Assembly: GCF_004339545.1 (NCBI RefSeq)
Contig: NZ_SMGD01000011.1
Location: 558,001 to 622,000 of the forward strand
Direction of reading: 5' to 3'
DNA: 64,000 nucleotides
Source of the DNA: Celerinatantimonas diazotrophica
GTDB lineage: Bacteria; Pseudomonadota; Gammaproteobacteria; Enterobacterales; Celerinatantimonadaceae
Part shown: piece by piece, positions 1 through 64,000 of the stretch
Layout: each line of letters starts with the position of its first letter
Numbering within the stretch: position 1 is the first letter of the stretch
Program-made: the position numbers and the translations under genes
Notes under the pieces: model-generated
Seen by the model: only the letters and a program-made list of their open reading frames with translations
Databases searched by the model: none
What the model was told of the DNA's origin: nothing

Positions 1-166
1 CTCGACGAAACTCGCCTAAATCCCCGCCGCGTTTACCGGATGGGCAAGTTGAATATTTTTTAGCGAGCGTCTGAAACTTCGCCCCCTTTTTCAGCTGAGT
101 CATAATATCTTCAGCCTGAGTCTTATGTTTAACCAAAATATGTAGTGCTGCTGCCGTTGAAGCCAT
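1..166 (-). CDS. ppiC: Peptidyl-prolyl cis-trans isomerase, PpiC/parvulin type (3' part cut by window edge)
   Basis: The minus strand encodes a start followed by [20 protein letters not shown] and then a stretch ending ...[14 protein letters not shown] at the window edge. This is the N-terminal half of the small cytosolic parvulins (about 92 residues): the ALHILV opening strand, the lysine-rich helix and the CPSGKxGGDLGxF loop are diagnostic. It catalyses isomerisation of peptidyl-prolyl bonds. An AAGAGAA ribosome site lies about 6 bases before the ATG. The C-terminal part is outside the window, so intactness cannot be judged. It is divergent from the next gene. Confidence 0.9.
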
Positions 167-341
167 TGTGATTCTCTTAACTTGGTAATAGCCACCTATT
201 GTATCCCAACCAACCTCAAGCTTCGAGTTACGCCGTGGGCATCTTTTCAACGTAATATGCCCAACTTGCCGGAATCATCAATAAAGGACAGAATGCTTTA
301 TAGTGAACAAGAACAGTGCCCCACCACATAAGGAGAATAGA

Positions 342-1232
342 ATGGCTCAAAAACCGACGATTGCTCTGATTGGCCCCGGTGCTATTGGCACCACGATTGC
401 AGCAGCGTTACATGAAGTGGGCCATACGCCCATCATTTGTGGTCGCTCGCCGCGGGAGAATTTAGAACTAAAATATGAAGCCCAAAAGATGGTGGTCCCC
501 GGCCCAGTTAAAACAGATCCCAATGACATCACTCACCCGGTTGATCTTGTTTTTGTCGCTGTCAAAACCACCCAAGTTGCGGCAGCTGCCCCTTGGTTAA
601 AAGCACTGTGTAATAACAATACGGTAGTCTGCGCTCTGCAAAATGGAGTTGAACAAAAAGCATCGCTCTCGCCGCTAACCTCCGGCGCCACTGTTTTGCC
701 TTCAGTCGTTTGGTTTCCGGCTCAGCGCCAGTCTGACGATTCGGTCTGGCTACGCAAAAAAGCCCGTTTAACGCTCCCCGATACACCGCAAACCGCGATC
801 ATCAGCAACGCCCTGCAAGGCAGTTTATGCCATGTGGATATCGCGACTGATTTCACTTCCACCGCTTGGCACAAATTACTGCGAAATGCTGTGGCAGGGT
901 TGATGGTACTCACAACTCGCCGTGCAGGGATGTTTGCTCGTGATGATATCACCAAGCTAGCATACGCTTATCTGGATGAATGTTTACAAGTTGCCCGAGC
1001 TGAGGGCGCGCAATTAGGCGATGACGTCAGAGATGAGATCATCGGCGTATTACAAGGCTATGCCCCAGATATGAGCACCTCTATCCTAGTGGACCGACTC
1101 GCCAACCAACCCATGGAATGGGATATTCGCAACGGTATTTTCAAGCGCCTCGGACAAGCCCATCATCTGGAGACTCCTATCAGTGACATTATTGTGCCGT
1201 TACTTGCCGCCGCCAGTGATGGCCCCGGCTAG
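342..1232 (+). CDS. 2-dehydropantoate 2-reductase family oxidoreductase (PanE/ApbA-like)
   Basis: A protein of about 296 residues opening with MAQKPTIALIGPGAIGTT, a Rossmann GxGxxG NADPH-binding loop. Further family marks are the AWHKLLRNA segment, with the lysine equivalent to the PanE catalytic lysine, and the late SILVDRLxxxxxEWDIxNG block that contributes the substrate-binding serine and acidic residue. Ketopantoate reductase makes pantoate for coenzyme A synthesis. Several bacteria carry extra paralogues of unknown substrate, so the symbol is left blank. The ATG at 342 is preferred over an upstream in-frame GTG at 303 because AAGGAGAA lies just before it and the glycine loop then starts near residue 10, as is usual. 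It is monocistronic here. Confidence 0.8.
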   Translation: MAQKPTIALIGPGAIGTTIAAALHEVGHTPIICGRSPRENLELKYEAQKMVVPGPVKTDPNDITHPVDLVFVAVKTTQVAAAAPWLKALCNNNTVVCALQNGVEQKASLSPLTSGATVLPSVVWFPAQRQSDDSVWLRKKARLTLPDTPQTAIISNALQGSLCHVDIATDFTSTAWHKLLRNAVAGLMVLTTRRAGMFARDDITKLAYAYLDECLQVARAEGAQLGDDVRDEIIGVLQGYAPDMSTSILVDRLANQPMEWDIRNGIFKRLGQAHHLETPISDIIVPLLAAASDGPG

Positions 1233-1321
1233 TCATCCATCGCGCCGTTAAGAGACGAAAACAGCGGTTTTTATGTGGGTGATATCAGCTCAATCATTTC
1301 CCGGAGTCCGCCAGCCACTAG

Positions 1322-1582
1322 GGACTGTTGACCTTTGGTGGTTGAATTTTGTTCAAATTAAACGCATTTTGAACGCGGCGCACCCTGCGTCGCTTAATGA
1401 GTGAAGCAAGCAGGGGGCAACAAAGTTCAGGATGCGTTTAAATGAACCCCAAGGGCAGTATCTGAGAGGAATTTATCCAGCGTTAAACGTTCTTTGTGGA
1501 GAATAACGACACAGCACAACGTTTGCCTTGCCTAAATCCCTCTCAGATTTCTGCAAAACTAATCACAAAAGGTCAACAGTCC
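1322..1582. mobile_element. MITE-like non-autonomous element, copy 1 (261 bp)
   Basis: The ends are perfect inverted repeats reading GGACTGTTGACCTTT inward from each side. The tetranucleotide CTAG flanks both ends (1318-1321 and 1583-1586), as expected for a 4-bp target duplication of YTAR type, typical of IS5-family elements. There is no transposase. Inside, ATCTGAGAGGAATTTA at about 1462 is repeated in inverted form near 1533, giving a hairpin. A shorter diverged copy lies inverted at 62278-62421. The remainder of the gap between the flanking genes (1233-1317 and 1587-1836) shows no gene I can support. Confidence 0.75.
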
Positions 1583-1836
1583 CTAGCCACACACATGAGC
1601 GATGGAGAACCGCATAAAAGGCCCAACATCGCTCTATTAAAGTTAGTACGTGATAAAGAGTTGGCTCGCAAAATCACTTGATAATGCCTTACTGGAAAAA
1701 TTTGATAGATCACGCGCATTTACCCTACAACTACTGATAAAGTAATAACACCATAGGCTGCAGATAACAGTGCTAAAAGTTGTCTATAAAACCACTCTTG
1801 GGATGCAACCACGTCAAGGCAAACTAACAGAACACA

Positions 1837-2847
1837 ATGATTACGATAAAAGATGTTGCCAAAGCAGCTGGGGTTTCTATTGCAACCACTTCCCGCGTTA
1901 TCAATAACGCCCCGCATACCAGTGCCAAAGCACAACAAGCCGTGCAACGAGCCATGAAGCAGTTAGGCTACCGTCCCAATGCGAACGCCCGCGCTTTAGT
2001 GAGTCAGTCAAACTATACCGTGGGAGTTTTGGTCAATAATATGTCATCCCCTTTTTTTGGTACGATGGTAGATGCCATTGACGCGATTGTGACGGCTGAA
2101 AATAAACAGTTGTTGGTCGGCAGCGGACAGCATCAAGCGGATAAAGAAGCACATGCGATTGAATTACTGGCTAATAGTGGTTGTCGATCACTGATTATTC
2201 ACAGTAAGGGGCTCAGTGATAGTCAGTTATTGGCCTATTTAAACGAGTTTCCGGCGATGGTTATTTTGAACCGGGTTGTGCCCAAAGCGGAGGATCGTTG
2301 TATCGCACTGGATAACTTTCAGGGTGCTTATATGGCTTGTGAGTTTCTCATCCAGCAAGGACATCGACATATTGGTTATCTGTGTTCAAGTGCCCCCATT
2401 GAAGATGCAAGAGACCGTTTGGCGGGTCATTTGGCAGCTCTCAAAGCCTACCATATTGATCTCAATGACGATGCAGTTGCCTATGGTGAACCCAATGAAA
2501 AAGGGGGTGAAAAAACAACGACCGCACTACTTGCTAAAAATCTGCCGATAACTGCTATCGCCTGTTATAACGATGATATGGCTGCCGGATGTATGTCAGT
2601 CTTACATGAAAATAATATTCAAATCCCCACTCATGTGTCAGTGATAGGGTTCGATAATAGCCACATCGCTCAGTACCTTTACCCTAAACTCACAACCATG
2701 CACTACCCCATTAAAATCATGGCAGAACAAGCTGCCCAACATGCACTGACCTTAGTCCATTCTGAATTAAAGACCTCTGCATGTCGGTTATATAAACCGA
2801 CACTGATACGTCGTTATTCAGTCGGACCAGTAGCCAATTCACGCTGA
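1837..2847 (+). CDS. LacI-family transcriptional regulator, GalR/GalS-like
   Basis: A 336-residue protein with an N-terminal LacI helix-turn-helix (MITIKDVAKAAGVSIATTSR) and hinge helix ending PNANARALV, then a periplasmic-binding-protein-like ligand domain. The match to the GalR/GalS group extends over the whole length: VVPKAEDRCIALDN, IQQGHRHIGYLCS, YGEPNEKGGE and ACYNDDMAAG all have close counterparts there. It would be a DNA-binding repressor that responds to a sugar, by analogy galactose. No gal genes are in the window, so it is an orphan regulator here and its targets are unknown. No strong ribosome site is visible before the ATG. No GTGTAAAC-type operator is seen upstream. Confidence 0.85.
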   Translation: MITIKDVAKAAGVSIATTSRVINNAPHTSAKAQQAVQRAMKQLGYRPNANARALVSQSNYTVGVLVNNMSSPFFGTMVDAIDAIVTAENKQLLVGSGQHQADKEAHAIELLANSGCRSLIIHSKGLSDSQLLAYLNEFPAMVILNRVVPKAEDRCIALDNFQGAYMACEFLIQQGHRHIGYLCSSAPIEDARDRLAGHLAALKAYHIDLNDDAVAYGEPNEKGGEKTTTALLAKNLPITAIACYNDDMAAGCMSVLHENNIQIPTHVSVIGFDNSHIAQYLYPKLTTMHYPIKIMAEQAAQHALTLVHSELKTSACRLYKPTLIRRYSVGPVANSR

Positions 2848-3084
2848 TTCGTCTGCACAGATATCTTACTTCGATTGAGCCAGTGACGAACTAAAACAGC
2901 AGATAAATAACCGTCCACAGTAGCTAAAATGCTGTCCAGCTGGCAAATTCTGGACGCTGTTAATGTGAGGCACCCAACCCTATAGACTAATTTTTCTCTT
3001 TATTAAATAAATCGTTAAAGATATTCATCTATAGTTATTACTTAGCTCCTTTATCATTCTCATCCATTCATAAGAGATTCGATC

Positions 3085-6000
3085 ATGCGCAAGCTCCAGC
3101 ATATAGCGTTTAGTATGAGAGTGACTGTTTTCTCTTTATTTATAACTTTATCAATATTGATTATTTCAGTTGCTTTAGGGTTACAGTATTATTTTGCGCA
3201 GTCGATGGCTTACGATGCCGCGAAAACGCAATTTATCCATGTCTCCGAAGCAGTGAGTAAAGAGCTCCATACGCTTGATACTCGCAGTACTGCCATTTTG
3301 TTGCTTTTATCGCAATATCTAGAAAACGACACCGCAACAGGCCAGCAAGCAAAAGACCATTTGATACAGATGATGGCACAAGCCATGCGTCAGGCGCCAT
3401 TTTTATATGCGATGTGTATTGGCTCTGCAAATGGCGATTTTTATGAACTGGTCAATTTAGAGAGCAGCAAAATTGTCAGACAACAGTTCGATGCAACCGC
3501 ACAAGACCGATGGATCATTATTCATATTCATGCCACTGCTAAAGGTCGAGTCCGTGAGCAACTCTATTATGATCGTCACTTCAAGTTGCTGCATCGAAAA
3601 GTTGATGATAGCCATTACTACGCCAATGTCCGATCTTGGTATACCGACGCGATGAACAAAGCCGTTGTTATCAAAACCCCCCCTTATCTATTTAATAATA
3701 CACAAGCGCCAGGTGTTACTTATGCGAAACGGGTGCCCGGTACTGGCGATGTGATTGTCGCGGATATCTCTTTAAATACCTTTAATCATTACTTAAAAGA
3801 GAATCGAGCCGGTAGTAATGCTGATACCTTCATTTTTAATCAAGCTGGCAACACGACTACCAGCTCTATTGAACTAACCACGCCGCCCGAATTTATCAAT
3901 GTCAAAAAGATCCCTCTTTCTAAGGAGGAACAAGATTATATTCATCGCCTTGGCAAATTGATTGTATCTAGTGAATTAAACTGGCCCCCATTTGATTTTT
4001 CAAGCAACGGTATTCCACAAGGCTACTCTATTGACATGATTAAATTATTAGCCAAAAAAATTGGCTTAAAATTTATCTTCTCCAATGGCTATGACTGGCA
4101 TCAGCTGACATCTTTATTCAAGAAAAAGAATATCGATATTCTGCAATCAGTGATTAAAACCCCTGAGCGACAAAACTGGGGATTGTTTACCCAACCCTAC
4201 ATAAAACTTACCACAGCAATTGCGATTTTGACCCAAGGAAAACAACTCACGTCAATGGAGCAGTTAAACGGCAAAACAGTCGCAGTGGGTCAAGGATGGG
4301 CACTAGTTGAGCTTATTAAAAAGAATTATCCGAACATTCATATCCTTGAAGTAAAAAACAGCATGGATGAGTTGCGTGCGCTGCAAGAAAAGCGAGTCGA
4401 TGCTGTGATTGATAGGACTCAGGTTTTACGTTACCTGACAGGTATTCATGAGATTAAAAACGTCAGTATTTATGAACTTAACAATAAGAACATCTTAAAT
4501 GCTCAGCAAGGTTTATCGATTTTAGTCCATGCAAACCGTCAGCCACTGCAAAAAATATTAAATAAAGCAATTGCCAGTATCACCCCCCAAGAAAAGGCTT
4601 ACCTTAAAGACAAATGGCTAAATGAATCATCCACATCCAAAATTAACCACGCACTTTTGGCTGGGGTCGTCCCCCATACGATTTTTACTAAGCTCGCCAA
4701 ACAAGTCAGTCCACAATCACCAAATATTATCGCTGATGGCGTCTTGATTGATCACAAAAATTATACGATTTACGTGCATCGAATGGATACCAACCTAGGG
4801 GAGCAAAACTATATTGGCATTATGATCCCAACCACTCAAATTATGCATCCTTACATGACCAAAGTGTACGTATCATTATTGATCACCCTGGCATCACTGA
4901 TTTTGATGAGCCCAATTTTGGTCTATTTTTTGAGAATGATTGTTTTACCCGTTAAACAATTGTCTATCGAAAACAATCATATTAAACATAGAGAATTTAA
5001 TGTTCTCAAACGCGTTAAAAGTCATATCACTGAAATTAATGATTTATCAAACTCACTCTATAATATGACGTTTTCAATTACCCAACATCAGCGGCAACAA
5101 CAGCAACTACTGGATTCATTCATTCAGCTGATCGCACAAGCAATTGATGATAAATCCCCTTATACCGGCAAACACTGTGCTCGAGTACCCGATTTAGCCA
5201 TTATGCTGGCCGAAGCAGCCAATCGCAGCGAACTTTCCGGCTTTAAAGACTTTGATTTTAATGACAAGACTAAACAGTATGAATTTAAAATCGCAGCCTG
5301 GTTACACGATTGCGGAAAAATCACCACCCCCGAACATATCATTGATAAAGGAACCAAACTCGAAACGATTTATAACCGCATCCATGAAATAAGAACACGT
5401 TTTGAAGTGCTCTGGCGCGATGCACAAATCGATTATTGGAAAAGACGAGCCAAGGGGGAAAATCAACTCTTATTAGATAAATGGCTTGCAGCAAAACAAG
5501 CTCAAATTCAAGATGACTTTTCTTTCATTGCCCAATGTAATCTCAATAGCGAACATATGGATGAGGCTAAACTGGCTCGGATCCAACAGATTGCAGCTAT
5601 CACTTGGACACGTTATTTTGACGACCGGTTGGGGCTTTCGCCATTGGAAACAAGCCGAGCTGCAAAAACCCCGCGCCCCAATCTTCCCGTAACAGAACAC
5701 CTATTAGCCGATAAGCCACTACACAAATTCGGTTGGCTGCATAATCCAAGATATAAAATGAACGATGAAATTAAAATGCCGATCCCTGAATTAAGCGCCA
5801 ATATCGGTGAAGTTTATAACCTATCTATCCCTCGTGGCACCCTCACCGATGAAGATCGATTTCGCATCAATGAACATATCATTGCCACCATTAGTATGCT
5901 CAAATCATTACCACTACCCAAAGAACTCGCCAGAGTACCAGATATCGCAGGGAGCCATCACGAGACACTCATTGGAACCGGTTATCCAAGAGCACTAACC

Positions 6001-6288
6001 GCATCAGAGCTTCCTATGGAATCGCGAATCCTCGCAATTGCTGATGTCTTTGAAGCACTAACCGCTGCAGACCGACCGTACAAAAAATCGAAGACACTCA
6101 GTGAAGCGCTCGATATTCTCGCCGAAATGGTCAAAGAGCAAAAGCTTGATCCAGATGTCTTTCGCCTACTATTAACCAGTGGTATTTACAAACAATATGC
6201 CGATAAATTCTTAAGTGCATCGCAAAATGATGAGTGCGACATCCATAAATATCTGTCGCTCATTGAACATATTGAGAGCAAGAAATAG
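3085..6288 (+). CDS. Membrane HD-GYP phosphodiesterase with periplasmic Cache-like and solute-binding (SBP_bac_3) domains
   Basis: A 1067-residue sensor. A first membrane helix is at about 13-36. A sensor region follows at 38-275, probably Cache-like. A bacterial extracellular solute-binding family 3 domain lies at about 282-515 (LIVSSELNWPPFDF, GYSIDMIKLLAKKIG, NGKTVAVGQGWA). A second helix is at about 593-616, then a HAMP-like linker, then an HD-GYP domain. The metal/catalytic motif HDCGK is at 741, HHE at 958 and GTGYP near 965-969, so the c-di-GMP hydrolase centre looks intact. About 130 extra residues separate the HD and HHE motifs compared with compact HD-GYP domains. Expected role: degrade c-di-GMP in response to a periplasmic amine or amino acid. 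The ligand is unknown. It stands alone, with no operon partner. Confidence 0.85.
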   Translation: MRKLQHIAFSMRVTVFSLFITLSILIISVALGLQYYFAQSMAYDAAKTQFIHVSEAVSKELHTLDTRSTAILLLLSQYLENDTATGQQAKDHLIQMMAQAMRQAPFLYAMCIGSANGDFYELVNLESSKIVRQQFDATAQDRWIIIHIHATAKGRVREQLYYDRHFKLLHRKVDDSHYYANVRSWYTDAMNKAVVIKTPPYLFNNTQAPGVTYAKRVPGTGDVIVADISLNTFNHYLKENRAGSNADTFIFNQAGNTTTSSIELTTPPEFINVKKIPLSKEEQDYIHRLGKLIVSSELNWPPFDFSSNGIPQGYSIDMIKLLAKKIGLKFIFSNGYDWHQLTSLFKKKNIDILQSVIKTPERQNWGLFTQPYIKLTTAIAILTQGKQLTSMEQLNGKTVAVGQGWALVELIKKNYPNIHILEVKNSMDELRALQEKRVDAVIDRTQVLRYLTGIHEIKNVSIYELNNKNILNAQQGLSILVHANRQPLQKILNKAIASITPQEKAYLKDKWLNESSTSKINHALLAGVVPHTIFTKLAKQVSPQSPNIIADGVLIDHKNYTIYVHRMDTNLGEQNYIGIMIPTTQIMHPYMTKVYVSLLITLASLILMSPILVYFLRMIVLPVKQLSIENNHIKHREFNVLKRVKSHITEINDLSNSLYNMTFSITQHQRQQQQLLDSFIQLIAQAIDDKSPYTGKHCARVPDLAIMLAEAANRSELSGFKDFDFNDKTKQYEFKIAAWLHDCGKITTPEHIIDKGTKLETIYNRIHEIRTRFEVLWRDAQIDYWKRRAKGENQLLLDKWLAAKQAQIQDDFSFIAQCNLNSEHMDEAKLARIQQIAAITWTRYFDDRLGLSPLETSRAAKTPRPNLPVTEHLLADKPLHKFGWLHNPRYKMNDEIKMPIPELSANIGEVYNLSIPRGTLTDEDRFRINEHIIATISMLKSLPLPKELARVPDIAGSHHETLIGTGYPRALTASELPMESRILAIADVFEALTAADRPYKKSKTLSEALDILAEMVKEQKLDPDVFRLLLTSGIYKQYADKFLSASQNDECDIHKYLSLIEHIESKK

Positions 6289-6381
6289 CCAAGGAAAAAT
6301 ATGCCCAAGGCTCTTCAAACACTCCTGCGGCTAACCGTTGGAACCCACTGTGGCAGACGCCCGCGTTACAGAACTATTAAA

Positions 6382-6972
6382 TTAAATGCTCGTTAGCATA
6401 TGGGTATGTTCCAGTACAATCCAAACGCCTACTGTCACTAACGTCATTCCCCCCATAATCTCGGCACGATTCCCAAAAAATTGTCCAACCATGCGGCCCA
6501 CCATGACCCCCAGCGTCACCATAACCGTTGTCGATAGACCAATCATGAATGCCGCAACATAGATATTCATATTGACGAAGGCCAGACTCACGCCAACAGC
6601 AGCTGAATCAATACTGGTGCCAATGGCGGTGAACACCAAAGCAACAAGAGAGGGCTTAACAACCTTCTCAACCACATCATCACCTTGCGCATCTTCGCCA
6701 GTTGAGCAACCATTGCGAATCATATTGATGCCTAGAAAGGCCAGCATAAAAAAGGCAATCCAATGATCCCAGGCATTAATATAACCAGCAGCGAAGTGGC
6801 CAGCAAACCAACCAATAATAGGAGAAATAGCCTCAATGACACCAAATAAGAGTCCCATTTTCAGGGCATCAATAAAACGCGGCTTTTTGATAGCAGCACC
6901 TTTACCAACAGCAGCGGCAAAAGCATCTGTAGACATAGCAAGGGCGAGGAAAGTAAACGCAATTGGATTCAT
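6382..6972 (-). CDS. mntP: Manganese efflux pump MntP
   Basis: A 196-residue, six-helix membrane protein starting MNPIAFTFLALAMSTDAFAA. The duplicated acidic motifs of the family are present: STDAFAAAVGKG in the first repeat and GTSIDSAAVGVSL in the second, with the membrane aspartates that carry Mn2+ out of the cell. The reading frame stays open upstream to 7089, but that extension lies in the riboswitch leader; the family start and the distance to the aptamer place the true start at 6972. Expression should rise with manganese through the leader element. A Fur-like box lies farther upstream. Confidence 0.93.
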   Translation of the reverse strand: MNPIAFTFLALAMSTDAFAAAVGKGAAIKKPRFIDALKMGLLFGVIEAISPIIGWFAGHFAAGYINAWDHWIAFFMLAFLGINMIRNGCSTGEDAQGDDVVEKVVKPSLVALVFTAIGTSIDSAAVGVSLAFVNMNIYVAAFMIGLSTTVMVTLGVMVGRMVGQFFGNRAEIMGGMTLVTVGVWIVLEHTHMLTSI

Positions 6973-7034
6973 AGTATTTATTCTCTCTCGGGTATGACAA
7001 CCACGAAACATCCACGCACCCGAACAAAAAACGT

Positions 7035-7140
7035 GAAATTTCGATGGTCTCGCCAACCGAGAGGCATCCGCACCATGGCATGTGGCCAATTATGTTGATA
7101 CGGACTCTTTCAAAAAAGAAAGCAGGCTACTCCCCAACGC
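7035..7140 (-). promoter_or_regulatory. yybP-ykoY manganese riboswitch in the mntP leader
   Basis: Read on the minus strand the leader begins GCGTTGGGGAGTAGCCTGC, continues with GTATCAACATAATTGGCC and closes with CTCTCGGTTGGCGAGACC. GGGGAGTAGC and the TCAACAT loop are the conserved blocks of the yybP-ykoY class, which senses Mn2+ and controls mntP and alx in enterobacteria. The final hairpin is followed by about 60 nt to the mntP start. ATTTCG (7143-7148) could also pair with CGAAAT (7038-7043), but that 5' strand overlaps the predicted -10, so the exact 5' end is uncertain. Confidence 0.9.
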
Positions 7141-7145
7141 CGCGA

Positions 7146-7174
7146 AATATACCATTGAGATGAGAATGCATCAA
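7146..7174 (-). promoter_or_regulatory. Predicted sigma-70 promoter of mntP riboswitch transcript
   Basis: On the minus strand TTGATG (7169-7174) and TATATT (7146-7151) are separated by exactly 17 bp. Initiation would then fall near 7139, at the first base of the aptamer. This is inferred from consensus only. Confidence 0.5.
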
Positions 7175-7216
7175 TGTGAAAAATCAAAAAAAACTTTATT
7201 TATCATGACATTGTAC

Positions 7217-7235
7217 GATAATGAGTATTATTATC
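7217..7235. promoter_or_regulatory. Fur-box-like palindrome upstream of mntP
   Basis: GATAATGAGTATTATTATC matches 16 of 19 positions of the classical 19-mer Fur consensus. It overlaps a weak second promoter for mntP (TTGAGA at 7251-7256, 17-bp spacer, TAATAA at 7228-7233 on the minus strand). The only gene that could be driven on this strand is mntP, so iron-dependent control of manganese export is suggested. Confidence 0.6.
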
Positions 7236-7340
7236 ATTTAGAAAAATGAGTCTCAAATCTATTTCTTTTTATAAAACCAATAAGTTAAGAAAAATTAACC
7301 GAGGTTAAATTTCAAACCAGTATCACCGCGGGTTGCAGGG

Positions 7341-8408
7341 TTATTTTTTCAAAAAATAACGCTTTGAGTTATTTTGTAACTTTAGATGCTCATAGTTAAG
7401 TAATTGCCCTCTGATCGTAGCTGGCTTACTTCGCTGAAGTCGACGGTAACAATAAGCGCCGTATTCAGATAAAGCGATCCCCATGACGACACATGTCAGA
7501 GCCACAGTATGTACCGCACCAAATACGGCTCGTTCGTCAGCAAATACGCACAATGCCATCAACGTGCTAAATAGTGGCAGTAAATTCATCACCACCGAAG
7601 CACGAACCCCACCCATCGCAATCGTCCCCTGCTGATAAAACATCTTAGAAATAATTGCGATAAATAATCCTACATAAAGAATAAGGATGATGGCTTGAAA
7701 TAACTGTGCGCCATTGGGATGAGCCGGCTCAATCCATCGCCAGTGAGAATGATCGAAGCCATGTATCACCCAAGCAGGCGCTGCAACCAAACAAGCAGCG
7801 CAAGACATGGCCCACATCTGTGAACTCCAATGCACATTGGGGGCCCAGCGCAGAGCAAATGAATAAAGTGCATAAATAATGGCAGAGACTAAAACTAAAC
7901 CATCCGCTAACGAGGGTTGCCAATGCCAAAGCTGCGATAATTGTCCTGCCGTTAACAGCCACAAAACGCCAAACAAAGAACAACCGATGCCAATCCACTG
8001 CAAAGAATGGCCAAACCGACGTGTATACAAAAAACTAAAAATAATCGTTAAAGTTGGGATCACCGAATGAATAATCGCAACATTAACCGCTTTGGCATGC
8101 AACGCATAAGCACCATAGAGCAATAAATTAAACACACCAAAGGCACTCGCCCCCCAACCGAATAACCACCATTTATGTGCGACAAGGGTTGACCAGTCAC
8201 GACGGATCTGAGGCCAAAACAAGACACTTAGCACCACAACAGCTACCACCCAACGGTAAAAAGTCAGCTGATATGGGCTAAGTAATCCAACCGATAATTT
8301 ACCCACGATATTACTACTTGACCAAATAACAGGTGCAATAAACAGCATAATATAGGGATGAGGCAGGGAATGATTTACAATACGACGGGTAAGTGATGAG
8401 TAAGACAT
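7341..8408 (-). CDS. EamA/DMT-superfamily inner-membrane transporter
   Basis: A 355-residue, largely hydrophobic protein with about ten predicted membrane helices in two EamA repeats. The first begins PYIMLFIAPVIWSSSNIVGKL and the second follows after the ADGLVLVSAIIYALYSFALRW segment. The start at 8408 (MSYSSLTRR) is chosen over longer in-frame starts up to 8570 because a strong GGAAGGAAGG ribosome site lies directly upstream and the first helix then begins at the usual distance. The family exports or imports small metabolites such as amino acids or purines. No substrate can be assigned. A short basic tail follows the last helix. Transcription continues toward mntP, but a Fur-like box and promoters intervene. 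Confidence 0.8.
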   Translation of the reverse strand: MSYSSLTRRIVNHSLPHPYIMLFIAPVIWSSSNIVGKLSVGLLSPYQLTFYRWVVAVVVLSVLFWPQIRRDWSTLVAHKWWLFGWGASAFGVFNLLLYGAYALHAKAVNVAIIHSVIPTLTIIFSFLYTRRFGHSLQWIGIGCSLFGVLWLLTAGQLSQLWHWQPSLADGLVLVSAIIYALYSFALRWAPNVHWSSQMWAMSCAACLVAAPAWVIHGFDHSHWRWIEPAHPNGAQLFQAIILILYVGLFIAIISKMFYQQGTIAMGGVRASVVMNLLPLFSTLMALCVFADERAVFGAVHTVALTCVVMGIALSEYGAYCYRRLQRSKPATIRGQLLNYEHLKLQNNSKRYFLKK

Positions 8409-8709
8409 AAGCCTTCCTTCCAATAAAAAATATGCAAAGAAGCCATCTGTCATACAAACACATTGTGGCGATTGACCACATAAACAAACCGACTTCCCTA
8501 CGATGGCATGATCCATATCAGGTGATGCGGGTATTCTCTCAGCCATAAGGCACCCCGAGTCAGTAATCATTTTAATACGATCAGCGCATTTACTGCCACT
8601 AAAAATGAGTGCTTTCTTAGAACCGCCCTTTACACTTACAATCGGGACTTATTGACTGACGCGCTATACTATCGCTTCAACAATGAAACCGTTTAAGTAA
8701 TAAGACATC

Positions 8710-9906
8710 ATGAAGCAAATCCCTATCACTATACTCAATGGCTTTTTAGGTGCGGGCAAAACAACGCTGATGCGTCACTTGCTAGTACAAGCTCATCAGC
8801 AAAACATGGCTGTCAGTGTGATCGTAAATGATATGAGTCGCCTGGATATCGATGGTGTATTAATTGCCAATACAGACGTCGTGAGTCAGGAGCAGGATAA
8901 TTTTATCTCTATCAGTGGCGAAAACATTAGTTCTGATAAAGGATTAGCGCTTCTAGATGACGCCATTGAAACACTCATTCAGGCTCCCCAACAACCTGCC
9001 TGGATTTTGCTGGAAACCTCAGGCAGTAGTCACCCATTACCACTTATTAAATATCTGCAGCAACACCGCCAAGTTGAACTACACGGAGTATTAGCGATAG
9101 TCGATGCGCTGATGCTGCAAAATGACTATGACAGTGCTCAAGCACTTATCCCAGCATTAGAACGCAATTTGTCACAAAACATTCGCCATATCGAAAACCT
9201 ATTATGCGAGCAAATGATGTTCGCAACTGAAGTATTACTCAGTAAAAATGACAGGTTAAGTGCTTCTCAAATTCAGCAAATCGCGCAAGCGATTCATCCG
9301 CTGAACCCTTATGTAAATATCATTGCACTGTCATGGGGACATCTTAATCTTGCGACTGTGTTAGAAGCCCCTATTTATAATTTTCATCGCGTTGAAAAGC
9401 TGATTGAAGAGCTGGAAGAGACGGTTTCTCAAAGTATGAATTCAGCCAGTCCCGAGCAGATGGTCGCCAGAGTGATTAGCGATGACCGTCCTTTTCATCC
9501 ACAGCGGCTTTATGACACCTGCCAACAGCATCTGGGGCGTCAAGTCTACCGCAGTAAGGGCTTCTTTTGGCTTCCCACTCGCGATGATATGGCGTTGTTG
9601 TGGAATCAGGCGGCTGGGAGTATCAGTTTAGAACTGGTTAGTTACTGGCGCTCTGGTATTCTGCAGGATCAACAACAGCACTTAAGCGCAGAGGAAAAAG
9701 CCACGCTCAATACGCAAATAGCCGCCCAAGCAGGACGTTTTGGGGATCGCCGCTGCCATTTAACGGTGATTGGTATTGCCGAACAAGTGGCTGCATTTGC
9801 TCGCTCATTACAACAGTGTTTTCTGACTGAAGATGAAATTCTCGCTTGGCAAAATGGCGCTGCATTTGATGACCCGTGGCCGAAACGCTTGGTTCGTCTC
9901 AGCTAA
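8710..9906 (+). CDS. CobW/COG0523-family GTPase lacking the CxCC metal motif
   Basis: A 398-residue G3E GTPase. The Walker A loop GFLGAGKTT spans residues 11-19, and a CobW C-terminal domain follows (RPFHPQRLYDTCQQHL, then FGDRRCHLTVIGI). Members deliver zinc, cobalt or other metals to client enzymes, normally through a CxCC motif after the third strand. Here that position reads SISGENISSDKG (residues 69-78) with no cysteine. The C-terminal region still contains the GDRRxxLxxIG strand of long COG0523 proteins. The role is therefore uncertain: a metallochaperone with other ligands, or a GTPase with a non-metal job. No clear Zur box is seen upstream. Confidence 0.8.
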   Translation: MKQIPITILNGFLGAGKTTLMRHLLVQAHQQNMAVSVIVNDMSRLDIDGVLIANTDVVSQEQDNFISISGENISSDKGLALLDDAIETLIQAPQQPAWILLETSGSSHPLPLIKYLQQHRQVELHGVLAIVDALMLQNDYDSAQALIPALERNLSQNIRHIENLLCEQMMFATEVLLSKNDRLSASQIQQIAQAIHPLNPYVNIIALSWGHLNLATVLEAPIYNFHRVEKLIEELEETVSQSMNSASPEQMVARVISDDRPFHPQRLYDTCQQHLGRQVYRSKGFFWLPTRDDMALLWNQAAGSISLELVSYWRSGILQDQQQHLSAEEKATLNTQIAAQAGRFGDRRCHLTVIGIAEQVAAFARSLQQCFLTEDEILAWQNGAAFDDPWPKRLVRLS

Positions 9907-9918
9907 CGCCCATTCATG

Positions 9919-9942
9919 AAAAAGCCACCTGATTCAGGTGGC
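9919..9942 (-). terminator. Hairpin with U-tract on minus strand
   Basis: GCCACCTGA and TCAGGTGGC (9924-9942) form a 9-bp stem. The run of five T follows it only on the minus strand. It lies just after the CobW-family gene, which runs on the plus strand, so it would act as a weak or bidirectional stop. Confidence 0.55.
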
Positions 9943-10264
9943 AAATCGGGATGGATTATAATCGCTCACGCAGACCATTGTTTCAGTTCTCAGTCAACGA
10001 TAGATTGATGCAGTCAGTGGGCAATTCATCTTTATGACGACATTATTTGGACCGGCTATCTTCAGCCATTGCCAACGGCCCAACGCAGGTGTTCATATTT
10101 CCGGTAATTTGTTAAATATTTGTATAAATATCAGCGACTAATTTGGGCTTATATCACTTAAATTCGAAACAAGATCAAATATTTTTCACTTCAATAAAGC
10201 AACTTAATTTGATTGGTTTATCCTTAATAAAGAAAACCGTTTCAAATTGCTAAAGGAGCTTTTT

Positions 10265-10339
10265 ATGAACTGTCAATGCGCTTATATCAACAATCACTGC
10301 TCACATTTTTGGCTATCGCGTTATCCCCGCCCCCGTTAA
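10265..10339 (+). CDS. Short ORF, possible leader peptide upstream of oadGAB (24 codons)
   Basis: AAAGGAG is followed by TTTTT and an ATG opening a 24-residue peptide, MNCQCAYINNHC then SHFWLSRYPRPR and stop. It is cysteine-rich at the start and ends in Arg-Pro-Arg-Pro-Arg-like residues. It lies about 210 bp before oadG. A palindrome ATTTATGT/ACATAAAT (10401-10425) follows it. A strong ribosome site with a very short frame before a metabolic operon is the usual look of a regulatory leader, but I recognise no known family. The rest of the 640-bp gap (9943-10264 and 10426-10548) shows no other gene. Confidence 0.4.
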   Translation: MNCQCAYINNHCSHFWLSRYPRPR

Positions 10340-10548
10340 AGATGTAAAGGCTCAAAATACGGTTGTCACGGTTTAGCATCTAGCATGCCGCCGACATCCA
10401 ATTTATGTTTTTGTCGTACATAAATCCGTGCCAGGTTGATACTCATACTAAAGACGACTGATACAATTTAACGAATACCAATAACGCCATCATTCGTCGC
10501 CATGAGTTTCTGTTTGAATTTTACTCATTGAACGATTCAGGTCTGATT

Positions 10549-10824
10549 ATGAACGAAGAGTTATTATCAGAAGGCCTTACATTAATGATGTTGGGAATGG
10601 GGTTTGTTTTTCTATTCTTGCTCTTTTTGGTCTTCATGACGCAACTGATGTCGAAAATAGTCGCTCGCTTAGAAAAAAACCAACGAGTGACAGAGTCTCC
10701 CGTCAGTACATCAATTCCCACCGATACTAATACTACACCAACACACGATGAACTCATTGCCGTATTAACGGCTGCCGTTCACCATCATCGGGCAATTCAA
10801 TTAAAACAAAATGCCAGAGGTTAA
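10549..10824 (+). CDS. oadG: Oxaloacetate decarboxylase gamma subunit
   Basis: A 91-residue protein with a single membrane helix near the N terminus ([21 protein letters not shown]) and a hydrophilic C-terminal tail, the OadG layout. The gamma chain anchors the alpha subunit to the membrane beta subunit and contributes a C-terminal Zn site in characterised systems. HHH-like residues near the end (VHHHRAIQ) may play that part. The ATG at 10549 is preferred to an in-frame TTG at 10528. The gene is first in the oadGAB operon, 5 bp before oadA. Confidence 0.85.
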
Positions 10825-10829
10825 TTGTT

Positions 10830-12650
10830 ATGGATTTACAAAAAAAAGCCGTCGGAATTACCGATGTCGTATTAAGGGATGCACACCAATCTCTGTTGGC
10901 CACGCGCATGCGTTTAGAAGATATGCTGCCAGTTGCGGCACAATTAGATGATGTAGGTTATTGGTCTTTAGAATGCTGGGGAGGCGCTACATTTGACAGT
11001 TGTATCCGCTTTTTAGGCGAAGATCCTTGGCAGCGGCTACGCGAACTAAAAAAAGCGATGCCTAAAACACCACTCCAAATGCTCTTACGTGGACAAAACT
11101 TACTGGGATACCGCCATTACGCCGATGATGTCGTCGATGCATTTGTGGAACGAGCCGTCGCTAATGGTATGGATATTTTTCGTGTCTTTGATGCACTCAA
11201 CGACGTCCGCAATATGCGCTGTGCCATTAAGGCGGTCAAAAAACAAGGTGCCCATGCCCAAGGCACACTCTCTTATACCACCAGCCCAGCCCATACTCTG
11301 CAAACCTGGATTGATACCGCTGAGCAACTTGCTGAAATCGGTGTCGATTCCATTGCGATTAAAGATATGTCGGGGATTTTAAGCCCTTCAGTTGCCAGTG
11401 AACTGATTCAAGTGTTGAAAAAGCAGGTCGATGTGCCATTGCACCTGCACTGCCACTCGACCGCTGGTCTGGCGGATATGACCATGCTTAAAGCAATCGA
11501 AGCTGGAGTCGATCGAATTGATACAGCGATCTCATCATTAAGTGGAACCTACGGCCATCCAGCCACCGAAGCGATGGTTGCGGCACTAAAAGACACCCCG
11601 TTCGATACCGGGCTGGATATTGCCAAACTCGAAAAAATTGCAGCCTACTTTCGCGATGTTCGTAAAAAATATGGTCAGTTTGAAGGACAAATGCGTGGTG
11701 CTGATTCTCGAATCCTGGTTGCCCAGGTTCCTGGTGGCATGCTCACCAATATGGAAAATCAGCTCAAACAGCAACATGCATTGGATAAACTGGATGCCGT
11801 TTTAGAAGAAATCCCGCGCGTCCGCAAAGACTTAGGATACCCGCCACTGGTCACACCATCGTCACAAATTGTCGGCACGCAAGCGGTATTTAATGTCATC
11901 ACTGGCGAACGCTATAAAACGATTACCAAAGAAACAGCCGCTATTTTACGAGGTGAATATGGTAAAACCCCACTCCCCGTGGATCCCAAACTTCAGGCTC
12001 AGGTGACCGCTGAAAAACCTGCGATTACAGAGCGTCCGGCCGATTTTATAGAACCGGAAATGCAACATTTGAGCAAAGAGGTCGAAGAACAAGCCGCTCA
12101 AAAAGGCATCACGTTAGCCAATAACAGCATAGAAGATGTACTGATCATTGCCTTGTTTAATCAGGTCGGCTGGAAATATTTGGCCAACCGGAATAACCCT
12201 GAAGCCTTCGAACCGAAACCTCAGGTTGCCCAAGCTCCAGTCGCCAAACCAGAGCCAAAAGCGCCGCCGATGAAACCGGCACCCAGCGATGTCTATACCA
12301 TTACCGTGAATGGCCAACAATATGTTGTAAAAGTGGATGAAGGCGGTGAAATTCAACAGCTCAACCAGCAGTCCTCCGCACCTGCTCCCGCATCGCCTGA
12401 AACGGCCTCGGCACCTGTTCAGGCTAACAGCGCTGCCGGCAACGTTATGCAGGCGCCTTTATCCGGCAATATTTGGAAAATTGCCGCCAAAGTAGGCCAA
12501 CATGTCGAAATTGGAGACGTGTTGCTGATACTCGAAGCGATGAAGATGGAAACCGAGATCAAAGCCGCTTGCAGTGGCACTGTAGCGCGAATTGATATCC
12601 ATGAAGGAGATGCAGTTGAAGCAGGTGAGCCACTGCTGGTGATCGCGTAA
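10830..12650 (+). CDS. oadA: Oxaloacetate decarboxylase alpha subunit (biotin-carrying carboxyltransferase)
   Basis: A 606-residue protein. The N-terminal carboxyltransferase TIM barrel covers about 1-270 ([19 protein letters not shown]; metal-binding [20 protein letters not shown] with the carboxylated lysine). A conserved carboxylase domain runs to about 460, then a Pro/Ala-rich linker, then a C-terminal biotinyl domain with the EAMKMETE biotinylation site near residue 571. It transfers CO2 from oxaloacetate to biotin for the Na+-pumping beta subunit. It is in an operon with oadG and oadB (11 bp downstream) and supports citrate or other anaerobic C4 metabolism and Na+ gradient formation. 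Confidence 0.95.
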
Positions 12651-12661
12651 GCGGGAGAAAA

Positions 12662-13966
12662 ATGATGGACAACATAATGGGTCTTATCAATAACTTTGGG
12701 ATCTTCCATCTAAGTTGGGGACAAGTAGTCATGATTATCGTCGGCCTGATTCTACTGTATCTGGCCATCGTTAAACATTTTGAACCCCTACTGCTGATTC
12801 CCATCGGATTTGGTGGTATTTTGGCAAACCTGCCCGACATCGGTTTAGCCTTGTCTGCAGTGGATAATGCACTGCATGCCGCGCATCCTGAGGTACTCAA
12901 TCAATTTGCCAGTATTTTACAAATTGACCAAAGTACCGTCGGAGCAATTAAAGAGGCGATGCAACATGCCTCTCCAAAACAGTTAACCGAACTACAGTGG
13001 ATCGCGGAGAAATTTCAATACACCAATGGCATGCTGTATCAGTTTTATGAGTTAGCCATTGCCTCTGGCTCAGGCCCACTCATTATCTTTATGGGGGTTG
13101 GAGCGCTCACTGATTTTGGCCCTTTACTGGCCAATCCGAAGACCTTACTGTTAGGTGCAGCCGCGCAATTTGGTATTTTCTCGACCGTGTTGGGAGCGAT
13201 TGCCTTAGATAGCTTGGGAGTGATTCACTTTAGCTTAGCGCAGGCGGCTTCGATTGGGATTATTGGGGGTGCAGACGGTCCCACGGCGATTTATGTTTCA
13301 AGCTTATTATCACCAGAGTTGCTTGGAGCCATAGCCGTCGCGGCTTATTCATATATGGCGCTGGTTCCACTGATCCAGCCACCGATTATGCGCGCGTTGA
13401 CCACTCAGGCTGAACGTCAGATTAAGATGCACCAACTGCGGAAGGTCAGCAAAACCGAGAAAATTGTTTTCCCGATCATGTTGCTCCTTCTGATCGCCTT
13501 ACTGCTACCTTCGGCTACCCCGCTTTTAGGCATGTTTGCCTTTGGGAACCTGATGCGTGAGTGTGGCGTGGTTGAGCGGTTATCTCAAACGACCCAAAAT
13601 GCCCTGATTAATATCGTGACGATTTTCTTAGGGCTAGCGGTAGGTTCTAAATTGATTGCCGAACGCTTTTTGCAGCCACAAACTATCGGCATTTTGATAT
13701 TAGGCGTCCTTGCATTTTGTGTAGGTACGGCCGCTGGCGTACTGATGGCTAAAATATTAAACAGGTTCTTTAAGGAAAAAATGAACCCACTTATTGGCAG
13801 CGCTGGCGTATCTGCGGTACCAATGGCAGCCAGGGTATCCAATAAAATCGGTTTAGATGCTGACCCGCAAAACTTTCTCTTGATGCATGCCATGGGACCA
13901 AATGTTGCAGGAGTTATTGGCTCAGCAGTCGCCGCAGGAGTGATGATTAAATATGTATTAGGTTAA
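12662..13966 (+). CDS. oadB: Oxaloacetate decarboxylase beta subunit (Na+ pump)
   Basis: A 434-residue polytopic membrane protein. The two signature blocks of the carboxybiotin decarboxylase beta chain are present: [16 protein letters not shown] with the Na+-linked aspartate, and [19 protein letters not shown] with the asparagine and serine of the second site. It decarboxylates carboxybiotin and drives Na+ export. The start could be 12662 or the next ATG at 12665; GCGGGAGAAA precedes both. It is the last gene of the operon and is followed by a bidirectional terminator shared with the facing T6SS operon. Confidence 0.95.
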
Positions 13967-13971
13967 GTGAA

Positions 13972-13996
13972 AAAACGGCGTGTAAGCGCCGTTTTT
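13972..13996. terminator. Bidirectional terminator between oadB and vasL
   Basis: AAACGGCG, loop TGTAA, then GCGCCGTTTTT on the plus strand. On the minus strand the same stem is followed by six T. It can stop both oadGAB and the facing T6SS operon. Confidence 0.85.
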
Positions 13997-14113
13997 ATTC
14001 GCATAATATTCAACCGCAATAGCATCATTCACGATAAGAGAATTAGCCGCTTTGCTGCTGGTTTTCTATATTCTATATGAAACCCCATCAGAGAAAGTAG
14101 GCTCATGGTCATT

Positions 14114-15355
14114 TTATGAGTGAGAAGGAATGTGGCTGGCTAACTGGTCCATCTGACTATGAATGGCCTTAATGCGCTGATTCAATTGTTCAAGTTGCTC
14201 ACGCGCCTGACGAACATGCGCACCTTCAAGCAATTTTTCAATATAAGCCATCTGCCCATAAACAGGTGACAAACTTTGTGAATAGCCACTTAAGGTTTTA
14301 GCCAAACGTTGTGCCTGCCAGTAATTGTGTTTAGCAAACGCCTGTTCCAGGTTAGCAAAATCAGTCCGAGCCTGGCGGAATTTATCCAGCTGCTGGCGAT
14401 AGAGTGAAAGATCATGCTGATTTAAATGCGTATAATGTTTTTTTAACTTTTCGACTTGTGAATCATTGGGATATAGCCGGCTTAAGGTGTCGATCAAGGC
14501 ATTCACCTGATGGTTACGCCAATAGACCGGACGCTGATTGAGTTGTTGAATGCGCTGATAATAAAGCGCCTTAAATTCATCTTGGTTGGCATGCAACTCG
14601 GTATGGCTAAAACGCTGAGCAATATCCTGCCCTTGTTTAAGAGTTAATGCTTTGGGTTCTATCTGTTGAGAACTTAATGCTGTCCATAAAGGCGAGAGCT
14701 GTTCGGCGTGATTTTTAAGCGCCATAGGCGTCCCTACCACAATAGCCAAAACGCCCCCAACAATCGCCCAACGAAGCCGCATCCCCCAAGTGGCTTTGTT
14801 GACAACTTTTACTCGCTCACTCGGGGCATTAAAGGCTCGCTCAAGCTTATCAATTTGTTCAAAAATGCTAAGTCCTAGAGCATCCCACCCTTGAATTTGT
14901 TCTTGTTGTAGTTGCTGTATCTGCTCATCTAATGCCTGGCAAGCCCGCTCACATCGATAAAGCTCACGCAGCTGTTCTAGATTAGGATTTAACCGCTTCA
15001 GTTCAGGAATAACAAGGCTGGTCTGCCAGTTGAACAGTTCTAAGCGCCGCTGGGCAGGAAATATCGACTGTTCACCAAATTTATCGAGCACCTCATATTC
15101 AAGCTCCAACGCATCTGCCAAACCACTGATGCCCTCGACTTTTAAACTAGCCACACAGTAATAGCTGGCTAACAATAAGTCGCTGCCAGAAGAGCGAATC
15201 AAACTCTGACAATCGTTATAAATTTTTTGCCAATCACACCCACCGCTTAACGGATTAAACCGACGATTTACCTCACTACGGATCTGCTGATATAACTCAT
15301 TGTCGCGCAGCTGACGCTCGTCATCGACAATTTTAAAGCGGTTCATTTGTATCAT
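14114..15355 (-). CDS. vasL: T6SS accessory protein VasL (ImpA N-terminal domain plus membrane segment)
   Basis: A 413-residue protein. The first roughly 125 residues resemble the ImpA_N domain also found in TssA (GLADALELEYEVLDKFGEQSIFPAQRRLELFNW). A glutamine-rich helical stretch follows, then one membrane helix near 195-212 (WAIVGGVLAIVVGTPMAL), then a long helical C-terminal part typical of VasL. In Vibrio-type systems this TssA-like membrane protein caps or stabilises the distal sheath end. It is last in the operon, after tssM. A hairpin with a T tract sits between the two, so its level may be lower than that of upstream genes. Confidence 0.85.
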   Translation of the reverse strand: MIQMNRFKIVDDERQLRDNELYQQIRSEVNRRFNPLSGGCDWQKIYNDCQSLIRSSGSDLLLASYYCVASLKVEGISGLADALELEYEVLDKFGEQSIFPAQRRLELFNWQTSLVIPELKRLNPNLEQLRELYRCERACQALDEQIQQLQQEQIQGWDALGLSIFEQIDKLERAFNAPSERVKVVNKATWGMRLRWAIVGGVLAIVVGTPMALKNHAEQLSPLWTALSSQQIEPKALTLKQGQDIAQRFSHTELHANQDEFKALYYQRIQQLNQRPVYWRNHQVNALIDTLSRLYPNDSQVEKLKKHYTHLNQHDLSLYRQQLDKFRQARTDFANLEQAFAKHNYWQAQRLAKTLSGYSQSLSPVYGQMAYIEKLLEGAHVRQAREQLEQLNQRIKAIHSQMDQLASHIPSHS

Positions 15356-15366
15356 TAAAACAACTC

Positions 15367-15397
15367 ACAAAAACACCAGTCTCCAAGCAGAGACTGG
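15367..15397 (-). terminator. Terminator-like hairpin between tssM and vasL
   Basis: On the minus strand CCAGTCTC, loop TGCTTG, GAGACTGG, then TGTTTTTG. It ends 11 bp before the vasL start and may act as an intra-operonic attenuator. Confidence 0.6.
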
Positions 15398-15410
15398 TTA
15401 TGAACGATTA

Positions 15411-18400
15411 TTAATAGAGGTTTTTCGAGATCTTAAAGCTTTTGAACAAAGCATCCGTAAATGGATTGCCATCGACCTCAGAGGTTAATTTGTACGTCAC
15501 ATGGCCACCGTCGATATTAAACCGATACTTCACACTCGTATCACTAGAGCTGACAATGCGTCCATGATCCAGTAAGCGGAAAAATGCCCAAGGCCCCTGA
15601 ATTGTGATACTCCGTGGTGAGACATTATTTAATGTCGGCACTAAGGTCAGCTTCGAAGAAGCTGAAGAGCGTAAGCTATTCGGCCACATCAAGTTCACAC
15701 TCTGTTTTGCACCATGGGCATATTCAACATACTGGCCATCGACATTGATAATGGCGCGCATTTTATTGCCCGTGAGATCAACTGGCTCCAGTGCAAACTC
15801 AACATCCAAGGCACCTTTACGGTTAAAGAATGCATGCTGAATCTTCTGTGCATGTGCAATCTCGTGCATCACCTTCGCGCTAATCAGACCATTTTGCCCG
15901 CCATCGCTTAAAGACACACCTTCATCTTCAAACATTTTAAGTTGATGGTTGTAGAACTGATCAATCACCCCACCCGGCGCAAAAAAGTCACTAAAGTCTT
16001 TCAGTGAAACATCAACATTCGAGTGTGGATTAAATGGGTAACGAGACGCCAATTTCTGTTCAAATTGCTGATACACATCCTTCTGCCAACGCGTCTGTAA
16101 ATAACCAATAGCCTGCTGTTTCACGGTCAGCCAACTTTCATCGGCTAGTTTTTTAACGAGCTTATTCATCGGTGAAGGTAAACCAGAAGCAATCCTCTCA
16201 AGCGTATAAATTGGGTCTGAATCTTTCAGGCTAAGGCGGGCTTTGGTTGCCTCTAGCGCAGCTTTGCCCATGCTTGGAGCACTCTGAATCGATTTAAGGT
16301 ATTCATTGAGTGAACTAATCGCATCCATCACTTCATTCATATAAGCAGGCTTGCCGTCGGTACTGGCAATCAACCCATTCAGTTTGCTAAATGGGTCAGC
16401 GATTCGAGCAGCGGTCGCATATTTACTGGTTTTCATCAATTCCATACGCGCCGCATCATCTTTAGGCATATCTGGGAAAAGTTGGGTATTTTGCGATAGT
16501 GTCTGCAGCAGTCGATTGTAGGGTTGCATCCCCCCAACCACATTGCTGAGGACTTCAATGGCATCATTGATATTGGTGAAATACTTCACATCCACATGAT
16601 TGATCGCTTCACGCCAATAGTGCGTGTAATCGGCCACATACAGATCTCGAATGTGCGCTCGTAACACATCTTTATCTGCTTGACTGTATTGGGCACTCTT
16701 GCGCTCGCCTAAGACCCAACTGTCGATCATGGCCAAATTAGAAACCGATGCTAACTGCGGCAGAAAATATTTTTTAAATCCATGCGCTGTATATAACTGT
16801 GGAATTTCAAGTGTCTGTTTTGGCGTGTTAGAGGCGTCAAACACCACGTTATAAACGGGTCCAACCTGTTTTGGCAATTCTAACGGAGCGCCCAAGACCA
16901 AGGCCGCATTTTGCTGAAGATTACGGTACACCCGTTGTGCCACCGGGATCTGACTTAACCGCATCTGGATATTTGCGATCAGCTGATCATATGGCTTAAG
17001 TATAGCGATCGCTTGCGGATCTCCCTCTTTTTGCAAAGCTTCAAGATCCGTATGATCCATTGCATAATCTAAATGGCTCATCAACATCTGCTGCGTCTGT
17101 GGTTGCCCGGGATATTCTTTCTGCCAATATTTACGAAAGTAATCTTCCACATAATTTTTACGCCGGCCACTTTGATCCGTCATCATTCGATACACGCGCA
17201 GCAAAGTAAGACGTTGTTCATCGGTTTTCGCTTCACTCATTTGCATGACGAGTTGACGCAGCAACACGGGCAAATACTGCAAACGCAGTGCTTCTAAATA
17301 GCTCGTCTCAACCTTCGGACCGATGGATTTTCCCTGATAAAGCCCCATATCCGCCACGCCCGGTGTTCGTTGGCGATAGAAACCAAATTCAAGAGTGGCA
17401 TCACGCAACATATTCAACGGTGGCAACAGGGCTTTTTCGTCTTTACCACGCCAGGAAACATCTGCATATTGTTTTTTATAAAGCTCAACCCGCTTGAGCA
17501 CCTCTTGGGCCTGAGCACTATTGATCATGTAGTAGCGCTGCCAGCCGCCGATCAGCATCACCGAAGCAATGAGACACACAATAGTCGAGAGCAACAGCAC
17601 TCGTCGTTTACGCTGAGCGGCACGAAAGTTATCTGAGGCCAAACCAGCTTCTGGATAAATAATCCGTTGGAACAAGTTTTTGGTGAAATAAGTCGTCGAA
17701 CTGGCTGCATCCTGAGCACTGTTAATCACCCGACTTAATCCATAACGACGCGCTGACGCGTCAACATAAGCGTCCGATGGCACACCTTGTTGATAAACCG
17801 AGGTTAAATAAACTCCGCGAACCAGCGCCGAAGTCGAGAACTGGTCACTGGCCAGAGCATCGTTAAAGAACTGTTTGAGAACATCGAGTAACCCCGCAAT
17901 CTGGCGAGCAAAGCTGTAGATAGCCGTACGATCTTCTTCATCTGCGGCCTGTTGCAACGCTTTCGGAAGACCCGCATTAATCCGCTCGATAAAGGCGCGA
18001 TATTCCTGTTCAAATTCGCTCAACCATTTATCCAGATCACTGACTGAATCTAACGTGAAAGTAAAGCCCATGACATCATCACGCTGTTCTTTGGTGTATT
18101 CACGAAAGAACGGTTCAAAACCATACAATAGATCCAGCTTCGTCAGCGTAATGTACACGGGCATACGAGTGGAGAGAATTTCCATCAGTTCACGCAATCG
18201 AGCCCGCAATAACGTGGCATAAGCACGTCGTTCAGAAACCGAGGTGGTCGCCAGATGAGCAATATCCAGCGCAATCACGACACCGTTGAGGGGACGGCGG
18301 CTGCGCGTACTTTCTAACCATTTGACAAAATGTAGCCACAATCGACGCTCCATTTCACCATCATTATCAGGGTCATTATGGCGCTGCGTTAACAGCTCGC

Positions 18401-18974
18401 CATCCGGGTCGATTAATACCGAATCATCGCCAATCCACCAATCAAATGAATAAGGATTTTCACTTTTTTTACCCGAGGCCCGAAGCACATTTGAAAACAC
18501 AAAATCCTGACCCGAGCGGTTAATTAAACTCGTTTTTCCTGCATTTTCCAGCCCTAACACCAGATACCAAGGTAAGGCATAGAGATAATTCCGCCTGTTT
18601 AAACTCTGGCGCATCCCACTCATGACTTTATCCAGCTCAACCTGCTGGCGTTCTTCATAGCGCTGGATCGGGTCTTCTTGTAGTTGCAGCTGATGACTTT
18701 GTGAAGCCTGTATTTTATGCAACTTATGCCACTGCGCCAGAGCCCACCAAATAATGAAGATTAAGGTGCAAACACTGCTGGCCAATCCGCGAGCCATAAT
18801 TGAGGCTAAAGGATGAGAGTCTTTGATGCTTAACCATGGGCCGGCCCACCAAATAGCGACCTGAGCCAGAATAAACACCAAGATAATCAATAATGGCAAA
18901 GACGATTGCAATGCACCCAATAAGGGTTTACAGAGCTTTTTTAAAAATTTGCTAACTAACTGAAACATAATCAA
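15411..18974 (-). CDS. tssM: T6SS membrane complex protein TssM (IcmF/VasK)
   Basis: A 1187-residue protein with two N-terminal helices (about 26-46 and 64-83) and a cytoplasmic GTPase-like domain with an intact Walker A loop GLENAGKTS at residues 141-149. A third helix lies near 455-478 (VLLLSTIVCLIASVMLIGG), followed by a large periplasmic region ending in the TssM C-terminal beta domain. TssM forms the trans-envelope channel with TssL and the lipoprotein TssJ. Length and domain order are normal for the VasK type. It is preceded by tssA with a 12-bp gap. Confidence 0.95.
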   Translation of the reverse strand: MIMFQLVSKFLKKLCKPLLGALQSSLPLLIILVFILAQVAIWWAGPWLSIKDSHPLASIMARGLASSVCTLIFIIWWALAQWHKLHKIQASQSHQLQLQEDPIQRYEERQQVELDKVMSGMRQSLNRRNYLYALPWYLVLGLENAGKTSLINRSGQDFVFSNVLRASGKKSENPYSFDWWIGDDSVLIDPDGELLTQRHNDPDNDGEMERRLWLHFVKWLESTRSRRPLNGVVIALDIAHLATTSVSERRAYATLLRARLRELMEILSTRMPVYITLTKLDLLYGFEPFFREYTKEQRDDVMGFTFTLDSVSDLDKWLSEFEQEYRAFIERINAGLPKALQQAADEEDRTAIYSFARQIAGLLDVLKQFFNDALASDQFSTSALVRGVYLTSVYQQGVPSDAYVDASARRYGLSRVINSAQDAASSTTYFTKNLFQRIIYPEAGLASDNFRAAQRKRRVLLLSTIVCLIASVMLIGGWQRYYMINSAQAQEVLKRVELYKKQYADVSWRGKDEKALLPPLNMLRDATLEFGFYRQRTPGVADMGLYQGKSIGPKVETSYLEALRLQYLPVLLRQLVMQMSEAKTDEQRLTLLRVYRMMTDQSGRRKNYVEDYFRKYWQKEYPGQPQTQQMLMSHLDYAMDHTDLEALQKEGDPQAIAILKPYDQLIANIQMRLSQIPVAQRVYRNLQQNAALVLGAPLELPKQVGPVYNVVFDASNTPKQTLEIPQLYTAHGFKKYFLPQLASVSNLAMIDSWVLGERKSAQYSQADKDVLRAHIRDLYVADYTHYWREAINHVDVKYFTNINDAIEVLSNVVGGMQPYNRLLQTLSQNTQLFPDMPKDDAARMELMKTSKYATAARIADPFSKLNGLIASTDGKPAYMNEVMDAISSLNEYLKSIQSAPSMGKAALEATKARLSLKDSDPIYTLERIASGLPSPMNKLVKKLADESWLTVKQQAIGYLQTRWQKDVYQQFEQKLASRYPFNPHSNVDVSLKDFSDFFAPGGVIDQFYNHQLKMFEDEGVSLSDGGQNGLISAKVMHEIAHAQKIQHAFFNRKGALDVEFALEPVDLTGNKMRAIINVDGQYVEYAHGAKQSVNLMWPNSLRSSASSKLTLVPTLNNVSPRSITIQGPWAFFRLLDHGRIVSSSDTSVKYRFNIDGGHVTYKLTSEVDGNPFTDALFKSFKISKNLY

Positions 18975-18986
18975 TCGATTCCTGAC

Positions 18987-20405
18987 TTATTCTGCTCGAT
19001 AAGATTCTAAATGCTGAATGAGTGATGGCTCCCACTGGCCAACACTCATCTGACTAATTTGGCTATATAACGCCTGATAATTCTGTCCGGCCATAGCCCC
19101 TAACTGATGTTCACGCATTAAGTCGGCGCTTAATAAACGCCAATACGCTTTTTCACGAGGCTCGCTGGCATCTTTCAGCCCATCATTTAACATGGCTAGA
19201 GCAACCGACAAGCCACCTTCTTTGGCCAATTGCATCGCTTCTGTGCGCCGCGCATGCCAGTCAGAACCGCCCTGCTCAGCTGAGCCTTGCTTGGTACTAT
19301 TTAGCCACTGCAATGTAGCCGCGCTGGCAAACGGGATCTGACCTTTGAAACTTAATTGGCTCAAGCCGGGGAGTCGTTCGATAAACAGCGCTAATTCTTG
19401 ACGGATCGCTTCACTCCAGTTTGGCTCAGACAACTTTTCGGCAATCTGAGCACTTAAATAGTGGCCGTCAAACCAAAATGGAGACAGCGCTAAACTTTGT
19501 TCGACTTTACGCCACAACGCCAAGCTAGCCCCCCGTTGTAATTGCTCTTGATAGTCTTGAATGCGGTCCGCCGAAACAGCCATTAACTGAGTTTCCCCTT
19601 GTGAGTTAGCCTCTGGTAATGCCGTAATGGAAAACCACACTGCAAAACGTCGCAGTCGTAACCCCAGAATCGGACCTTCATCCAGCTCTGTTAAAAAATC
19701 CGCCACTTTTAACAATGTCTGCTTAACGGCGCGCTCGCTCGAGGTGTCAATACTCAGCGCAGAGGATTGCGTTGAGATCGTGCTAGAAGCTTTGGGTTCT
19801 GGCGGGGCAGACACATCCTCGTGCTGCTGAGCGGCTGGCTTCACCTCACTGACTGTTGCCATTTGCCGCTTGATTAAAGCCGCTAATTCGTCGACCCCTT
19901 CAACGGGTAACTGTTGCTGTTTAGCTGCCGTTTCGAGTTGTTCAATCACCTGTTCTAACTGGCTTTTTTGCTCAAAATCAAAGCGCGCAGGTTCAAGTTT
20001 TTCACCCGCTTGGTAACTGCGTTGCAAGATCTGCGAAAAAAACTTACGCCGGGGCAATACCCCACGTTTACCGGGTGCAGGAAAACAACTGACCCAATAC
20101 TTTTCTATAAAATCGACAAACAGCTGTAGCGATAAAATATAGCGTTCTGGGGTGCATTGATGCTGCAGACACTGCAGCAAAATTGCCAGTATTTTGAGAT
20201 CCTTACTCCGTTCAGCTAATAGCTTTAAAGCACTTTGTTCAACTTCCTGCCACTTCACCTCGGCATGCGAAAGCGATCCCACTTTGATCATTTGTGATTC
20301 AACAAAATCAAGAAGTGGATCATCACGTAATCGCTCACCTACCGCCGACTGTTCGCTGATAGGGGTGGCTAATTTAGTTCGGAATTCTTTTACATTCATG
20401 GTCAC
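18987..20405 (-). CDS. tssA: T6SS protein TssA (VasJ type)
   Basis: A 472-residue protein with an ImpA_N domain in the first 140 residues (RDDPLLDFVESQMIKVGSLS, FVDFIEKYWVSCFPAPGKRG) and a VasJ-like C-terminal domain (SLALWRKVEQSLALSPFWFDGHYLSA). A low-complexity Ser/Thr/Glu linker lies between them at about 190-230. TssA links the membrane complex and baseplate and coordinates sheath and tube polymerisation. It sits between tagO (4-bp gap) and tssM, as in the V. cholerae large cluster. Confidence 0.9.
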   Translation of the reverse strand: MTMNVKEFRTKLATPISEQSAVGERLRDDPLLDFVESQMIKVGSLSHAEVKWQEVEQSALKLLAERSKDLKILAILLQCLQHQCTPERYILSLQLFVDFIEKYWVSCFPAPGKRGVLPRRKFFSQILQRSYQAGEKLEPARFDFEQKSQLEQVIEQLETAAKQQQLPVEGVDELAALIKRQMATVSEVKPAAQQHEDVSAPPEPKASSTISTQSSALSIDTSSERAVKQTLLKVADFLTELDEGPILGLRLRRFAVWFSITALPEANSQGETQLMAVSADRIQDYQEQLQRGASLALWRKVEQSLALSPFWFDGHYLSAQIAEKLSEPNWSEAIRQELALFIERLPGLSQLSFKGQIPFASAATLQWLNSTKQGSAEQGGSDWHARRTEAMQLAKEGGLSVALAMLNDGLKDASEPREKAYWRLLSADLMREHQLGAMAGQNYQALYSQISQMSVGQWEPSLIQHLESYRAE

Positions 20406-20408
20406 TCA

Positions 20409-21089
20409 CTAATTCCATTCGCAAGCTTTCTGTAAGGCTTTGATAGAGCTCTTAAGCCCCTTGGATGAAAACTCAAGCCCGTTCACACTGGCTACATTTG
20501 AGCGCAACAAAATCGGCTGATTGGCCATCAGGGCGCGCATTAAATGGATCGCTGGCAAACCACGCCCCGACTCAAGAATAAGCCCCGATTCGTCCACCAG
20601 CCATGACTGGGTATTCTCCCGATGCCCAATAACGGTAATCGCGACCCGTCCAATGTTGAGTGGTTTTGGCAACAGTAAACGCACCCGACTAATTTTGTTG
20701 TCGCAACTGAGCATCAAAATCGGTTTTTGCATAGCTTTGCTGATTGGCTGTTGCGGATGAGGCCAATGATTGGCCGTAGCACTCAGCCAAATGCCTTCCG
20801 AGGGCTTTGCAGAGTTTTCCATTCCTAAATGAAACCCTGCCTGATTATGGTGTTTTTCATATTCAACGGCTCGTTGCCAAACAATGGGCGCATGTTTTTG
20901 CCGTTGCGCTGATATTTTGGGGGTCACAACAGGGGTCGCAAAAACCTCATCAAAACATTGCAATCGCTGCAATCGATTTTGAACTTGCCGACATTGTTGC
21001 GCTTTTTCTAACTGCGAGACCGGTTTAGCCACGGTTGCCGCTGAGCTAATTACCAACAATACTGCAACCCACACCATCTTCCCTGTCAT
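20409..21089 (-). CDS. tagO: T6SS-associated protein VasI/TagO
   Basis: A 226-residue protein with an N-terminal signal-like helix (MVWVAVLLVISSAATVAKP), a conserved CRQVxNRLxRLQCFDE cysteine motif, and a later beta-rich region (ICLSATANHWP-like, SCDNKISRVRLLLPKPL). This is the TagO (VasI, VCA0118-like) family. It is periplasmic or membrane-tethered and in other bacteria interacts with TssA and the assembly apparatus. Its ATG overlaps the vasH stop by one base (TAATG), so translation is probably coupled. Confidence 0.85.
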   Translation of the reverse strand: MTGKMVWVAVLLVISSAATVAKPVSQLEKAQQCRQVQNRLQRLQCFDEVFATPVVTPKISAQRQKHAPIVWQRAVEYEKHHNQAGFHLGMENSAKPSEGIWLSATANHWPHPQQPISKAMQKPILMLSCDNKISRVRLLLPKPLNIGRVAITVIGHRENTQSWLVDESGLILESGRGLPAIHLMRALMANQPILLRSNVASVNGLEFSSKGLKSSIKALQKACEWN

Positions 21090-22642
21090 TAACTTTCAAT
21101 CTCCAATTTTTGACATTTATGCGCCAATGTTCTTTTAGGTAATCCCAGACTTTGCGCAGTCTTTGCCCGATCGCCACGATATTCCTCTAAACGCGTCCGG
21201 ATAATTGACGCTTCAAACTGTCGCAGAGCCTGTTTTAAATCATGGATCTGTGCATAAGGCTCATCGACGTTGCTATCACTTGATTGCTCGTCAACATTAG
21301 TCGGCATCCATTCGGTGAGTTCAGTTAAGCGATCTCCAAAGCAATTCAGGTTCAGCTCATTACTGTCATCTACTTGCGTACAGCCAAATTCCACCAAATG
21401 ACGCAGTTCTCGAACATTCCCTGGGAAAGAGTAGGTCGCTAATTTGTCAAACAACTGAAAATGTACACTGCGCACATTAAGCTGATGCGCCTGGTTAAAC
21501 TGACGGACAAAATGATACGTTAGCGCCTGCAAGTCATCGCTGCGCTCTCGCAGCGCCGGCAGGTGTAAGGGATACTGACAAAGCCGATAATAAAGGTCTT
21601 GGCGAAACTCACCTGCTTTCACTTTTTCTAGCAAATTTACATGCGTTGCAGCCACCAAACGAAAGTCTGAATGTTGGGATTCATTTGCCCCCACAGCACG
21701 GAACTGATGGGTCTCTAAGACCCGTAACAATTTAGCTTGCAAAGGCAGTGGCATATCCCCGATTTCATCTAGAAACAACGTTCCTTGATGCGCTTCAGCA
21801 ATAATGCCTCGTTTGGCCTTGATCGCACCGGAAAATGCCCCTTTTTCATGGCCAAACAGTTCACTTTCAAGCAACTGCTCAGGGATTGCCGCACAGTTCA
21901 CAGTGACAAATGGTTGCGTTCGGCGCGGCGAATATTGGTGCAGCGCTCGAGCGACCAGCTCTTTGCCAGTACCGGTTTCCCCCTGAACCAAAACGGTTAG
22001 CGAAGATTGCGCCGCTCGAATCGTCTGTTTGCGTAGCTTTACCATCGCCGGACTATCACCTATCAGCAGGTCTTTCAGCTGTTGAGCTAAATGTTGCGTG
22101 CGCTGTTCACTTTGCATGCGATGAATCGACTGCTTCAGTAAATACTGTTGGCTATTACGCTGACTAAGCTCAGAGAGCATGTCCCACTGCTGAATAAAAA
22201 TAGTGGTGTATTCACGCCATTGTTGATCCTCTAACAAGGCTTCTAGGCGTTCGTCCTCGGCGACTAACGTGACAATCGTCTGAACACGGTGTCCATCGCG
22301 ATTACAAGGCGAAAGCAGAATGCCGCTCTGGCGTGATTTTTGTTCAAGCAATTGGGTAAATGGCTGATTATCTGTCCAATAAGGCAGTTCGCTTGAGCGG
22401 ATCAAACGCATTTCTTGTTTTTGAATTAAATGCGAAAACGGATGTTCAAAATCATCCACCGCCCAGCTTAAATCTTGTGCATGTGTCAGACAAACCAGAG
22501 TCCGCCCATCGTTATCAGGCACAATCAGATGCACCGCTTGCACAGCTAGTTGCACGGTTAAAAACTGCACATAATGTTCAATCAGTTGCTGACTGTCCCG
22601 CAATGTCAGCAAATCTGCAGCAGAGCTCAGCCAAGCCTTCAT
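21089..22642 (-). CDS. vasH: Sigma-54-dependent activator VasH of the T6SS
   Basis: About 517 residues. An N-terminal GAF-like sensory region covers about 1-180. A sigma-54 AAA+ domain follows with Walker A GETGTGKE, GAFSGA at residues 268-273 (in place of the usual GAFTGA) and FLDEIGDMPL. A C-terminal Fis-type helix-turn-helix follows (YRGDRAKTAQSLGLPKRTLAHK). The start at 22642 (MKAWLSSAADLL) is chosen over a longer frame because it sits 1 bp after the clpV stop. VasH drives sigma-54 RNA polymerase at T6SS promoters, typically hcp operons. Its presence inside the operon agrees with the -24/-12 promoter predicted upstream of tssB. Confidence 0.93.
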   Translation of the reverse strand: MKAWLSSAADLLTLRDSQQLIEHYVQFLTVQLAVQAVHLIVPDNDGRTLVCLTHAQDLSWAVDDFEHPFSHLIQKQEMRLIRSSELPYWTDNQPFTQLLEQKSRQSGILLSPCNRDGHRVQTIVTLVAEDERLEALLEDQQWREYTTIFIQQWDMLSELSQRNSQQYLLKQSIHRMQSEQRTQHLAQQLKDLLIGDSPAMVKLRKQTIRAAQSSLTVLVQGETGTGKELVARALHQYSPRRTQPFVTVNCAAIPEQLLESELFGHEKGAFSGAIKAKRGIIAEAHQGTLFLDEIGDMPLPLQAKLLRVLETHQFRAVGANESQHSDFRLVAATHVNLLEKVKAGEFRQDLYYRLCQYPLHLPALRERSDDLQALTYHFVRQFNQAHQLNVRSVHFQLFDKLATYSFPGNVRELRHLVEFGCTQVDDSNELNLNCFGDRLTELTEWMPTNVDEQSSDSNVDEPYAQIHDLKQALRQFEASIIRTRLEEYRGDRAKTAQSLGLPKRTLAHKCQKLEIES

Positions 22643-22643
22643 A

Positions 22644-25388
22644 TCAGCATACCTCAGAATAAAATTGCCCCTCGCGAACGCCCATCTCAATAGTTTGAAC
22701 AGGTGATTGTTCCGCAAGTTTGTTTAACAACGCCAACGAAACAGGTGGCAATAATTGCCCTTCAATAATGGCTTCGAGCATGCGCGCACCATTTTCAGAA
22801 CGCGTTGCTCTTTGTCGAATCAGTGCCACTAATTCATCATCAATCGCAACTTGTGCCTGATATCGTTCTTTAAACAAGCGTTCAAGACGCGCCAGTTTGG
22901 CGCGAATGATATCTTCAAGAACCTCATCGGCCAGCGGCAGATAGGGAATAACTTCCATCCGAGCCAACAACGCGGGCTTGAAGAAGGCAGCCAGTTCTTG
23001 ATAGAGCGCGTCTTCAATTCGCTCTGGTTCACTCGCATTGTCAACGATGGTCTGATATCCCAGGTTGGAGGTCAGGAAAAATACGACATTCTGGCAGTCA
23101 ATGATCCGACCTTCACCATCGGCAAGCTCACCTTTATCAAACGCTTGATAAAACAGATTCAGCACCTCTGGATGCGCTTTTTCCACCTCATCGAGCAGTA
23201 CGATGGAATACGGCATTTTCCGAATAGCTTCAGTTAACACCCCGCCTTCTCCATAACCAACATACCCTGGAGGTGAGCCAATCAGTCGTGAAACCGTATG
23301 TTTTTCCTGATATTCAGACATGTTAATGGTGGTTAAAAATTGTTGTCCGCCATAGAGCTGCTCAGCTAATTGGACCACCGTCTCAGTTTTACCGACACCA
23401 CTGGGGCCAACGAGCAAAAAGGCACCTTTCGGTCGTCCCGGACGACGTAGATCGGCGCGAGCCGTTAATAGATGGCGGTGAATTCGTTCAATCGCTAACT
23501 GCTGTCCCTTCACTTGCTGGCCTAAGATGTCACTTAAATGAGTCATTTTAGAGAGCTCATCGGCATTCATTTGATCGACAGGAACGCCGGTCCAATCGGC
23601 AATCACCTGAGCAATTTGTGCCTCGTCGACCTGTGGATGAACCAGTAATTCTTTGTGTGGGATCTGCGCCAGCTCTTGATAGCAATCAGCAAGTTTTGCT
23701 TTCAGTTGCACCTCATCAAGTGGTTCAGGCTCGGCATCTTGAACATGCTCGGGTTCTTGATCCAAAATGACTTCAGCCGCTTGCTCGGCAGCTTCTACTG
23801 TGGCCTCAAATTCAGATTCGTCATCATGCTGAGCACTGACAGTGTCATCAGATGCAGGTTCAATGGTGTCAGCATCCAGTGCTAATAGCTGCCCGCGAAG
23901 TTCAATAATCTTTTCAACGAGTTGCTTTTGCTTCTGCCAGGATTGTTCCAACTGTCGATAAAGCTGTTTATCCTCTAAATCAAGTTTCTCAAGCACATCA
24001 ACACGTTCATCATCGACGATTTCACCAATTTTTCCTTGTCGCTTCAGCATCGCCAGTTCCAAAGAGCGCTGATAACTGCGACTTTCAATCTGCGTCAGTT
24101 TCCGGGGCGGCGAGCTTAGGTTAATAGCAATGCGAGCACAGGCTGTATCTAATACATCGATGGCTTTATCTGGCAACTGGCGACCAGAAACATAGCGATC
24201 TGATAATAAAGCGGCCGCCTTAAGGGCATCATCACTGATTAATACCTGGTGGGATGCTTCATAAACACCGTGTAAACCTCGCAAAATATCAATGCTGGTC
24301 TTGGCCGATGGCGCTTCTAATTTCACCAACTGGAAACGACGGGTCAGGGCCGGATCTTTTTCAAAGTATTTTTTATATTCTTTCCAGGTAGTCGCCGCGA
24401 TAGTCGATAATTCTCCCCGAGCCAAGGCAGGTTTTAACAGGTTAGCGGCATCCCCTCCGCCTTCCTGGTTACCAGCCCCAATCAGGGTATGCGCTTCATC
24501 GATGAATAAGATAATCGGCTTCGGTGAATTTTTAACCTCATCGATAATACTTTTCAAACGCCGCTCAAACTCACCTTTAACCGAGGCGCCGGCCTGCAAA
24601 AGCCCTAAATCCAGCGATAATAATTCAATATCTTGAAGATGCGTGGGAACTTGCTCTTTCACAATGCGCTGAGCCAACCCTTCAACCACAGCACTTTTAC
24701 CAACTCCAGCATCCCCGACGACAATTGGATTGTTTTTGCGACGACGGCAGAGAATATCGATCATCAGGTTGATTTCATCATCGCGACATAAAACTGGGTC
24801 AAGCTCGCCGTCACGGGCCATCTGGGTAAAGTTACTACAGTATTTACCTAACGCCGTTTCTGCATCGCTGGTCGTATTTACTGACACGTGCTCTTGAGTC
24901 TCTGGGCTACTGGGGGCTTCTGCTGAATTTTCCGTTAGTTGCGAAAATTGGCGCCGCAATGTCTCACGATTAATCCCTGCCAGCGCTTCACTAACCCCAC
25001 GACTTAAATAGCGTTCTGGGCGCATTAAAGCAGCAATAAAAATAGCACCAGAGCGCAACTGTGGCTGATTCAGCTCAGCTGAACTTAATAACCAGGCATC
25101 TTGCAACAGTTCCACTAAAAGTGGCGAGAACGCAGGGTAGCTTTGCTGACCGACTTCTTGTGGCTGGGCATCACCGGTAATTGTTTTTAATTTTTGCCAG
25201 TCAATCCCGCAGATTTTTAGGATCTCACGAATATCTGACAACGGATTATCCAACACCGTGAATAGTAGATGCTCAAAGGTAACTTCTGGGTTCTGCCGAG
25301 CCATGCAATGAGCAGCCGCTTGTTCTAAAGCCAGCTTCGTTTGCGAGTTTAGTTTTTTAATTAATGTGGGTAATTCAATTTGAATCAC
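22644..25388 (-). CDS. clpV: T6SS ATPase ClpV/TssH with an acidic insertion
   Basis: A 914-residue Clp/Hsp100 protein. A double Clp N domain covers about 1-140. AAA-1 has Walker A GDAGVGKS at 225-232, a helical middle domain follows, and AAA-2 has GPSGVGKT at 661-668 and the VLLDEVEKAH Walker B. A ClpB-type C-terminal domain ends the protein. ClpV disassembles contracted TssB/TssC sheaths. An extra stretch rich in Asp, Glu and Gln at about 503-560 breaks the region between the middle domain and AAA-2, making the protein longer than the usual 860-880 residues. It is placed between tssL and vasH. Confidence 0.95.
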   Translation of the reverse strand: MIQIELPTLIKKLNSQTKLALEQAAAHCMARQNPEVTFEHLLFTVLDNPLSDIREILKICGIDWQKLKTITGDAQPQEVGQQSYPAFSPLLVELLQDAWLLSSAELNQPQLRSGAIFIAALMRPERYLSRGVSEALAGINRETLRRQFSQLTENSAEAPSSPETQEHVSVNTTSDAETALGKYCSNFTQMARDGELDPVLCRDDEINLMIDILCRRRKNNPIVVGDAGVGKSAVVEGLAQRIVKEQVPTHLQDIELLSLDLGLLQAGASVKGEFERRLKSIIDEVKNSPKPIILFIDEAHTLIGAGNQEGGGDAANLLKPALARGELSTIAATTWKEYKKYFEKDPALTRRFQLVKLEAPSAKTSIDILRGLHGVYEASHQVLISDDALKAAALLSDRYVSGRQLPDKAIDVLDTACARIAINLSSPPRKLTQIESRSYQRSLELAMLKRQGKIGEIVDDERVDVLEKLDLEDKQLYRQLEQSWQKQKQLVEKIIELRGQLLALDADTIEPASDDTVSAQHDDESEFEATVEAAEQAAEVILDQEPEHVQDAEPEPLDEVQLKAKLADCYQELAQIPHKELLVHPQVDEAQIAQVIADWTGVPVDQMNADELSKMTHLSDILGQQVKGQQLAIERIHRHLLTARADLRRPGRPKGAFLLVGPSGVGKTETVVQLAEQLYGGQQFLTTINMSEYQEKHTVSRLIGSPPGYVGYGEGGVLTEAIRKMPYSIVLLDEVEKAHPEVLNLFYQAFDKGELADGEGRIIDCQNVVFFLTSNLGYQTIVDNASEPERIEDALYQELAAFFKPALLARMEVIPYLPLADEVLEDIIRAKLARLERLFKERYQAQVAIDDELVALIRQRATRSENGARMLEAIIEGQLLPPVSLALLNKLAEQSPVQTIEMGVREGQFYSEVC

Positions 25389-25398
25389 AACAGATTCC

Positions 25399-26196
25399 TT
25401 AGTGCAGAATTTGGTTCAGTTGAGCGATCACATCCATCGACTTACTATGTAATGCCAATGAATAACCAAGAAAAATGACAATCCAGGCCACACCAAAGCC
25501 AATAAAAATCGACCAAACAGGCACCTGTTTGGATAAATGCTCTTTGGTGGCGACAACATGTTTGGTTGCGCTGGTTAACTCTTGGGGGCGCTGCTGCTGT
25601 TGCCGGGCGAGGAGTTGATAGAGATTTTTGACCACTTTCTGGTACTCTTGGTGGCCGTTTTCCATCACTCGATAACGCCCTTCGAACCCCAGACACAAGC
25701 ACAAATAGATAAATTCTAAAATCTCTTTGTAACGTGTCGGCTCACTTTGCAAACGAGATAAAATGGTAAAAACTTTCTCCCCACCCCACGTTTCATTATG
25801 AAAGCGAGTCAGCAACGAGTGTTCAGCCCAGATGCTGTCTGCTCCCCAGCTAGTGCTCATCACGGCTTCATCGACAAACGAGCACAAGACGTAGCGATAA
25901 GCTAAGATCATGGCATGTTCATAGCCTGCTTCAGTCAGCTCTACTTCAATGGTTTTGACTTCATCGACAGCCTGACGATAAACCTCGGAAACTTCATCAC
26001 AATACGACAACCGCCGGATCCTAATTGCCATCCCGAGCAGTGGTGTGGCGGCATCAACCATCGGATTTAAATTATCCCCGCGCAGTTGAAACCAATAATC
26101 GTGGTCATTATCAATATTGCTTACTTCATCAAATAACAGCCCGTCAAAACTCTGTAACTGACCTGGCTGTGTCGTCATCATATCTGTCATGATCAA
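25399..26196 (-). CDS. tssL: T6SS membrane complex protein TssL (DotU/VasF)
   Basis: A 265-residue protein with the DotU helical cytoplasmic domain (RYVLCSFVDEAVMSTSWG, FIYLCLCLGFEGRYRVMENG) and a single C-terminal membrane helix near 240-260 (IFIGFGVAWIVIFLGYSLAL). It is the short form without an OmpA-like peptidoglycan domain. It pairs with TssM and the baseplate protein TssK. It overlaps the end of tssK by 4 bp, so translation is coupled. Confidence 0.93.
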   Translation of the reverse strand: MIMTDMMTTQPGQLQSFDGLLFDEVSNIDNDHDYWFQLRGDNLNPMVDAATPLLGMAIRIRRLSYCDEVSEVYRQAVDEVKTIEVELTEAGYEHAMILAYRYVLCSFVDEAVMSTSWGADSIWAEHSLLTRFHNETWGGEKVFTILSRLQSEPTRYKEILEFIYLCLCLGFEGRYRVMENGHQEYQKVVKNLYQLLARQQQQRPQELTSATKHVVATKEHLSKQVPVWSIFIGFGVAWIVIFLGYSLALHSKSMDVIAQLNQILH

Positions 26197-27527
26197 CTCC
26201 GAATTGCCCAGAATTGCAGCTCAATATCAGGAAAATCGCCTGCAACATGAAACGCAAAACCACTGGCATTATTAAGCATTTGCCAAGCCTGACTGGTTTT
26301 ATCCAGCTGGTAATAGGTGTAACCCGCGTGATAAGGCAGTTGTCTAGGAGCAACGGGCAATGCCGTCAAAGGAACACCAGGTAATTGCAATGAGATCAAA
26401 TCGCGAATTCTCTCAACGGAGGCGACTTTGGTCTGAGCAATAAATAATCGCCGCAACTCATCAAGTGGCATTCGAGCTTTGACTGCGACAATAAACTCAG
26501 CATTTTCAATTAATTGGCGATCTTGTAGTGGTGCCACCATTAAGCCGTATTTACGTTTTTGCAGCTGTAGTGATACCGCTTTAGGTTCCAAAACGATGCT
26601 GAGCGCTTGACGCAGACGCGTCATAACGGCATGGAAACAGTCACTGGGAAGATCATGATTATAATTGGCAAATTCTGGGGCCATCCGACTTTCATCGGTA
26701 AAAGTGGCCAACTCGGCTGACATCATGGTCAGCGCTTCGTAGGCGCGCTCAGGATGCAAACGCCCTAAGCTAGCCATATGGTGTAACTGCGGCTGCATTC
26801 GGTTCAACGCCTGCAACAACATAAAATCAGAAACATCGGCAACCCCACCCTGATTAGGGGCGCCAAGACGCTGGGCGATATTTTTAGCTCGTTCACGCAT
26901 TAAACTGGCAACTTCGCCGATAAAACGGTGGATTTGACTCACCGCATTAATATCCAGATGGCAAGGAATGAACTTACTATCGAGTAATAAGCTGCCGTCT
27001 GGACGTTTCTCTAAAATCCGACCAATAGCGATAGAGCTATAAGCACTGCGATCTTCTTTTTCTAACATCAGTTTAAGCTTGACTGGGCTAACATCGACGC
27101 CAACCGAAGCCCCATTTTGTGACTGGACATCGTAAACTTGTGTTTTGGTTGCTTGATAGCGTCCGGTTTTGCTCTGTCCTGGCCAACTCACTTCACTGAT
27201 CGCATCAGAGCGAAGCGGTAACACCAGATAGACAACCTGGTTAGCAAATGAATCGTCCGCAATTTCTAATGGTTCCGGCATTACATCTTCTTGGGGAATA
27301 TTAAATACCGAACCATCGGGCATGATACCAACCGCCCGTTCAATGGCTATCGAGCCAAAACTTAGATACTCCGGATTCAAACTTAATTCGCTGACGCCAT
27401 ATAAAGAACGACTGATCGAACGAACACGTTCATCCACAAAATATTCAAAGTAACGTTGCTGCTGCTGAAAATGCTGAGGCTTAATAAACAACCCTTCATT
27501 CCAGACCACACGATTTCGCGACGCCAT
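26193..27527 (-). CDS. tssK: T6SS baseplate protein TssK (VasE)
   Basis: A 444-residue protein with the TssK opening VVWNEGLFIKPQHFQQQQRY and the conserved GRLHPERAYEALTMMSAELATF block. It links the TssF-TssG wedge to the TssL-TssM membrane complex. Length is normal and the gene lies between tssJ and tssL. Confidence 0.95.
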   Translation of the reverse strand: MASRNRVVWNEGLFIKPQHFQQQQRYFEYFVDERVRSISRSLYGVSELSLNPEYLSFGSIAIERAVGIMPDGSVFNIPQEDVMPEPLEIADDSFANQVVYLVLPLRSDAISEVSWPGQSKTGRYQATKTQVYDVQSQNGASVGVDVSPVKLKLMLEKEDRSAYSSIAIGRILEKRPDGSLLLDSKFIPCHLDINAVSQIHRFIGEVASLMRERAKNIAQRLGAPNQGGVADVSDFMLLQALNRMQPQLHHMASLGRLHPERAYEALTMMSAELATFTDESRMAPEFANYNHDLPSDCFHAVMTRLRQALSIVLEPKAVSLQLQKRKYGLMVAPLQDRQLIENAEFIVAVKARMPLDELRRLFIAQTKVASVERIRDLISLQLPGVPLTALPVAPRQLPYHAGYTYYQLDKTSQAWQMLNNASGFAFHVAGDFPDIELQFWAIRS

Positions 27528-27532
27528 AACTA

Positions 27533-28027
27533 TTATTCAACCTCTTTCAAAATGACTTCATTGCGACGAAAGAGCATCATCAAATGATATTCATGCCCAA
27601 TGGGCTTCACTTTTACGACTTTTTTCCACTGACTTTTGTTTGGGTTGGAGTAATTGGCAACCACCCCGATATAGCGGGTGTCTTCATCTAACTGAATAGG
27701 TTCAACAAATTTGAATTGCCCAGGGGTTAAGATGTAGTCGTAATCTTTGACATAATTACTGCCCAACGCTTGCTTGAAATTTTTTGAAAGTTCTTCATAG
27801 TCAGCCGCTTTGAGCATCGAGTCATCTTCAAGCTCAAAGACTTTAAATTTAATCGGAACCCCAACTCCATCCGAGTCCAGAGAGTTCACATTATTAGGTG
27901 CCACTAAACTGAGCGTCATTGTTGACGGCAAGGCAGCATAATCAACTTTTTTGTCGTTATTCCCGCCAAAAGCACTGCAGGCACTTAAACTTAAGACTAA
28001 AATTGTACTCATCAGCCATTTCATCAT
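27533..28027 (-). CDS. tssJ: T6SS outer-membrane lipoprotein TssJ (VasD)
   Basis: A 164-residue lipoprotein. The signal peptide ends in the lipobox LSAC (cysteine near residue 17), then a beta-sandwich domain with the TssJ signature VNSLDSDGVGVPIKFKVFEL. TssJ holds the TssM C-terminal domain at the outer membrane. The start overlaps the tagH stop by one base. Confidence 0.93.
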   Translation of the reverse strand: MMKWLMSTILVLSLSACSAFGGNNDKKVDYAALPSTMTLSLVAPNNVNSLDSDGVGVPIKFKVFELEDDSMLKAADYEELSKNFKQALGSNYVKDYDYILTPGQFKFVEPIQLDEDTRYIGVVANYSNPNKSQWKKVVKVKPIGHEYHLMMLFRRNEVILKEVE

Positions 28028-29532
28028 TAAAATTCCTGTTGTTTTTGGCGTAGAACTCGGTCATACGCCTGATCAAAAATTTCCCAGAACAATTTTTCAA
28101 ACCCATGCTGGCGACTCGAAGTTAATTCTTGGTAATAACTCTGATACATCTTCCAAGCCCACGCGTCATCAGTCTCCAATGACTCTTCACTGGCACGGCG
28201 ATAATGCTGAAAACGGCGCAATAACACTTCTGGAGAAAAAGCTCGGACAATCTGATTAAGAGCTTCGGTTGTAGCTTGCTGCACTGCTTCATTATGATTT
28301 TTAATGGTCTTAAGACTTTCTTCGATAGCGCTGGGTGCTGACAGATGGACCAATGAACGTTTGTTTTCAAAAAGTGTTTGGACGGTTTGCTCGTAACTTA
28401 ACCCCAGCCGTAATGGGTTATCTTCAATCGGCTGTAAATTACGATTTAACTGCCCATAACGGCTATCGCTAACCTGTTTATGTAAGTCTAATAATCCTTT
28501 AATAGCTGAGCGCAGGGCCGCGCCCATCTCTTCTGAAAGCTGGTGCATCTGCCCCATATCAGCCGTATCTTGGGCACTCACACCTAACCCTTTTAACATT
28601 GGACCGGCGACGACATGGCGATTATCAGCATGAGACTCATCTGCGTTCGCATAAATGTGGTTATACTGATCGTTTTGGCTTGATTGAGAATCTCCAAAGT
28701 CAGCCATGCCTTTTTCAATTTCTTTTTCCAGCTCATCTAACTCATTGCTGTTCATGGGGACATTCTCCTTGGTTGTGATTTCGTTATTGGCTAATAGCTC
28801 GAGTGGGCTATTAATAGGTTTTGCCGGTTTAGGTTGGGATTGATGAGGTTCTGACACCGAATGGGTATAGGCAGACTTAAGTTCGATGGCCGCATCTTGA
28901 CTACGCTGGTTATCAGCCTGATAAGTCAACTCTTTGCCCTTCCAGAGCTGATCTTCGGCACTCAAATATTGCTGTTGGGCTTTCTCTTGTTCATCATCTT
29001 GAGGTTTTAAAAAATCCTCTAAACTCTGCTCTTGAGCCTGTAAATCATCTAAAGCACTGAGGGGATCATCCACAATGGGAGTGACAATATCGTCTTCAAT
29101 CTCAACATCATCTGCACTGGGCCAATCCAGAATATTATCCTGCTCAAAAAAGGTTTCTAACGTTTGTTGGCGGTTACTGACATCCATACCATTGTTCTGA
29201 CCAATACCAACCCGAATGGCGAATGGACCAATTTTAATCTGATCGTTATCATTAAGACGTGCCTGACGCCCTCTTCCTAGGGCCATCGATGCGCCATTAA
29301 CATAGGTCTGACCACACAGATCGGTTAAACAGAATAAGTTATCAATAAAACGGATCTGACAATGCGCAGGTTGAACCGTTCGTTGGCGATCCGATAAAAC
29401 CCAGTCGCTTTGACCGGCACTGCCAATTAATCCACCTTGGGGGCCAAATGAATACATCGCCCGTCCCCCCGCAGCAAGGCGTTCGGTATTGGTGACAGTT
29501 AAAGTTATGTTTGACCCGCTTTTTATCATCAT
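28027..29532 (-). CDS. tagH: T6SS-associated FHA-domain protein TagH
   Basis: About 501 residues. An N-terminal forkhead-associated domain at roughly 10-105 (SDRQRTVQPAHCQIRF, LGRGRQARLNDNDQIKIG) binds phosphothreonine peptides. A long acidic, glutamine-rich linker follows, then a C-terminal VasC/TagI-type domain (RLGLSYEQTVQTLF, SRQHGFEKLFWEIFDQAYDR). In other bacteria FHA proteins connect T6SS assembly to Ser/Thr kinase signalling; no kinase or phosphatase gene is present here. The start is placed at 29532 or 29529 (Met-Met) rather than an upstream TTG at 29565. It overlaps none of the mature tssG frame beyond its last bases. Confidence 0.85.
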   Translation of the reverse strand: MMIKSGSNITLTVTNTERLAAGGRAMYSFGPQGGLIGSAGQSDWVLSDRQRTVQPAHCQIRFIDNLFCLTDLCGQTYVNGASMALGRGRQARLNDNDQIKIGPFAIRVGIGQNNGMDVSNRQQTLETFFEQDNILDWPSADDVEIEDDIVTPIVDDPLSALDDLQAQEQSLEDFLKPQDDEQEKAQQQYLSAEDQLWKGKELTYQADNQRSQDAAIELKSAYTHSVSEPHQSQPKPAKPINSPLELLANNEITTKENVPMNSNELDELEKEIEKGMADFGDSQSSQNDQYNHIYANADESHADNRHVVAGPMLKGLGVSAQDTADMGQMHQLSEEMGAALRSAIKGLLDLHKQVSDSRYGQLNRNLQPIEDNPLRLGLSYEQTVQTLFENKRSLVHLSAPSAIEESLKTIKNHNEAVQQATTEALNQIVRAFSPEVLLRRFQHYRRASEESLETDDAWAWKMYQSYYQELTSSRQHGFEKLFWEIFDQAYDRVLRQKQQEF

Positions 29533-29546
29533 AAAGTGATCACTCA

Positions 29547-30554
29547 CTAGCGTATGTGAATACAAACTTGGCGTTTCGCTTGGCTAACGCCCATAAATGA
29601 ATACCAACCCAGCGAAGAGCAACGCTCTTGATTGAGTTGCAGCAAAGGTGCTTGCCCCCAATCCAACTCAAGTTCCAGATCGAAAGCCATCTGTTCGCGC
29701 AAGATAAACTCCATGAGCTTACAAAATGTCGCGTAATCTTTGCCTGTAGGTAAAAAATCCTGAAACCGCTCAAAGGTTAATTTTTTAAAACAAATGACAA
29801 ATTTCCCCATGCAGTCTGTAATTGAATCCCCAATCACGGTATCTTCGCCCAGACACATATTGGCCTGCCCTAAACGGAATTTTTGCTCCGTGGCAATCGC
29901 AACTTGGCGAATTTGCCATTGTTTAATTTCAACCTGTTGTAAATCAAAATAGTGCGCAATAATCCCCGACACGACTTGCGGTGAGCGGCTTCGTCCGGCC
30001 AATGTGCCCGCATAGGAGAGCATTTTGCACCAGTTGATCTGGGTCTCTTTGCGCAGGTTCTCATCCGCTAACCCGACTAAAGCAAACAGCTGAGCGGAGA
30101 AAGCATCAGAGGCCTCTTCGCGAAAACGAATGTAATAGCGATATTTACGCCAAATCTGATAGACCAAAGCGATCAATCGATGGCTAAAAAAATCTAAAAA
30201 ATCTTGACGTAGTCCCTGCTCACCTTCTGTTGCTATCTGTTCAAGAAAATACCCCGGTAAAGGAGACTGAGCTCCGGATAATCCTAAAAAAGAAACTTGT
30301 AGTTGATAGTGCTCATCATCAAGCTCAACTAACTGCTTAATATCGCTGGCAGCAAAGCCCAAACTTGGATTTGAACTAAACAACAGCTTAGGGCTGATCT
30401 GACCATCACAAAGTGCTTCTGGATCATCCCCAAAAAGCTGGTGCAATAGTTCCACCAGTTGAAAAAAATTGTATGACTCAACATCTTTGACTAACTCTGC
30501 AGTTGAATTTTCAACCTTCAAATCAGCGGCTGTTGACCGGTTTGAGCTCCCCAT
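29547..30554 (-). CDS. tssG: T6SS baseplate protein TssG (VasB)
   Basis: A 335-residue protein with TssG features: NFFQLVELLHQLFGDDPEAL near the start, LGLSGAQSPLPGYFLEQI in the middle and a C-terminal LELDWGQAPLLQLN. It forms the baseplate wedge with two TssF copies. The start overlaps the end of tssF by 37 bp. Confidence 0.93.
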   Translation of the reverse strand: MGSSNRSTAADLKVENSTAELVKDVESYNFFQLVELLHQLFGDDPEALCDGQISPKLLFSSNPSLGFAASDIKQLVELDDEHYQLQVSFLGLSGAQSPLPGYFLEQIATEGEQGLRQDFLDFFSHRLIALVYQIWRKYRYYIRFREEASDAFSAQLFALVGLADENLRKETQINWCKMLSYAGTLAGRSRSPQVVSGIIAHYFDLQQVEIKQWQIRQVAIATEQKFRLGQANMCLGEDTVIGDSITDCMGKFVICFKKLTFERFQDFLPTGKDYATFCKLMEFILREQMAFDLELELDWGQAPLLQLNQERCSSLGWYSFMGVSQAKRQVCIHIR

Positions 30555-32284
30555 GAATACCTTTCTCGATTATTAGCGTTAACCACTATCAGTTCATGAA
30601 ACGAGTTGATGCTGGCGTAAAGTGAGAAAAACTGGCTTAAAATAGTGCCAAATAAATAAAGCTCGCCTTCACTGCCAAAGGCTTCCTGCTTAAGAACAAT
30701 CTGTGAACGCAGTCCGCGAATAGGGAGCCCCCGAAGCACCTTTTCGATGGGTTTAGATTCGATTGACTCGATCCCCTGCAACCGCTGCTGAGCAATGCGC
30801 TCTGCTTGGCGGTCCACCAAAGCGCGGAAATCATAAGCGCGTAAAATAGAACACAGAGCATCTTTAGATAGCAGCGACAGATAGTTCAGAGACAAATTAG
30901 AGATCAAGGTCCATAACAAACTGCCATCTAATACCGGACGCAGCGGTTGTGTAGGCTCGGTAATATTGGTAAAGCTTGCAAACGATGGCGATGAATCAGT
31001 CTGAACACATAGATCGCCAATCCCCAGCTCTAGCGGTAATTGGCGATTGGTACAGGTTAATTGCAATGAAATAGCTTCGCTTAAATCCCGACATTCGGTT
31101 TCATCACCACGGACAAACGATAAATAATAATCAAAACCATCATTACGGATACTTTCTTTAACCCGTTGGCGATAATACAAAGCCTGACGATGTTCACTGC
31201 GTTCAATCTCATGGTGGAAGCTTTCAAAAGGTGTATAGACACGCTCCTGGCCACGTACTCGTCCGGTATCTGTCCCTGCCCATCCTTCAACATGATCAAT
31301 ACTAAAAACCTCGTAATGAGCAGGATACCGACTCGATGGAACAACTCGGTATTCGGCTCTTTTGCCATTGAGATCAATAGGATCAGCATCATGTGGAAAA
31401 AGATTAATCGCAGGCGTGCAATACAGTTCAAAGCTCTCTTGGCGAACCCGAACATCAGTTGGAATCGTTTTATTAAAACAAAAGCGCAAGACAAATTGGC
31501 CCATTAACGGCACGCCAATATGGTCGCTAATATCTTTGACATCGCAAAACAGAAACGCCTGAGGGAAAGTCAGATATTCCTGTAGCACTCGATACCCTTC
31601 GTAGACATTTTTGGGATAGGGTAAAATACCATCATCACTGCCGAAACCGACTGCTTCCAATGCCGTCGATGGAATATGATAAACCTGTTCACCTTGGACG
31701 ATTTCAATCCGTTGCAGATAATGGTTCAGCCACAAATAAAGCATCTGTGCACTATAGTTGTCGCCCCCGAGATAAAAACGCAGATCATCCAGATGCATAT
31801 CAAAGGTGCTCTGCTCGCCCAAAATAGCGAGATTGACATCAATCTGTGAGGCGTCCCGAGTGTGATGCACACTGACATCGGTGCGCTCTAGCGGATAGAG
31901 ATCCACGCCCCGGCAAGTCGAAAAATGACAAACTGTATTGAGCACTGGCAAAGAGTCTATCTGTACACCTTGCTCAATGTGTTGTTTGGCACTAATCGCC
32001 TTTTCATTGGGTGTAAAACGACAAATAGTCAAACTGGGAACTGGCCGCAGATAATTCGGCCAGAGCATATTAATGACCGAATGAGTCAGTTCTGGAAACT
32101 CGTCATCAACCTTCTCACGCAATTTACCGGTAAGAAAAGCAAAACCTTCAAGCAACCGCTCAACATCTGGGTCGGTATTACGACCATTGAGAAATTTAGT
32201 CAGTTGCGGGTGCAGTTGTGTAAACACACTGCCCTGCTCTTTTAAGAAGGCTAGTTCCTCCCGGAAATATTTGTCTTGAGACAC
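30518..32284 (-). CDS. tssF: T6SS baseplate protein TssF (VasA)
   Basis: A 588-residue protein starting MSQDKYFREELAFLKEQG. TssF family marks include RNTDPDVERLLEGFAFLTGK, FPELTHSVINMLWPNYLRPVPS and the late RGLPIRGLRSQIVL. It is the main wedge component, equivalent to phage T4 gp6-type proteins. The first base of the gene abuts tssE. Confidence 0.95.
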   Translation of the reverse strand: MSQDKYFREELAFLKEQGSVFTQLHPQLTKFLNGRNTDPDVERLLEGFAFLTGKLREKVDDEFPELTHSVINMLWPNYLRPVPSLTICRFTPNEKAISAKQHIEQGVQIDSLPVLNTVCHFSTCRGVDLYPLERTDVSVHHTRDASQIDVNLAILGEQSTFDMHLDDLRFYLGGDNYSAQMLYLWLNHYLQRIEIVQGEQVYHIPSTALEAVGFGSDDGILPYPKNVYEGYRVLQEYLTFPQAFLFCDVKDISDHIGVPLMGQFVLRFCFNKTIPTDVRVRQESFELYCTPAINLFPHDADPIDLNGKRAEYRVVPSSRYPAHYEVFSIDHVEGWAGTDTGRVRGQERVYTPFESFHHEIERSEHRQALYYRQRVKESIRNDGFDYYLSFVRGDETECRDLSEAISLQLTCTNRQLPLELGIGDLCVQTDSSPSFASFTNITEPTQPLRPVLDGSLLWTLISNLSLNYLSLLSKDALCSILRAYDFRALVDRQAERIAQQRLQGIESIESKPIEKVLRGLPIRGLRSQIVLKQEAFGSEGELYLFGTILSQFFSLYASINSFHELIVVNANNRERYSWGAQTGQQPLI

Positions 32285-32721
32285 TATAAAACCTTATATT
32301 TTCGGCTATTTTCGAGGACTAATTCAATCTGGACACTATGATGCAAAGCACCACGATTCACATTGGCTGTGACATGAAAACGTAGATCAATGGGGCGATC
32401 TGGATCTGAATGAACCTGCACATCTAAATTACACAGACGGGGCTCATAACGCTCCAATGCCTGACGAATCGACAGCCGCAAGTGCATCGATAAATCGGTG
32501 CTTTCCAACATCGCATCGTTAAAATCAACTAACCCTAGCTTTGGTGCGCTTAACGACTCACCCATGCGCGTATTTAAAATGTTGGCGACATTGTGTTTAA
32601 TCGATTCAAGCACATCCTGAACACCAGGTCCTTGAGTAATAGAGCGACTCACAGAGTCAGCTTCTAATCTTTCGAAAAAGCTGACCCCATAAGCACTCTC
32701 TTCAAGCGCTACATAACCCAT
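32284..32721 (-). CDS. tssE: T6SS baseplate protein TssE (gp25-like)
   Basis: A 145-residue gp25/GPW-like protein with MGESLSAPKLGLVDFND and IRQALERYEPRLCNLDV, the conserved block in which the acidic residue nucleates sheath assembly. It is 4 bp after tssC and overlaps the start of tssF by one base. Confidence 0.93.
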   Translation of the reverse strand: MGYVALEESAYGVSFFERLEADSVSRSITQGPGVQDVLESIKHNVANILNTRMGESLSAPKLGLVDFNDAMLESTDLSMHLRLSIRQALERYEPRLCNLDVQVHSDPDRPIDLRFHVTANVNRGALHHSVQIELVLENSRKYKVL

Positions 32722-32724
32722 GAA

Positions 32725-34206
32725 TTACGCCTGATCTAATCGGCCAACAAGTGACAGCTCAAAGTTTGCGCCCATGTATTTAAAGTGGGGGCGCACAGCC
32801 AGAGAAACTTGATACCAACCTGGATCGCCTTCAACATCCATCACTTCGATTTTAGCTGCACGTAATGGACGACGACTGCGTACATCTGCGGGTGGATTTT
32901 CTTGATCGGCAACGTACTGTTTGAGCCAAGTATTCAGTTCACGCTCAAGGTCCTGACGCTCTTTCCAAGAACCGATCTGTTCACGCTGGAGCACCTTAAT
33001 GTAGTGAGCCAAGCGATTAATGATCATCATATAAGGCAGCTGAGTTCCCAATTTATAATTCGTTTCAGCTTCTTTGCCTTCTTTGGTATTCGGGAAGATT
33101 TTTGGTTTCTGAATCGAGTTAGCCGAGAAGAATGCCGCGTTATCACTTCCTTTACGCATGGTCAGCGCAATAAAACCTTCTTCAGCGAGTTCGAACTCTT
33201 TGCGGTCAGTAATTAAAACTTCAGTTGGGATCTTAGCTTGTAATTCACCCATTGACTCAAACAAGTGAACCGGTAAATCTTCCACGGCACCACCACTTTG
33301 TGGACCGATGATATTTGGACACCAACGATATTTAGCAAAACTATCGGTCATGCGGGTTGCTAAAGCAAAAGCTGTGTTTCCCCACAAATAATGCTCATGC
33401 GATGCACTCACATTTTCCTGATAGTTAAAGCTACGAACCGGATTCTCGGCTGGGTCATACGGTGTACGCAACAAAAAGCGAGGTGCTGTTAATCCTAAAT
33501 AGCGGGCATCTTCAGATTCTCGCAATGAACGCCATTTCGTATATTTCGGACTTTCAAAGGTTGATTTTAAATCCTTGATATTGGGCAGTTCTTGGAATGA
33601 ATCAATTCCAAAAAATTCTGGCCCGACACTGGCAAGAAACGGTGCATGCGCCATTGCCCCAATAGCCCCTACATATTGCAGTAATTTCATATCAGGGGTG
33701 GATGGTGTAAAGGCATAATTACCAATCAGCGCTCCGATAGGTTCACCACCGAATTGCCCATAACCAGAGGAGTAAACATGTTTATAAAAACCAGATTGAA
33801 CCGTCTCTGGAGCAAATTCAAAATCATCGAGCAACTCTTCTTTGGTTGCATGCAAGACTTCGATTTTGTTGTTTTCACGAAAATCGGTACGATCCACCAG
33901 TAATTTTAAGCCTCGCCATGACGACTCCATCTGCTGAACTTTTTCATCGTGAAGAATTTCGTCCATCTGTGAACTGATTTTTTTATCCAGCTCGACCAAC
34001 ATTTTATCAACTAACGCTTTATTGACGGGCTCTGCGCTTTGTTCACTTTCTAAAAGTTGGCTGATAAACGCAGCAACCCCTTTCTTAGCGACATCATAGC
34101 CTTCATCACTCGGAACCATCCGGGTCTGAGCCATAACCTCATCAAGTAACCCAACGCTGCCTTGGCTTTGCGACTGCTCTTGGGCAGTCTGTTCTTGAGT
34201 TGACAT
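32725..34206 (-). CDS. tssC: T6SS contractile sheath large subunit TssC (VipB)
   Basis: A 493-residue protein with the classic VipB blocks: MESSWRGLKLLVDRTDF, GEPIGALIGNYAFTPSTPD and RFLLRTPYDPAENPVRSFNY. The C-terminal gpFI-like domain ends in VSLAVRPHFKYMGANFELSL. With TssB it builds the contractile sheath that fires the Hcp tube. It is 38 bp downstream of tssB. Confidence 0.97.
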   Translation of the reverse strand: MSTQEQTAQEQSQSQGSVGLLDEVMAQTRMVPSDEGYDVAKKGVAAFISQLLESEQSAEPVNKALVDKMLVELDKKISSQMDEILHDEKVQQMESSWRGLKLLVDRTDFRENNKIEVLHATKEELLDDFEFAPETVQSGFYKHVYSSGYGQFGGEPIGALIGNYAFTPSTPDMKLLQYVGAIGAMAHAPFLASVGPEFFGIDSFQELPNIKDLKSTFESPKYTKWRSLRESEDARYLGLTAPRFLLRTPYDPAENPVRSFNYQENVSASHEHYLWGNTAFALATRMTDSFAKYRWCPNIIGPQSGGAVEDLPVHLFESMGELQAKIPTEVLITDRKEFELAEEGFIALTMRKGSDNAAFFSANSIQKPKIFPNTKEGKEAETNYKLGTQLPYMMIINRLAHYIKVLQREQIGSWKERQDLERELNTWLKQYVADQENPPADVRSRRPLRAAKIEVMDVEGDPGWYQVSLAVRPHFKYMGANFELSLVGRLDQA

Positions 34207-34244
34207 AAATTGTCCTTACGTCCCTAACATTTGAAAATATTAAT

Positions 34245-34754
34245 TCACTCGTTATCTGAGTTCTCATCGCCCGAAACTAGCTCTAATTCGGCTAATAATT
34301 TTTCGCGTGATTCTTGTGACTCAAGTAACGACTGCAACTGTTTACGAAACTCAGGGATATTGCCAAGCGGACCTTTAAGAGCAACCAGTGCTTCACGTAG
34401 CTCAATTAACTTTTTAAGTTCAGGAACTTGATTGGCAATAGAATCAGGAGAGAAATCGGCGAGAGATTTAAATGATAGTGAAACAGCCATGTCCTGATCA
34501 GGTTCATCCGCCAACCGATTAGGAACCGATGTTGTTAACTCCAATTCACTATCGCGCATCACTGCTTCGAAATTGTTTTTGTCAATGGATACTGCTTGAC
34601 GATCTTCAATCGGGGTTTCTTCGGCATGCCCTTTGAAATCTCCGACAACCAGAGTTTTAAATGGCAATTCGATTTCCGCCTGTGCATCACCAACGGCGGG
34701 AACGTACTTGATATTAATGCGCTCCTTGGGAGCAACACTTCCTTCTTTAGACAT
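34245..34754 (-). CDS. tssB: T6SS contractile sheath small subunit TssB (VipA)
   Basis: A 169-residue protein with the VipA opening APKERINIKYVPAVGDAQAE and the helix around VPELKKLIELREALVALKGPLG used for TssC contact. It is the first gene of the 15-gene operon and lies about 125 bp downstream of a candidate sigma-54 promoter. Confidence 0.97.
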   Translation of the reverse strand: MSKEGSVAPKERINIKYVPAVGDAQAEIELPFKTLVVGDFKGHAEETPIEDRQAVSIDKNNFEAVMRDSELELTTSVPNRLADEPDQDMAVSLSFKSLADFSPDSIANQVPELKKLIELREALVALKGPLGNIPEFRKQLQSLLESQESREKLLAELELVSGDENSDNE

Positions 34755-34879
34755 AATTTCTCCGATATATCAATAGACTAATGGATCCCAGCCACATGTT
34801 ATGTTTTATAGTTATCAGATCTAACCTTATGATTGGATTCCGAACAGAGCAGCATAAAAGTACTAGTAGTTTTGAAGCA

Positions 34880-34895
34880 TGCAAAAATTCAGCCT
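34880..34895 (-). promoter_or_regulatory. Candidate sigma-54 (-24/-12) promoter of the T6SS operon
   Basis: On the minus strand AGGCTGAATTTTTGCA has GG and GC separated by the required 10 bases and a perfect TTGCA at -12. The -24 block keeps GGC but deviates at three following bases. It lies about 125 bp before tssB. The operon encodes the sigma-54 activator VasH, which supports the call. Confidence 0.5.
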
Positions 34896-36043
34896 CAGCA
34901 CCATTAAAACCATATTAAGCAAGCCATCTGTACCTAAAAACACTACCCATAAGATTTATAAAATAGATATTGACATAAATATTATGTTCTTTTCAACATC
35001 AATATCATTAGCATTTCAGGCGGACAATTAATCCACTAAACGATAACAATGTCAATATTGGATTACATTAATATGATGTCACACTAACCTATAATCAAGT
35101 AGAAATAGGGATCAGAGAAACCAAAAAATGATAAAAAAATCATTAATTTTTATAGGCTTTTTAAAAAAATAACTTAAAACGCATCCAATGCTGACAAGGT
35201 ATCAGTAATCACGGCATTCTTGGAGAATTTAACCACCTACTTTGTGAGACATCATCTATTGCAAAATTCGAAAAAATAAATATAGAGCATTACAGATGGC
35301 TATTTTTTATACTTTTTTAACTATTCTCTCGACTTTGTTTTTTAATATAAATATTAATAGTAGATGTTGTTTATATTCTAAAAAATAATATAGTTAAATC
35401 ACAAAAAATAAAAAATAAAATATGCTAGTTAATAATCAATCTAAATAAATTAAATTTCAATTAAATATTTTTTCGCTCTCATAAAAAGATTGAATTAAAT
35501 TATTTAAATAGTTATATCTATATTTTTTATATTAAAATATATATTATTTTTTAACATAAAAATAACAATATATTATAAATAAGCCAGACAATCTCTCACG
35601 TAAAAATAATCTATATTTTTCATATATTTAATTAGATTTTCAACTTTCATCTTCTTATCCTTCGTCATTTGAAGGTTTACCAGAGAAAGGCATGAAATCA
35701 CCTGATAGTATTAGTGAAAAGGAATGATGACAGGACATTGCTCTCGTAACGAAGGTCGCATTGAGATAAAAATGTAAGATAGGTCAATATTTCGATGATT
35801 GGAACAGTTTTGCCATTCCCACACCACTAATGACAAGCTACTCTCTAGAGTAGTAATAACGGTATGAGAGACACCAACAATTATCCAAAACTAATGCAAC
35901 TATCATTAAAAAGTAGCCACAAAATAAAAAACAAAACTACTATTAAGATCATCATTAAATTGCAAAAATTATAAATAAAATTTATAAAAATCATTAAGTT
36001 AAGTTAAATTCATAGAAATTTATAGTACAAAGTAAACATTGAC
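34896..36043. other. A+T-rich gene-free region between tssB and the 36-kb gene
   Basis: About 1.15 kb made mostly of A and T runs with no frame I can support on either strand. It resembles H-NS-bound silencer or upstream enhancer DNA and could hold VasH sites. The stretch 35640-35880 is less A+T-rich but shows no coding signal. Confidence 0.5.
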
Positions 36044-36682
36044 ATGGACAACACGCTTCAGACCACACAAGATGAACGTCATCTCTATCAGCAGGTTTGG
36101 TTCCTTGACCAACAGCTAAACGGTTTACCGATCCTAAAAGATTTACGTCCCGAACGGATCCAAAGAGCCGAGTACGAGCAGTTCATGCTGAACATCTACC
36201 ATCTTTCAAAGTTCTTGAGTCGCCGCTATCAAGCTGTCGAAAAAAAACTCGAGATCCCTTCTTTTGCGATCATTAACTGGCATCTGAAAGCTCTGCGGGA
36301 GGAGATCGAACGCTTTGAATCATTCTATCTGACGTTCCAAAAGCCACGGGAAAGAACCAACGTTATCACGGCTGAAGACTATTTAGGGTGTAGTTATGTC
36401 GTCCACTTTTGGCAAAGCAATGCCAAACAAGTACTCACAACATTAAAGCAAGTACCTTCACTGACGAGTGACGCTTTTAACTTCGAATATTTGCATGCAG
36501 TAGAAAACACCGTCGCCACTGGACAATGGCGGCATTGGCGAGAAATTTTTTCGAATTGGATGTATACCCATCAGATCTGCCAAGAACAATTAATTCAAAG
36601 CGCAACAACACAATTCAATATACTTGTTGAATTTCTAGCGAAAAATCAACCTCTGGCGACATTTCACCGCCATATCAATTAG
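36044..36682 (+). CDS. Hypothetical all-helical protein, possible heme-oxygenase-like fold
   Basis: A 212-residue protein with no signal peptide or membrane segment. The order of helical motifs recalls bacterial heme oxygenase-like proteins: YEQFMLNIYHLSKFLSRRYQ early, an ALREEIERFESF helix, then AEDYLGCSYVVHFWQSNAKQ at the place of the LGxLYVLEGSxLGG block, and a final WRHWREIF...TTQFNILVEFLA segment. The proximal histidine expected in the first helix of true heme oxygenases is not obvious, and the LEGS glycines are altered. If the fold is right, it may not cleave heme. It is divergent from the T6SS operon and convergent with the LacI-type gene, overlapping its end by 8 bp. Confidence 0.45.
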   Translation: MDNTLQTTQDERHLYQQVWFLDQQLNGLPILKDLRPERIQRAEYEQFMLNIYHLSKFLSRRYQAVEKKLEIPSFAIINWHLKALREEIERFESFYLTFQKPRERTNVITAEDYLGCSYVVHFWQSNAKQVLTTLKQVPSLTSDAFNFEYLHAVENTVATGQWRHWREIFSNWMYTHQICQEQLIQSATTQFNILVEFLAKNQPLATFHRHIN

Positions 36683-37625
36683 CTTTACTAACTGACTGCC
36701 GGATCACTAACCGTCCCCGTAACAATGCGTTGTCATGATGAGCTTGTTTATGTAAGACTTGAGCTAATTTATCCAATGCCGCATCAAATAACTCAGCAAT
36801 TGGATAATGGATACAGGTTAAAGGAGGTGATAATTGCACGGCTAGGGGCGAATCTTCCAAACTCATTAATGAGACCTCACCGGGAACCGCAATATTAAAC
36901 TCACGTAACAAGCGAATGGCAACAGCCGCATCCCCATCACGACGCACTAATAACGCAGTAAACGGCAAATAACGATTTAACAATTCTAAAAGAGATTGTT
37001 CACTGCCATGCTGACCATGGATCACCAACTCTCGGTTAAATGGTAGGGATTGATTCTGTAGCGCCTGACGATAACCGGCTAGCAGCTCTTCACTAACTTG
37101 CTCTTCATCATCATCTAGCCAAATAGCAACTTGGCGATGGCCCTGACTTAACAAATAACGCAGAGCACTCTCACAGGCAAAGGTATAATCATAACGAATA
37201 CTCTGTTCACCAGCACCGATGACAATGGTTCGCGGCCCGAGCATCTGTTCGGGGCAAGGGCCGAAAACAATTGTCGCAACCGGATTAAGCTGACTGAACC
37301 GCTCCAATTGCTCTGCAAGTTGCTCTGACTGGCTGGCAAACCCTATCACCAGCTCTAGTTCCATAGCTTGAATGGCTCGAGTAAACTGAGGCAGATAAGC
37401 AGACAGTTGCCCTGCATCGGCATCACGAATCAGTACGGCGACCTGATTTGAATACTCTCGAGCCAAACTCTGAGCAAAAATATTGGGTCGATAATTGAGT
37501 GATTCCACCGCTTTTAGGACCGCTTCTCGACTTTCCTCTCGAACCCCTCGACTACCGGTTAAAACCCGCGAGACAGTTGCTTTGGATACTTTCGCCAAAC
37601 GAGAAACATCGGTAATTGTAGCCAT
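36675..37625 (-). CDS. LacI-family regulator of the beta-glucoside PTS locus
   Basis: A 316-residue regulator with the HTH ATITDVSRLAKVSKATVSR, hinge PNIFAQSLA and a sugar-binding domain. The start at 37625 has AAGGAG placed 9 bp upstream; the frame runs further but the HTH then sits far from the N terminus. It resembles AscG/CelR-type repressors in place and length. It lies directly downstream of the PTS genes on the same strand with a 94-bp gap. Its likely operator is the palindrome at 41162-41213 (inference from the TGGAAACCGGTTTCCA core, which is LacI-like). Confidence 0.85.
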   Translation of the reverse strand: MATITDVSRLAKVSKATVSRVLTGSRGVREESREAVLKAVESLNYRPNIFAQSLAREYSNQVAVLIRDADAGQLSAYLPQFTRAIQAMELELVIGFASQSEQLAEQLERFSQLNPVATIVFGPCPEQMLGPRTIVIGAGEQSIRYDYTFACESALRYLLSQGHRQVAIWLDDDEEQVSEELLAGYRQALQNQSLPFNRELVIHGQHGSEQSLLELLNRYLPFTALLVRRDGDAAVAIRLLREFNIAVPGEVSLMSLEDSPLAVQLSPPLTCIHYPIAELFDAALDKLAQVLHKQAHHDNALLRGRLVIRQSVSKAN

Positions 37626-37719
37626 CGTCAATTTACTCCTTCTATGGTGTAGCCATAATAGCATAAGTTCTTTTGACTATGGTCTATCAATAGCGTAATC
37701 CCCCTCTAAGTTTTTACTT

Positions 37720-38031
37720 TTAACCTTCCTCCATCTTTTGGTAAAGCGCAATGAGCTCAGCGATCAATTCACCCGCTAACATCGCCGTCATGATATGATC
37801 TTGAGCATGCACCATAATCAGTGTCATCGGGACCTTCCCCTCGCCCTGATCATCGCTGATGAGTTGCGTTTGAACCTTATGCGCTTCGCTAATAAATGAC
37901 TGCGCCTGCTTGACACATTCCTCAGCCTTGGTGAAGTCACCACTTTTAGCACAGTTAAGACCTTCATAATATAAGCTGCGGGCTTGGCCTGCGTTGACAA
38001 TAATGCCCATGACTACTTGTTCTAAATCCAT
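37720..38031 (-). CDS. PTS lactose/cellobiose-type EIIA
   Basis: A 103-residue protein of the lactose/cellobiose IIA family: MDLEQVVMGIIVNAGQARSL, then the phosphorylation-site helix MTLIMVHAQDHIMTAML, in which a histidine accepts phosphate from HPr. The start at 38031 overlaps the stop of the preceding glycosidase gene (TGATG), so translation is coupled. It passes phosphate to the IIB encoded at 40812-41132. Confidence 0.9.
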   Translation of the reverse strand: MDLEQVVMGIIVNAGQARSLYYEGLNCAKSGDFTKAEECVKQAQSFISEAHKVQTQLISDDQGEGKVPMTLIMVHAQDHIMTAMLAGELIAELIALYQKMEEG

Positions 38032-39428
38032 CACTTTTCTCCGCATTCAAACCCATGTTCCTGAACAATTTGCGCAATCCAATGACCACTTTTTTTAATC
38101 GTGCGCTGCTGAGTTTTCAAATCTAACGCAACAAAGCCATAGCGATTTTTATAAGCATTCGCCCACGACCAACAATCGATAAACGTCCACAAATGATAAC
38201 CACGACAGTTGGCTCCTTGCGACATTGCTTTATTTATCCAGATTAAATGGTCTCGGATAAATTCGATTCGATAATCATCCTGTACTTGACCATCGACTAA
38301 AAATCGCTCTTCATCTTCGACTCCCATACCATTTTCAGAGATATAACAGGGAATATTGCCGTAGTTATTTTTAAGATTGAGTAAAATATCATAGACCCCC
38401 TTGGCATAGATCTCCCAGCCCCGATACCGATTCATCTTCCTGCCTGGCATCTCATACGGTTCAAAAAACCATTCAGGTAACATGGGTCCATCAGGATTAA
38501 CGGCATTGAGTCGCGCTTTAACTCGCCGTGGTTGATAGTAGTTCACCCCGAGCATATCTACCTTACCAGAGCGAAGTAACTCTTTATCCTCAGGCTGGGT
38601 TTGCGGCGCTACCGAGTAATCAGCCATCAGTTGAGCTAACTCATGCGGGTATTGTCCAAGTACTGCTGGGTCTAAAAAGCTACGATTAAACAGCAAATCG
38701 GCGATTCGAGCTGCTTTTTCATCACTGGGATGAGATGAACGCGGATAGGAAGGGGTAAGATTTAACACAATACCAATCTGGCCATTTTGCGCGCTGTCAT
38801 GATAAGCACTGACCGCCTTCGCGTGGGCTATCATAGTGTTATACGCCACCTGAACGGCTCGCTTAAAATCGACCACATTCGGATAATGCGCATCATATAA
38901 ATACCCCTGTTCCACAGGCACAATCGGCTCATTAAAAGTAAACCAATAACGGACATCTTGGCCAAACAACTCAAAGCAAGTTTTTGCATACTCAACATAG
39001 GCATCAACCACTTCCCGATTTTCCCATCCACCTTTCTCTTGCATCACTAATGGCATATCAAAATGAAACAAGCAGATGAAGGGTTCGATACCAGCATCTT
39101 TGAGCTCTCGGATCATACTTGAGTAAAACGTCACCGCTTTCGGGTTGACCGCTCCTACGCCATCAGGAATCAATCTGGCCCAAGAAATAGAAGTGCGAAA
39201 ACTGTTATGTCCAAGTTGCTTCATCAACTGAATATCACTTTTATAGTTTTCATAAAAAGTTGATGTCTGAGCGGGGCCGACTTCATCAAAAAATCGCCCG
39301 GGTTGTTGCTCGAACCAATGGTCCCAAATCGTTGGGGCTTTGCCATCTGCTAAGCTGGCACCTTCACTTTGTGCAGCAGAAGAAGCACTGCCCCACCAAA
39401 AATCATTTGGAAACTTATAGAAACACAT
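38031..39428 (-). CDS. 6-phospho-beta-glucosidase, glycoside hydrolase family 1
   Basis: A 465-residue GH1 enzyme with the N-terminal FPNDFWWGSASSAAQSEG motif, the acid/base glutamate E167 in TFNEP and the nucleophile E365 in ISENGMG. It would hydrolyse the phosphorylated disaccharide brought in by the PTS proteins, giving glucose 6-phosphate plus glucose or an aglycone. It lies 14 bp after the IIC gene. The substrate (cellobiose or other beta-glucosides) is inferred from the PTS family. Confidence 0.92.
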   Translation of the reverse strand: MCFYKFPNDFWWGSASSAAQSEGASLADGKAPTIWDHWFEQQPGRFFDEVGPAQTSTFYENYKSDIQLMKQLGHNSFRTSISWARLIPDGVGAVNPKAVTFYSSMIRELKDAGIEPFICLFHFDMPLVMQEKGGWENREVVDAYVEYAKTCFELFGQDVRYWFTFNEPIVPVEQGYLYDAHYPNVVDFKRAVQVAYNTMIAHAKAVSAYHDSAQNGQIGIVLNLTPSYPRSSHPSDEKAARIADLLFNRSFLDPAVLGQYPHELAQLMADYSVAPQTQPEDKELLRSGKVDMLGVNYYQPRRVKARLNAVNPDGPMLPEWFFEPYEMPGRKMNRYRGWEIYAKGVYDILLNLKNNYGNIPCYISENGMGVEDEERFLVDGQVQDDYRIEFIRDHLIWINKAMSQGANCRGYHLWTFIDCWSWANAYKNRYGFVALDLKTQQRTIKKSGHWIAQIVQEHGFECGEK

Positions 39429-39442
39429 ACTGACTCCTTCTA

Positions 39443-40795
39443 TTAGACGGCTGCCGGATTGCCATGGCCATGGTGAGCATCCGCTTCTTTTTGTGCTTTT
39501 TGTTCAGCCATTTTTTGCTGTTCTTGTTTGAGTAGCTGTTTTTCATAAGCTTTTAAAAACGGCCAGTACATCAATGCAGCTGAGCACATACAGAACAAAC
39601 ACATAAACACCGGAGAAATAGCCCAGTTTGCAGCCCAAGAGGCACCAATTGGAGCTGGCGTGGTCCATGCAGTTAGCGATACCACTCGAGGTAGAAAACC
39701 CATAGCAGTCACGGTATAAGCAATAACGGCATTAATCATCGGAATAAAGACAAACGGCAGGAATAAAATGGGGTTCATAATCACTGGCGCGCCAAATAAG
39801 ATCGGTTCGTTAATGTTAAATAACCCCGGAATCACACCTAACTTACCAATCGCTCGTAAATGTGCTTCTTTACTTCGAATCAGTAAGAACGCTAGCGGTA
39901 AGGTCGAACCAACACCACCAATCAATAGATAGTGATCCCAAAACCCTTGTGTATAAATATGTGGGATAGCCTCTCCAGCAGCCAAAGCAACCTGATTGGC
40001 TGACAAATTAGCCATCCAAAATGGGTTCATAATCCCAGTCACAATTAATGACCCGTGAACCCCACAAAACCATAAGATCTGACAGACAAATACGGATAAT
40101 AATACCGCAGGCAAACTATCGGATGCTGAAACCAATGGTTTTAAGGCAGACATAATCGCCTCAGGTAAAATCATGCCAGTATAATGCTGTAGCAGTAAAT
40201 TGAGTGGGTATAAGGTAAAGATAATCGCCAAAACTGGAATTAAAATTTCAAACGAGCGTGATACACCGGCTGGAACCTGTTCAGGCAGACGAATCGTCAC
40301 ATTATGCCGTTTTAAAAAGGCATACACCTCGGTTGCATAGATGGCGACAATCAGTGCTGTAAAGATCCCTTGACCGGCAAAATACTGAGTTGAAATTTGC
40401 CCATCTTTGAACGGCGCCGCAACCAGTAAAAACGACATGAGCGAGAGCAGTCCTGTCGTAATTGGATCCAGTTTATAATGTCGCGCTAAACTGGATGCAA
40501 CGCCCACCGAAATAAATAGTGTCATCACTCCCATACTAAGGTTAAAAGGTAGCATCAACATGTCTCGATGCGCCGCTGAAAAATCAAGCCAAGCCCGTGC
40601 AAATCCCCACGTTGTATCTTTAGAAAATGGTGGAAAAATAAATACCAGCATAAATGAGCCGACAATCATAAACGGCAATGCGGCAATAAAACCATCACGG
40701 ATGGAGGTTACATATTTTTGCTGACCAATTTTTCCAGCAAGAGGGGTGAGCTTTTGCTCAATCGCTATTGACATTTTATCAAGTAGATTGCTCAT
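39443..40795 (-). CDS. PTS lactose/cellobiose-type EIIC permease
   Basis: A 450-residue membrane permease with about ten helices. Diagnostic EIIC motifs are IRDGFIAALPFMIVGS, WFCGVHGSLIVTGIMNPFW, LPLAFLLIRSKEAH and NINEPILFGAPVIMNPILF, in which the NEP and GVHG residues form the sugar site. The C terminus is a charged, His- and Lys-rich tail. It is 16 bp downstream of the IIB gene. Confidence 0.93.
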   Translation of the reverse strand: MSNLLDKMSIAIEQKLTPLAGKIGQQKYVTSIRDGFIAALPFMIVGSFMLVFIFPPFSKDTTWGFARAWLDFSAAHRDMLMLPFNLSMGVMTLFISVGVASSLARHYKLDPITTGLLSLMSFLLVAAPFKDGQISTQYFAGQGIFTALIVAIYATEVYAFLKRHNVTIRLPEQVPAGVSRSFEILIPVLAIIFTLYPLNLLLQHYTGMILPEAIMSALKPLVSASDSLPAVLLSVFVCQILWFCGVHGSLIVTGIMNPFWMANLSANQVALAAGEAIPHIYTQGFWDHYLLIGGVGSTLPLAFLLIRSKEAHLRAIGKLGVIPGLFNINEPILFGAPVIMNPILFLPFVFIPMINAVIAYTVTAMGFLPRVVSLTAWTTPAPIGASWAANWAISPVFMCLFCMCSAALMYWPFLKAYEKQLLKQEQQKMAEQKAQKEADAHHGHGNPAAV

Positions 40796-40811
40796 TATTG
40801 TCTCCTTGCAA

Positions 40812-41132
40812 TCAAGCTTTGTTCTGAATCAATTCAATCGCCTGAGCGAGCACATTTTTGCCATTTTGCATCCCGTAATCACTCATACCGATCACGTCGA
40901 CTGGAACACCAAAAGGTTGCGCTCGTTGGGTTAGGTCATCCTTGAGATATTTCACCTGAGGACCAATTAAAACCACTTGATACTGACCAACCTGTTGCTC
41001 AAACTCGCTGACGCTATATGCATCGATTTGCACATCAATCTCTTGCTCTTCAGCAGCTGTACGCATTTTGGTCACCAATAAACTGGTTGACATACCCGCA
41101 GAGCAACACAACATAATTTGATACATCTTCAT
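40812..41132 (-). CDS. PTS lactose/cellobiose-type EIIB
   Basis: A 106-residue protein with the P-loop MLCCSAGMSTSLLVTKM; the second cysteine (C10) is the phosphocysteine. It is the first gene of the IIB-IIC-glycosidase-IIA operon. A GGGAG ribosome site precedes the ATG. The promoter is predicted at the edge of the 52-bp palindrome. Confidence 0.93.
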   Translation of the reverse strand: MKMYQIMLCCSAGMSTSLLVTKMRTAAEEQEIDVQIDAYSVSEFEQQVGQYQVVLIGPQVKYLKDDLTQRAQPFGVPVDVIGMSDYGMQNGKNVLAQAIELIQNKA

Positions 41133-41156
41133 CTCCCAAAATAGAATCTCCAGATC

Positions 41157-41185
41157 AAAATAGAACCAAAGGAAACATTTGGAAA
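41157..41185 (-). promoter_or_regulatory. Predicted promoter of the PTS operon, overlapped by the palindrome
   Basis: On the minus strand TTTCCA and TATTTT are 17 bp apart. The -35 lies inside the 52-bp palindrome, so a bound repressor would block it. The assignment rests on consensus and spacing only. Confidence 0.4.
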
Positions 41186-41213
41186 CCGGTTTCCAAATGT
41201 TTCCTTTGGTTCT
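41162..41213. promoter_or_regulatory. Perfect 52-bp palindrome with LacI-type operator core
   Basis: All 26 base pairs of the two arms match, centred between 41187 and 41188. The core TGGAAACCGGTTTCCA is a LacI-family-like operator. GGAAAC recurs 10 bp outward in each arm (starting 41171 and 41181 on the plus strand), giving two nested half-site pairs on one face of the helix. It lies between two divergent PTS transcription units and probably controls both. Confidence 0.75.
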
Positions 41214-41360
41214 GTGTATCGGATCACGAGATCTAATTAAGAAACGTCAATAAATGTGATGGTTAGCGAATAAATCACGAAGGCCACAATATATCCGGCT
41301 CACAACCGTTATTATGGAAAACGGGAAAATGACAAGTCTTTCGGTGGTTAAATATACGTG

Positions 41361-42677
41361 ATGAATGAAGCCTGGCTGCAATTGTTTGCCAACGCAGTTG
41401 AAGAATATATTACCCCTATAGCTAAAGTGCTTTCTCAGAGTAAACATATCACTGCAATGCGAGATAGCTTTCAGTTAGCGATGCCATTTATTATTGTGGG
41501 AAGCTTATTTATCCCTTTTTTATATCCCCCGGTTACCGCTGATTCAACGAGTGGTTGGATGCATGTTTGGTATCAGTTTTCCCAAAATTACCACTCATTA
41601 TTGTTACCGCCTTACCAGATCACATTTGGGGTGATTAGCTTAGCTATTGCCTTTGGTGCTTCAGCGAGTTTAGCCAAACAGTATCAGCTACCTCAGCGTC
41701 TGTGCGGACTCACCAGTTGCACCGCTTTTTTACTGCTAATTGGTCTTTTGCGGGATCAATCCCAGGCCTACCAATATCTGGGAACAGCAGGAATGTTTAC
41801 CGCGCTATTTGCCAGCTTTTATAGTGTTGAAATGATTCGCCTGTGCCAACGGTTAGGCTGGGTCATCAAGCTCCCTGAAGAAGTCCCTCAAATTACCCAA
41901 CGCGGTTTTGCACTGATCATCCCACTATTAATGATTATGATTTCGCTGACGATATTTAGTGAATTGATTTACCAATATACAGGCGCAACATTTCCGAAGC
42001 TGGTTGAGCAGGTTTTTCAGCCGTTAGTTGTGGCATCTGATTCACTCCCTGCCATTATTGTCTCACTGCTGGTCTGTAGTTTATTGTGGTTTATCGGCAT
42101 TCATGGCTCTATTTTGGTCAGTAGTATTATGACGCCATTTTGGATGACAAATTTGACGGCCAACCAATTAGCACTGGCTGCTGGGAAAGTCCCAACCCAT
42201 ACATTTGTACAAGCATTCTGGGATTATTATCTACTCATTGGCGGGGTCGGTTCCACGCTACCGCTAATATTTATGGCGATGCGCAGTCGCTCTCGTCAAC
42301 TCCGCTCAGTAGGAAAATTAGGGGTTGTTCCCTCTTTATTTAACATTAATGAACCCATTCTGTTCGGCTTTCCCATCATTATGAACCCGCTATTTTTTCT
42401 TCCCTTTATGTTAGTTCCAGTGATCAATGCATGTATAGCATGGTATCTCACTCAAATTAACTGGCTGAGCCGTTTTGTAGCCATGTTGCCATGGTCAACT
42501 CCAGGCCCTATTGGAGCATCTTGGGCCGCCAACGGCAGTTTGAACAACGCTTGTATGAGCCTTCTGGCAATTTGTCTATCTTGGATCATTTATCGTCCTT
42601 TCTTTAAAGCACACGAAAAGTTATTGCTTGAACAAGAACAAAAAAGAAGCATCTCACAGCATAATAGCGACAATTAA
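41361..42677 (+). CDS. Second PTS lactose/cellobiose-type EIIC, solo gene
   Basis: A 438-residue permease clearly paralogous to the IIC at 39443-40795: MRDSFQLAMPFIIVGSLFIP, WFIGIHGSILVSSIMTPFW, LPLIFMAMRSRSRQ and NINEPILFGFPIIMNPLFF. No IIA, IIB or glycosidase follows, so it must borrow the divergent operon's IIB and IIA or work without them. The ATG at 41361 is used; a GTG lies one codon upstream. No clear ribosome site is visible. Confidence 0.88.
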   Translation: MNEAWLQLFANAVEEYITPIAKVLSQSKHITAMRDSFQLAMPFIIVGSLFIPFLYPPVTADSTSGWMHVWYQFSQNYHSLLLPPYQITFGVISLAIAFGASASLAKQYQLPQRLCGLTSCTAFLLLIGLLRDQSQAYQYLGTAGMFTALFASFYSVEMIRLCQRLGWVIKLPEEVPQITQRGFALIIPLLMIMISLTIFSELIYQYTGATFPKLVEQVFQPLVVASDSLPAIIVSLLVCSLLWFIGIHGSILVSSIMTPFWMTNLTANQLALAAGKVPTHTFVQAFWDYYLLIGGVGSTLPLIFMAMRSRSRQLRSVGKLGVVPSLFNINEPILFGFPIIMNPLFFLPFMLVPVINACIAWYLTQINWLSRFVAMLPWSTPGPIGASWAANGSLNNACMSLLAICLSWIIYRPFFKAHEKLLLEQEQKRSISQHNSDN

Positions 42678-43088
42678 TTCCCCACTCGCACAAAATCATA
42701 TTGAAATCTCCACGCATTGTAAAAACCACAAGACAGGTATGGTAGAGCAGATAAATACTCTGCAAGGAGGGAAATCCATTGTCATCAATATTTTTAGGGG
42801 TATTTATATTAAATATTTTAATATCGGGAGCCAGATCAAAGACTTTACGCTCAAAAAAATCTATTTTCTTAAACAATTGACCAACATGTTATTAACTTTT
42901 CATGAGTAATCAGGTTTCATCGCTTTACATTACCGAATTTTCTTACTTTGACTTTAAGCTCGATGATCGGTTAGCAAAGCAATTGAAGAATAATATTGAC
43001 AAAAAAGTTATCAATAAGTTTTTTTAACACGTTAAGCCCAACGAGCAACTGCTCGTATCTATCTATTTATTGAGTAAAGGAGAACAGC
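42678..43088. other. Gene-free interval before the aldehyde dehydrogenase
   Basis: 411 bp. AAGGAGGG at 42765-42772 precedes a TTG frame of 33 codons (42779-42880) that I do not trust as a gene. A small hairpin ACGAGC/GCTCGT sits at 43041-43056, just before the next gene's GGAG ribosome site. Confidence 0.4.
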
Positions 43089-44480
43089 ATGGCTTACGCA
43101 ACAACCAATCCATATACAGCAGAGGTCGTTAAAACTTTTGCTGATGCAACTGACGAGCAAGTTCAACAGACTTTAGAAAACGGTCACAAAGCATTTTTAT
43201 CTTGGAAGGAAACGCCTTATTCTACGCGTGGCGAAATTCTGCAAAAGGCAGCCGATCTCTTGCGCCAAAATTGTGATCACTACGCTCAGTTACTGACCTT
43301 AGAAATGGGTAAATTATTGAGCGAAGCAAAAGGTGAAGTCGAACTATCTGCTCAAATTATCGAATATTATGTGCAAAATGCCGAACGACTCTTAGCGCCA
43401 CGCAACTTAGAAGTGACCGATCCAGCCGAAGGCAAAGCAATATTGGTCAATGATCCTTTAGGGATCATTCTGGCGATTGAACCTTGGAACTTCCCATTTT
43501 ATCAAATCGCTCGTATTTTAGCGCCACAGCTCTCTGCCGGAAATGTGGTTATTCTAAAACACGCTTCTAATGTTCCCCAATGCGCAGCCGCGTTTGAGCA
43601 GCTAATGCGCGATGCAGGTCTGCCTGATGGGTGCTTTACCAATCTTTATGCTACCCGCAGTCAGATTGAAATGATCCTCAACAACAAACACGTCCAAGGT
43701 GTCGCGCTGACCGGTTCAGAAGCCGCAGGTGCTCAAGTTGCCGCAACCGCAGCCAAAGCCCTTAAAAAATCAACGATGGAACTAGGCGGGGCCGATGCGT
43801 TTGTCGTACTAAAAGATGCGGATATGGAAAAAACCGTGAAGTGGGCAGTCTTCGGCCGTCACTGGAACGGCGGGCAAGTTTGTGTCTCTTCAAAACGGAT
43901 GATCATCGAAGCCGATGTTTACGATGAATTCATGCGGCAGTACCAAGAAGGGGTTGCTGCACTTAAAGCAGGCGACCCGATGGATAGCGAAACTACCCTC
44001 GCCCCACTGTCCTCGCAAGGTGCTGCGGATGATGTGAAAGAACAAATCCGTCAAGCAGTGAGCCACGGTGCTACAGCGATTGAAGTGGGTCCTAAAGTTC
44101 CCGAACAAGGCGCATTTGTACAACCAACGATTCTGACTAATGTCACCCCTGACAATCCAGCTTATTATTGGGAATTTTTCGGCCCAGTATCGATGATCCT
44201 CAAAGCCAAAGATGAAGCTGAAGCGATTGCTATCGCTAACGATTCACCATTTGGTTTAGGCGGTAGTGTCTTTACCCAGGATGAAGCACATGGGCTCGAA
44301 GTTGCCAAACAGATCTCAACTGGCATGGTCTTTGTGAACCATCCCACCATGGTGAAAGCCGACCTGCCATTTGGTGGCGTTCGTCGCTCCGGATATGGCC
44401 GTGAACTGCTTGATTTAGGGCTTAAAGAGTTCGTTAACCATAAACTAATTGATGTCGTTGATATTGACGCACCATTCTAG
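43089..44480 (+). CDS. NAD(P)-dependent succinate-semialdehyde-type aldehyde dehydrogenase
   Basis: A 463-residue aldehyde dehydrogenase. The general base glutamate is E231 in MELGGADAF and the nucleophile is C265 in GGQVCVSSKR. The EPWNFPFYQ and VALTGSEAAGAQVA nucleotide-binding blocks are intact, and the C terminus KADLPFGGVRRSGYGREL is typical. The closest recognisable group is the E. coli YneI (Sad) type succinate-semialdehyde dehydrogenase, shorter than GabD. Lactaldehyde or other small aldehydes are possible substrates. It is monocistronic, with AAAGGAGA before the ATG and a strong terminator after it. Confidence 0.85.
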   Translation: MAYATTNPYTAEVVKTFADATDEQVQQTLENGHKAFLSWKETPYSTRGEILQKAADLLRQNCDHYAQLLTLEMGKLLSEAKGEVELSAQIIEYYVQNAERLLAPRNLEVTDPAEGKAILVNDPLGIILAIEPWNFPFYQIARILAPQLSAGNVVILKHASNVPQCAAAFEQLMRDAGLPDGCFTNLYATRSQIEMILNNKHVQGVALTGSEAAGAQVAATAAKALKKSTMELGGADAFVVLKDADMEKTVKWAVFGRHWNGGQVCVSSKRMIIEADVYDEFMRQYQEGVAALKAGDPMDSETTLAPLSSQGAADDVKEQIRQAVSHGATAIEVGPKVPEQGAFVQPTILTNVTPDNPAYYWEFFGPVSMILKAKDEAEAIAIANDSPFGLGGSVFTQDEAHGLEVAKQISTGMVFVNHPTMVKADLPFGGVRRSGYGRELLDLGLKEFVNHKLIDVVDIDAPF

Positions 44481-44512
44481 AGAGCCATTTCATCAATCTC
44501 TATCCTTTCTAT

Positions 44513-44537
44513 GGCGGGCTAAATGCCCGCCTTTTTT
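44513..44537 (+). terminator. Intrinsic terminator of the aldehyde dehydrogenase gene
   Basis: GGCGGGC, loop TAAAT, GCCCGCC, then TTTTTT. Confidence 0.9.
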
Positions 44538-44575
44538 ATCTAAATGACACCCATTGAAAAACCCTCGATAACACA

Positions 44576-44603
44576 TTGTATTAAAGAGCAATCAGCGTAA
44601 AAT
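44576..44603 (+). promoter_or_regulatory. Predicted promoter of tRNA-Ser
   Basis: TTGTAT (44576-44581) and TAAAAT (44598-44603) are 16 bp apart and followed by a G+C-rich discriminator GCCCCC, as at stringently controlled stable-RNA promoters. Confidence 0.5.
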
Positions 44604-44616
44604 ATGCCCCCGAAAC

Positions 44617-44706
<90 letters not shown>

Positions 44707-44780
44707 ACCACAACACTACAACCAATAGAAAAATCAATATCTTACGGCAGTGGGCCGACTCCCAAACTATTTTTAGGCAC

Positions 44781-44802
44781 AAAAAAAACCGCTAAAAGCG
44801 GG
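44781..44802 (-). terminator. Terminator of the phage lysis gene block
   Basis: On the minus strand CCGCT, loop TTT, AGCGG, followed by eight T. It closes the minus-strand phage-derived genes before the tRNA. Confidence 0.8.
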
Positions 44803-44840
44803 TCTTTTAAGAATCTCAAAATAGAGAGGATTAATAAAAT

Positions 44841-45011
44841 TTAAGCAGCCTTATTTTTTGCTTTACGACGCCCTTGTAACTCTTCATGAGTAGGGGCTGT
44901 GTGCTCAAATAATTTAGGTGACACTTTCAACAACAAATCTACAGCTTCACTCATACGACTAAAAACTGCAGTTGTTTCAAATTTTTTCTCTTGAGTAGTT
45001 TCTTTTTGCAT
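44841..45011 (-). CDS. Small hypothetical protein of the phage-derived block
   Basis: A 56-residue protein beginning MQKETTQEKKFETTAVFSRM and ending in a basic RRKAKNKAA tail. The GAGGAGG ribosome site immediately upstream of 45011 supports this start. I recognise no family. The charged, soluble composition suggests a small accessory phage protein. It is the last gene before the terminator at 44781-44802. Confidence 0.5.
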   Translation of the reverse strand: MQKETTQEKKFETTAVFSRMSEAVDLLLKVSPKLFEHTAPTHEELQGRRKAKNKAA

Positions 45012-45084
45012 AAATCGTCCTCCTCTACCCATTTACTACATCTAGGCAAAATCAACAACGATAATCCGTTATCTGCATCAATAT

Positions 45085-45107
45085 CAAAAAATGGGGAAAA
45101 CATTCCC
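45085..45107 (-). terminator. Terminator-like hairpin
   Basis: On the minus strand GGGAA, loop TGTT, TTCCC, then CATTTTTT. It separates the 76-residue membrane protein gene from the small gene downstream. Confidence 0.6.
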
Positions 45108-45120
45108 ACAAAAGAACTAA

Positions 45121-45351
45121 CTACTTGTTTCTTTTTATTCTTTGAACAATAAAGTTATAAATCACAATAGAGGTTACAATCAGGGTGACAATATCGCCAG
45201 CCTGAAAATGGAACTGGCCATGAATGAGTTGATCAAAAGAGGCCGATAACAATGACTTTGCAAAGCCACTGTTTTGCACACTCTTAGATAAGGCAATCCC
45301 AGAGGATACATTTGAAGCAGTCTGGCTCAATTGGCTTGTGTGTCTTGCCAT
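45121..45351 (-). CDS. Small membrane protein of the lysis cassette (holin- or antiholin-like)
   Basis: A 76-residue protein with one membrane helix near 53-70 (DIVTLIVTSIVIYNFIVQRI) and a short basic end (KRNK). It follows the spanin genes and overlaps the Rz1-like gene by 25 bp, a spacing common in phage lysis blocks. A holin or holin-regulator role is inferred from size, topology and position only. Confidence 0.45.
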   Translation of the reverse strand: MARHTSQLSQTASNVSSGIALSKSVQNSGFAKSLLSASFDQLIHGQFHFQAGDIVTLIVTSIVIYNFIVQRIKRNK

Positions 45352-45602
45352 TGTCTTAAACTCCGTTTATCTGAGTTACAACGTTGAAGTGCCGCACGTA
45401 AATCAATCCAGTAATGCACTAAATCATAATTCACGGCAGGGATTGTTAGTTTCTTAGGTTCATCGGTGGGCTGGATATATTCCTGCGGCAGCAAAATTTT
45501 ATCGTGCTGAATTCTGACTATTATCTTTTGAACGGGAAGAGCCGAGCAAGCGGATAACAGCATCGGGAACACGAGCAATAGACCACGATTTAACTTTGTC
45601 AT
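45327..45602 (-). CDS. Rz1-like outer-membrane spanin lipoprotein
   Basis: A 91-residue lipoprotein: a signal peptide with lipobox LSAC (cysteine near residue 19), then a short periplasmic region with KIIVRIQHDKILLPQEYIQP and the late ALQRCNSDKRSLRQWQ motif of P2 LysC/Rz1-type o-spanins. It starts inside the end of the endolysin-spanin frame in a different register and overlaps it by 104 bp, the standard Rz/Rz1 embedded arrangement. It would pair with the i-spanin segment to fuse inner and outer membranes in the last step of lysis. Confidence 0.75.
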   Translation of the reverse strand: MTKLNRGLLLVFPMLLSACSALPVQKIIVRIQHDKILLPQEYIQPTDEPKKLTIPAVNYDLVHYWIDLRAALQRCNSDKRSLRQWQDTQAN

Positions 45603-45900
45603 TTGTTTTTCTCAGTCCTTCAAGTTTGTCCGAAAGCTCAGCTAATTGAGTACGCTGCAGAGCCAGTTCATTGTTCCTCTGGAGCAATATCTGTTCGCGG
45701 CGTTTAATTTCTTGTTTAAGGGCGTGGTTATCAGCTTCTGAGGACGATAACGACTCGGCCAGCTCATTGTGGTTCGTCGTGAGTGTTTGAATATCCTTGT
45801 GGGCCGAGGTCAGGTCGGAATGTAATCCACCGATGCGCCATTGCTGAAAGCCAACAAATAGCGCCAGACCCAAGCAGGCCCAGATAGCAAGTTTACTCAC
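45499..45900 (-). CDS. Possible independently initiated i-spanin (Rz-like) within the fusion frame
   Basis: A GTG at 45898-45900, in frame with the fusion, follows TGAGGATATATCCC, a good ribosome site. Translation from it would give a 133-residue protein starting MSKLAIWACLGLALF, exactly the N-in, single-helix layout of an i-spanin. This offers an alternative to an obligate fusion. Confidence 0.45.
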   Translation of the reverse strand: MSKLAIWACLGLALFVGFQQWRIGGLHSDLTSAHKDIQTLTTNHNELAESLSSSEADNHALKQEIKRREQILLQRNNELALQRTQLAELSDKLEGLRKTNDKVKSWSIARVPDAVIRLLGSSRSKDNSQNSAR

Positions 45901-46464
45901 GGGATATATCCTCATAAATCTGACGGATTTAGGCGCGTAATTGAGTGTTTCAGTGGGGTCTTTCATCACATCAGGCAGACACGCCATAATGGGTTGATAC
46001 CAGGATGGGTTACCGCAAGCCTTTTGCGCCTTCAATATCCATCCACAGCCCACGTTGTAGCAGGCCAATGCAAGGTTATAACGGTCTATTTCAGGTCGTG
46101 GCCAGCGCCAAACATAACGCAACTTAGCCATGTAATAGGCACCGGCAGGAATAGCCAAGCGCACATCCGTAGGCTCGCCATGAAACCCCAACGCTTTGGC
46201 CGTTTCATCCCAGGTCTGCGGCATAAATTGCGCAATCCCTCTCGCCCCCACTGTGCTTTGAGCATCGGGATTCAACGAGGATTCCTGGATTAATTGTGCT
46301 TTATAGAGCAGCCAAGGCTCATAAGGAATATAATGACGGGCGGCTTTTTTAATGCGCCAGTCGTAAACTTTACGCCATGCCGATTGCGAAGGCGATGAAC
46401 ACAGCAAGGCAGCGCAGGCCAAAATACAGACCCATAGCGATCTGGTGGTATTTATCATCAACAC
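45499..46464 (-). CDS. Endolysin-spanin fusion: SLT lytic transglycosylase plus Rz-like i-spanin
   Basis: A 321-residue continuous frame. Residues 1-30 form a signal-type helix. About 45-150 form a lysozyme-like transglycosylase domain (QLIQESSLNPDAQS with the catalytic glutamate, GARGIAQFMPQTW, LACYNVGCGW). A membrane helix at about 192-210 (LAIWACLGLALFVGF) follows, then a coiled coil rich in Glu, Gln and Arg (215-290) and a VPDAVIRLLGS end typical of Rz proteins. Two lysis functions that are normally separate genes thus share one frame. An internal start at 45900 may also produce the spanin alone. It is preceded by a holin-like gene that overlaps it by 95 bp. Confidence 0.7.
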   Translation of the reverse strand: MLMINTTRSLWVCILACAALLCSSPSQSAWRKVYDWRIKKAARHYIPYEPWLLYKAQLIQESSLNPDAQSTVGARGIAQFMPQTWDETAKALGFHGEPTDVRLAIPAGAYYMAKLRYVWRWPRPEIDRYNLALACYNVGCGWILKAQKACGNPSWYQPIMACLPDVMKDPTETLNYAPKSVRFMRIYPVSKLAIWACLGLALFVGFQQWRIGGLHSDLTSAHKDIQTLTTNHNELAESLSSSEADNHALKQEIKRREQILLQRNNELALQRTQLAELSDKLEGLRKTNDKVKSWSIARVPDAVIRLLGSSRSKDNSQNSAR

Positions 46465-46711
46465 GTTTCGACCATTGGTAAAAAGTCAGGTGGCTACTGC
46501 GGTCAAAAAATCGCAACGTAAACCACGCCAATAACACCACAGTGCAGGAACGAACGAGACTCACCACGAAACTTACAAATGATGTAAAGATAGGGATTTG
46601 ATGAAAAAGCCAAACAAAGACGATAATGACTACAATACCGATACCAATTCCAAACCAAACCAGCTTTTCTATCGAGCCAAAGAACTTGGCCCACTTCGAT
46701 AACAATTTCAT
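46370..46711 (-). CDS. Holin-like membrane protein
   Basis: A 113-residue protein with about three hydrophobic helices (WFGIGIGIVVIIVFVWLFHQ; FVSFVVSLVRSCTVVLLAWF; LYFGLRCLAVFIAFAIG) and charged turns. It lies directly upstream of the endolysin gene and overlaps it, the usual holin position. I recognise no specific holin family, so the call is by topology and place. Confidence 0.55.
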   Translation of the reverse strand: MKLLSKWAKFFGSIEKLVWFGIGIGIVVIIVFVWLFHQIPIFTSFVSFVVSLVRSCTVVLLAWFTLRFFDRSSHLTFYQWSKRVDDKYHQIAMGLYFGLRCLAVFIAFAIGMA

Positions 46712-46733
46712 AGGTTCACCAAATTTCAGATAT

Positions 46734-46767
46734 AAAAAAGCCTGTAAATCGAAATCTACAGGCTTTT
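46734..46767. terminator. Bidirectional terminator upstream of the holin-like gene
   Basis: AAAAGCCTGTA (46736-46746) pairs with TACAGGCTTTT (46757-46767); T runs flank it on both strands. In a lambdoid late operon a terminator here is what a Q-type antiterminator would override. Confidence 0.8.
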
Positions 46768-46831
46768 GGTCGTACTCATCAGCAGGTTAGAGAAACAATG
46801 CGTTGAACGTTAACAAATTGCAATACACTAA

Positions 46832-46860
46832 AAACAAAAAAGCAGCCTAAAAATAGCTGC
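46832..46860 (-). terminator. Second terminator in tandem, minus strand
   Basis: GCAGC, loop TATTTTTAG, GCTGC, then TTTTTTG on the minus strand. It stands about 70 bp before the bidirectional hairpin. Confidence 0.6.
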
Positions 46861-46904
46861 CTTCAAAAATCCTCAGAATGAATCTTAACGTTTGGCCTTT
46901 ACCA

Positions 46905-47037
46905 TCACTTCTTGCTGTAATTTGATTTAAACATCAATAAGGCTAGCATACACTGCTTTTCATTCTTGATCTGAACTGTATCTAAAAAATCTAGATACTT
47001 TTTTAACTCCAGAAAAAGTCAAGTTTGCTTTGGACAT
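46905..47037 (-). pseudogene. Short phage gene with apparent A-run frameshift
   Basis: AGGAG and a TAATG stop-start overlap with the preceding gene mark a real start at 47037. The frame (MSKANLTFSGVKK...) stops after 25 codons at 46960. Removing one base from the A6 run (46999-47004, minus strand) restores a 43-residue protein continuing YLDFLDTVQIKNEKQC to a stop at 46905. No family is recognised. It may equally be a real 25-residue peptide or a sequencing error. Confidence 0.35.
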
Positions 47038-47579
47038 TAAAACTCCTGAGATTTGACGGACATCCTGTATTGCTTACGAATATCACCACATACAATTTCA
47101 ATATTCAGCAATGCATTCGTGGCAGTTTGTTTGAGTCCCTCAATAACATGACTCACACTGTCCTGATAATCACGACTATATGCAGGGGCACTTATTCCTA
47201 TACTGCGAGCAATTTCTGAGTCAGAGATAATGAACTGAGTGTCATTAATTTCTCGACGACATTTGAGAATGATAACATCCACCAGCAGAGAAATGCGTCT
47301 AACTTACTTTAGACTGTTACTCCAATCTGGATGCAGTGTTAACAAACTACGATAAACAAATTGAGAGGCTCGCTCCAGGTATTTGCCCTGAGCATCATCG
47401 GGCGCAAACATAACCATGCCAATATCAAGCTGGCTTTTAGGTAATGCTAAAACAGCGTGCTTAACTTTCGCTAACTCGCCTTGCATCACATCCCAGGTAA
47501 CACCCGAACTGCCATCACCAGAGCGAGAACGAATCGAACAAAAAGTATCATGCCAGGCATCGATAGGATTATTCAACAT
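47037..47579 (-). pseudogene. Q-like phage regulator split by an in-frame TAA
   Basis: Two frames of 91 and 81 residues lie in the same register, separated by one TAA at 47304-47306. The first starts MLNNPIDAWHDTFCSIRSRS and ends HPDWSNSLK. After the stop the frame continues VRRISLLVDVIILKCRREIN with an HTH-like segment DSEIARSIGISAPAYSRDYQ and a helix with ALLNIEIVCGDI. Read through, the 180-residue product has the layout of phage late antiterminator-type proteins (HTH followed by a helical end), and its place before tandem terminators and a lysis cassette fits a Q role. The second half could instead start at GTG 47282 as a separate gene. Function is inferred. Confidence 0.45.
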
Positions 47580-47610
47580 TTATTTTTCCAAGGAATAATA
47601 AATGCATAAT

Positions 47611-47642
47611 ATAGAATGGGTTGGAACGTTCAATCCATTCTA
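47611..47642. repeat. Imperfect palindrome after ietS
   Basis: ATAGAATGGGTTGGAAC is followed by GTTCAATCCATTCTAT, an inverted repeat with two mismatches centred on GAAC|GTTC. It may be a weak terminator of ietAS or an operator for the downstream gene. Confidence 0.5.
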
Positions 47643-47675
47643 TAATTCCCCATAAGTAACGTTCTAAAACTAATT

Positions 47676-50180
47676 CTATATTTTAATCTGATTTTTAATC
47701 GGAACTTGATTTCGTATAATAGTCTCGATTGTAGAGTAGAGATCTACATCGGATGAAGGTGTTTCAATAGAAATGATTAGGGAGTATCGAGCTTCCTTGT
47801 TATATCTTTCTAATTTTTTGCGAGTCCGCCACCATCCCATAGCAGGATACACAGCTAACAATCCCCTTTCGGCCAAATCAGCTGCTGTTCCATGCCACTC
47901 ATCTTTATGAATTGATCCTTTGTTACGAAAATCACCGATTAACCAATTTGGATCTGACGGGGAACTAGGCGAACCTTCCTCTTCATCTCGAGCAGCCCGA
48001 CTCAACCGTTTAACAAATTGTTCAGGAGACTCTGTCGGACGTTTCACATCAAATCGTAATTGGTGACTAGGATATCTATATTTATTTGAAATATTCCGAC
48101 TTGATGGATTCGGTTCAATAAAATACGACAATGTAACAGTCATTGTTACCGGTGTTTCACCAAGATCAAGTAATTGCTCTTTAGGCCAAGGAATATCATG
48201 AATATGCATATCCCGCGTAGATGGTTCACTTTTCCCCTTCAATTTTTCAAAAGGCTGTAATGAGTCCTCTATAATTATAGATAGTGAATTATTAACACTC
48301 CATAGAGCTTTTGTTAAATCAGGGACACCATATCCAACGCAACGGAGTAGATGTTGAACATTTTGCCGTTCTGTCTTACCTGGATTACGAAATTGACGAA
48401 TCATGGCTTTTGTCCAACTTGCAGAATGTACCATAATTCCTCTAACTGATTCAGGCCACAAATTCGGATAAGCAGACCAAATTTCTGATGCAAATTTAGC
48501 GGCTAGAGCCGTTGCTGCACTAGTAGCATTAAATGTAGAAAACATCCTAACTAGAGGCTTAAAGTGAATACTTAAAAGGAGTAAACTATCCATTGAACAA
48601 GCTGAATACTGATCAACGCCCATATTTCCACCTTCAAATACGACTTCCGGTTTAAGCGGCATCGACCGCTTCCATATAACTGATGTTGTCGCAAATGGGC
48701 TTAATCCACCATTAGGAGCTAAAGGGGAATAATTCTCGGCACCAGAATCTGTTATCTCAATTTTATCTGTAAAAGCACCTACCGTTATAGCATTCCATGA
48801 CTGACCAGGATCTTGGATATCCTGGAGTTCATTATATTGTGGATAACTATTAGCTATATTGCTTAAATCATTCCCTGTATTACCAGCACAAACTAAAAAC
48901 AATCTTGGATATAAATTATCCCCCATATAGTCAACAGCTAACGAGTCAATTTCGGATGACCAAGCAGATGGTGTCCCTCTATCCATTGATTCTTCCGCTG
49001 ATAGTGCCATCGTGTATATTCTCTTTCTATCAGCATGAGAAATTTCAGATAAAGAAATACCAGAAGCAGTTATATTCCCAAGATGTTTACCTTGATTATC
49101 ACCAGGGTGACGAAGAAGTTTTATAGACTCAACTTTATGATTAATACTCATCATTGTTGAAGAACTAAGGGAATCTGTTAAATCGCCCCAAATGGCAAGA
49201 CCAGCCATGGATGTTCCATGCCCTTCTTCATCATCTTCAGACCAGTTATCATCAACAACGAATAAGTCTTTCGAACTAATACATTTGGCTAACAATGGAT
49301 GCCCAATATTTATTCCCGTATCAAGGATTGAAATATATGGTGTATTTTTTCGTGAATTAAAATTATATTGAGCTCTATTAAGTAGATCCTTTACCCATTC
49401 TCTTTCTTCTTCGATATCTAATGATGAAAAAAATTCTGCTGTCGTTTTTGCCTTTCTTATTTCAGATATTTTACTTAGTAATGCAACTGAACTAGTCAAT
49501 TTTTTAAGTGATGTATGAACCAATAAAACAGTTCGCTCAGGGAATTCCAATATATTATCAGATGATTCTATATGATTAAGTAGGCATAAACGTTTAAAAT
49601 CATCAATATTACCAACTCTATCATTCAACACTGGTATCCATATTTCAAACCATTCAACATTTGTATTTAATTTCGGATATAACTCTCTATTATCTGTCCA
49701 CAAGTTCTTAATTACAGTCTTTCTAATATTCTCAATGTTATTTAAAAGAGCTGCATTCTTGGGTCCTAGTTTCCCATCATTATTGGGATCTAAATATTGC
49801 TTTATCTTATTTTCTAAAATAGGAAATTTACCAATTGGGACAGATATATTTGCAATCGATACATCTTTATCAGAAGTAATACTTAAAAGTTCAATACCAC
49901 TTCGAACATCAGCTAATCTTTCAAAAAGAATTTCTATTCCTGGAAAACTTTCAAATGATACTTGGACACCAATAGGGCAGTTTAAATCAATATCATCTAA
50001 ATCATCTTCAATCTTACTTTCAAAACTTTTTACTTGTTCTAGCTGTCTAAGAAGCATCTTTCCATGATATATTCTATCAGCTGATTTAACTTTATCATTA
50101 GATATTACTTTTCGAGGATATATATATTTTTCGATTCTGCCATTTTTCCCTAATAAAAAATGTCTTTTTCTATCCATCAT
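47676..50180 (-). CDS. ietS: Subtilisin-like serine protease IetS of an IetAS-type defence module
   Basis: An 834-residue protein with a roughly 270-residue N-terminal region of unknown fold, then an S8 peptidase domain. The catalytic triad is complete: D287 in SILDTGINIG, H321 in EGHGTSMAG, S554 in NATSAATALAA; the oxyanion asparagine is in FLVCAGNTGND. There is no signal peptide, so it acts in the cytoplasm. Together with the adjacent AAA+ gene it matches the IetA-IetS pair, first described on a Ti plasmid as an addiction-like locus and later as an anti-phage system. Base composition is A+T-richer than in the flanking chromosomal genes, indicating transfer. The gap to ietA is 21 bp. Confidence 0.8.
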   Translation of the reverse strand: MMDRKRHFLLGKNGRIEKYIYPRKVISNDKVKSADRIYHGKMLLRQLEQVKSFESKIEDDLDDIDLNCPIGVQVSFESFPGIEILFERLADVRSGIELLSITSDKDVSIANISVPIGKFPILENKIKQYLDPNNDGKLGPKNAALLNNIENIRKTVIKNLWTDNRELYPKLNTNVEWFEIWIPVLNDRVGNIDDFKRLCLLNHIESSDNILEFPERTVLLVHTSLKKLTSSVALLSKISEIRKAKTTAEFFSSLDIEEEREWVKDLLNRAQYNFNSRKNTPYISILDTGINIGHPLLAKCISSKDLFVVDDNWSEDDEEGHGTSMAGLAIWGDLTDSLSSSTMMSINHKVESIKLLRHPGDNQGKHLGNITASGISLSEISHADRKRIYTMALSAEESMDRGTPSAWSSEIDSLAVDYMGDNLYPRLFLVCAGNTGNDLSNIANSYPQYNELQDIQDPGQSWNAITVGAFTDKIEITDSGAENYSPLAPNGGLSPFATTSVIWKRSMPLKPEVVFEGGNMGVDQYSACSMDSLLLLSIHFKPLVRMFSTFNATSAATALAAKFASEIWSAYPNLWPESVRGIMVHSASWTKAMIRQFRNPGKTERQNVQHLLRCVGYGVPDLTKALWSVNNSLSIIIEDSLQPFEKLKGKSEPSTRDMHIHDIPWPKEQLLDLGETPVTMTVTLSYFIEPNPSSRNISNKYRYPSHQLRFDVKRPTESPEQFVKRLSRAARDEEEGSPSSPSDPNWLIGDFRNKGSIHKDEWHGTAADLAERGLLAVYPAMGWWRTRKKLERYNKEARYSLIISIETPSSDVDLYSTIETIIRNQVPIKNQIKI

Positions 50181-50201
50181 TGAGAGTCCATCAACTTAAA
50201 T

Positions 50202-51188
50202 TTAACATAGGCTTTTCCTCATGTTTTTTCTTTCTAATATTGCATTTTTAACTGATGTTAATGTGATGCGGTTCGAATCATGTATTATCATTTCTTTTAT
50301 AGCTTCTTCCGCTGCACGAGTAATCTCTGCATTACTTAACTCTTTTGCAATATCTGGCAATTTTCTCCATGGGAAACTTTTTGCAACATAAGGTTTTAGC
50401 CTGTCCTTAAATAAGGTAATTATTTCGTCATCTTCAGGCAGTTCATATCTAATTACATCATCAAATCTTCTAAATAGAGCACTATCTAATATTTCAATAT
50501 GATTCGTAGCACAAATGATTAAGCTATTTGAATTATCTTGCTCTATCATTTGTAGAAAACTATTTAATATTCTGCGAGCCTCACCAACATCATTAGCTGA
50601 ATCTCTCTGAGATCCCAATGCATCAAACTCATCAAAGAAATAAACACCACGCACATCGCTAATCGCATCAAATACTTGGCGCAATTTAGCCGATGACTCT
50701 CCCATGAATTTAGTAATCACAGCATCAAGACGTACTTGAAATAATGGATAATTCAACTCTCCAGCTAAAATTGAAGCCGTGAATGTTTTCCCCGTACCAG
50801 GGGGACCTACAAGAAGAATTTTCCGCCGAGGAGACAGTCCATGAGTTTTTAACACTGTCATAAATCTCTGCTCTCTGATTAACCGTTCGAGACGATTTTT
50901 CAACTCATTTTTTACGACTAAATCAGTTAGTTTATTTTTAGGTTGAGAAGCAAAGAGTAATCCATTTGAATCCTTAACACCCTTAGCAATGGAAATAGGA
51001 TGAGTATTTTCTAAATGAATTTTATTTTTCTTCGCCATTGTAACAATATCACGAAGTTCTTGAGCTAACTTACCATGCCCATTACGAGCTTCGTGAGCCG
51101 CTACTTGCAAAGCAACAGACATAAATCTCCCATCATCCTTCTCAAGATGCGATTGGAAAAGTGCTTTTAATTGCTCAGAACTAGCCAT
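50202..51188 (-). CDS. ietA: AAA+ ATPase IetA of an IetAS-type defence module
   Basis: A 328-residue ATPase with an N-terminal helical region (SEQLKALFQSHLEKDDGRFM) and one AAA domain. Walker A is GPPGTGKTFTASILAG, Walker B is GVYFFDEFDALGSQRD, and the sensor residues lie in ICATNHIEILDSALFRRFDD with its arginine fingers. All catalytic elements are intact. It is expected to control or deliver substrates to the protease encoded 21 bp downstream. The gene lies inside the phage-derived block and is preceded by a terminator that isolates it from the DUF968 gene. Confidence 0.8.
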   Translation of the reverse strand: MASSEQLKALFQSHLEKDDGRFMSVALQVAAHEARNGHGKLAQELRDIVTMAKKNKIHLENTHPISIAKGVKDSNGLLFASQPKNKLTDLVVKNELKNRLERLIREQRFMTVLKTHGLSPRRKILLVGPPGTGKTFTASILAGELNYPLFQVRLDAVITKFMGESSAKLRQVFDAISDVRGVYFFDEFDALGSQRDSANDVGEARRILNSFLQMIEQDNSNSLIICATNHIEILDSALFRRFDDVIRYELPEDDEIITLFKDRLKPYVAKSFPWRKLPDIAKELSNAEITRAAEEAIKEMIIHDSNRITLTSVKNAILERKNMRKSLC

Positions 51189-51247
51189 GTGAGTCTTCTT
51201 TCAGTAGCATATCAGTACAACGGTATCGCTTGTAGTTTGACACAGCA

Positions 51248-51273
51248 TCAAAAAAACATCCAATAGATGTTTG
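51248..51273 (-). terminator. Terminator between DUF968 gene and ietA
   Basis: On the minus strand AACATC, loop TATTG, GATGTTTTTTT. It would stop phage-derived transcription before ietA, leaving ietAS on its own promoter. Confidence 0.7.
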
Positions 51274-51312
51274 ATAAATGTTAGGCCGATTGTATTTGTT
51301 TTTCACACATAA

Positions 51313-51329
51313 TTATTGTGTATCACACA
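51313..51329. promoter_or_regulatory. Imperfect palindrome, candidate operator
   Basis: ACACATAATTATTGTGT is nearly self-complementary, with five matched bases at each end around an A/T centre. It lies in the 200-bp gap upstream of ietA, after the DUF968 gene. Its regulator is unknown. Confidence 0.35.
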
Positions 51330-51388
51330 GTAACTTTTTGTTACCTATTATGATATAAATCTAGTTATGTTCATTTTTATCATTCATG

Positions 51389-52326
51389 CTAATTAAAGAT
51401 TCCCAACTCACACGCTGTACTCAACGTTCTAAACACATACTCAATCTGGGATGAATGTTGTTTCTCCCATGCCTGCCACCCAATCTGATGCAAGTTCATA
51501 TGTTCGCCATTGCTTAATGGGAATGTAAATAAATCATGAGTCTTTGTCCCCATAGCGCTTACACCATGCCCAATAAGGTGATGCGCTTCAACGCCTTCAG
51601 ATTTACCTGTAATCACACAGGCTAACGAACGAACAAACTGCAGGTACTTTTCACTTTGAAAACGCTGTGCTTTAGGCTTCACCATAAACATAGCTGGTGG
51701 CTCTGGCTCAACAGTTAAGTTGATAGGTTTTACATGGCGAGCAAGAATATCTGCAGGCATAGGAACCATCTGATTATGAATCGATGGCATAGGGACTTGA
51801 TTAAACTCAGCCACCAGCCTCTCAGAAAGCAAATCAGCAACATGATTGATAACAACCCAACTTACAACATGATCGATGTCTATCTGTTTACTGTGCCGAT
51901 GGCTTGCGATGGTCTGTAGCCCAAAACGAAGTAACCAATTTACATTCGATAATCGATCATCTAAATCATGGTGCCAACATTGTGGCGAGCAATACGGATA
52001 ATCGCCATGTATTACAACACTTCCCACACAGCCACCCTCTTGCTCGAATTCACAAAATTGGCGTAACAACCATTTACGAAAATCACCTAACAAATGTAAG
52101 ACCCGAGGATTAGCAAAAAATCGGTCAATTCCTTTTGATATTTATGCCACCAGGGAGCAGTCTGCTGAGCAAAGCTCACTCCTTCAGATTGATGATTATG
52201 CGCAGGACTCAGACAGACCCGACTTAATTCGATTGGATCGATATGGCTCCAATAATCTTGTAAAGGAATGATTAAGGCTTTTAGTTCAGGCTTAACAATG
52301 GCATGTGTTGTTAATTTCAATTCCAT
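51389..52326 (-). pseudogene. DUF968 phage protein (HNH-like), frameshifted at a T6 run
   Basis: The N-terminal 70 residues (MELKLTTHAIVKPELKALII ... PWWHKYQKELTDF) lie in one register. The rest continues in another as FANPRVLHLLGDFRKWLL to a C-terminal HNH-like zinc-site region (CVITGKSEGVEAHHLIGHG, GTKTHDLFTFPL, NLHQIGWQAWE). This is the layout of DUF968 proteins of lambdoid phages. The registers join at the A6 run 52115-52120 (T6 on the coding strand); one more T would restore a protein of about 312 residues. It may be a true inactivation or a sequence error. The 234-residue downstream part could still start internally at 52093. Confidence 0.7.
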
Positions 52327-52691
52327 TTCTCCGATATAAATCGAATAAAAACAATATTGCGTGAAATGGAACGAGCAACCAACTCATGGCTTCAAATAAG
52401 GATTGGGCAAGAATGATTTAGCCAGAACATGACTAAATCAAAGATGGACAAAAATCATCTGAGACCTAGATTGAGTTCAGCATATTTCTGATGAAAAAAT
52501 ATATGGGAAAGTCTTAATTAGTGGCCAATTTTATTCAGCCACTACAGTTAACAAAAAAGTGAAGGTGCTTCGTAACCGATAGAAGCCAGTTTTACTCAAC
52601 GCTATCTTTGGTCTTTGTAAAATTTAGTTTCAAAACGCTCGCCACACCGCACTAAATCACAGCACAACGACCGAGTAACTGAAAGTAGATT
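52327..52691. other. Gene-free interval between phage-derived block and xylA terminator
   Basis: About 365 bp with no frame I can support and no copy of the tRNA-Ser 3' end. A hairpin TAGTGGC/GCCACTA with a 12-base loop lies at 52519-52544. The right boundary of the phage-derived block must be here or has been lost. Confidence 0.5.
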
Positions 52692-52723
52692 AAAAAAGCA
52701 GCAAGTCACAAGGCTTGCTGCTT
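52692..52723 (-). terminator. Intrinsic terminator of xylA
   Basis: On the minus strand AAGCAGCAAG, loop CCTTGTGA, CTTGCTGCTT followed by TTTT. It starts 15 bp after the xylA stop. Confidence 0.88.
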
Positions 52724-52737
52724 GAGCGATAGAATAA

Positions 52738-54054
52738 TTAGTAAATATAACGATTCACCAGATTTTCTAGATATTCCTGCTGTCCTGATTCTGGCTGCGG
52801 ATCAATATCGTTATTTAACGCATATTCAGCCAGTTCAGCTAACGAACTATTCGAGCCCAAAATTTTCTGGCCCAGTTGAGAATTCCACCCCACATAGCGT
52901 TTTTCAACACATTGACTCAATTCTTGCTGTTCTAACAAATCAGCTGCTTTTAAAAGTGCCAATGCCATGGTATCCATTCCACCAATATGTCCATAGAACA
53001 AATCTTCAGGAGCAATGGAAGGTCTGCGGACTTTTGCATCAAAGTTCAAGCCACCCGTTGTAAAACCACCACCTTTAAGCAGTTCATAAAGCATCAGGGT
53101 ATTTTCTTCAACACTATTTGGGAACTGGTCGGTATCCCAGCCTGACTGTGGGTCGCCCCGGTTTGCATCAATCGATCCCATAATGCCCAATGCATTGGCA
53201 GTGGCCACTTCATGTTGGAATGAGTGACCCGCCAAAGTTGCATGGTTCGCCTCAATATTCACTTTGATTTCATTTTCCAAACCAAACTGTTTTAAAAAGC
53301 CATAAACAGTTGCGACATCATAATCATATTGGTGTTTGGTGGGTTCTTGAGGTTTGGGTTCAATTAAGATAGTTCCTTTAAATCCGATTTTATGTTTATG
53401 TTCAACCACCATTTGCATCAAGCGACCAAGCTGCTGACGTTCTTTTTTAAGGTCGGTATTCAGTAAGGTTTCATAACCTTCTCGTCCACCCCATAAAACA
53501 TAGTTTTGCCCCCCTAATTCTTGGGTAGCATTCATTGCATTAAAAATCTGCATTGCAGCATAAGCAAAAACTTGTGGATCAGGGTTTGACGCAGCGCCAT
53601 GCATAAAGCGCCGATTCGTAAAGACGTTCGCAGTCCCCCACAACAATTTCACCCCGGTTTGCTGTTGCTTAGCCGCTAAAGTTTCAACCATCTGATGGAA
53701 ATTATGATCAAATTCTTTGATATTGGCACCTTGTGGAGCAACATCTACATCATGGAAACAATAGAATGGGGCACCGAGTTTTTGGAAAAACTCAAATGCA
53801 ACATCCGCCTTAAGCTGTGCTAGCTCAAGCTCATTACCGGGTTGTTGCCAAGGACGATCAAATGATGGCGCACCAAACATATCGGTACCTGGCCAAGCAA
53901 ATGTATGCCAATAACACACGGCAAAGCGCAGATGGTCACGCATCGATTTGCCTAATACTTCACGTTCTGGCTGATAGTAACGAAATGCCAACGGATTACG
54001 GCTGTCAGCACCTTCATATTTAATTGCTTCAATATTTTTAAAAAAATCACTCAT
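52738..54054 (-). CDS. xylA: Xylose isomerase
   Basis: A 438-residue class II xylose isomerase. The catalytic histidine region is [23 protein letters not shown] contains the first metal ligand glutamate, [14 protein letters not shown] holds the second site, and [20 protein letters not shown] has the aspartate ligands. It converts D-xylose to D-xylulose. It is monocistronic in effect: a 135-bp gap with a candidate XylR site separates it from the upstream symporter gene, and it is followed by its own terminator. Confidence 0.97.
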
Positions 54055-54111
54055 CTGAATTACCTCTTAACACTTGATTGATCCATTGTGAAAAAAACGG
54101 TTATGTCCAAC

Positions 54112-54145
54112 AATGACGATATTTGATAACCCCATTGCGATATTT
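54112..54145. promoter_or_regulatory. Candidate XylR operator upstream of xylA
   Basis: ATGACGATATTT (54113) and ATTGCGATATTT (54134) are direct repeats exactly 21 bp apart. The same motif at the same period is found before the symporter gene and xylB. XylR of E. coli binds tandem repeats about two turns apart, which supports the call. Confidence 0.6.
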
Positions 54146-54189
54146 AGTCTTCGCGCGCACCATCACAATTTACGTAAAAAATAGTTTGC

Positions 54190-55596
54190 TTAATGTGCAA
54201 CTGGATGGTGCTGCTCGGATGTCCCCGGGGTGGTTTTTTTCTCTTTGCGCTGCCAGAGCGCTTCAAGCTGTTCAAGTGAACGGCCTTTGGTTTCTGGAAC
54301 GAATCGATAAACAAAGTACACGGTGACAAACCCTAAAATGCCATAGAGCCAGAATGGGAATCCCCCATTAAACTGCTGGTATATCCAACTCGATTTAGCG
54401 TTCATCATCGGGAAGGTTTGAGAGACTAAGAAGTTAGCAACCCACTGCGCTAATACCGCAATCGATAGGGCTTTGGAACGCACGTTATTGGGAAATATTT
54501 CTGAAAGTAAAACCCAAGTCACTGGCCCCAGTGATAAAGCAAAAGCAGCAATATAAGCTAAAACAAAAATGAGCAAATATCCCCCAATGGCATGGAGGTA
54601 GGCAGCCGTACCAATGACGATAATACTGACCGACATAATCGCCGCGCCAATCATCATTAGTGGACGACGACCAAATTTATCAACCGTAAGAATAGCCAGT
54701 ACCGTGAAACTTAAATTAACAACGCCCACTAAGACCGTCTGCAGCAAGGCAATATCAATCGATGAATTACTAAAACCTTTTAAAATCGTCGGAGCATAAT
54801 ATAAAAAGACATTAATCCCGGTGACCTGCTGAAAGACACTGAGTAAGATCCCAATCACGAGTAACCCAGTCAGCCCCTGCTCTTTAATACTCACCGATTT
54901 ATGGTGTAAAGAAGCTTTAATATCATCCCATAAAGGCTCAATTGAAAGCGTTGGATTTAATCCTTTTAGGAGCTGACGAGCCTGATCGTCACGCCCTTGC
55001 ATCGCTAGCCAACGAGGAGTTTCAGGGACACTAAACAACAGGATTAAAAACAATACAGCCGGGATCGTTTCTGAACCAAACATATAGCGCCAGCCGATCT
55101 GATTAAGCCAGCTTTCTGGCCCCATCAGGGCTATGCCGTAGTTAACGAAATAAACCACCAGCATCCCAAAAATAATGGCAAACTGGTTACAGGCAACTAA
55201 GCCTCCACGTTTTTCAGCTGGGGATATTTCAGCAATGTACATTGGCGAGACCATCGAAGCGATCCCAACGCCAACCCCGCCGATAATCCGATAGATAATA
55301 AACACCACCTCACTACCAGCTATCGCCGAACCAATGGCTGAAATTAAAAATAACACCGCCGCTATAATTAGCGCCCCTCGACGCCCATAACGACTACTTA
55401 AAAATCCGGCAACGGCCGCCCCGACTACACAACCAATGAGAGCGGAGGCAGCAGCAAATCCAAGCTGCGCCGGAGACAGTGAAAAATAGACTTGTAATGC
55501 CTGCGTTGCGCCAGAAATCACTGCGGTGTCATATCCGAATAACAAACCGCCAAGCGCCACAACCAGGGTCAACCTAAGCACGTTAATTTGTTTCAT
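54190..55596 (-). CDS. xylE: Sugar porter of the XylE (D-xylose:H+ symporter) type
   Basis: A 468-residue MFS sugar porter with twelve helices. Motifs in order: GGLLFGYDTAVISGA in helix 1, RYGRRGALI after helix 2, PMYIAEISPAEKRGGL after helix 4, QQVTGINVFLYYAP in helix 7, DKFGRRPLMM and VPETKGRSLEQLE at the end. Substrate is inferred from context within the xylose genes; glucose or galactose porters share these motifs. The start at 55596 (MKQINVLRL) has GGAG 6 bp upstream. A longer in-frame start exists. It has its own upstream regulatory region. Confidence 0.88.
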   Translation of the reverse strand: MKQINVLRLTLVVALGGLLFGYDTAVISGATQALQVYFSLSPAQLGFAAASALIGCVVGAAVAGFLSSRYGRRGALIIAAVLFLISAIGSAIAGSEVVFIIYRIIGGVGVGIASMVSPMYIAEISPAEKRGGLVACNQFAIIFGMLVVYFVNYGIALMGPESWLNQIGWRYMFGSETIPAVLFLILLFSVPETPRWLAMQGRDDQARQLLKGLNPTLSIEPLWDDIKASLHHKSVSIKEQGLTGLLVIGILLSVFQQVTGINVFLYYAPTILKGFSNSSIDIALLQTVLVGVVNLSFTVLAILTVDKFGRRPLMMIGAAIMSVSIIVIGTAAYLHAIGGYLLIFVLAYIAAFALSLGPVTWVLLSEIFPNNVRSKALSIAVLAQWVANFLVSQTFPMMNAKSSWIYQQFNGGFPFWLYGILGFVTVYFVYRFVPETKGRSLEQLEALWQRKEKKTTPGTSEQHHPVAH

Positions 55597-55652
55597 TTCA
55601 TTCTCCATGAAATCATGATCCATTCCATCTTAGTCATGCCCCAGAGAATAAA

Positions 55653-55697
55653 AATTACGATAATCCACTTGCCTATTATGAGATTTCACAATTGTGA
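55653..55697. promoter_or_regulatory. Candidate XylR operator and palindrome upstream of the symporter gene
   Basis: ATTACGAT (55654) and ATTATGAG (55675) lie 21 bp apart, matching the sites before xylA and xylB. A perfect 12-bp palindrome TCACAATTGTGA follows at 55686-55697; its regulator is unknown. Confidence 0.5.
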
Positions 55698-55761
55698 CAA
55701 ATGCCTAACATTGACTGCCAATTATTTCTTATTTAGATATAACCATTTGAAAATAAAACAT

Positions 55762-55785
55762 AAAAAAAGGGCTGCAAAGCAGCCC
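55762..55785 (-). terminator. Intrinsic terminator of xylB
   Basis: On the minus strand GGGCTGC, loop TTT, GCAGCCC then TTTTTTT. It separates xylB from the downstream symporter gene. Confidence 0.88.
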
Positions 55786-55808
55786 AAAGGGGTCATAGAA
55801 ATGACAAA

Positions 55809-57260
55809 TTAGAATAGTTCTTTCACACAAGGATACAATGCTTTGAAAGTTTCCCGGCGCTGATGAAGCTGTTGGTGACGGCTCAGATCAGGGGTATAGG
55901 TTGCCAGCAACTCAGGTTTCGGACAACACGACTCAATCGAGCTATCGGGGTGACAGCCGAGCATCGCCAGACGCGCAGCCCCAAGGGCCGGACCGATATC
56001 GCCCCCAGAGCGATAAGTCAGCGGCAGATTTAAAACATCTGCGAGCAGCTGCCGCCAGTAGGCACTTTGGGCACCCCCGCCGATCAAGGTAATTTCATCG
56101 CTCTGATAACCACATTCATGCATGGCCTGAATGCCATCCGCCATCGCAAAAGAAACTCCCTCTAGTACGGCTTGGACCAGAGATAATCGATTGCTTTGAT
56201 GTGTCAGTCCAAAAAAGACACCGGTTGCATTCGGATCATTATGTGGGGTCCGCTCACCACTTAAGTAAGGTAGAAAAATCACGTTATGTTGCACTGGCGC
56301 AGACTGCTCAAGTTCACTGAGCATGGTTGCCACATCAGCGTAGTTAGTAATTTTTGCAATCCAATCTAAACATGAAGCCGCACTTAAAATGACCGACATT
56401 AAATGCCAACGATCGGGTAACGCGTGACAAAAGCTGTGCAACGCAGCTTCCGGGTTACCATAAACGCCATCGGTAACGGCAAAATAGACCCCCGAGGTGC
56501 CAAGCGACAACATCGCCTGCCCCGGTTTAGTAATACCAACTCCCAACGCCCCCGCCGCGTTATCTCCGCCGCCCGCCACCACAGGAACGGTTTTCATGGC
56601 CCAAGCCTGAGCAATGTCGGGATTCAAAGTGCCTGTAATTTCCGGCCCTTCATAGAGCTTAGGCATCTGCTCGCGAGTTAACCCTGTTGCGGCTAACAAG
56701 GTATCATCCCAATCTCGGTTTTTTAAGTTTAACCACATCGTCCCGGCAGCATCAGACATATCGCTGGCAAATTGCCCGGTCATTTTATAACGCAGGTAAT
56801 CTTTAGGCAGCAACACATGTTTCACCTGCTTAAAAAGCTCTGGTTCATGCTGGCGAACCCACAATAGTTTCGGTGCCGTAAAACCAGGCATCATTAAGTT
56901 GCCAGTGCGAATTCGACTATCAGGCACTTGTGCTTCGAGCTGACGACATTGCTCAGCGCTGCGACCATCATTCCATAAAATCGCTGGGCGCAACACTTCA
57001 CCGGCGCTATCTAATAACGTTGCACCATGCATTTGTCCTGACAATCCAATGCCTTTCACATCGGCTAAGTCAACGTCATCACGCAAAGCTCGAACCGCCT
57101 GATCGGTAGCTTGCCACCACTGATGCGGGTCTTGTTCACTAAACAACGGATGTGGATTCTGAACACTCAACGAGGCACTTTTTTGTGCCAGCAACTGCCC
57201 CTCATCATCGATAACAATCACTTTTACAGCAGACGTCCCTAAATCAATCCCCAGATACAT
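55809..57260 (-). CDS. xylB: Xylulokinase
   Basis: A 483-residue FGGY-family kinase. The N-terminal phosphate-binding motif is YLGIDLGTSAVKVIVID, the substrate site lies in GLSGQMHGATLLD, the family signature is FLPYLSGERTPHNDPNATGVFFGL, and the second nucleotide motif is ITLIGGGAQSAYWRQLLADV. It phosphorylates D-xylulose to xylulose 5-phosphate for the pentose phosphate pathway. It is transcribed divergently from xylR. Confidence 0.97.
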   Translation of the reverse strand: MYLGIDLGTSAVKVIVIDDEGQLLAQKSASLSVQNPHPLFSEQDPHQWWQATDQAVRALRDDVDLADVKGIGLSGQMHGATLLDSAGEVLRPAILWNDGRSAEQCRQLEAQVPDSRIRTGNLMMPGFTAPKLLWVRQHEPELFKQVKHVLLPKDYLRYKMTGQFASDMSDAAGTMWLNLKNRDWDDTLLAATGLTREQMPKLYEGPEITGTLNPDIAQAWAMKTVPVVAGGGDNAAGALGVGITKPGQAMLSLGTSGVYFAVTDGVYGNPEAALHSFCHALPDRWHLMSVILSAASCLDWIAKITNYADVATMLSELEQSAPVQHNVIFLPYLSGERTPHNDPNATGVFFGLTHQSNRLSLVQAVLEGVSFAMADGIQAMHECGYQSDEITLIGGGAQSAYWRQLLADVLNLPLTYRSGGDIGPALGAARLAMLGCHPDSSIESCCPKPELLATYTPDLSRHQQLHQRRETFKALYPCVKELF

Positions 57261-57320
57261 GGGTTACTCCTTTATATCTATGGTTATGACTTGATCGTGG
57301 ACACTAAGCCGAGGGATAGC

Positions 57321-57356
57321 AATTACGATTTTTTTATTCACTATTATCAATTTTAG
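57321..57356. promoter_or_regulatory. Candidate XylR operator between xylB and xylR
   Basis: ATTACGATTTTT (57322) and ATTATCAATTTT (57343) are direct repeats with a 21-bp period, the third such pair in the xyl region. Confidence 0.6.
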
Positions 57357-57371
57357 TTTTTGTGAACTCTG

Positions 57372-57387
57372 TGTGGAACAGTTCACA
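57372..57387. promoter_or_regulatory. CRP-like site in the xylB-xylR divergent region
   Basis: TGTGGAACAGTTCACA matches the TGTGA-N6-TCACA consensus at 9 of 10 defined positions. It is placed next to the XylR motif, as in the E. coli xyl control region. Its presence argues that translation of xylR starts after it. Confidence 0.6.
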
Positions 57388-57448
57388 ACACGGTCGAAAA
57401 ATCTTCCGTACAATCAATAAAAAACTGGCTCGCAAAAGGGATTATACT

Positions 57449-58678
57449 GTGAAACCAAGACGTTACATTCGTTTGCTTTTTAACGCCAATAAAACCTATG
57501 ACCGACAAGTCATTGAAGGTGTCGGTCGTTATTTAAATACAACACAGTGTAATTGGGACCTCTTTATCGAAGATGATTTTCGCACCCAACAGTCCAGCCT
57601 TGGCCAGTGGCATGGAGATGGAGTGATCGCCGATCTAGACGATCCCAATATTGAATACAAACTCAGTCAATTACAACTTCCCGTTGTGGGAGTAGGAGGA
57701 TCTTACAATGACCCATCGCTCTATCCACAGATCCCTTATGTGGCAACGGACAATTATCAGGTGATGAAACTGGCATTCGATCATCTTAAATCACTGGGTT
57801 TAACTCACTTTGCCTTTTATGGACAGCCGCGAGACCCACGCTATCGCTGGTCAGAACAACGTGAAATCGCCTTTCGCCAATTAACCCATAACGAAGGTTT
57901 CGATTACGATATTTTTCATGGCCATTTAACGAGTTCACAAAACTGGCAACAGGCTCAGCAAAGTCTCTGCGAATGGCTGAAAAGCTTGCCACAACCGGTA
58001 GGAATCATTGCCGTTACTGATTCTCGGGCAAGATATCTTCTACAAGCCTGCGAACAGTTAGAGTTTATGGTGCCAGAGCGCATCGCAGTAGTGGGGATTG
58101 ATAACGAAGAAGTTGCTCGCTATCTGACACGTACCTCACTCAGCTCTATTGAGCAGGGATGTCAACAAATGGGCTATAAGGCGGCTCAAATTCTCGACCA
58201 GCTACTTACAGAGCAAATTCCAGCAAATGCCACACCTAGGCTATTGATCCCGCCGGTGCAAATTCATCCGCGCCAAAGCAGTGACTTTCACGCGTTATAT
58301 GACCCTTATGTGATTCAGGCCATGCACTTTATTCGTCGCCATGCTTGCCAGGGGATTAAAGTCGAACAAGTGCTTGATTATGTCGGGGTCTCTCGCTCTA
58401 ACTTAGAGGCACGCTTTAAGAGCGAACGCAACCATTCTATTCATCAAGAGATCCACTCGTTTAAACTGGAACAAGCTTGCGAGCTATTGCGGGCAACAGA
58501 TCTGCCCATCGCCCAAATTTCTCAATATTGCGGTTATCCATCACTGCAATATATGTATGCCGTGTTTAAAAAGAACTTCCAACAGACCCCAAAAGAGTTC
58601 AGAGACCTGTATAAGCACTCGCTTTTTTCAAAGCGAGAACCGCCTTTTAAACCCGTTAAGATGGCGGTTGGAAATTAG
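57449..58678 (+). CDS. xylR: Xylose operon activator XylR (AraC family)
   Basis: About 409 residues. The N-terminal LacI/PBP-like sensor (RLLFNANKTYDRQVIEGVGR, GDGVIADLDD, IIAVTDSRARYLLQACE, AVVGIDNEEVARYLTR) matches E. coli XylR closely. A C-terminal AraC DNA-binding domain follows (GVSRSNLEARFKSERNHSIH, ICQ-like QYCGYPSLQYMYAVFKK). It binds D-xylose and activates xyl promoters. The GTG at 57449 has AAAAGGG upstream and gives an N terminus like E. coli XylR; a GTG at 57362 would add 29 residues but would overlap the CRP-like site. The 3' end overlaps the convergent pqiC by 23 bp. Confidence 0.93.
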   Translation: MKPRRYIRLLFNANKTYDRQVIEGVGRYLNTTQCNWDLFIEDDFRTQQSSLGQWHGDGVIADLDDPNIEYKLSQLQLPVVGVGGSYNDPSLYPQIPYVATDNYQVMKLAFDHLKSLGLTHFAFYGQPRDPRYRWSEQREIAFRQLTHNEGFDYDIFHGHLTSSQNWQQAQQSLCEWLKSLPQPVGIIAVTDSRARYLLQACEQLEFMVPERIAVVGIDNEEVARYLTRTSLSSIEQGCQQMGYKAAQILDQLLTEQIPANATPRLLIPPVQIHPRQSSDFHALYDPYVIQAMHFIRRHACQGIKVEQVLDYVGVSRSNLEARFKSERNHSIHQEIHSFKLEQACELLRATDLPIAQISQYCGYPSLQYMYAVFKKNFQQTPKEFRDLYKHSLFSKREPPFKPVKMAVGN

Positions 58679-59231
58679 CAAGCTTATGAGCAATACCATC
58701 CATAGTTTTACTCCAAAGCTCGCTTAATGTCTGAGTCATCGCTAAATAGCCAGATTTAGCCAGCGGCTGTTGTTTGGCAAATGAGCCTGTTAGAACGGGC
58801 TGTTGCTGTTGATTCAATAATTGCCAGTCCCCTTGAATATGGGCTATCCCTTGGTTATCCGCACTAAAAGCATTCACATGAATAAGCAGCTGATAACCAT
58901 TTTCTGCCCACTGAATTTGCGGCAGTCGCTGCTTCAGACGTGCTTGCCCTAAACGCTGCATTTGTATGCCTAGATCTTCGGCCCACAAATGGTGATTGGC
59001 CTGATAAACAACGCCATTAGCATCCACCATGGTCATCCGCGTCGATGTCAAATAAGTGGGTAAACGAATAGGCTCAAGCGTGACAGTCAGCTTTTTATTA
59101 ACATGTGGATATGCCCCAACCACAGCTGGCGTAGGCAACACGTACTGATGCATCACGACTTGTTTTGAACTGCTACAGCCCACCAGCGCGACCAACATAA
59201 AAATGATACTCAATCCGACCTTTTTATTCAT
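58656..59231 (-). CDS. pqiC: PqiC-like lipoprotein of the PqiABC lipid transport system
   Basis: A 191-residue lipoprotein with signal peptide and lipobox LVGC (cysteine near residue 19) and a DUF330/ABC transport auxiliary domain (LEPIRLPTYLTSTRMTM, LWAEDLGIQMQRLGQARL). PqiC is the outer-membrane member that contacts the PqiB tunnel. It overlaps pqiB by 4 bp, so it is translationally coupled. Confidence 0.9.
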   Translation of the reverse strand: MNKKVGLSIIFMLVALVGCSSSKQVVMHQYVLPTPAVVGAYPHVNKKLTVTLEPIRLPTYLTSTRMTMVDANGVVYQANHHLWAEDLGIQMQRLGQARLKQRLPQIQWAENGYQLLIHVNAFSADNQGIAHIQGDWQLLNQQQQPVLTGSFAKQQPLAKSGYLAMTQTLSELWSKTMDGIAHKLANFQPPS

Positions 59232-60892
59232 TGCGACGCTCCAGTTTTGACGCCTGCTGGTGGTTGTTTGTCAACCGGTGCAGGATGATCGAAAATCAGT
59301 GAATTAGGTTGAGCTCGAAGCTTACGTATCAGCGGCTGTAACTCATCTAAGGTCTGTTGTAACGACTGCAAATTGTTTGCAACCGATTGTCCCATGACCC
59401 CTTGACGCTGATAATCGGCCAATGTCTTATTAATCTGCATCAGGGTTTGTTTAAGATTCGCCGGTAGCTGTTGCGAATTAGCGCTTTTAATGAGTTTTTT
59501 CAACTGGGCACTCGTTTGATTCATACTGGCAAACGTCGTCTTAGCTTGTTCAAGCGTTTGTTGCAACTGCACAAATGTCGCCCCTACTGGCGCATTCGCT
59601 AAATGATTGAGCACAGTTACTAATTTATTTTCCATCTGCTGAAATTTATCAGGCACGGTTGGAAATGAAGGAAACCCTGCAAACTGCTGTATTTTCACTT
59701 TGTTGGGATGAGCAACAAAATCAAGATCAATCACTTTCGCGCCGGTGAACAAATTACTCGTCTCTAACGATGCTCGTAATCCATGTTTAATGTGTTTGGC
59801 AAACAACGCTTTCCAGCTCGCTAAAGACATATCTCCCTGATTAAAATCAGCATTAATGCGCTGTGGTTCAATACGAGCCAAAACAGGGATTGCCGGATGT
59901 TTTAACGCATCAAGCTTGCCAATTGTACTCCCATGGTAAGGGACTTGAGTCACAGTACCGATGCGAATACCGCGAAACTCAACAGGAGCTCCTTTTTCTA
60001 AGCCACTGACATTTGAATTAAACAAGAAGATATAACGAATAAATTTATCATAGCGGTGATTTTCGGCCTGATCCCGCGAAGCATAGAGATGAAAATGGGT
60101 AAAATCGGGAACCGGTTTACCCGCAGAGCCTTTGGTCACACCAAAACTGATCCCACCGGAAATCAATGTTTCTAACGAGTCCATCTTCACTTGCACGCCA
60201 CGAGCCGAACTTTCAACCGTAAGCCCCGGGGTTAGCCAAAACTGAACGGCACTATTGACCAATGCATCATATGGTGCTCGAATAAAGACCCGATAAGTAA
60301 TATCACCGGTATGAATATCAAACCCGACTTTTTCAATATAGCCCACTTCAAAACCGTGGAAGTGTATTGGCGATCCAACATCCATCTTCGATAGTCCGGA
60401 GCTACTCAGACGCAACCGAATTCCTTTATCATCTGAGGTTGTCAACGGCGGCTGGGGAAGCATTTTAAAATGATCCTGACTATGCTCACCATGCCCCGGT
60501 TCCATCTCAATGAATGCCCCTGATAACAAAGTGCCAAGACCGCTGATCCCCTCTCGACCAATGCGCGGTTTAATCACCCAGAATTTAGTATCATCTCGCA
60601 ACATCTGAGACGTGCCACCATTCATAAGTACTGATATCACGGCATGATTATAGTCATCACTTAAATGGATAGCAGTGACCACTCCGACATCCACATTACG
60701 TGCTTTAACCTTCGTTTTTCCAGCCGTAATGCCCTCAGCATTAGGTGCAACAATTTCAATGGTCGGCCCCTGACTAGCCCAATTTTGATACAACATCCAT
60801 CCAGCCACAACCACCGCAACCAGCGGTACCAACCAAATCGAATTAAAGTGTAACCGTTTGGTGGTCTGAATTTTTGGTTTCAAATCACTCAA
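59228..60892 (-). CDS. pqiB: PqiB, MCE-domain tunnel protein
   Basis: A 554-residue protein with one N-terminal membrane helix (FNSIWLVPLVAVVVAGWMLY) and three MCE repeats: about 45-140 (GPTIEIVAPNAEGITAGKTK), 155-270 (GIRLRLSSSGLSKMDVGSPI) and 285-400 (FIFLFNSNVSGLEKGAPVEF). A long C-terminal helical region follows. It forms a hexameric tunnel across the periplasm for phospholipid movement. It overlaps pqiA by 8 bp. Confidence 0.95.
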   Translation of the reverse strand: MSDLKPKIQTTKRLHFNSIWLVPLVAVVVAGWMLYQNWASQGPTIEIVAPNAEGITAGKTKVKARNVDVGVVTAIHLSDDYNHAVISVLMNGGTSQMLRDDTKFWVIKPRIGREGISGLGTLLSGAFIEMEPGHGEHSQDHFKMLPQPPLTTSDDKGIRLRLSSSGLSKMDVGSPIHFHGFEVGYIEKVGFDIHTGDITYRVFIRAPYDALVNSAVQFWLTPGLTVESSARGVQVKMDSLETLISGGISFGVTKGSAGKPVPDFTHFHLYASRDQAENHRYDKFIRYIFLFNSNVSGLEKGAPVEFRGIRIGTVTQVPYHGSTIGKLDALKHPAIPVLARIEPQRINADFNQGDMSLASWKALFAKHIKHGLRASLETSNLFTGAKVIDLDFVAHPNKVKIQQFAGFPSFPTVPDKFQQMENKLVTVLNHLANAPVGATFVQLQQTLEQAKTTFASMNQTSAQLKKLIKSANSQQLPANLKQTLMQINKTLADYQRQGVMGQSVANNLQSLQQTLDELQPLIRKLRAQPNSLIFDHPAPVDKQPPAGVKTGASQ

Positions 60893-62177
60893 GAACCTGC
60901 TCCTTTTTACTTAAATCAGTCCGCCATAGTAATTTAGGATCAAATGTTTTGGCCGCAAGCATCGTTAAAACCACCACACTGGCAAATGGAAGTACCGCCG
61001 GTCCCGGCGTGACATTCATCAACGCGCCAAGTTGTACCAAAGCAGACAACAACGCAACTACAAATACATCAATCATCGACCAACGCCCCACAAACTCAGT
61101 CAACAAATAGAGTTTCTGGCGCATTTGCACTGAACATGAGTCATTCTCGCGACACTGCCAACACAACCATAATAGTGATAAAATTTTTGCCGATGGCACA
61201 AATACACTCGCGATCAGAATCACCAACGCCACCGGATACGAACCCATTTGCCATAATAATAATACGCCCCCCATGATCGTCGATTCTTTCGCTTGACCGA
61301 GGAAAGTCGTAGTCATGACTGGAAAATAGTTCGCAGGGATATACATCAATGTTGCCGCCAACAACAAGGCCAATGTGGATTTCAAAGAAGAGCGCTGAAC
61401 GGGTTTAAAATGTTGATGGCAACGGGGACAAATCCCACAGTCTTGTTCAACACTGAGCCCGCAAAGATGACAAGACTTGATGGATAACTCATGTTCATTG
61501 GCACATTCTGTGACACATTTTCCTGTCACATCAGAACAATATGACCAGAGCAGGTGATGATCAAACAGCGCTAATAATTTCACAAACAACACGGCAAAAA
61601 AACAATAAGCCCAAAATGAATAACCAAGTTCAATTGCCGCAAGTGAATGCAATTTAATCAGCGAAACCAACAGAGCAATGACAAAGACATCCACCATTAA
61701 CCAAGGCTGCACGACTGAGCACCAGTAAGCGGCTGACTGCGTCAAGGGCCAGCGCCTTTGCAACACCCAGCTACTGGCTAAATAGCTCAACGCGATTAAA
61801 AAACTCAATGGCAATATAATCAGCAGTAACAGAGCAATGGTAGCAAGTGCTAGATAGTGTTGATGAAACAAGACGCTGACGAGATCGGTTAAAGAGATGG
61901 TTTGTACCGCTCCCTTTGCAGAAAAACCGATCAGAGAAAAACTAACTGAAGCGACAAACATGCATAGACAAGCCACGGATAAAGCTAATACCCTTTGTGG
62001 CCATTGCGCATGGTTCTGTATCAAAGTATAACCACATTGACCACAACTCGCCGATTGCTCTGATTTTAGGTTGGGCAAAGGATTCACCCACCCACAGCAG
62101 GGACAGATCATTGCATGCTGACACTCATCAACACCATTGTGTTCACTACAGAGCTGCGATGTCTGAGACTCAGCCAT
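60885..62177 (-). CDS. pqiA: PqiA, inner-membrane paraquat-inducible protein
   Basis: A 430-residue protein with two PqiA repeats of four helices each. Each repeat is preceded by a rubredoxin-like zinc-binding segment (CPCCGWVNPLPN...CGQCGYTL and CHLCGLSVEQDCGICPRCHQHF). It is the membrane partner of PqiB. It is the first gene of pqiABC. No SoxS-type box was identified upstream by eye. Confidence 0.95.
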   Translation of the reverse strand: MAESQTSQLCSEHNGVDECQHAMICPCCGWVNPLPNLKSEQSASCGQCGYTLIQNHAQWPQRVLALSVACLCMFVASVSFSLIGFSAKGAVQTISLTDLVSVLFHQHYLALATIALLLLIILPLSFLIALSYLASSWVLQRRWPLTQSAAYWCSVVQPWLMVDVFVIALLVSLIKLHSLAAIELGYSFWAYCFFAVLFVKLLALFDHHLLWSYCSDVTGKCVTECANEHELSIKSCHLCGLSVEQDCGICPRCHQHFKPVQRSSLKSTLALLLAATLMYIPANYFPVMTTTFLGQAKESTIMGGVLLLWQMGSYPVALVILIASVFVPSAKILSLLWLCWQCRENDSCSVQMRQKLYLLTEFVGRWSMIDVFVVALLSALVQLGALMNVTPGPAVLPFASVVVLTMLAAKTFDPKLLWRTDLSKKEQVLE

Positions 62178-62277
62178 ATTGGCTTTCCTTGAAATGAAAA
62201 AATCACTATCGTCAAAGTAAAAAATAGTTATATCATTTTTACTTTATCTTCAGGTACAAGTCACTATTGTTATGCAA

Positions 62278-62421
62278 GGGCTGTTGAACTTTCGTGATTA
62301 GTTTCGCAGCAATCTGAACGTTATTGCACCCTGTTGCTTCACTCATTAAGTGGCACAGACTGCGCCTCGTTCAAAATACGTTTAATTTGAACAAAATTTA
62401 ACCTCATCAGATCAACAGTCC
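62278..62421. mobile_element. MITE-like element, copy 2 (144 bp, degenerate, inverted)
   Basis: Read on the minus strand it begins GGACTGTTGATCTG and ends AAAGTTCAACAGCCC. Both ends, and an inner stretch including TTTTGTTCAAATTAAACG and CTTAATGAGTGAAGCA, match copy 1 at 1322-1582. About 115 bp of the inner part of copy 1 are missing. No matching target duplication is visible. It sits between pqiA and the MipA-like gene. Confidence 0.7.
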
Positions 62422-62584
62422 TTAGTCATAAAAACTCTTTAGAATATAGAACTATTATTGATATGCTAAACAAGGGCAATGAAGCACTGGCGCGCGATGT
62501 TAACCGCCAGTGCTTCATTGCCCCTTAACATAATTATAAATTATCGATGCTATAGTGAATAATCAACTGAATATTAGGATGACC

Positions 62585-63370
62585 ATGAAACAGAAAAGAA
62601 AAATTTTTCAATCTTTAGGGATATCTCTTGTGCTCAGCTTCATTCCTCTGTCGCAAGTGATGGCGGCACCTGCAAACGGATTGGCTATCGGTTTGGGCGT
62701 GATGAGTGCTCCCCGTTATTCGGGTGCAAATGACAACCATATTATGGTTGTCCCCATTGTGAATGCGAAATACAACCAATTTTTCTTTGATATGCGCCGT
62801 GGGCTTGGGATCCATCTCGATTTGCCAAACCAGTTTTATTTCGAGCAGTCGCTCGGCTATCGAAGTGGCCGCAAAGACAGTGACCAAACATGGGGCAATG
62901 GCAGTGATGATCTAAAAGGGATGGGCGATATCGATTCAGCTTGGATCACCACCAGTAAAGTTGGCGTGCAGTTTAATCCACGAGTGTCATTAAGTTTTGA
63001 AGCGACCACCGCCTTAAATCATGATCAAGGCATTAATTATGGCCCGACACTCAGTGGTAACTTGCCGCTCAATGATAATTGGAGCATTAACGCCAGTGCC
63101 CACTGGCTCATGGCAACAGATGACTACACACAAACCTATTATGGGGTAGATTCAGGCCAAAGTACGCGAAGCGGATTTGCCCGATATCATACGGCTGGCG
63201 GCGGCTATGGCCATACCCTTAATCTAACATTAGCCAAACAATTCAGCCCACAACTGTCGGCAAATATTTTACTAAGCTATACCCATTTAAGCTCAAAAGT
63301 GGCAGACAGCGACGTCGTTAAAGATGACAATAATCTGACGACGGGGATTTTAGCGACCTATAGGTTTTAG
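62585..63370 (+). CDS. MipA/OmpV-family outer-membrane protein
   Basis: A 261-residue protein with a signal peptide (SLGISLVLSFIPLSQVMA) cut near residue 29 and a beta-barrel: alternating strands such as FYFEQSLGYRSGRK, VSLSFEATTAL and a final aromatic end GILATYRF. The MipA/OmpV signature GLGVMSAPRYSGANDNH lies at the start of the mature part. Members scaffold murein synthesis or act as osmo-regulated porins. The ATG at 62585 has TAGGA upstream; earlier in-frame starts lack it. Confidence 0.88.
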   Translation: MKQKRKIFQSLGISLVLSFIPLSQVMAAPANGLAIGLGVMSAPRYSGANDNHIMVVPIVNAKYNQFFFDMRRGLGIHLDLPNQFYFEQSLGYRSGRKDSDQTWGNGSDDLKGMGDIDSAWITTSKVGVQFNPRVSLSFEATTALNHDQGINYGPTLSGNLPLNDNWSINASAHWLMATDDYTQTYYGVDSGQSTRSGFARYHTAGGGYGHTLNLTLAKQFSPQLSANILLSYTHLSSKVADSDVVKDDNNLTTGILATYRF

Positions 63371-63390
63371 CTGTAATGGCGCAAATTTTA

Positions 63391-63430
63391 AAGAGAAAGG
63401 CTGATGATGACTCATCAACCTTTCTCTTGT
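63391..63430. terminator. Convergent hairpin terminator
   Basis: AAGAGAAAGG and CCTTTCTCTT form a 10-bp stem, extended inward by TGATGA/TCATCA, between two converging genes. The T-tracts are short. Confidence 0.6.
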
Positions 63431-63446
63431 TTGAGCGCTTCGAAAA

Positions 63447-64000
63447 CTATAACGATTTCACTAATTGTGCAACGGCACCTTTGGCACCGAGTTCCAGCAC
63501 ACTTTGATACGCCAGTTCAATAGCACTAATAAATGTTTTATTGGCGGCAAGTTCTTTAGGAAAGATTGCCTCAACTCCGAGCAATCGGCTCACGACCGCC
63601 ACATTTAATCCGGCTTTATCGCAAATTGCTCTTAATTCTGCAGCCATGGGATCGGCAACTTCGATCGGTTGATCTTTTTCGTCGACGCCAGAGACATAAC
63701 GCATCCACCCCGCGATAGCCAAGGCTAAACAGGAAAAATCTTGCCCTTTAGCCAAATGGAATTGAACCGATTTGAGCATCCGTTGTGGTAATTTTTGACT
63801 ACCATCCATGGCAATTTGCCAAGTCCGATGATGCAGGTTTGGGTTGGCAAAACGCTCTAGCAAGGAGTCTGCATAAGCATTTAAATCCACCCCTTGAACA
63901 CTGAGCGTCGGCACCTGTTCTTTAAGCATCAAGGCTTTGGCAGCCTGTCGATAGTCATCATTCGCAACACTCTGAGCAATGGTTTCATAGCCCCCTAAAT
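63447..64000 (-). CDS. Mannitol dehydrogenase-family oxidoreductase, 3' part (cut by window edge)
   Basis: The visible C-terminal 184 residues begin LGGYETIAQS at the edge and run through LLERFANPNLHHRTWQIAMD, GSQKLPQRMLKSVQFHL and LALAIAGWMRYVSG. This is the C-terminal domain of long-chain polyol dehydrogenases (fructuronate reductase UxuB, mannitol 2-dehydrogenase, YeiQ/YdfI group). They reduce keto-acids or ketohexoses with NAD(P)H. The lysine of the catalytic KxxxxNxxH motif lies upstream, outside the window. The exact substrate cannot be set from this part. Confidence 0.88.
   Translation of the reverse strand, partial: LGGYETIAQSVANDDYRQAAKALMLKEQVPTLSVQGVDLNAYADSLLERFANPNLHHRTWQIAMDGSQKLPQRMLKSVQFHLAKGQDFSCLALAIAGWMRYVSGVDEKDQPIEVADPMAAELRAICDKAGLNVAVVSRLLGVEAIFPKELAANKTFISAIELAYQSVLELGAKGAVAQLVKSL

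Follow-up and report, generated by a model that had tools for sequence, protein, structure and literature searches.

A divergent IetAS-like ATPase–protease pair in a decayed prophage remnant of Celerinatantimonas diazotrophica

The gene pair and its proteins

Two genes on the reverse strand of the window—by which we mean the whole 64-kb stretch of DNA analysed—encode an AAA+ ATPase and a subtilisin-like protease. The IetA-like ATPase gene (50202–51188, 328 aa) comes first, and the IetS-like S8 subtilase gene (47676–50180, 834 aa) follows it after a gap of 21 bases; both are intact ORFs. IetA belongs to Pfam AAA (PF00004, 111.1 bits) and IetS to Pfam Peptidase_S8 (164.7 bits). Three N-terminal helices (residues 4–58) open IetA, and further along are what we take to be the Walker A motif (128–135), an aromatic pore loop (160–164), the Walker B motif (182–187), N229, and an arginine pair (240–241). 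IetS starts with an N-terminal extension (approximately 1–270), continues with the catalytic domain (approximately 279–627), and finishes with a mostly-beta C-terminal portion that runs to about residue 806. Its catalytic residues are D287, H321, N434 and S554, and the triad residues D287, H321 and S554 each occur in a typical S8 sequence context. By eye, neither protein has a signal peptide, and so both are probably cytoplasmic.

The pair is lower in G+C than its surroundings, as had been noticed from the sequence: 0.353 for IetS and 0.360 for IetA, against 0.420 for the neighboring Q-like and DUF968 genes, 0.466 for the lysis genes, and 0.438 for the window as a whole. The same early reading placed a terminator upstream that insulates the pair, and this has fared less well. 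A consensus scan of the intergenic leader (51189–51388, reverse strand) found no terminator; what is present, within 51232–51290, is a weak A+T-rich hairpin with a run of T's (MFE –11.3, z –2.2), equaled by 5 of 200 shuffled sequences.

Predicted structures agree with the domain assignments. Our fold searches probe mainly the AAA and S8 catalytic domains, and we claim no new fold from them. The IetA model (pLDDT 81.6) reproduces the three N-terminal helices, and from about residue 75 to 328 it matches PAN (3h4m: Z 24.9, rmsd 2.9, 251 residues aligned) and FtsH (4ww0: Z 24.1, rmsd 2.4, 238 aligned); its AAA domain is nearest to those of CDC48, PAN and FtsH. PAN works with the 20S proteasome core, and FtsH carries a fused metalloprotease. 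IetA has the AAA fold and motifs in common with both, but the protease of our pair is a separate subtilase. The IetS model (pLDDT 87.1) resembles subtilisins from about residue 279 to 627, and KP-43 (Z 25.4, rmsd 2.9, 374 aligned) over a span of 279–805. Searched by sequence, the PDB yields 16 matches to IetS, the best with E 2.4e-7, none of them closer than ordinary subtilases. The best Foldseek match is to the propeptide-bearing 3afg, but the fit is so poor (TMq 0.32, rmsd 23.1) that an I9-type prodomain in IetS can only be guessed at.

Relationship to known IetAS systems

IetAS is said to have been reported originally by Gao et al. in 2020. The PADLOC models for the system recognize both of our proteins, IetA with 240.2 bits (PDLC02196, E 1.1e-71) and IetS with 108.5 bits (PDLC02198, E 5.7e-32), matches that we judged by E-value and not by PADLOC's system cut-offs. 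The curated NCBIfam equivalogs, named 'IteA/IteS', are missed by far—195.3 bits for NF042959, where the cut-off is 510, and 69.1 bits for NF042956, where it is 900—and the pair thus lies outside that narrow family.

The depth of the divergence is evident from IetS proteins of a second, distant group of nine, found by searching our class set of genomes with IetS. The three that were scored on PDLC02198 reach 854 (L056), 1077 (L062) and 832 bits (L064), and a further distant IetS, L065, reaches 765.5 bits on PDLC04233. Ten proteins of the window's own group (the window, L007, L013, L043, L071, L080, L092, L108, L138 and L149), in contrast, score between 108 and 141 bits on PDLC02198, save for L043, which scores 81. 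When a profile of 63 window-group IetS sequences was aligned with a profile of the nine distant ones by hhalign, the two matched with probability 100 and E 2.6e-51 over 755 columns, spanning profile columns 8–834 of 840. On this alignment, the protease is homologous over nearly its whole length to the IetS group that PADLOC recognizes. In a tree of 60 rows, a branch supported by an SH-aLRT of 95 sets the window group (49 rows, labeled in advance by BLAST identity) apart from the rest; the root of the group is unsure owing to long outgroup branches. The rows nearest to the window are from Vibrio mytili and Pseudoalteromonas, with identity of 68% at best. In the distant group, we also considered that IetA might lack the N-terminal domain (L055–L063, L070). 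We dropped the idea: flanks there are short and several ORFs begin at the end of the locus, and the IetA of L064 is 333 aa long.

Scores as low as ours have a precedent. In PMC11878078, an ATPase/S8 pair carried by the filamentous Pseudomonas phage PfAC08 (OR818368) is published as IetAS. This pair scores much as ours does with PADLOC, 264.5 and 108.8 bits, and also falls under both NCBIfam cut-offs, with 231.7 and 95.0 bits. The name IetAS is therefore already in use at this depth, although the PfAC08 pair belongs to another deep lineage (best model PDLC02197) and its phage is filamentous. No PfAC08 lysogens were obtained in that paper, and so it offers no direct test of the phage's IetAS.

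What our pair shares with IetAS (PDLC02196/PDLC02198; NF042959/NF042956) is the order of the genes, AAA+ then S8, the catalytic residues, and homology along the full length of the protease. As far as sequence can tell, it belongs to a clade that has diverged within the IetAS superfamily, a known kind of system rather than a new one. The sequence-only reading, which had called the pair IetAS-type and held that low HMM scores would count against it, is thus upheld at the level of the superfamily—by PADLOC, by profile homology and by the preserved tandem—but not at that of the NCBIfam equivalogs. Scores are indeed low with NCBIfam, but with PADLOC they are significant, and those of the published PfAC08 pair are low too.

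The tandem is well kept. Six short peptide patterns from IetA, searched for in GTDB species genomes, led to 490 tblastn relatives of IetA, and we examined the best 80, which are 55–83% identical to it. In 68 of these 80 the full tandem is present, with an IetS no shorter than 800 aa that lies between –37 and +32 bases from IetA. In eight, the IetS ORFs are short, split or displaced, several of them at contig ends, and four have no IetS ORF detectable by BLASTP (L098, L128 and L131 are cut soon after IetA); L106 retains a faint IetS-like piece (residues 6–51, 37%) followed by a different ORF of 689 aa. Among 15 viral contigs with IetA, a full-length IetS adjoins it in 10; L012 has a piece of IetS at the end of the locus, L014 and L019 stop soon after IetA, and in L017 and L021 other genes follow and there is no IetS. 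The pair is kept together mostly in Pseudomonadota. The distance matrices of the two proteins correlate with a Mantel r of 0.91 over 78 distinct pairs, a value that none of 2000 permutations attained. Between our IetS and that of V. mytili, dN is 0.25 and dS, near saturation, is 2.4 (NG86); for IetA, dS is saturated.

The catalytic and motif residues do not vary. D287, H321, N434 and S554 are invariant in all 101 aligned IetS rows (89 + 12; 94 distinct sequences), and K134, D186, E187, N229, R240 and R241 are invariant in all 114 IetA rows (103 + 11; 108 distinct). At position 161, in the IetA pore loop, 112 of the 114 rows have F or Y. Both row counts include duplicates; IetS ORFs shorter than 720 aa, IetA ORFs outside 230–420 aa, and loci L001–L006 and L038 were left out. 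The claim that a complete S8 triad and complete AAA+ motifs stand in adjacent genes holds: the ORFs are as described, the motifs intact, and the residues invariant among relatives.

A decayed prophage around the pair

The pair had been described as inserted in a phage late-gene region. Phage genes do flank it, but they belong, by their sequences, to what is left of a decayed prophage, some 8 kb long. All are on the reverse strand. Upstream of the pair is a DUF968 gene (51389–52326; 'HNH endonuclease' in PHROGs), broken between two frames, 52087–52326 and 51389–52093, into ORFs of 79 and 234 aa. Downstream is the Q-like gene (47037–47579), which matches only PHROGs of unknown function; a premature in-frame stop divides it into 91 and 81 aa. 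Next comes a holin-like membrane protein of 113 aa (46370–46711), so named by eye and by position because family searches gave no convincing match, followed by an SLT endolysin and Rz i-spanin run together in one ORF of 321 aa (45499–46464), and an Rz1-like o-spanin (45327–45602, PHROGs). Two small ORFs (44841–45351) end the remnant, one of 63 aa (phrog_2741, unknown function) and one of 76 aa with no Pfam match, and a tRNA-Ser(cga) gene on the forward strand (44617–44706) borders it. We saw no tail genes in the remnant and no convincing att-like direct repeats between 44500 and 53000, and none of the genome's matches to Phage_integrase (PF00589) lies on the window's contig.

Three phage gene units are broken, then—DUF968, Q-like and endolysin/Rz—while IetA and IetS are intact. 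Sequencing errors are a possible cause of the breaks, and an intact pair beside decayed phage genes may merely have arrived recently.

Two related prophages allow a comparison: L176, about 93 kb away on the same genome, and L042, in the sister species. L176 has repressor-, O- and P-like genes (identity with their L042 counterparts, named by PHROGs, 33, 65 and 68%), an intact Q-like gene, holin-like, endolysin and Rz genes, and contractile-tail genes, including that of the sheath. The Q-like gene is intact in L042 as well. The lysis block of the window is 80% identical in DNA to that of L176 and the Q-like gene 77%, and the holin-like protein is the same length in the two and 73% identical. In L176 the endolysin and Rz genes are separate and overlap, and the run-together form in the window reflects a one-base difference in length; we therefore rejected the notion of a novel endolysin–spanin fusion. 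The early suggestion that the phage was lambdoid is partly apt: the repressor, O-like and P-like genes of the relatives suit it, the contractile-tail sheath of L176 does not, and the remnant shows no tail genes of its own.

Homology between the window and L176 extends no further upstream than the beginning of the Q-like gene. Where the window has IetAS upstream of this gene, L176 has a gene with a Tle1-like phospholipase domain on the opposite strand, and L042 has two ORFs of no confident family. Since three related prophages hold three different contents there, the comparison, though small, supports the spot upstream of the Q-like gene as a site of phage cargo. The sequence-only reading had bounded this spot by DUF968 and Q; the Q-like flank is common to all three prophages, but DUF968 lies upstream in only two. 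The interval from the Q-like gene to the lysis genes in L042 also contains two genes named by PHROGs, for a DNA methyltransferase and for a restriction endonuclease, and between these two a Vsr-like ORF named by eye.

Of 394 genomes searched across the order, the Q-like gene is confined to 2, those of the two species of this genus, where it occurs at four places; the fourth, in the sister species, is degenerate, and cargo was compared at the other three. Weak relatives of it occur in six Vibrio phage records, Vhmlvirus among them. Neither DUF968 nor the Q-like protein, used as a query, turned up any locus among viral contigs. At the matching site in the sister species (L041) there is no IetAS. 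This is not a clean empty site, however, because xylA is represented there by a fragment only, and a degenerate Q-like fragment sits between a dehydrogenase gene and the tRNA. By BLAST, the window's phage genes match only loci of its own genome and of the sister species, and lie near none of the other IetA relatives examined, within flanks of up to 6 kb; the phage setting is therefore particular to the source genome.

Probable function, and alternatives

How IetAS works is given as 'awaiting to be described' in PMC9958689 (2023) and as something that 'remains unknown' in PMC11878078 (2025), and we found no mechanistic study in the literature searched, nor any experiment on the clade to which our pair belongs. 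PMC9958689 also locates ietAS on an ICE of Salmonella Typhimurium, and PMC10286901 lists it in a table row on mutated functional phage proteins. An anti-phage role is the most likely one for our pair, judging from its kinship, and we think it probable, with some confidence, that the locus is an IetAS-superfamily operon which encodes an ATPase-driven defence protease, was picked up as cargo immediately upstream of a temperate phage's Q-like gene, and was kept after the prophage decayed.

Events might have run as follows. A temperate phage would have acquired the two-gene operon at the spot just upstream of the Q-like gene; the prophage would then have decayed, and the operon been retained. IetA would build a ring like those of PAN and FtsH, and thread or remodel proteins with its aromatic pore loop, while IetS would be kept inactive, perhaps through its own N-terminal extension. 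During infection, IetA might load or activate IetS, either feeding the protease or gating it, and the active protease would cut phage or host proteins, with the result that phage propagation fails. Several observations count against this reading: the wide miss of the NCBIfam cut-offs, the 12 of 80 relatives in which the full tandem is not seen, the two viral contigs with an IetA relative but no IetS, a phage setting peculiar to this genome, and the scarcity of this kind of IetS in annotated phages. There, tblastn matches IetS in only 2 of 50,697 records—PfAC08 is absent, which indicates that remoter IetAS were missed—and IetA in 153, just six of which cover 80% or more of the protein. On plasmids, IetA has matches in 1401 of 72,556 records, and 502 of these reach the same 80% coverage, although many may owe their match to the AAA domain alone.

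Could the pair serve the phage instead, by excluding competitors or processing phage proteins for the benefit of the prophage and not the host? The cargo spot, with occupants that vary between related prophages, and the existence of a second phage, PfAC08, with an IetAS pair would suit such a role. The pair is intact, however, although its prophage has decayed, and these phage genes were not found near the other IetA relatives examined; we consider the idea unlikely.

Slightly less likely again is a mobile housekeeping or stress protease, ATP-dependent and concerned with protein quality control, not defence. The affinity of the AAA domain to CDC48, PAN and FtsH, and the want of a visible signal peptide, would fit this, but the sporadic occurrence of IetS would not. 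At E ≤ 0.001, matches occur in 2 of the 60 genomes of the relatives set (its own and G036) and in 27 of 369 in the class set, its own included; eight of the others match over at least 700 residues, with 39–53% identity, three match partially (40–52%), and 15 are distant or short. Nor do the pair's neighbors in the tree, judged by position, come from one family—they are from Vibrio, Pseudoalteromonas and Xenorhabdus—and restriction–modification genes and integrases occur among the flanks. These flanks, 128 genes at 75 loci, include Phage_integrase (7), AbiEii (2), resolvase (2), and matches to single PADLOC models of type I and type II methyltransferases, up to four genes for each; they were scanned without a control set, and we claim no enrichment of defence genes from them.

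Least likely is addiction of the toxin–antitoxin sort, a toxic subtilase restrained by its ATPase: the genes are closely spaced and mostly paired, and IetAS is grouped with toxin–antitoxin systems in PMC11878078, but the Walker motifs, arginine pair and pore loop of IetA exceed what simple restraint needs, and no genuine lone IetS was established among the loci examined, since two of the three without IetA (L050, L052) reach the end of the locus and the third (L053) is a fragment.

A defence protease driven by its ATPase remains the reading we prefer. Going further, one might speculate that a large, widely transferred clade, left unnamed by the equivalog models, comprises intracellular subtilisins gated by AAA proteins—proteasome-like executioners of immunity—and that the one here was domesticated by its host from a dead prophage; we entertain this tentatively, and would not be surprised to be wrong. 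The clade is divergent and well conserved, and its fold models are fairly confident, so that the invariant residues present themselves for mutation. The clade also reveals what the members of the IetAS superfamily share, and the locus itself is a clear case of a likely defence module that has outlived the phage that carried it.

Cargo beside the Q-like gene

In L176, the related prophage that lies in the same genome about 93 kb from the IetAS-like pair (on G000:C1), the cargo spot that the pair occupies in the window is filled by a gene on the opposite strand, L176:12226-13749, which encodes the catalytic domain of a Tle1-like (T6SS) phospholipase (PF09994, 288.5 bits). In L042, a prophage of the sister species, cargo sits between the Q-like and lysis genes (L042:11939-16333) and comprises a DNA methyltransferase, a restriction endonuclease, a Vsr-like ORF, named by eye, and an ORF of 374 aa assigned to no family.

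The endolysin-Rz reading frame

Endolysin and Rz read as a single frame in the window (45499-46464), but because they are separate, overlapping genes in L176, we regard the fusion as apparent only, and put it down to decay.

The sister-species site and riboswitches

L041, the matching site in the sister species, carries only a fragment of xylA, and a degenerate Q-like fragment (L041:5632-5808) flanked by a dehydrogenase gene and the same tRNA-Ser; this fragment and the window's remnant lie on opposite sides of that tRNA gene. Elsewhere in the window are two riboswitches, manganese (yybP-ykoY; 6982-7147) and TPP (8478-8567), both on the minus strand.
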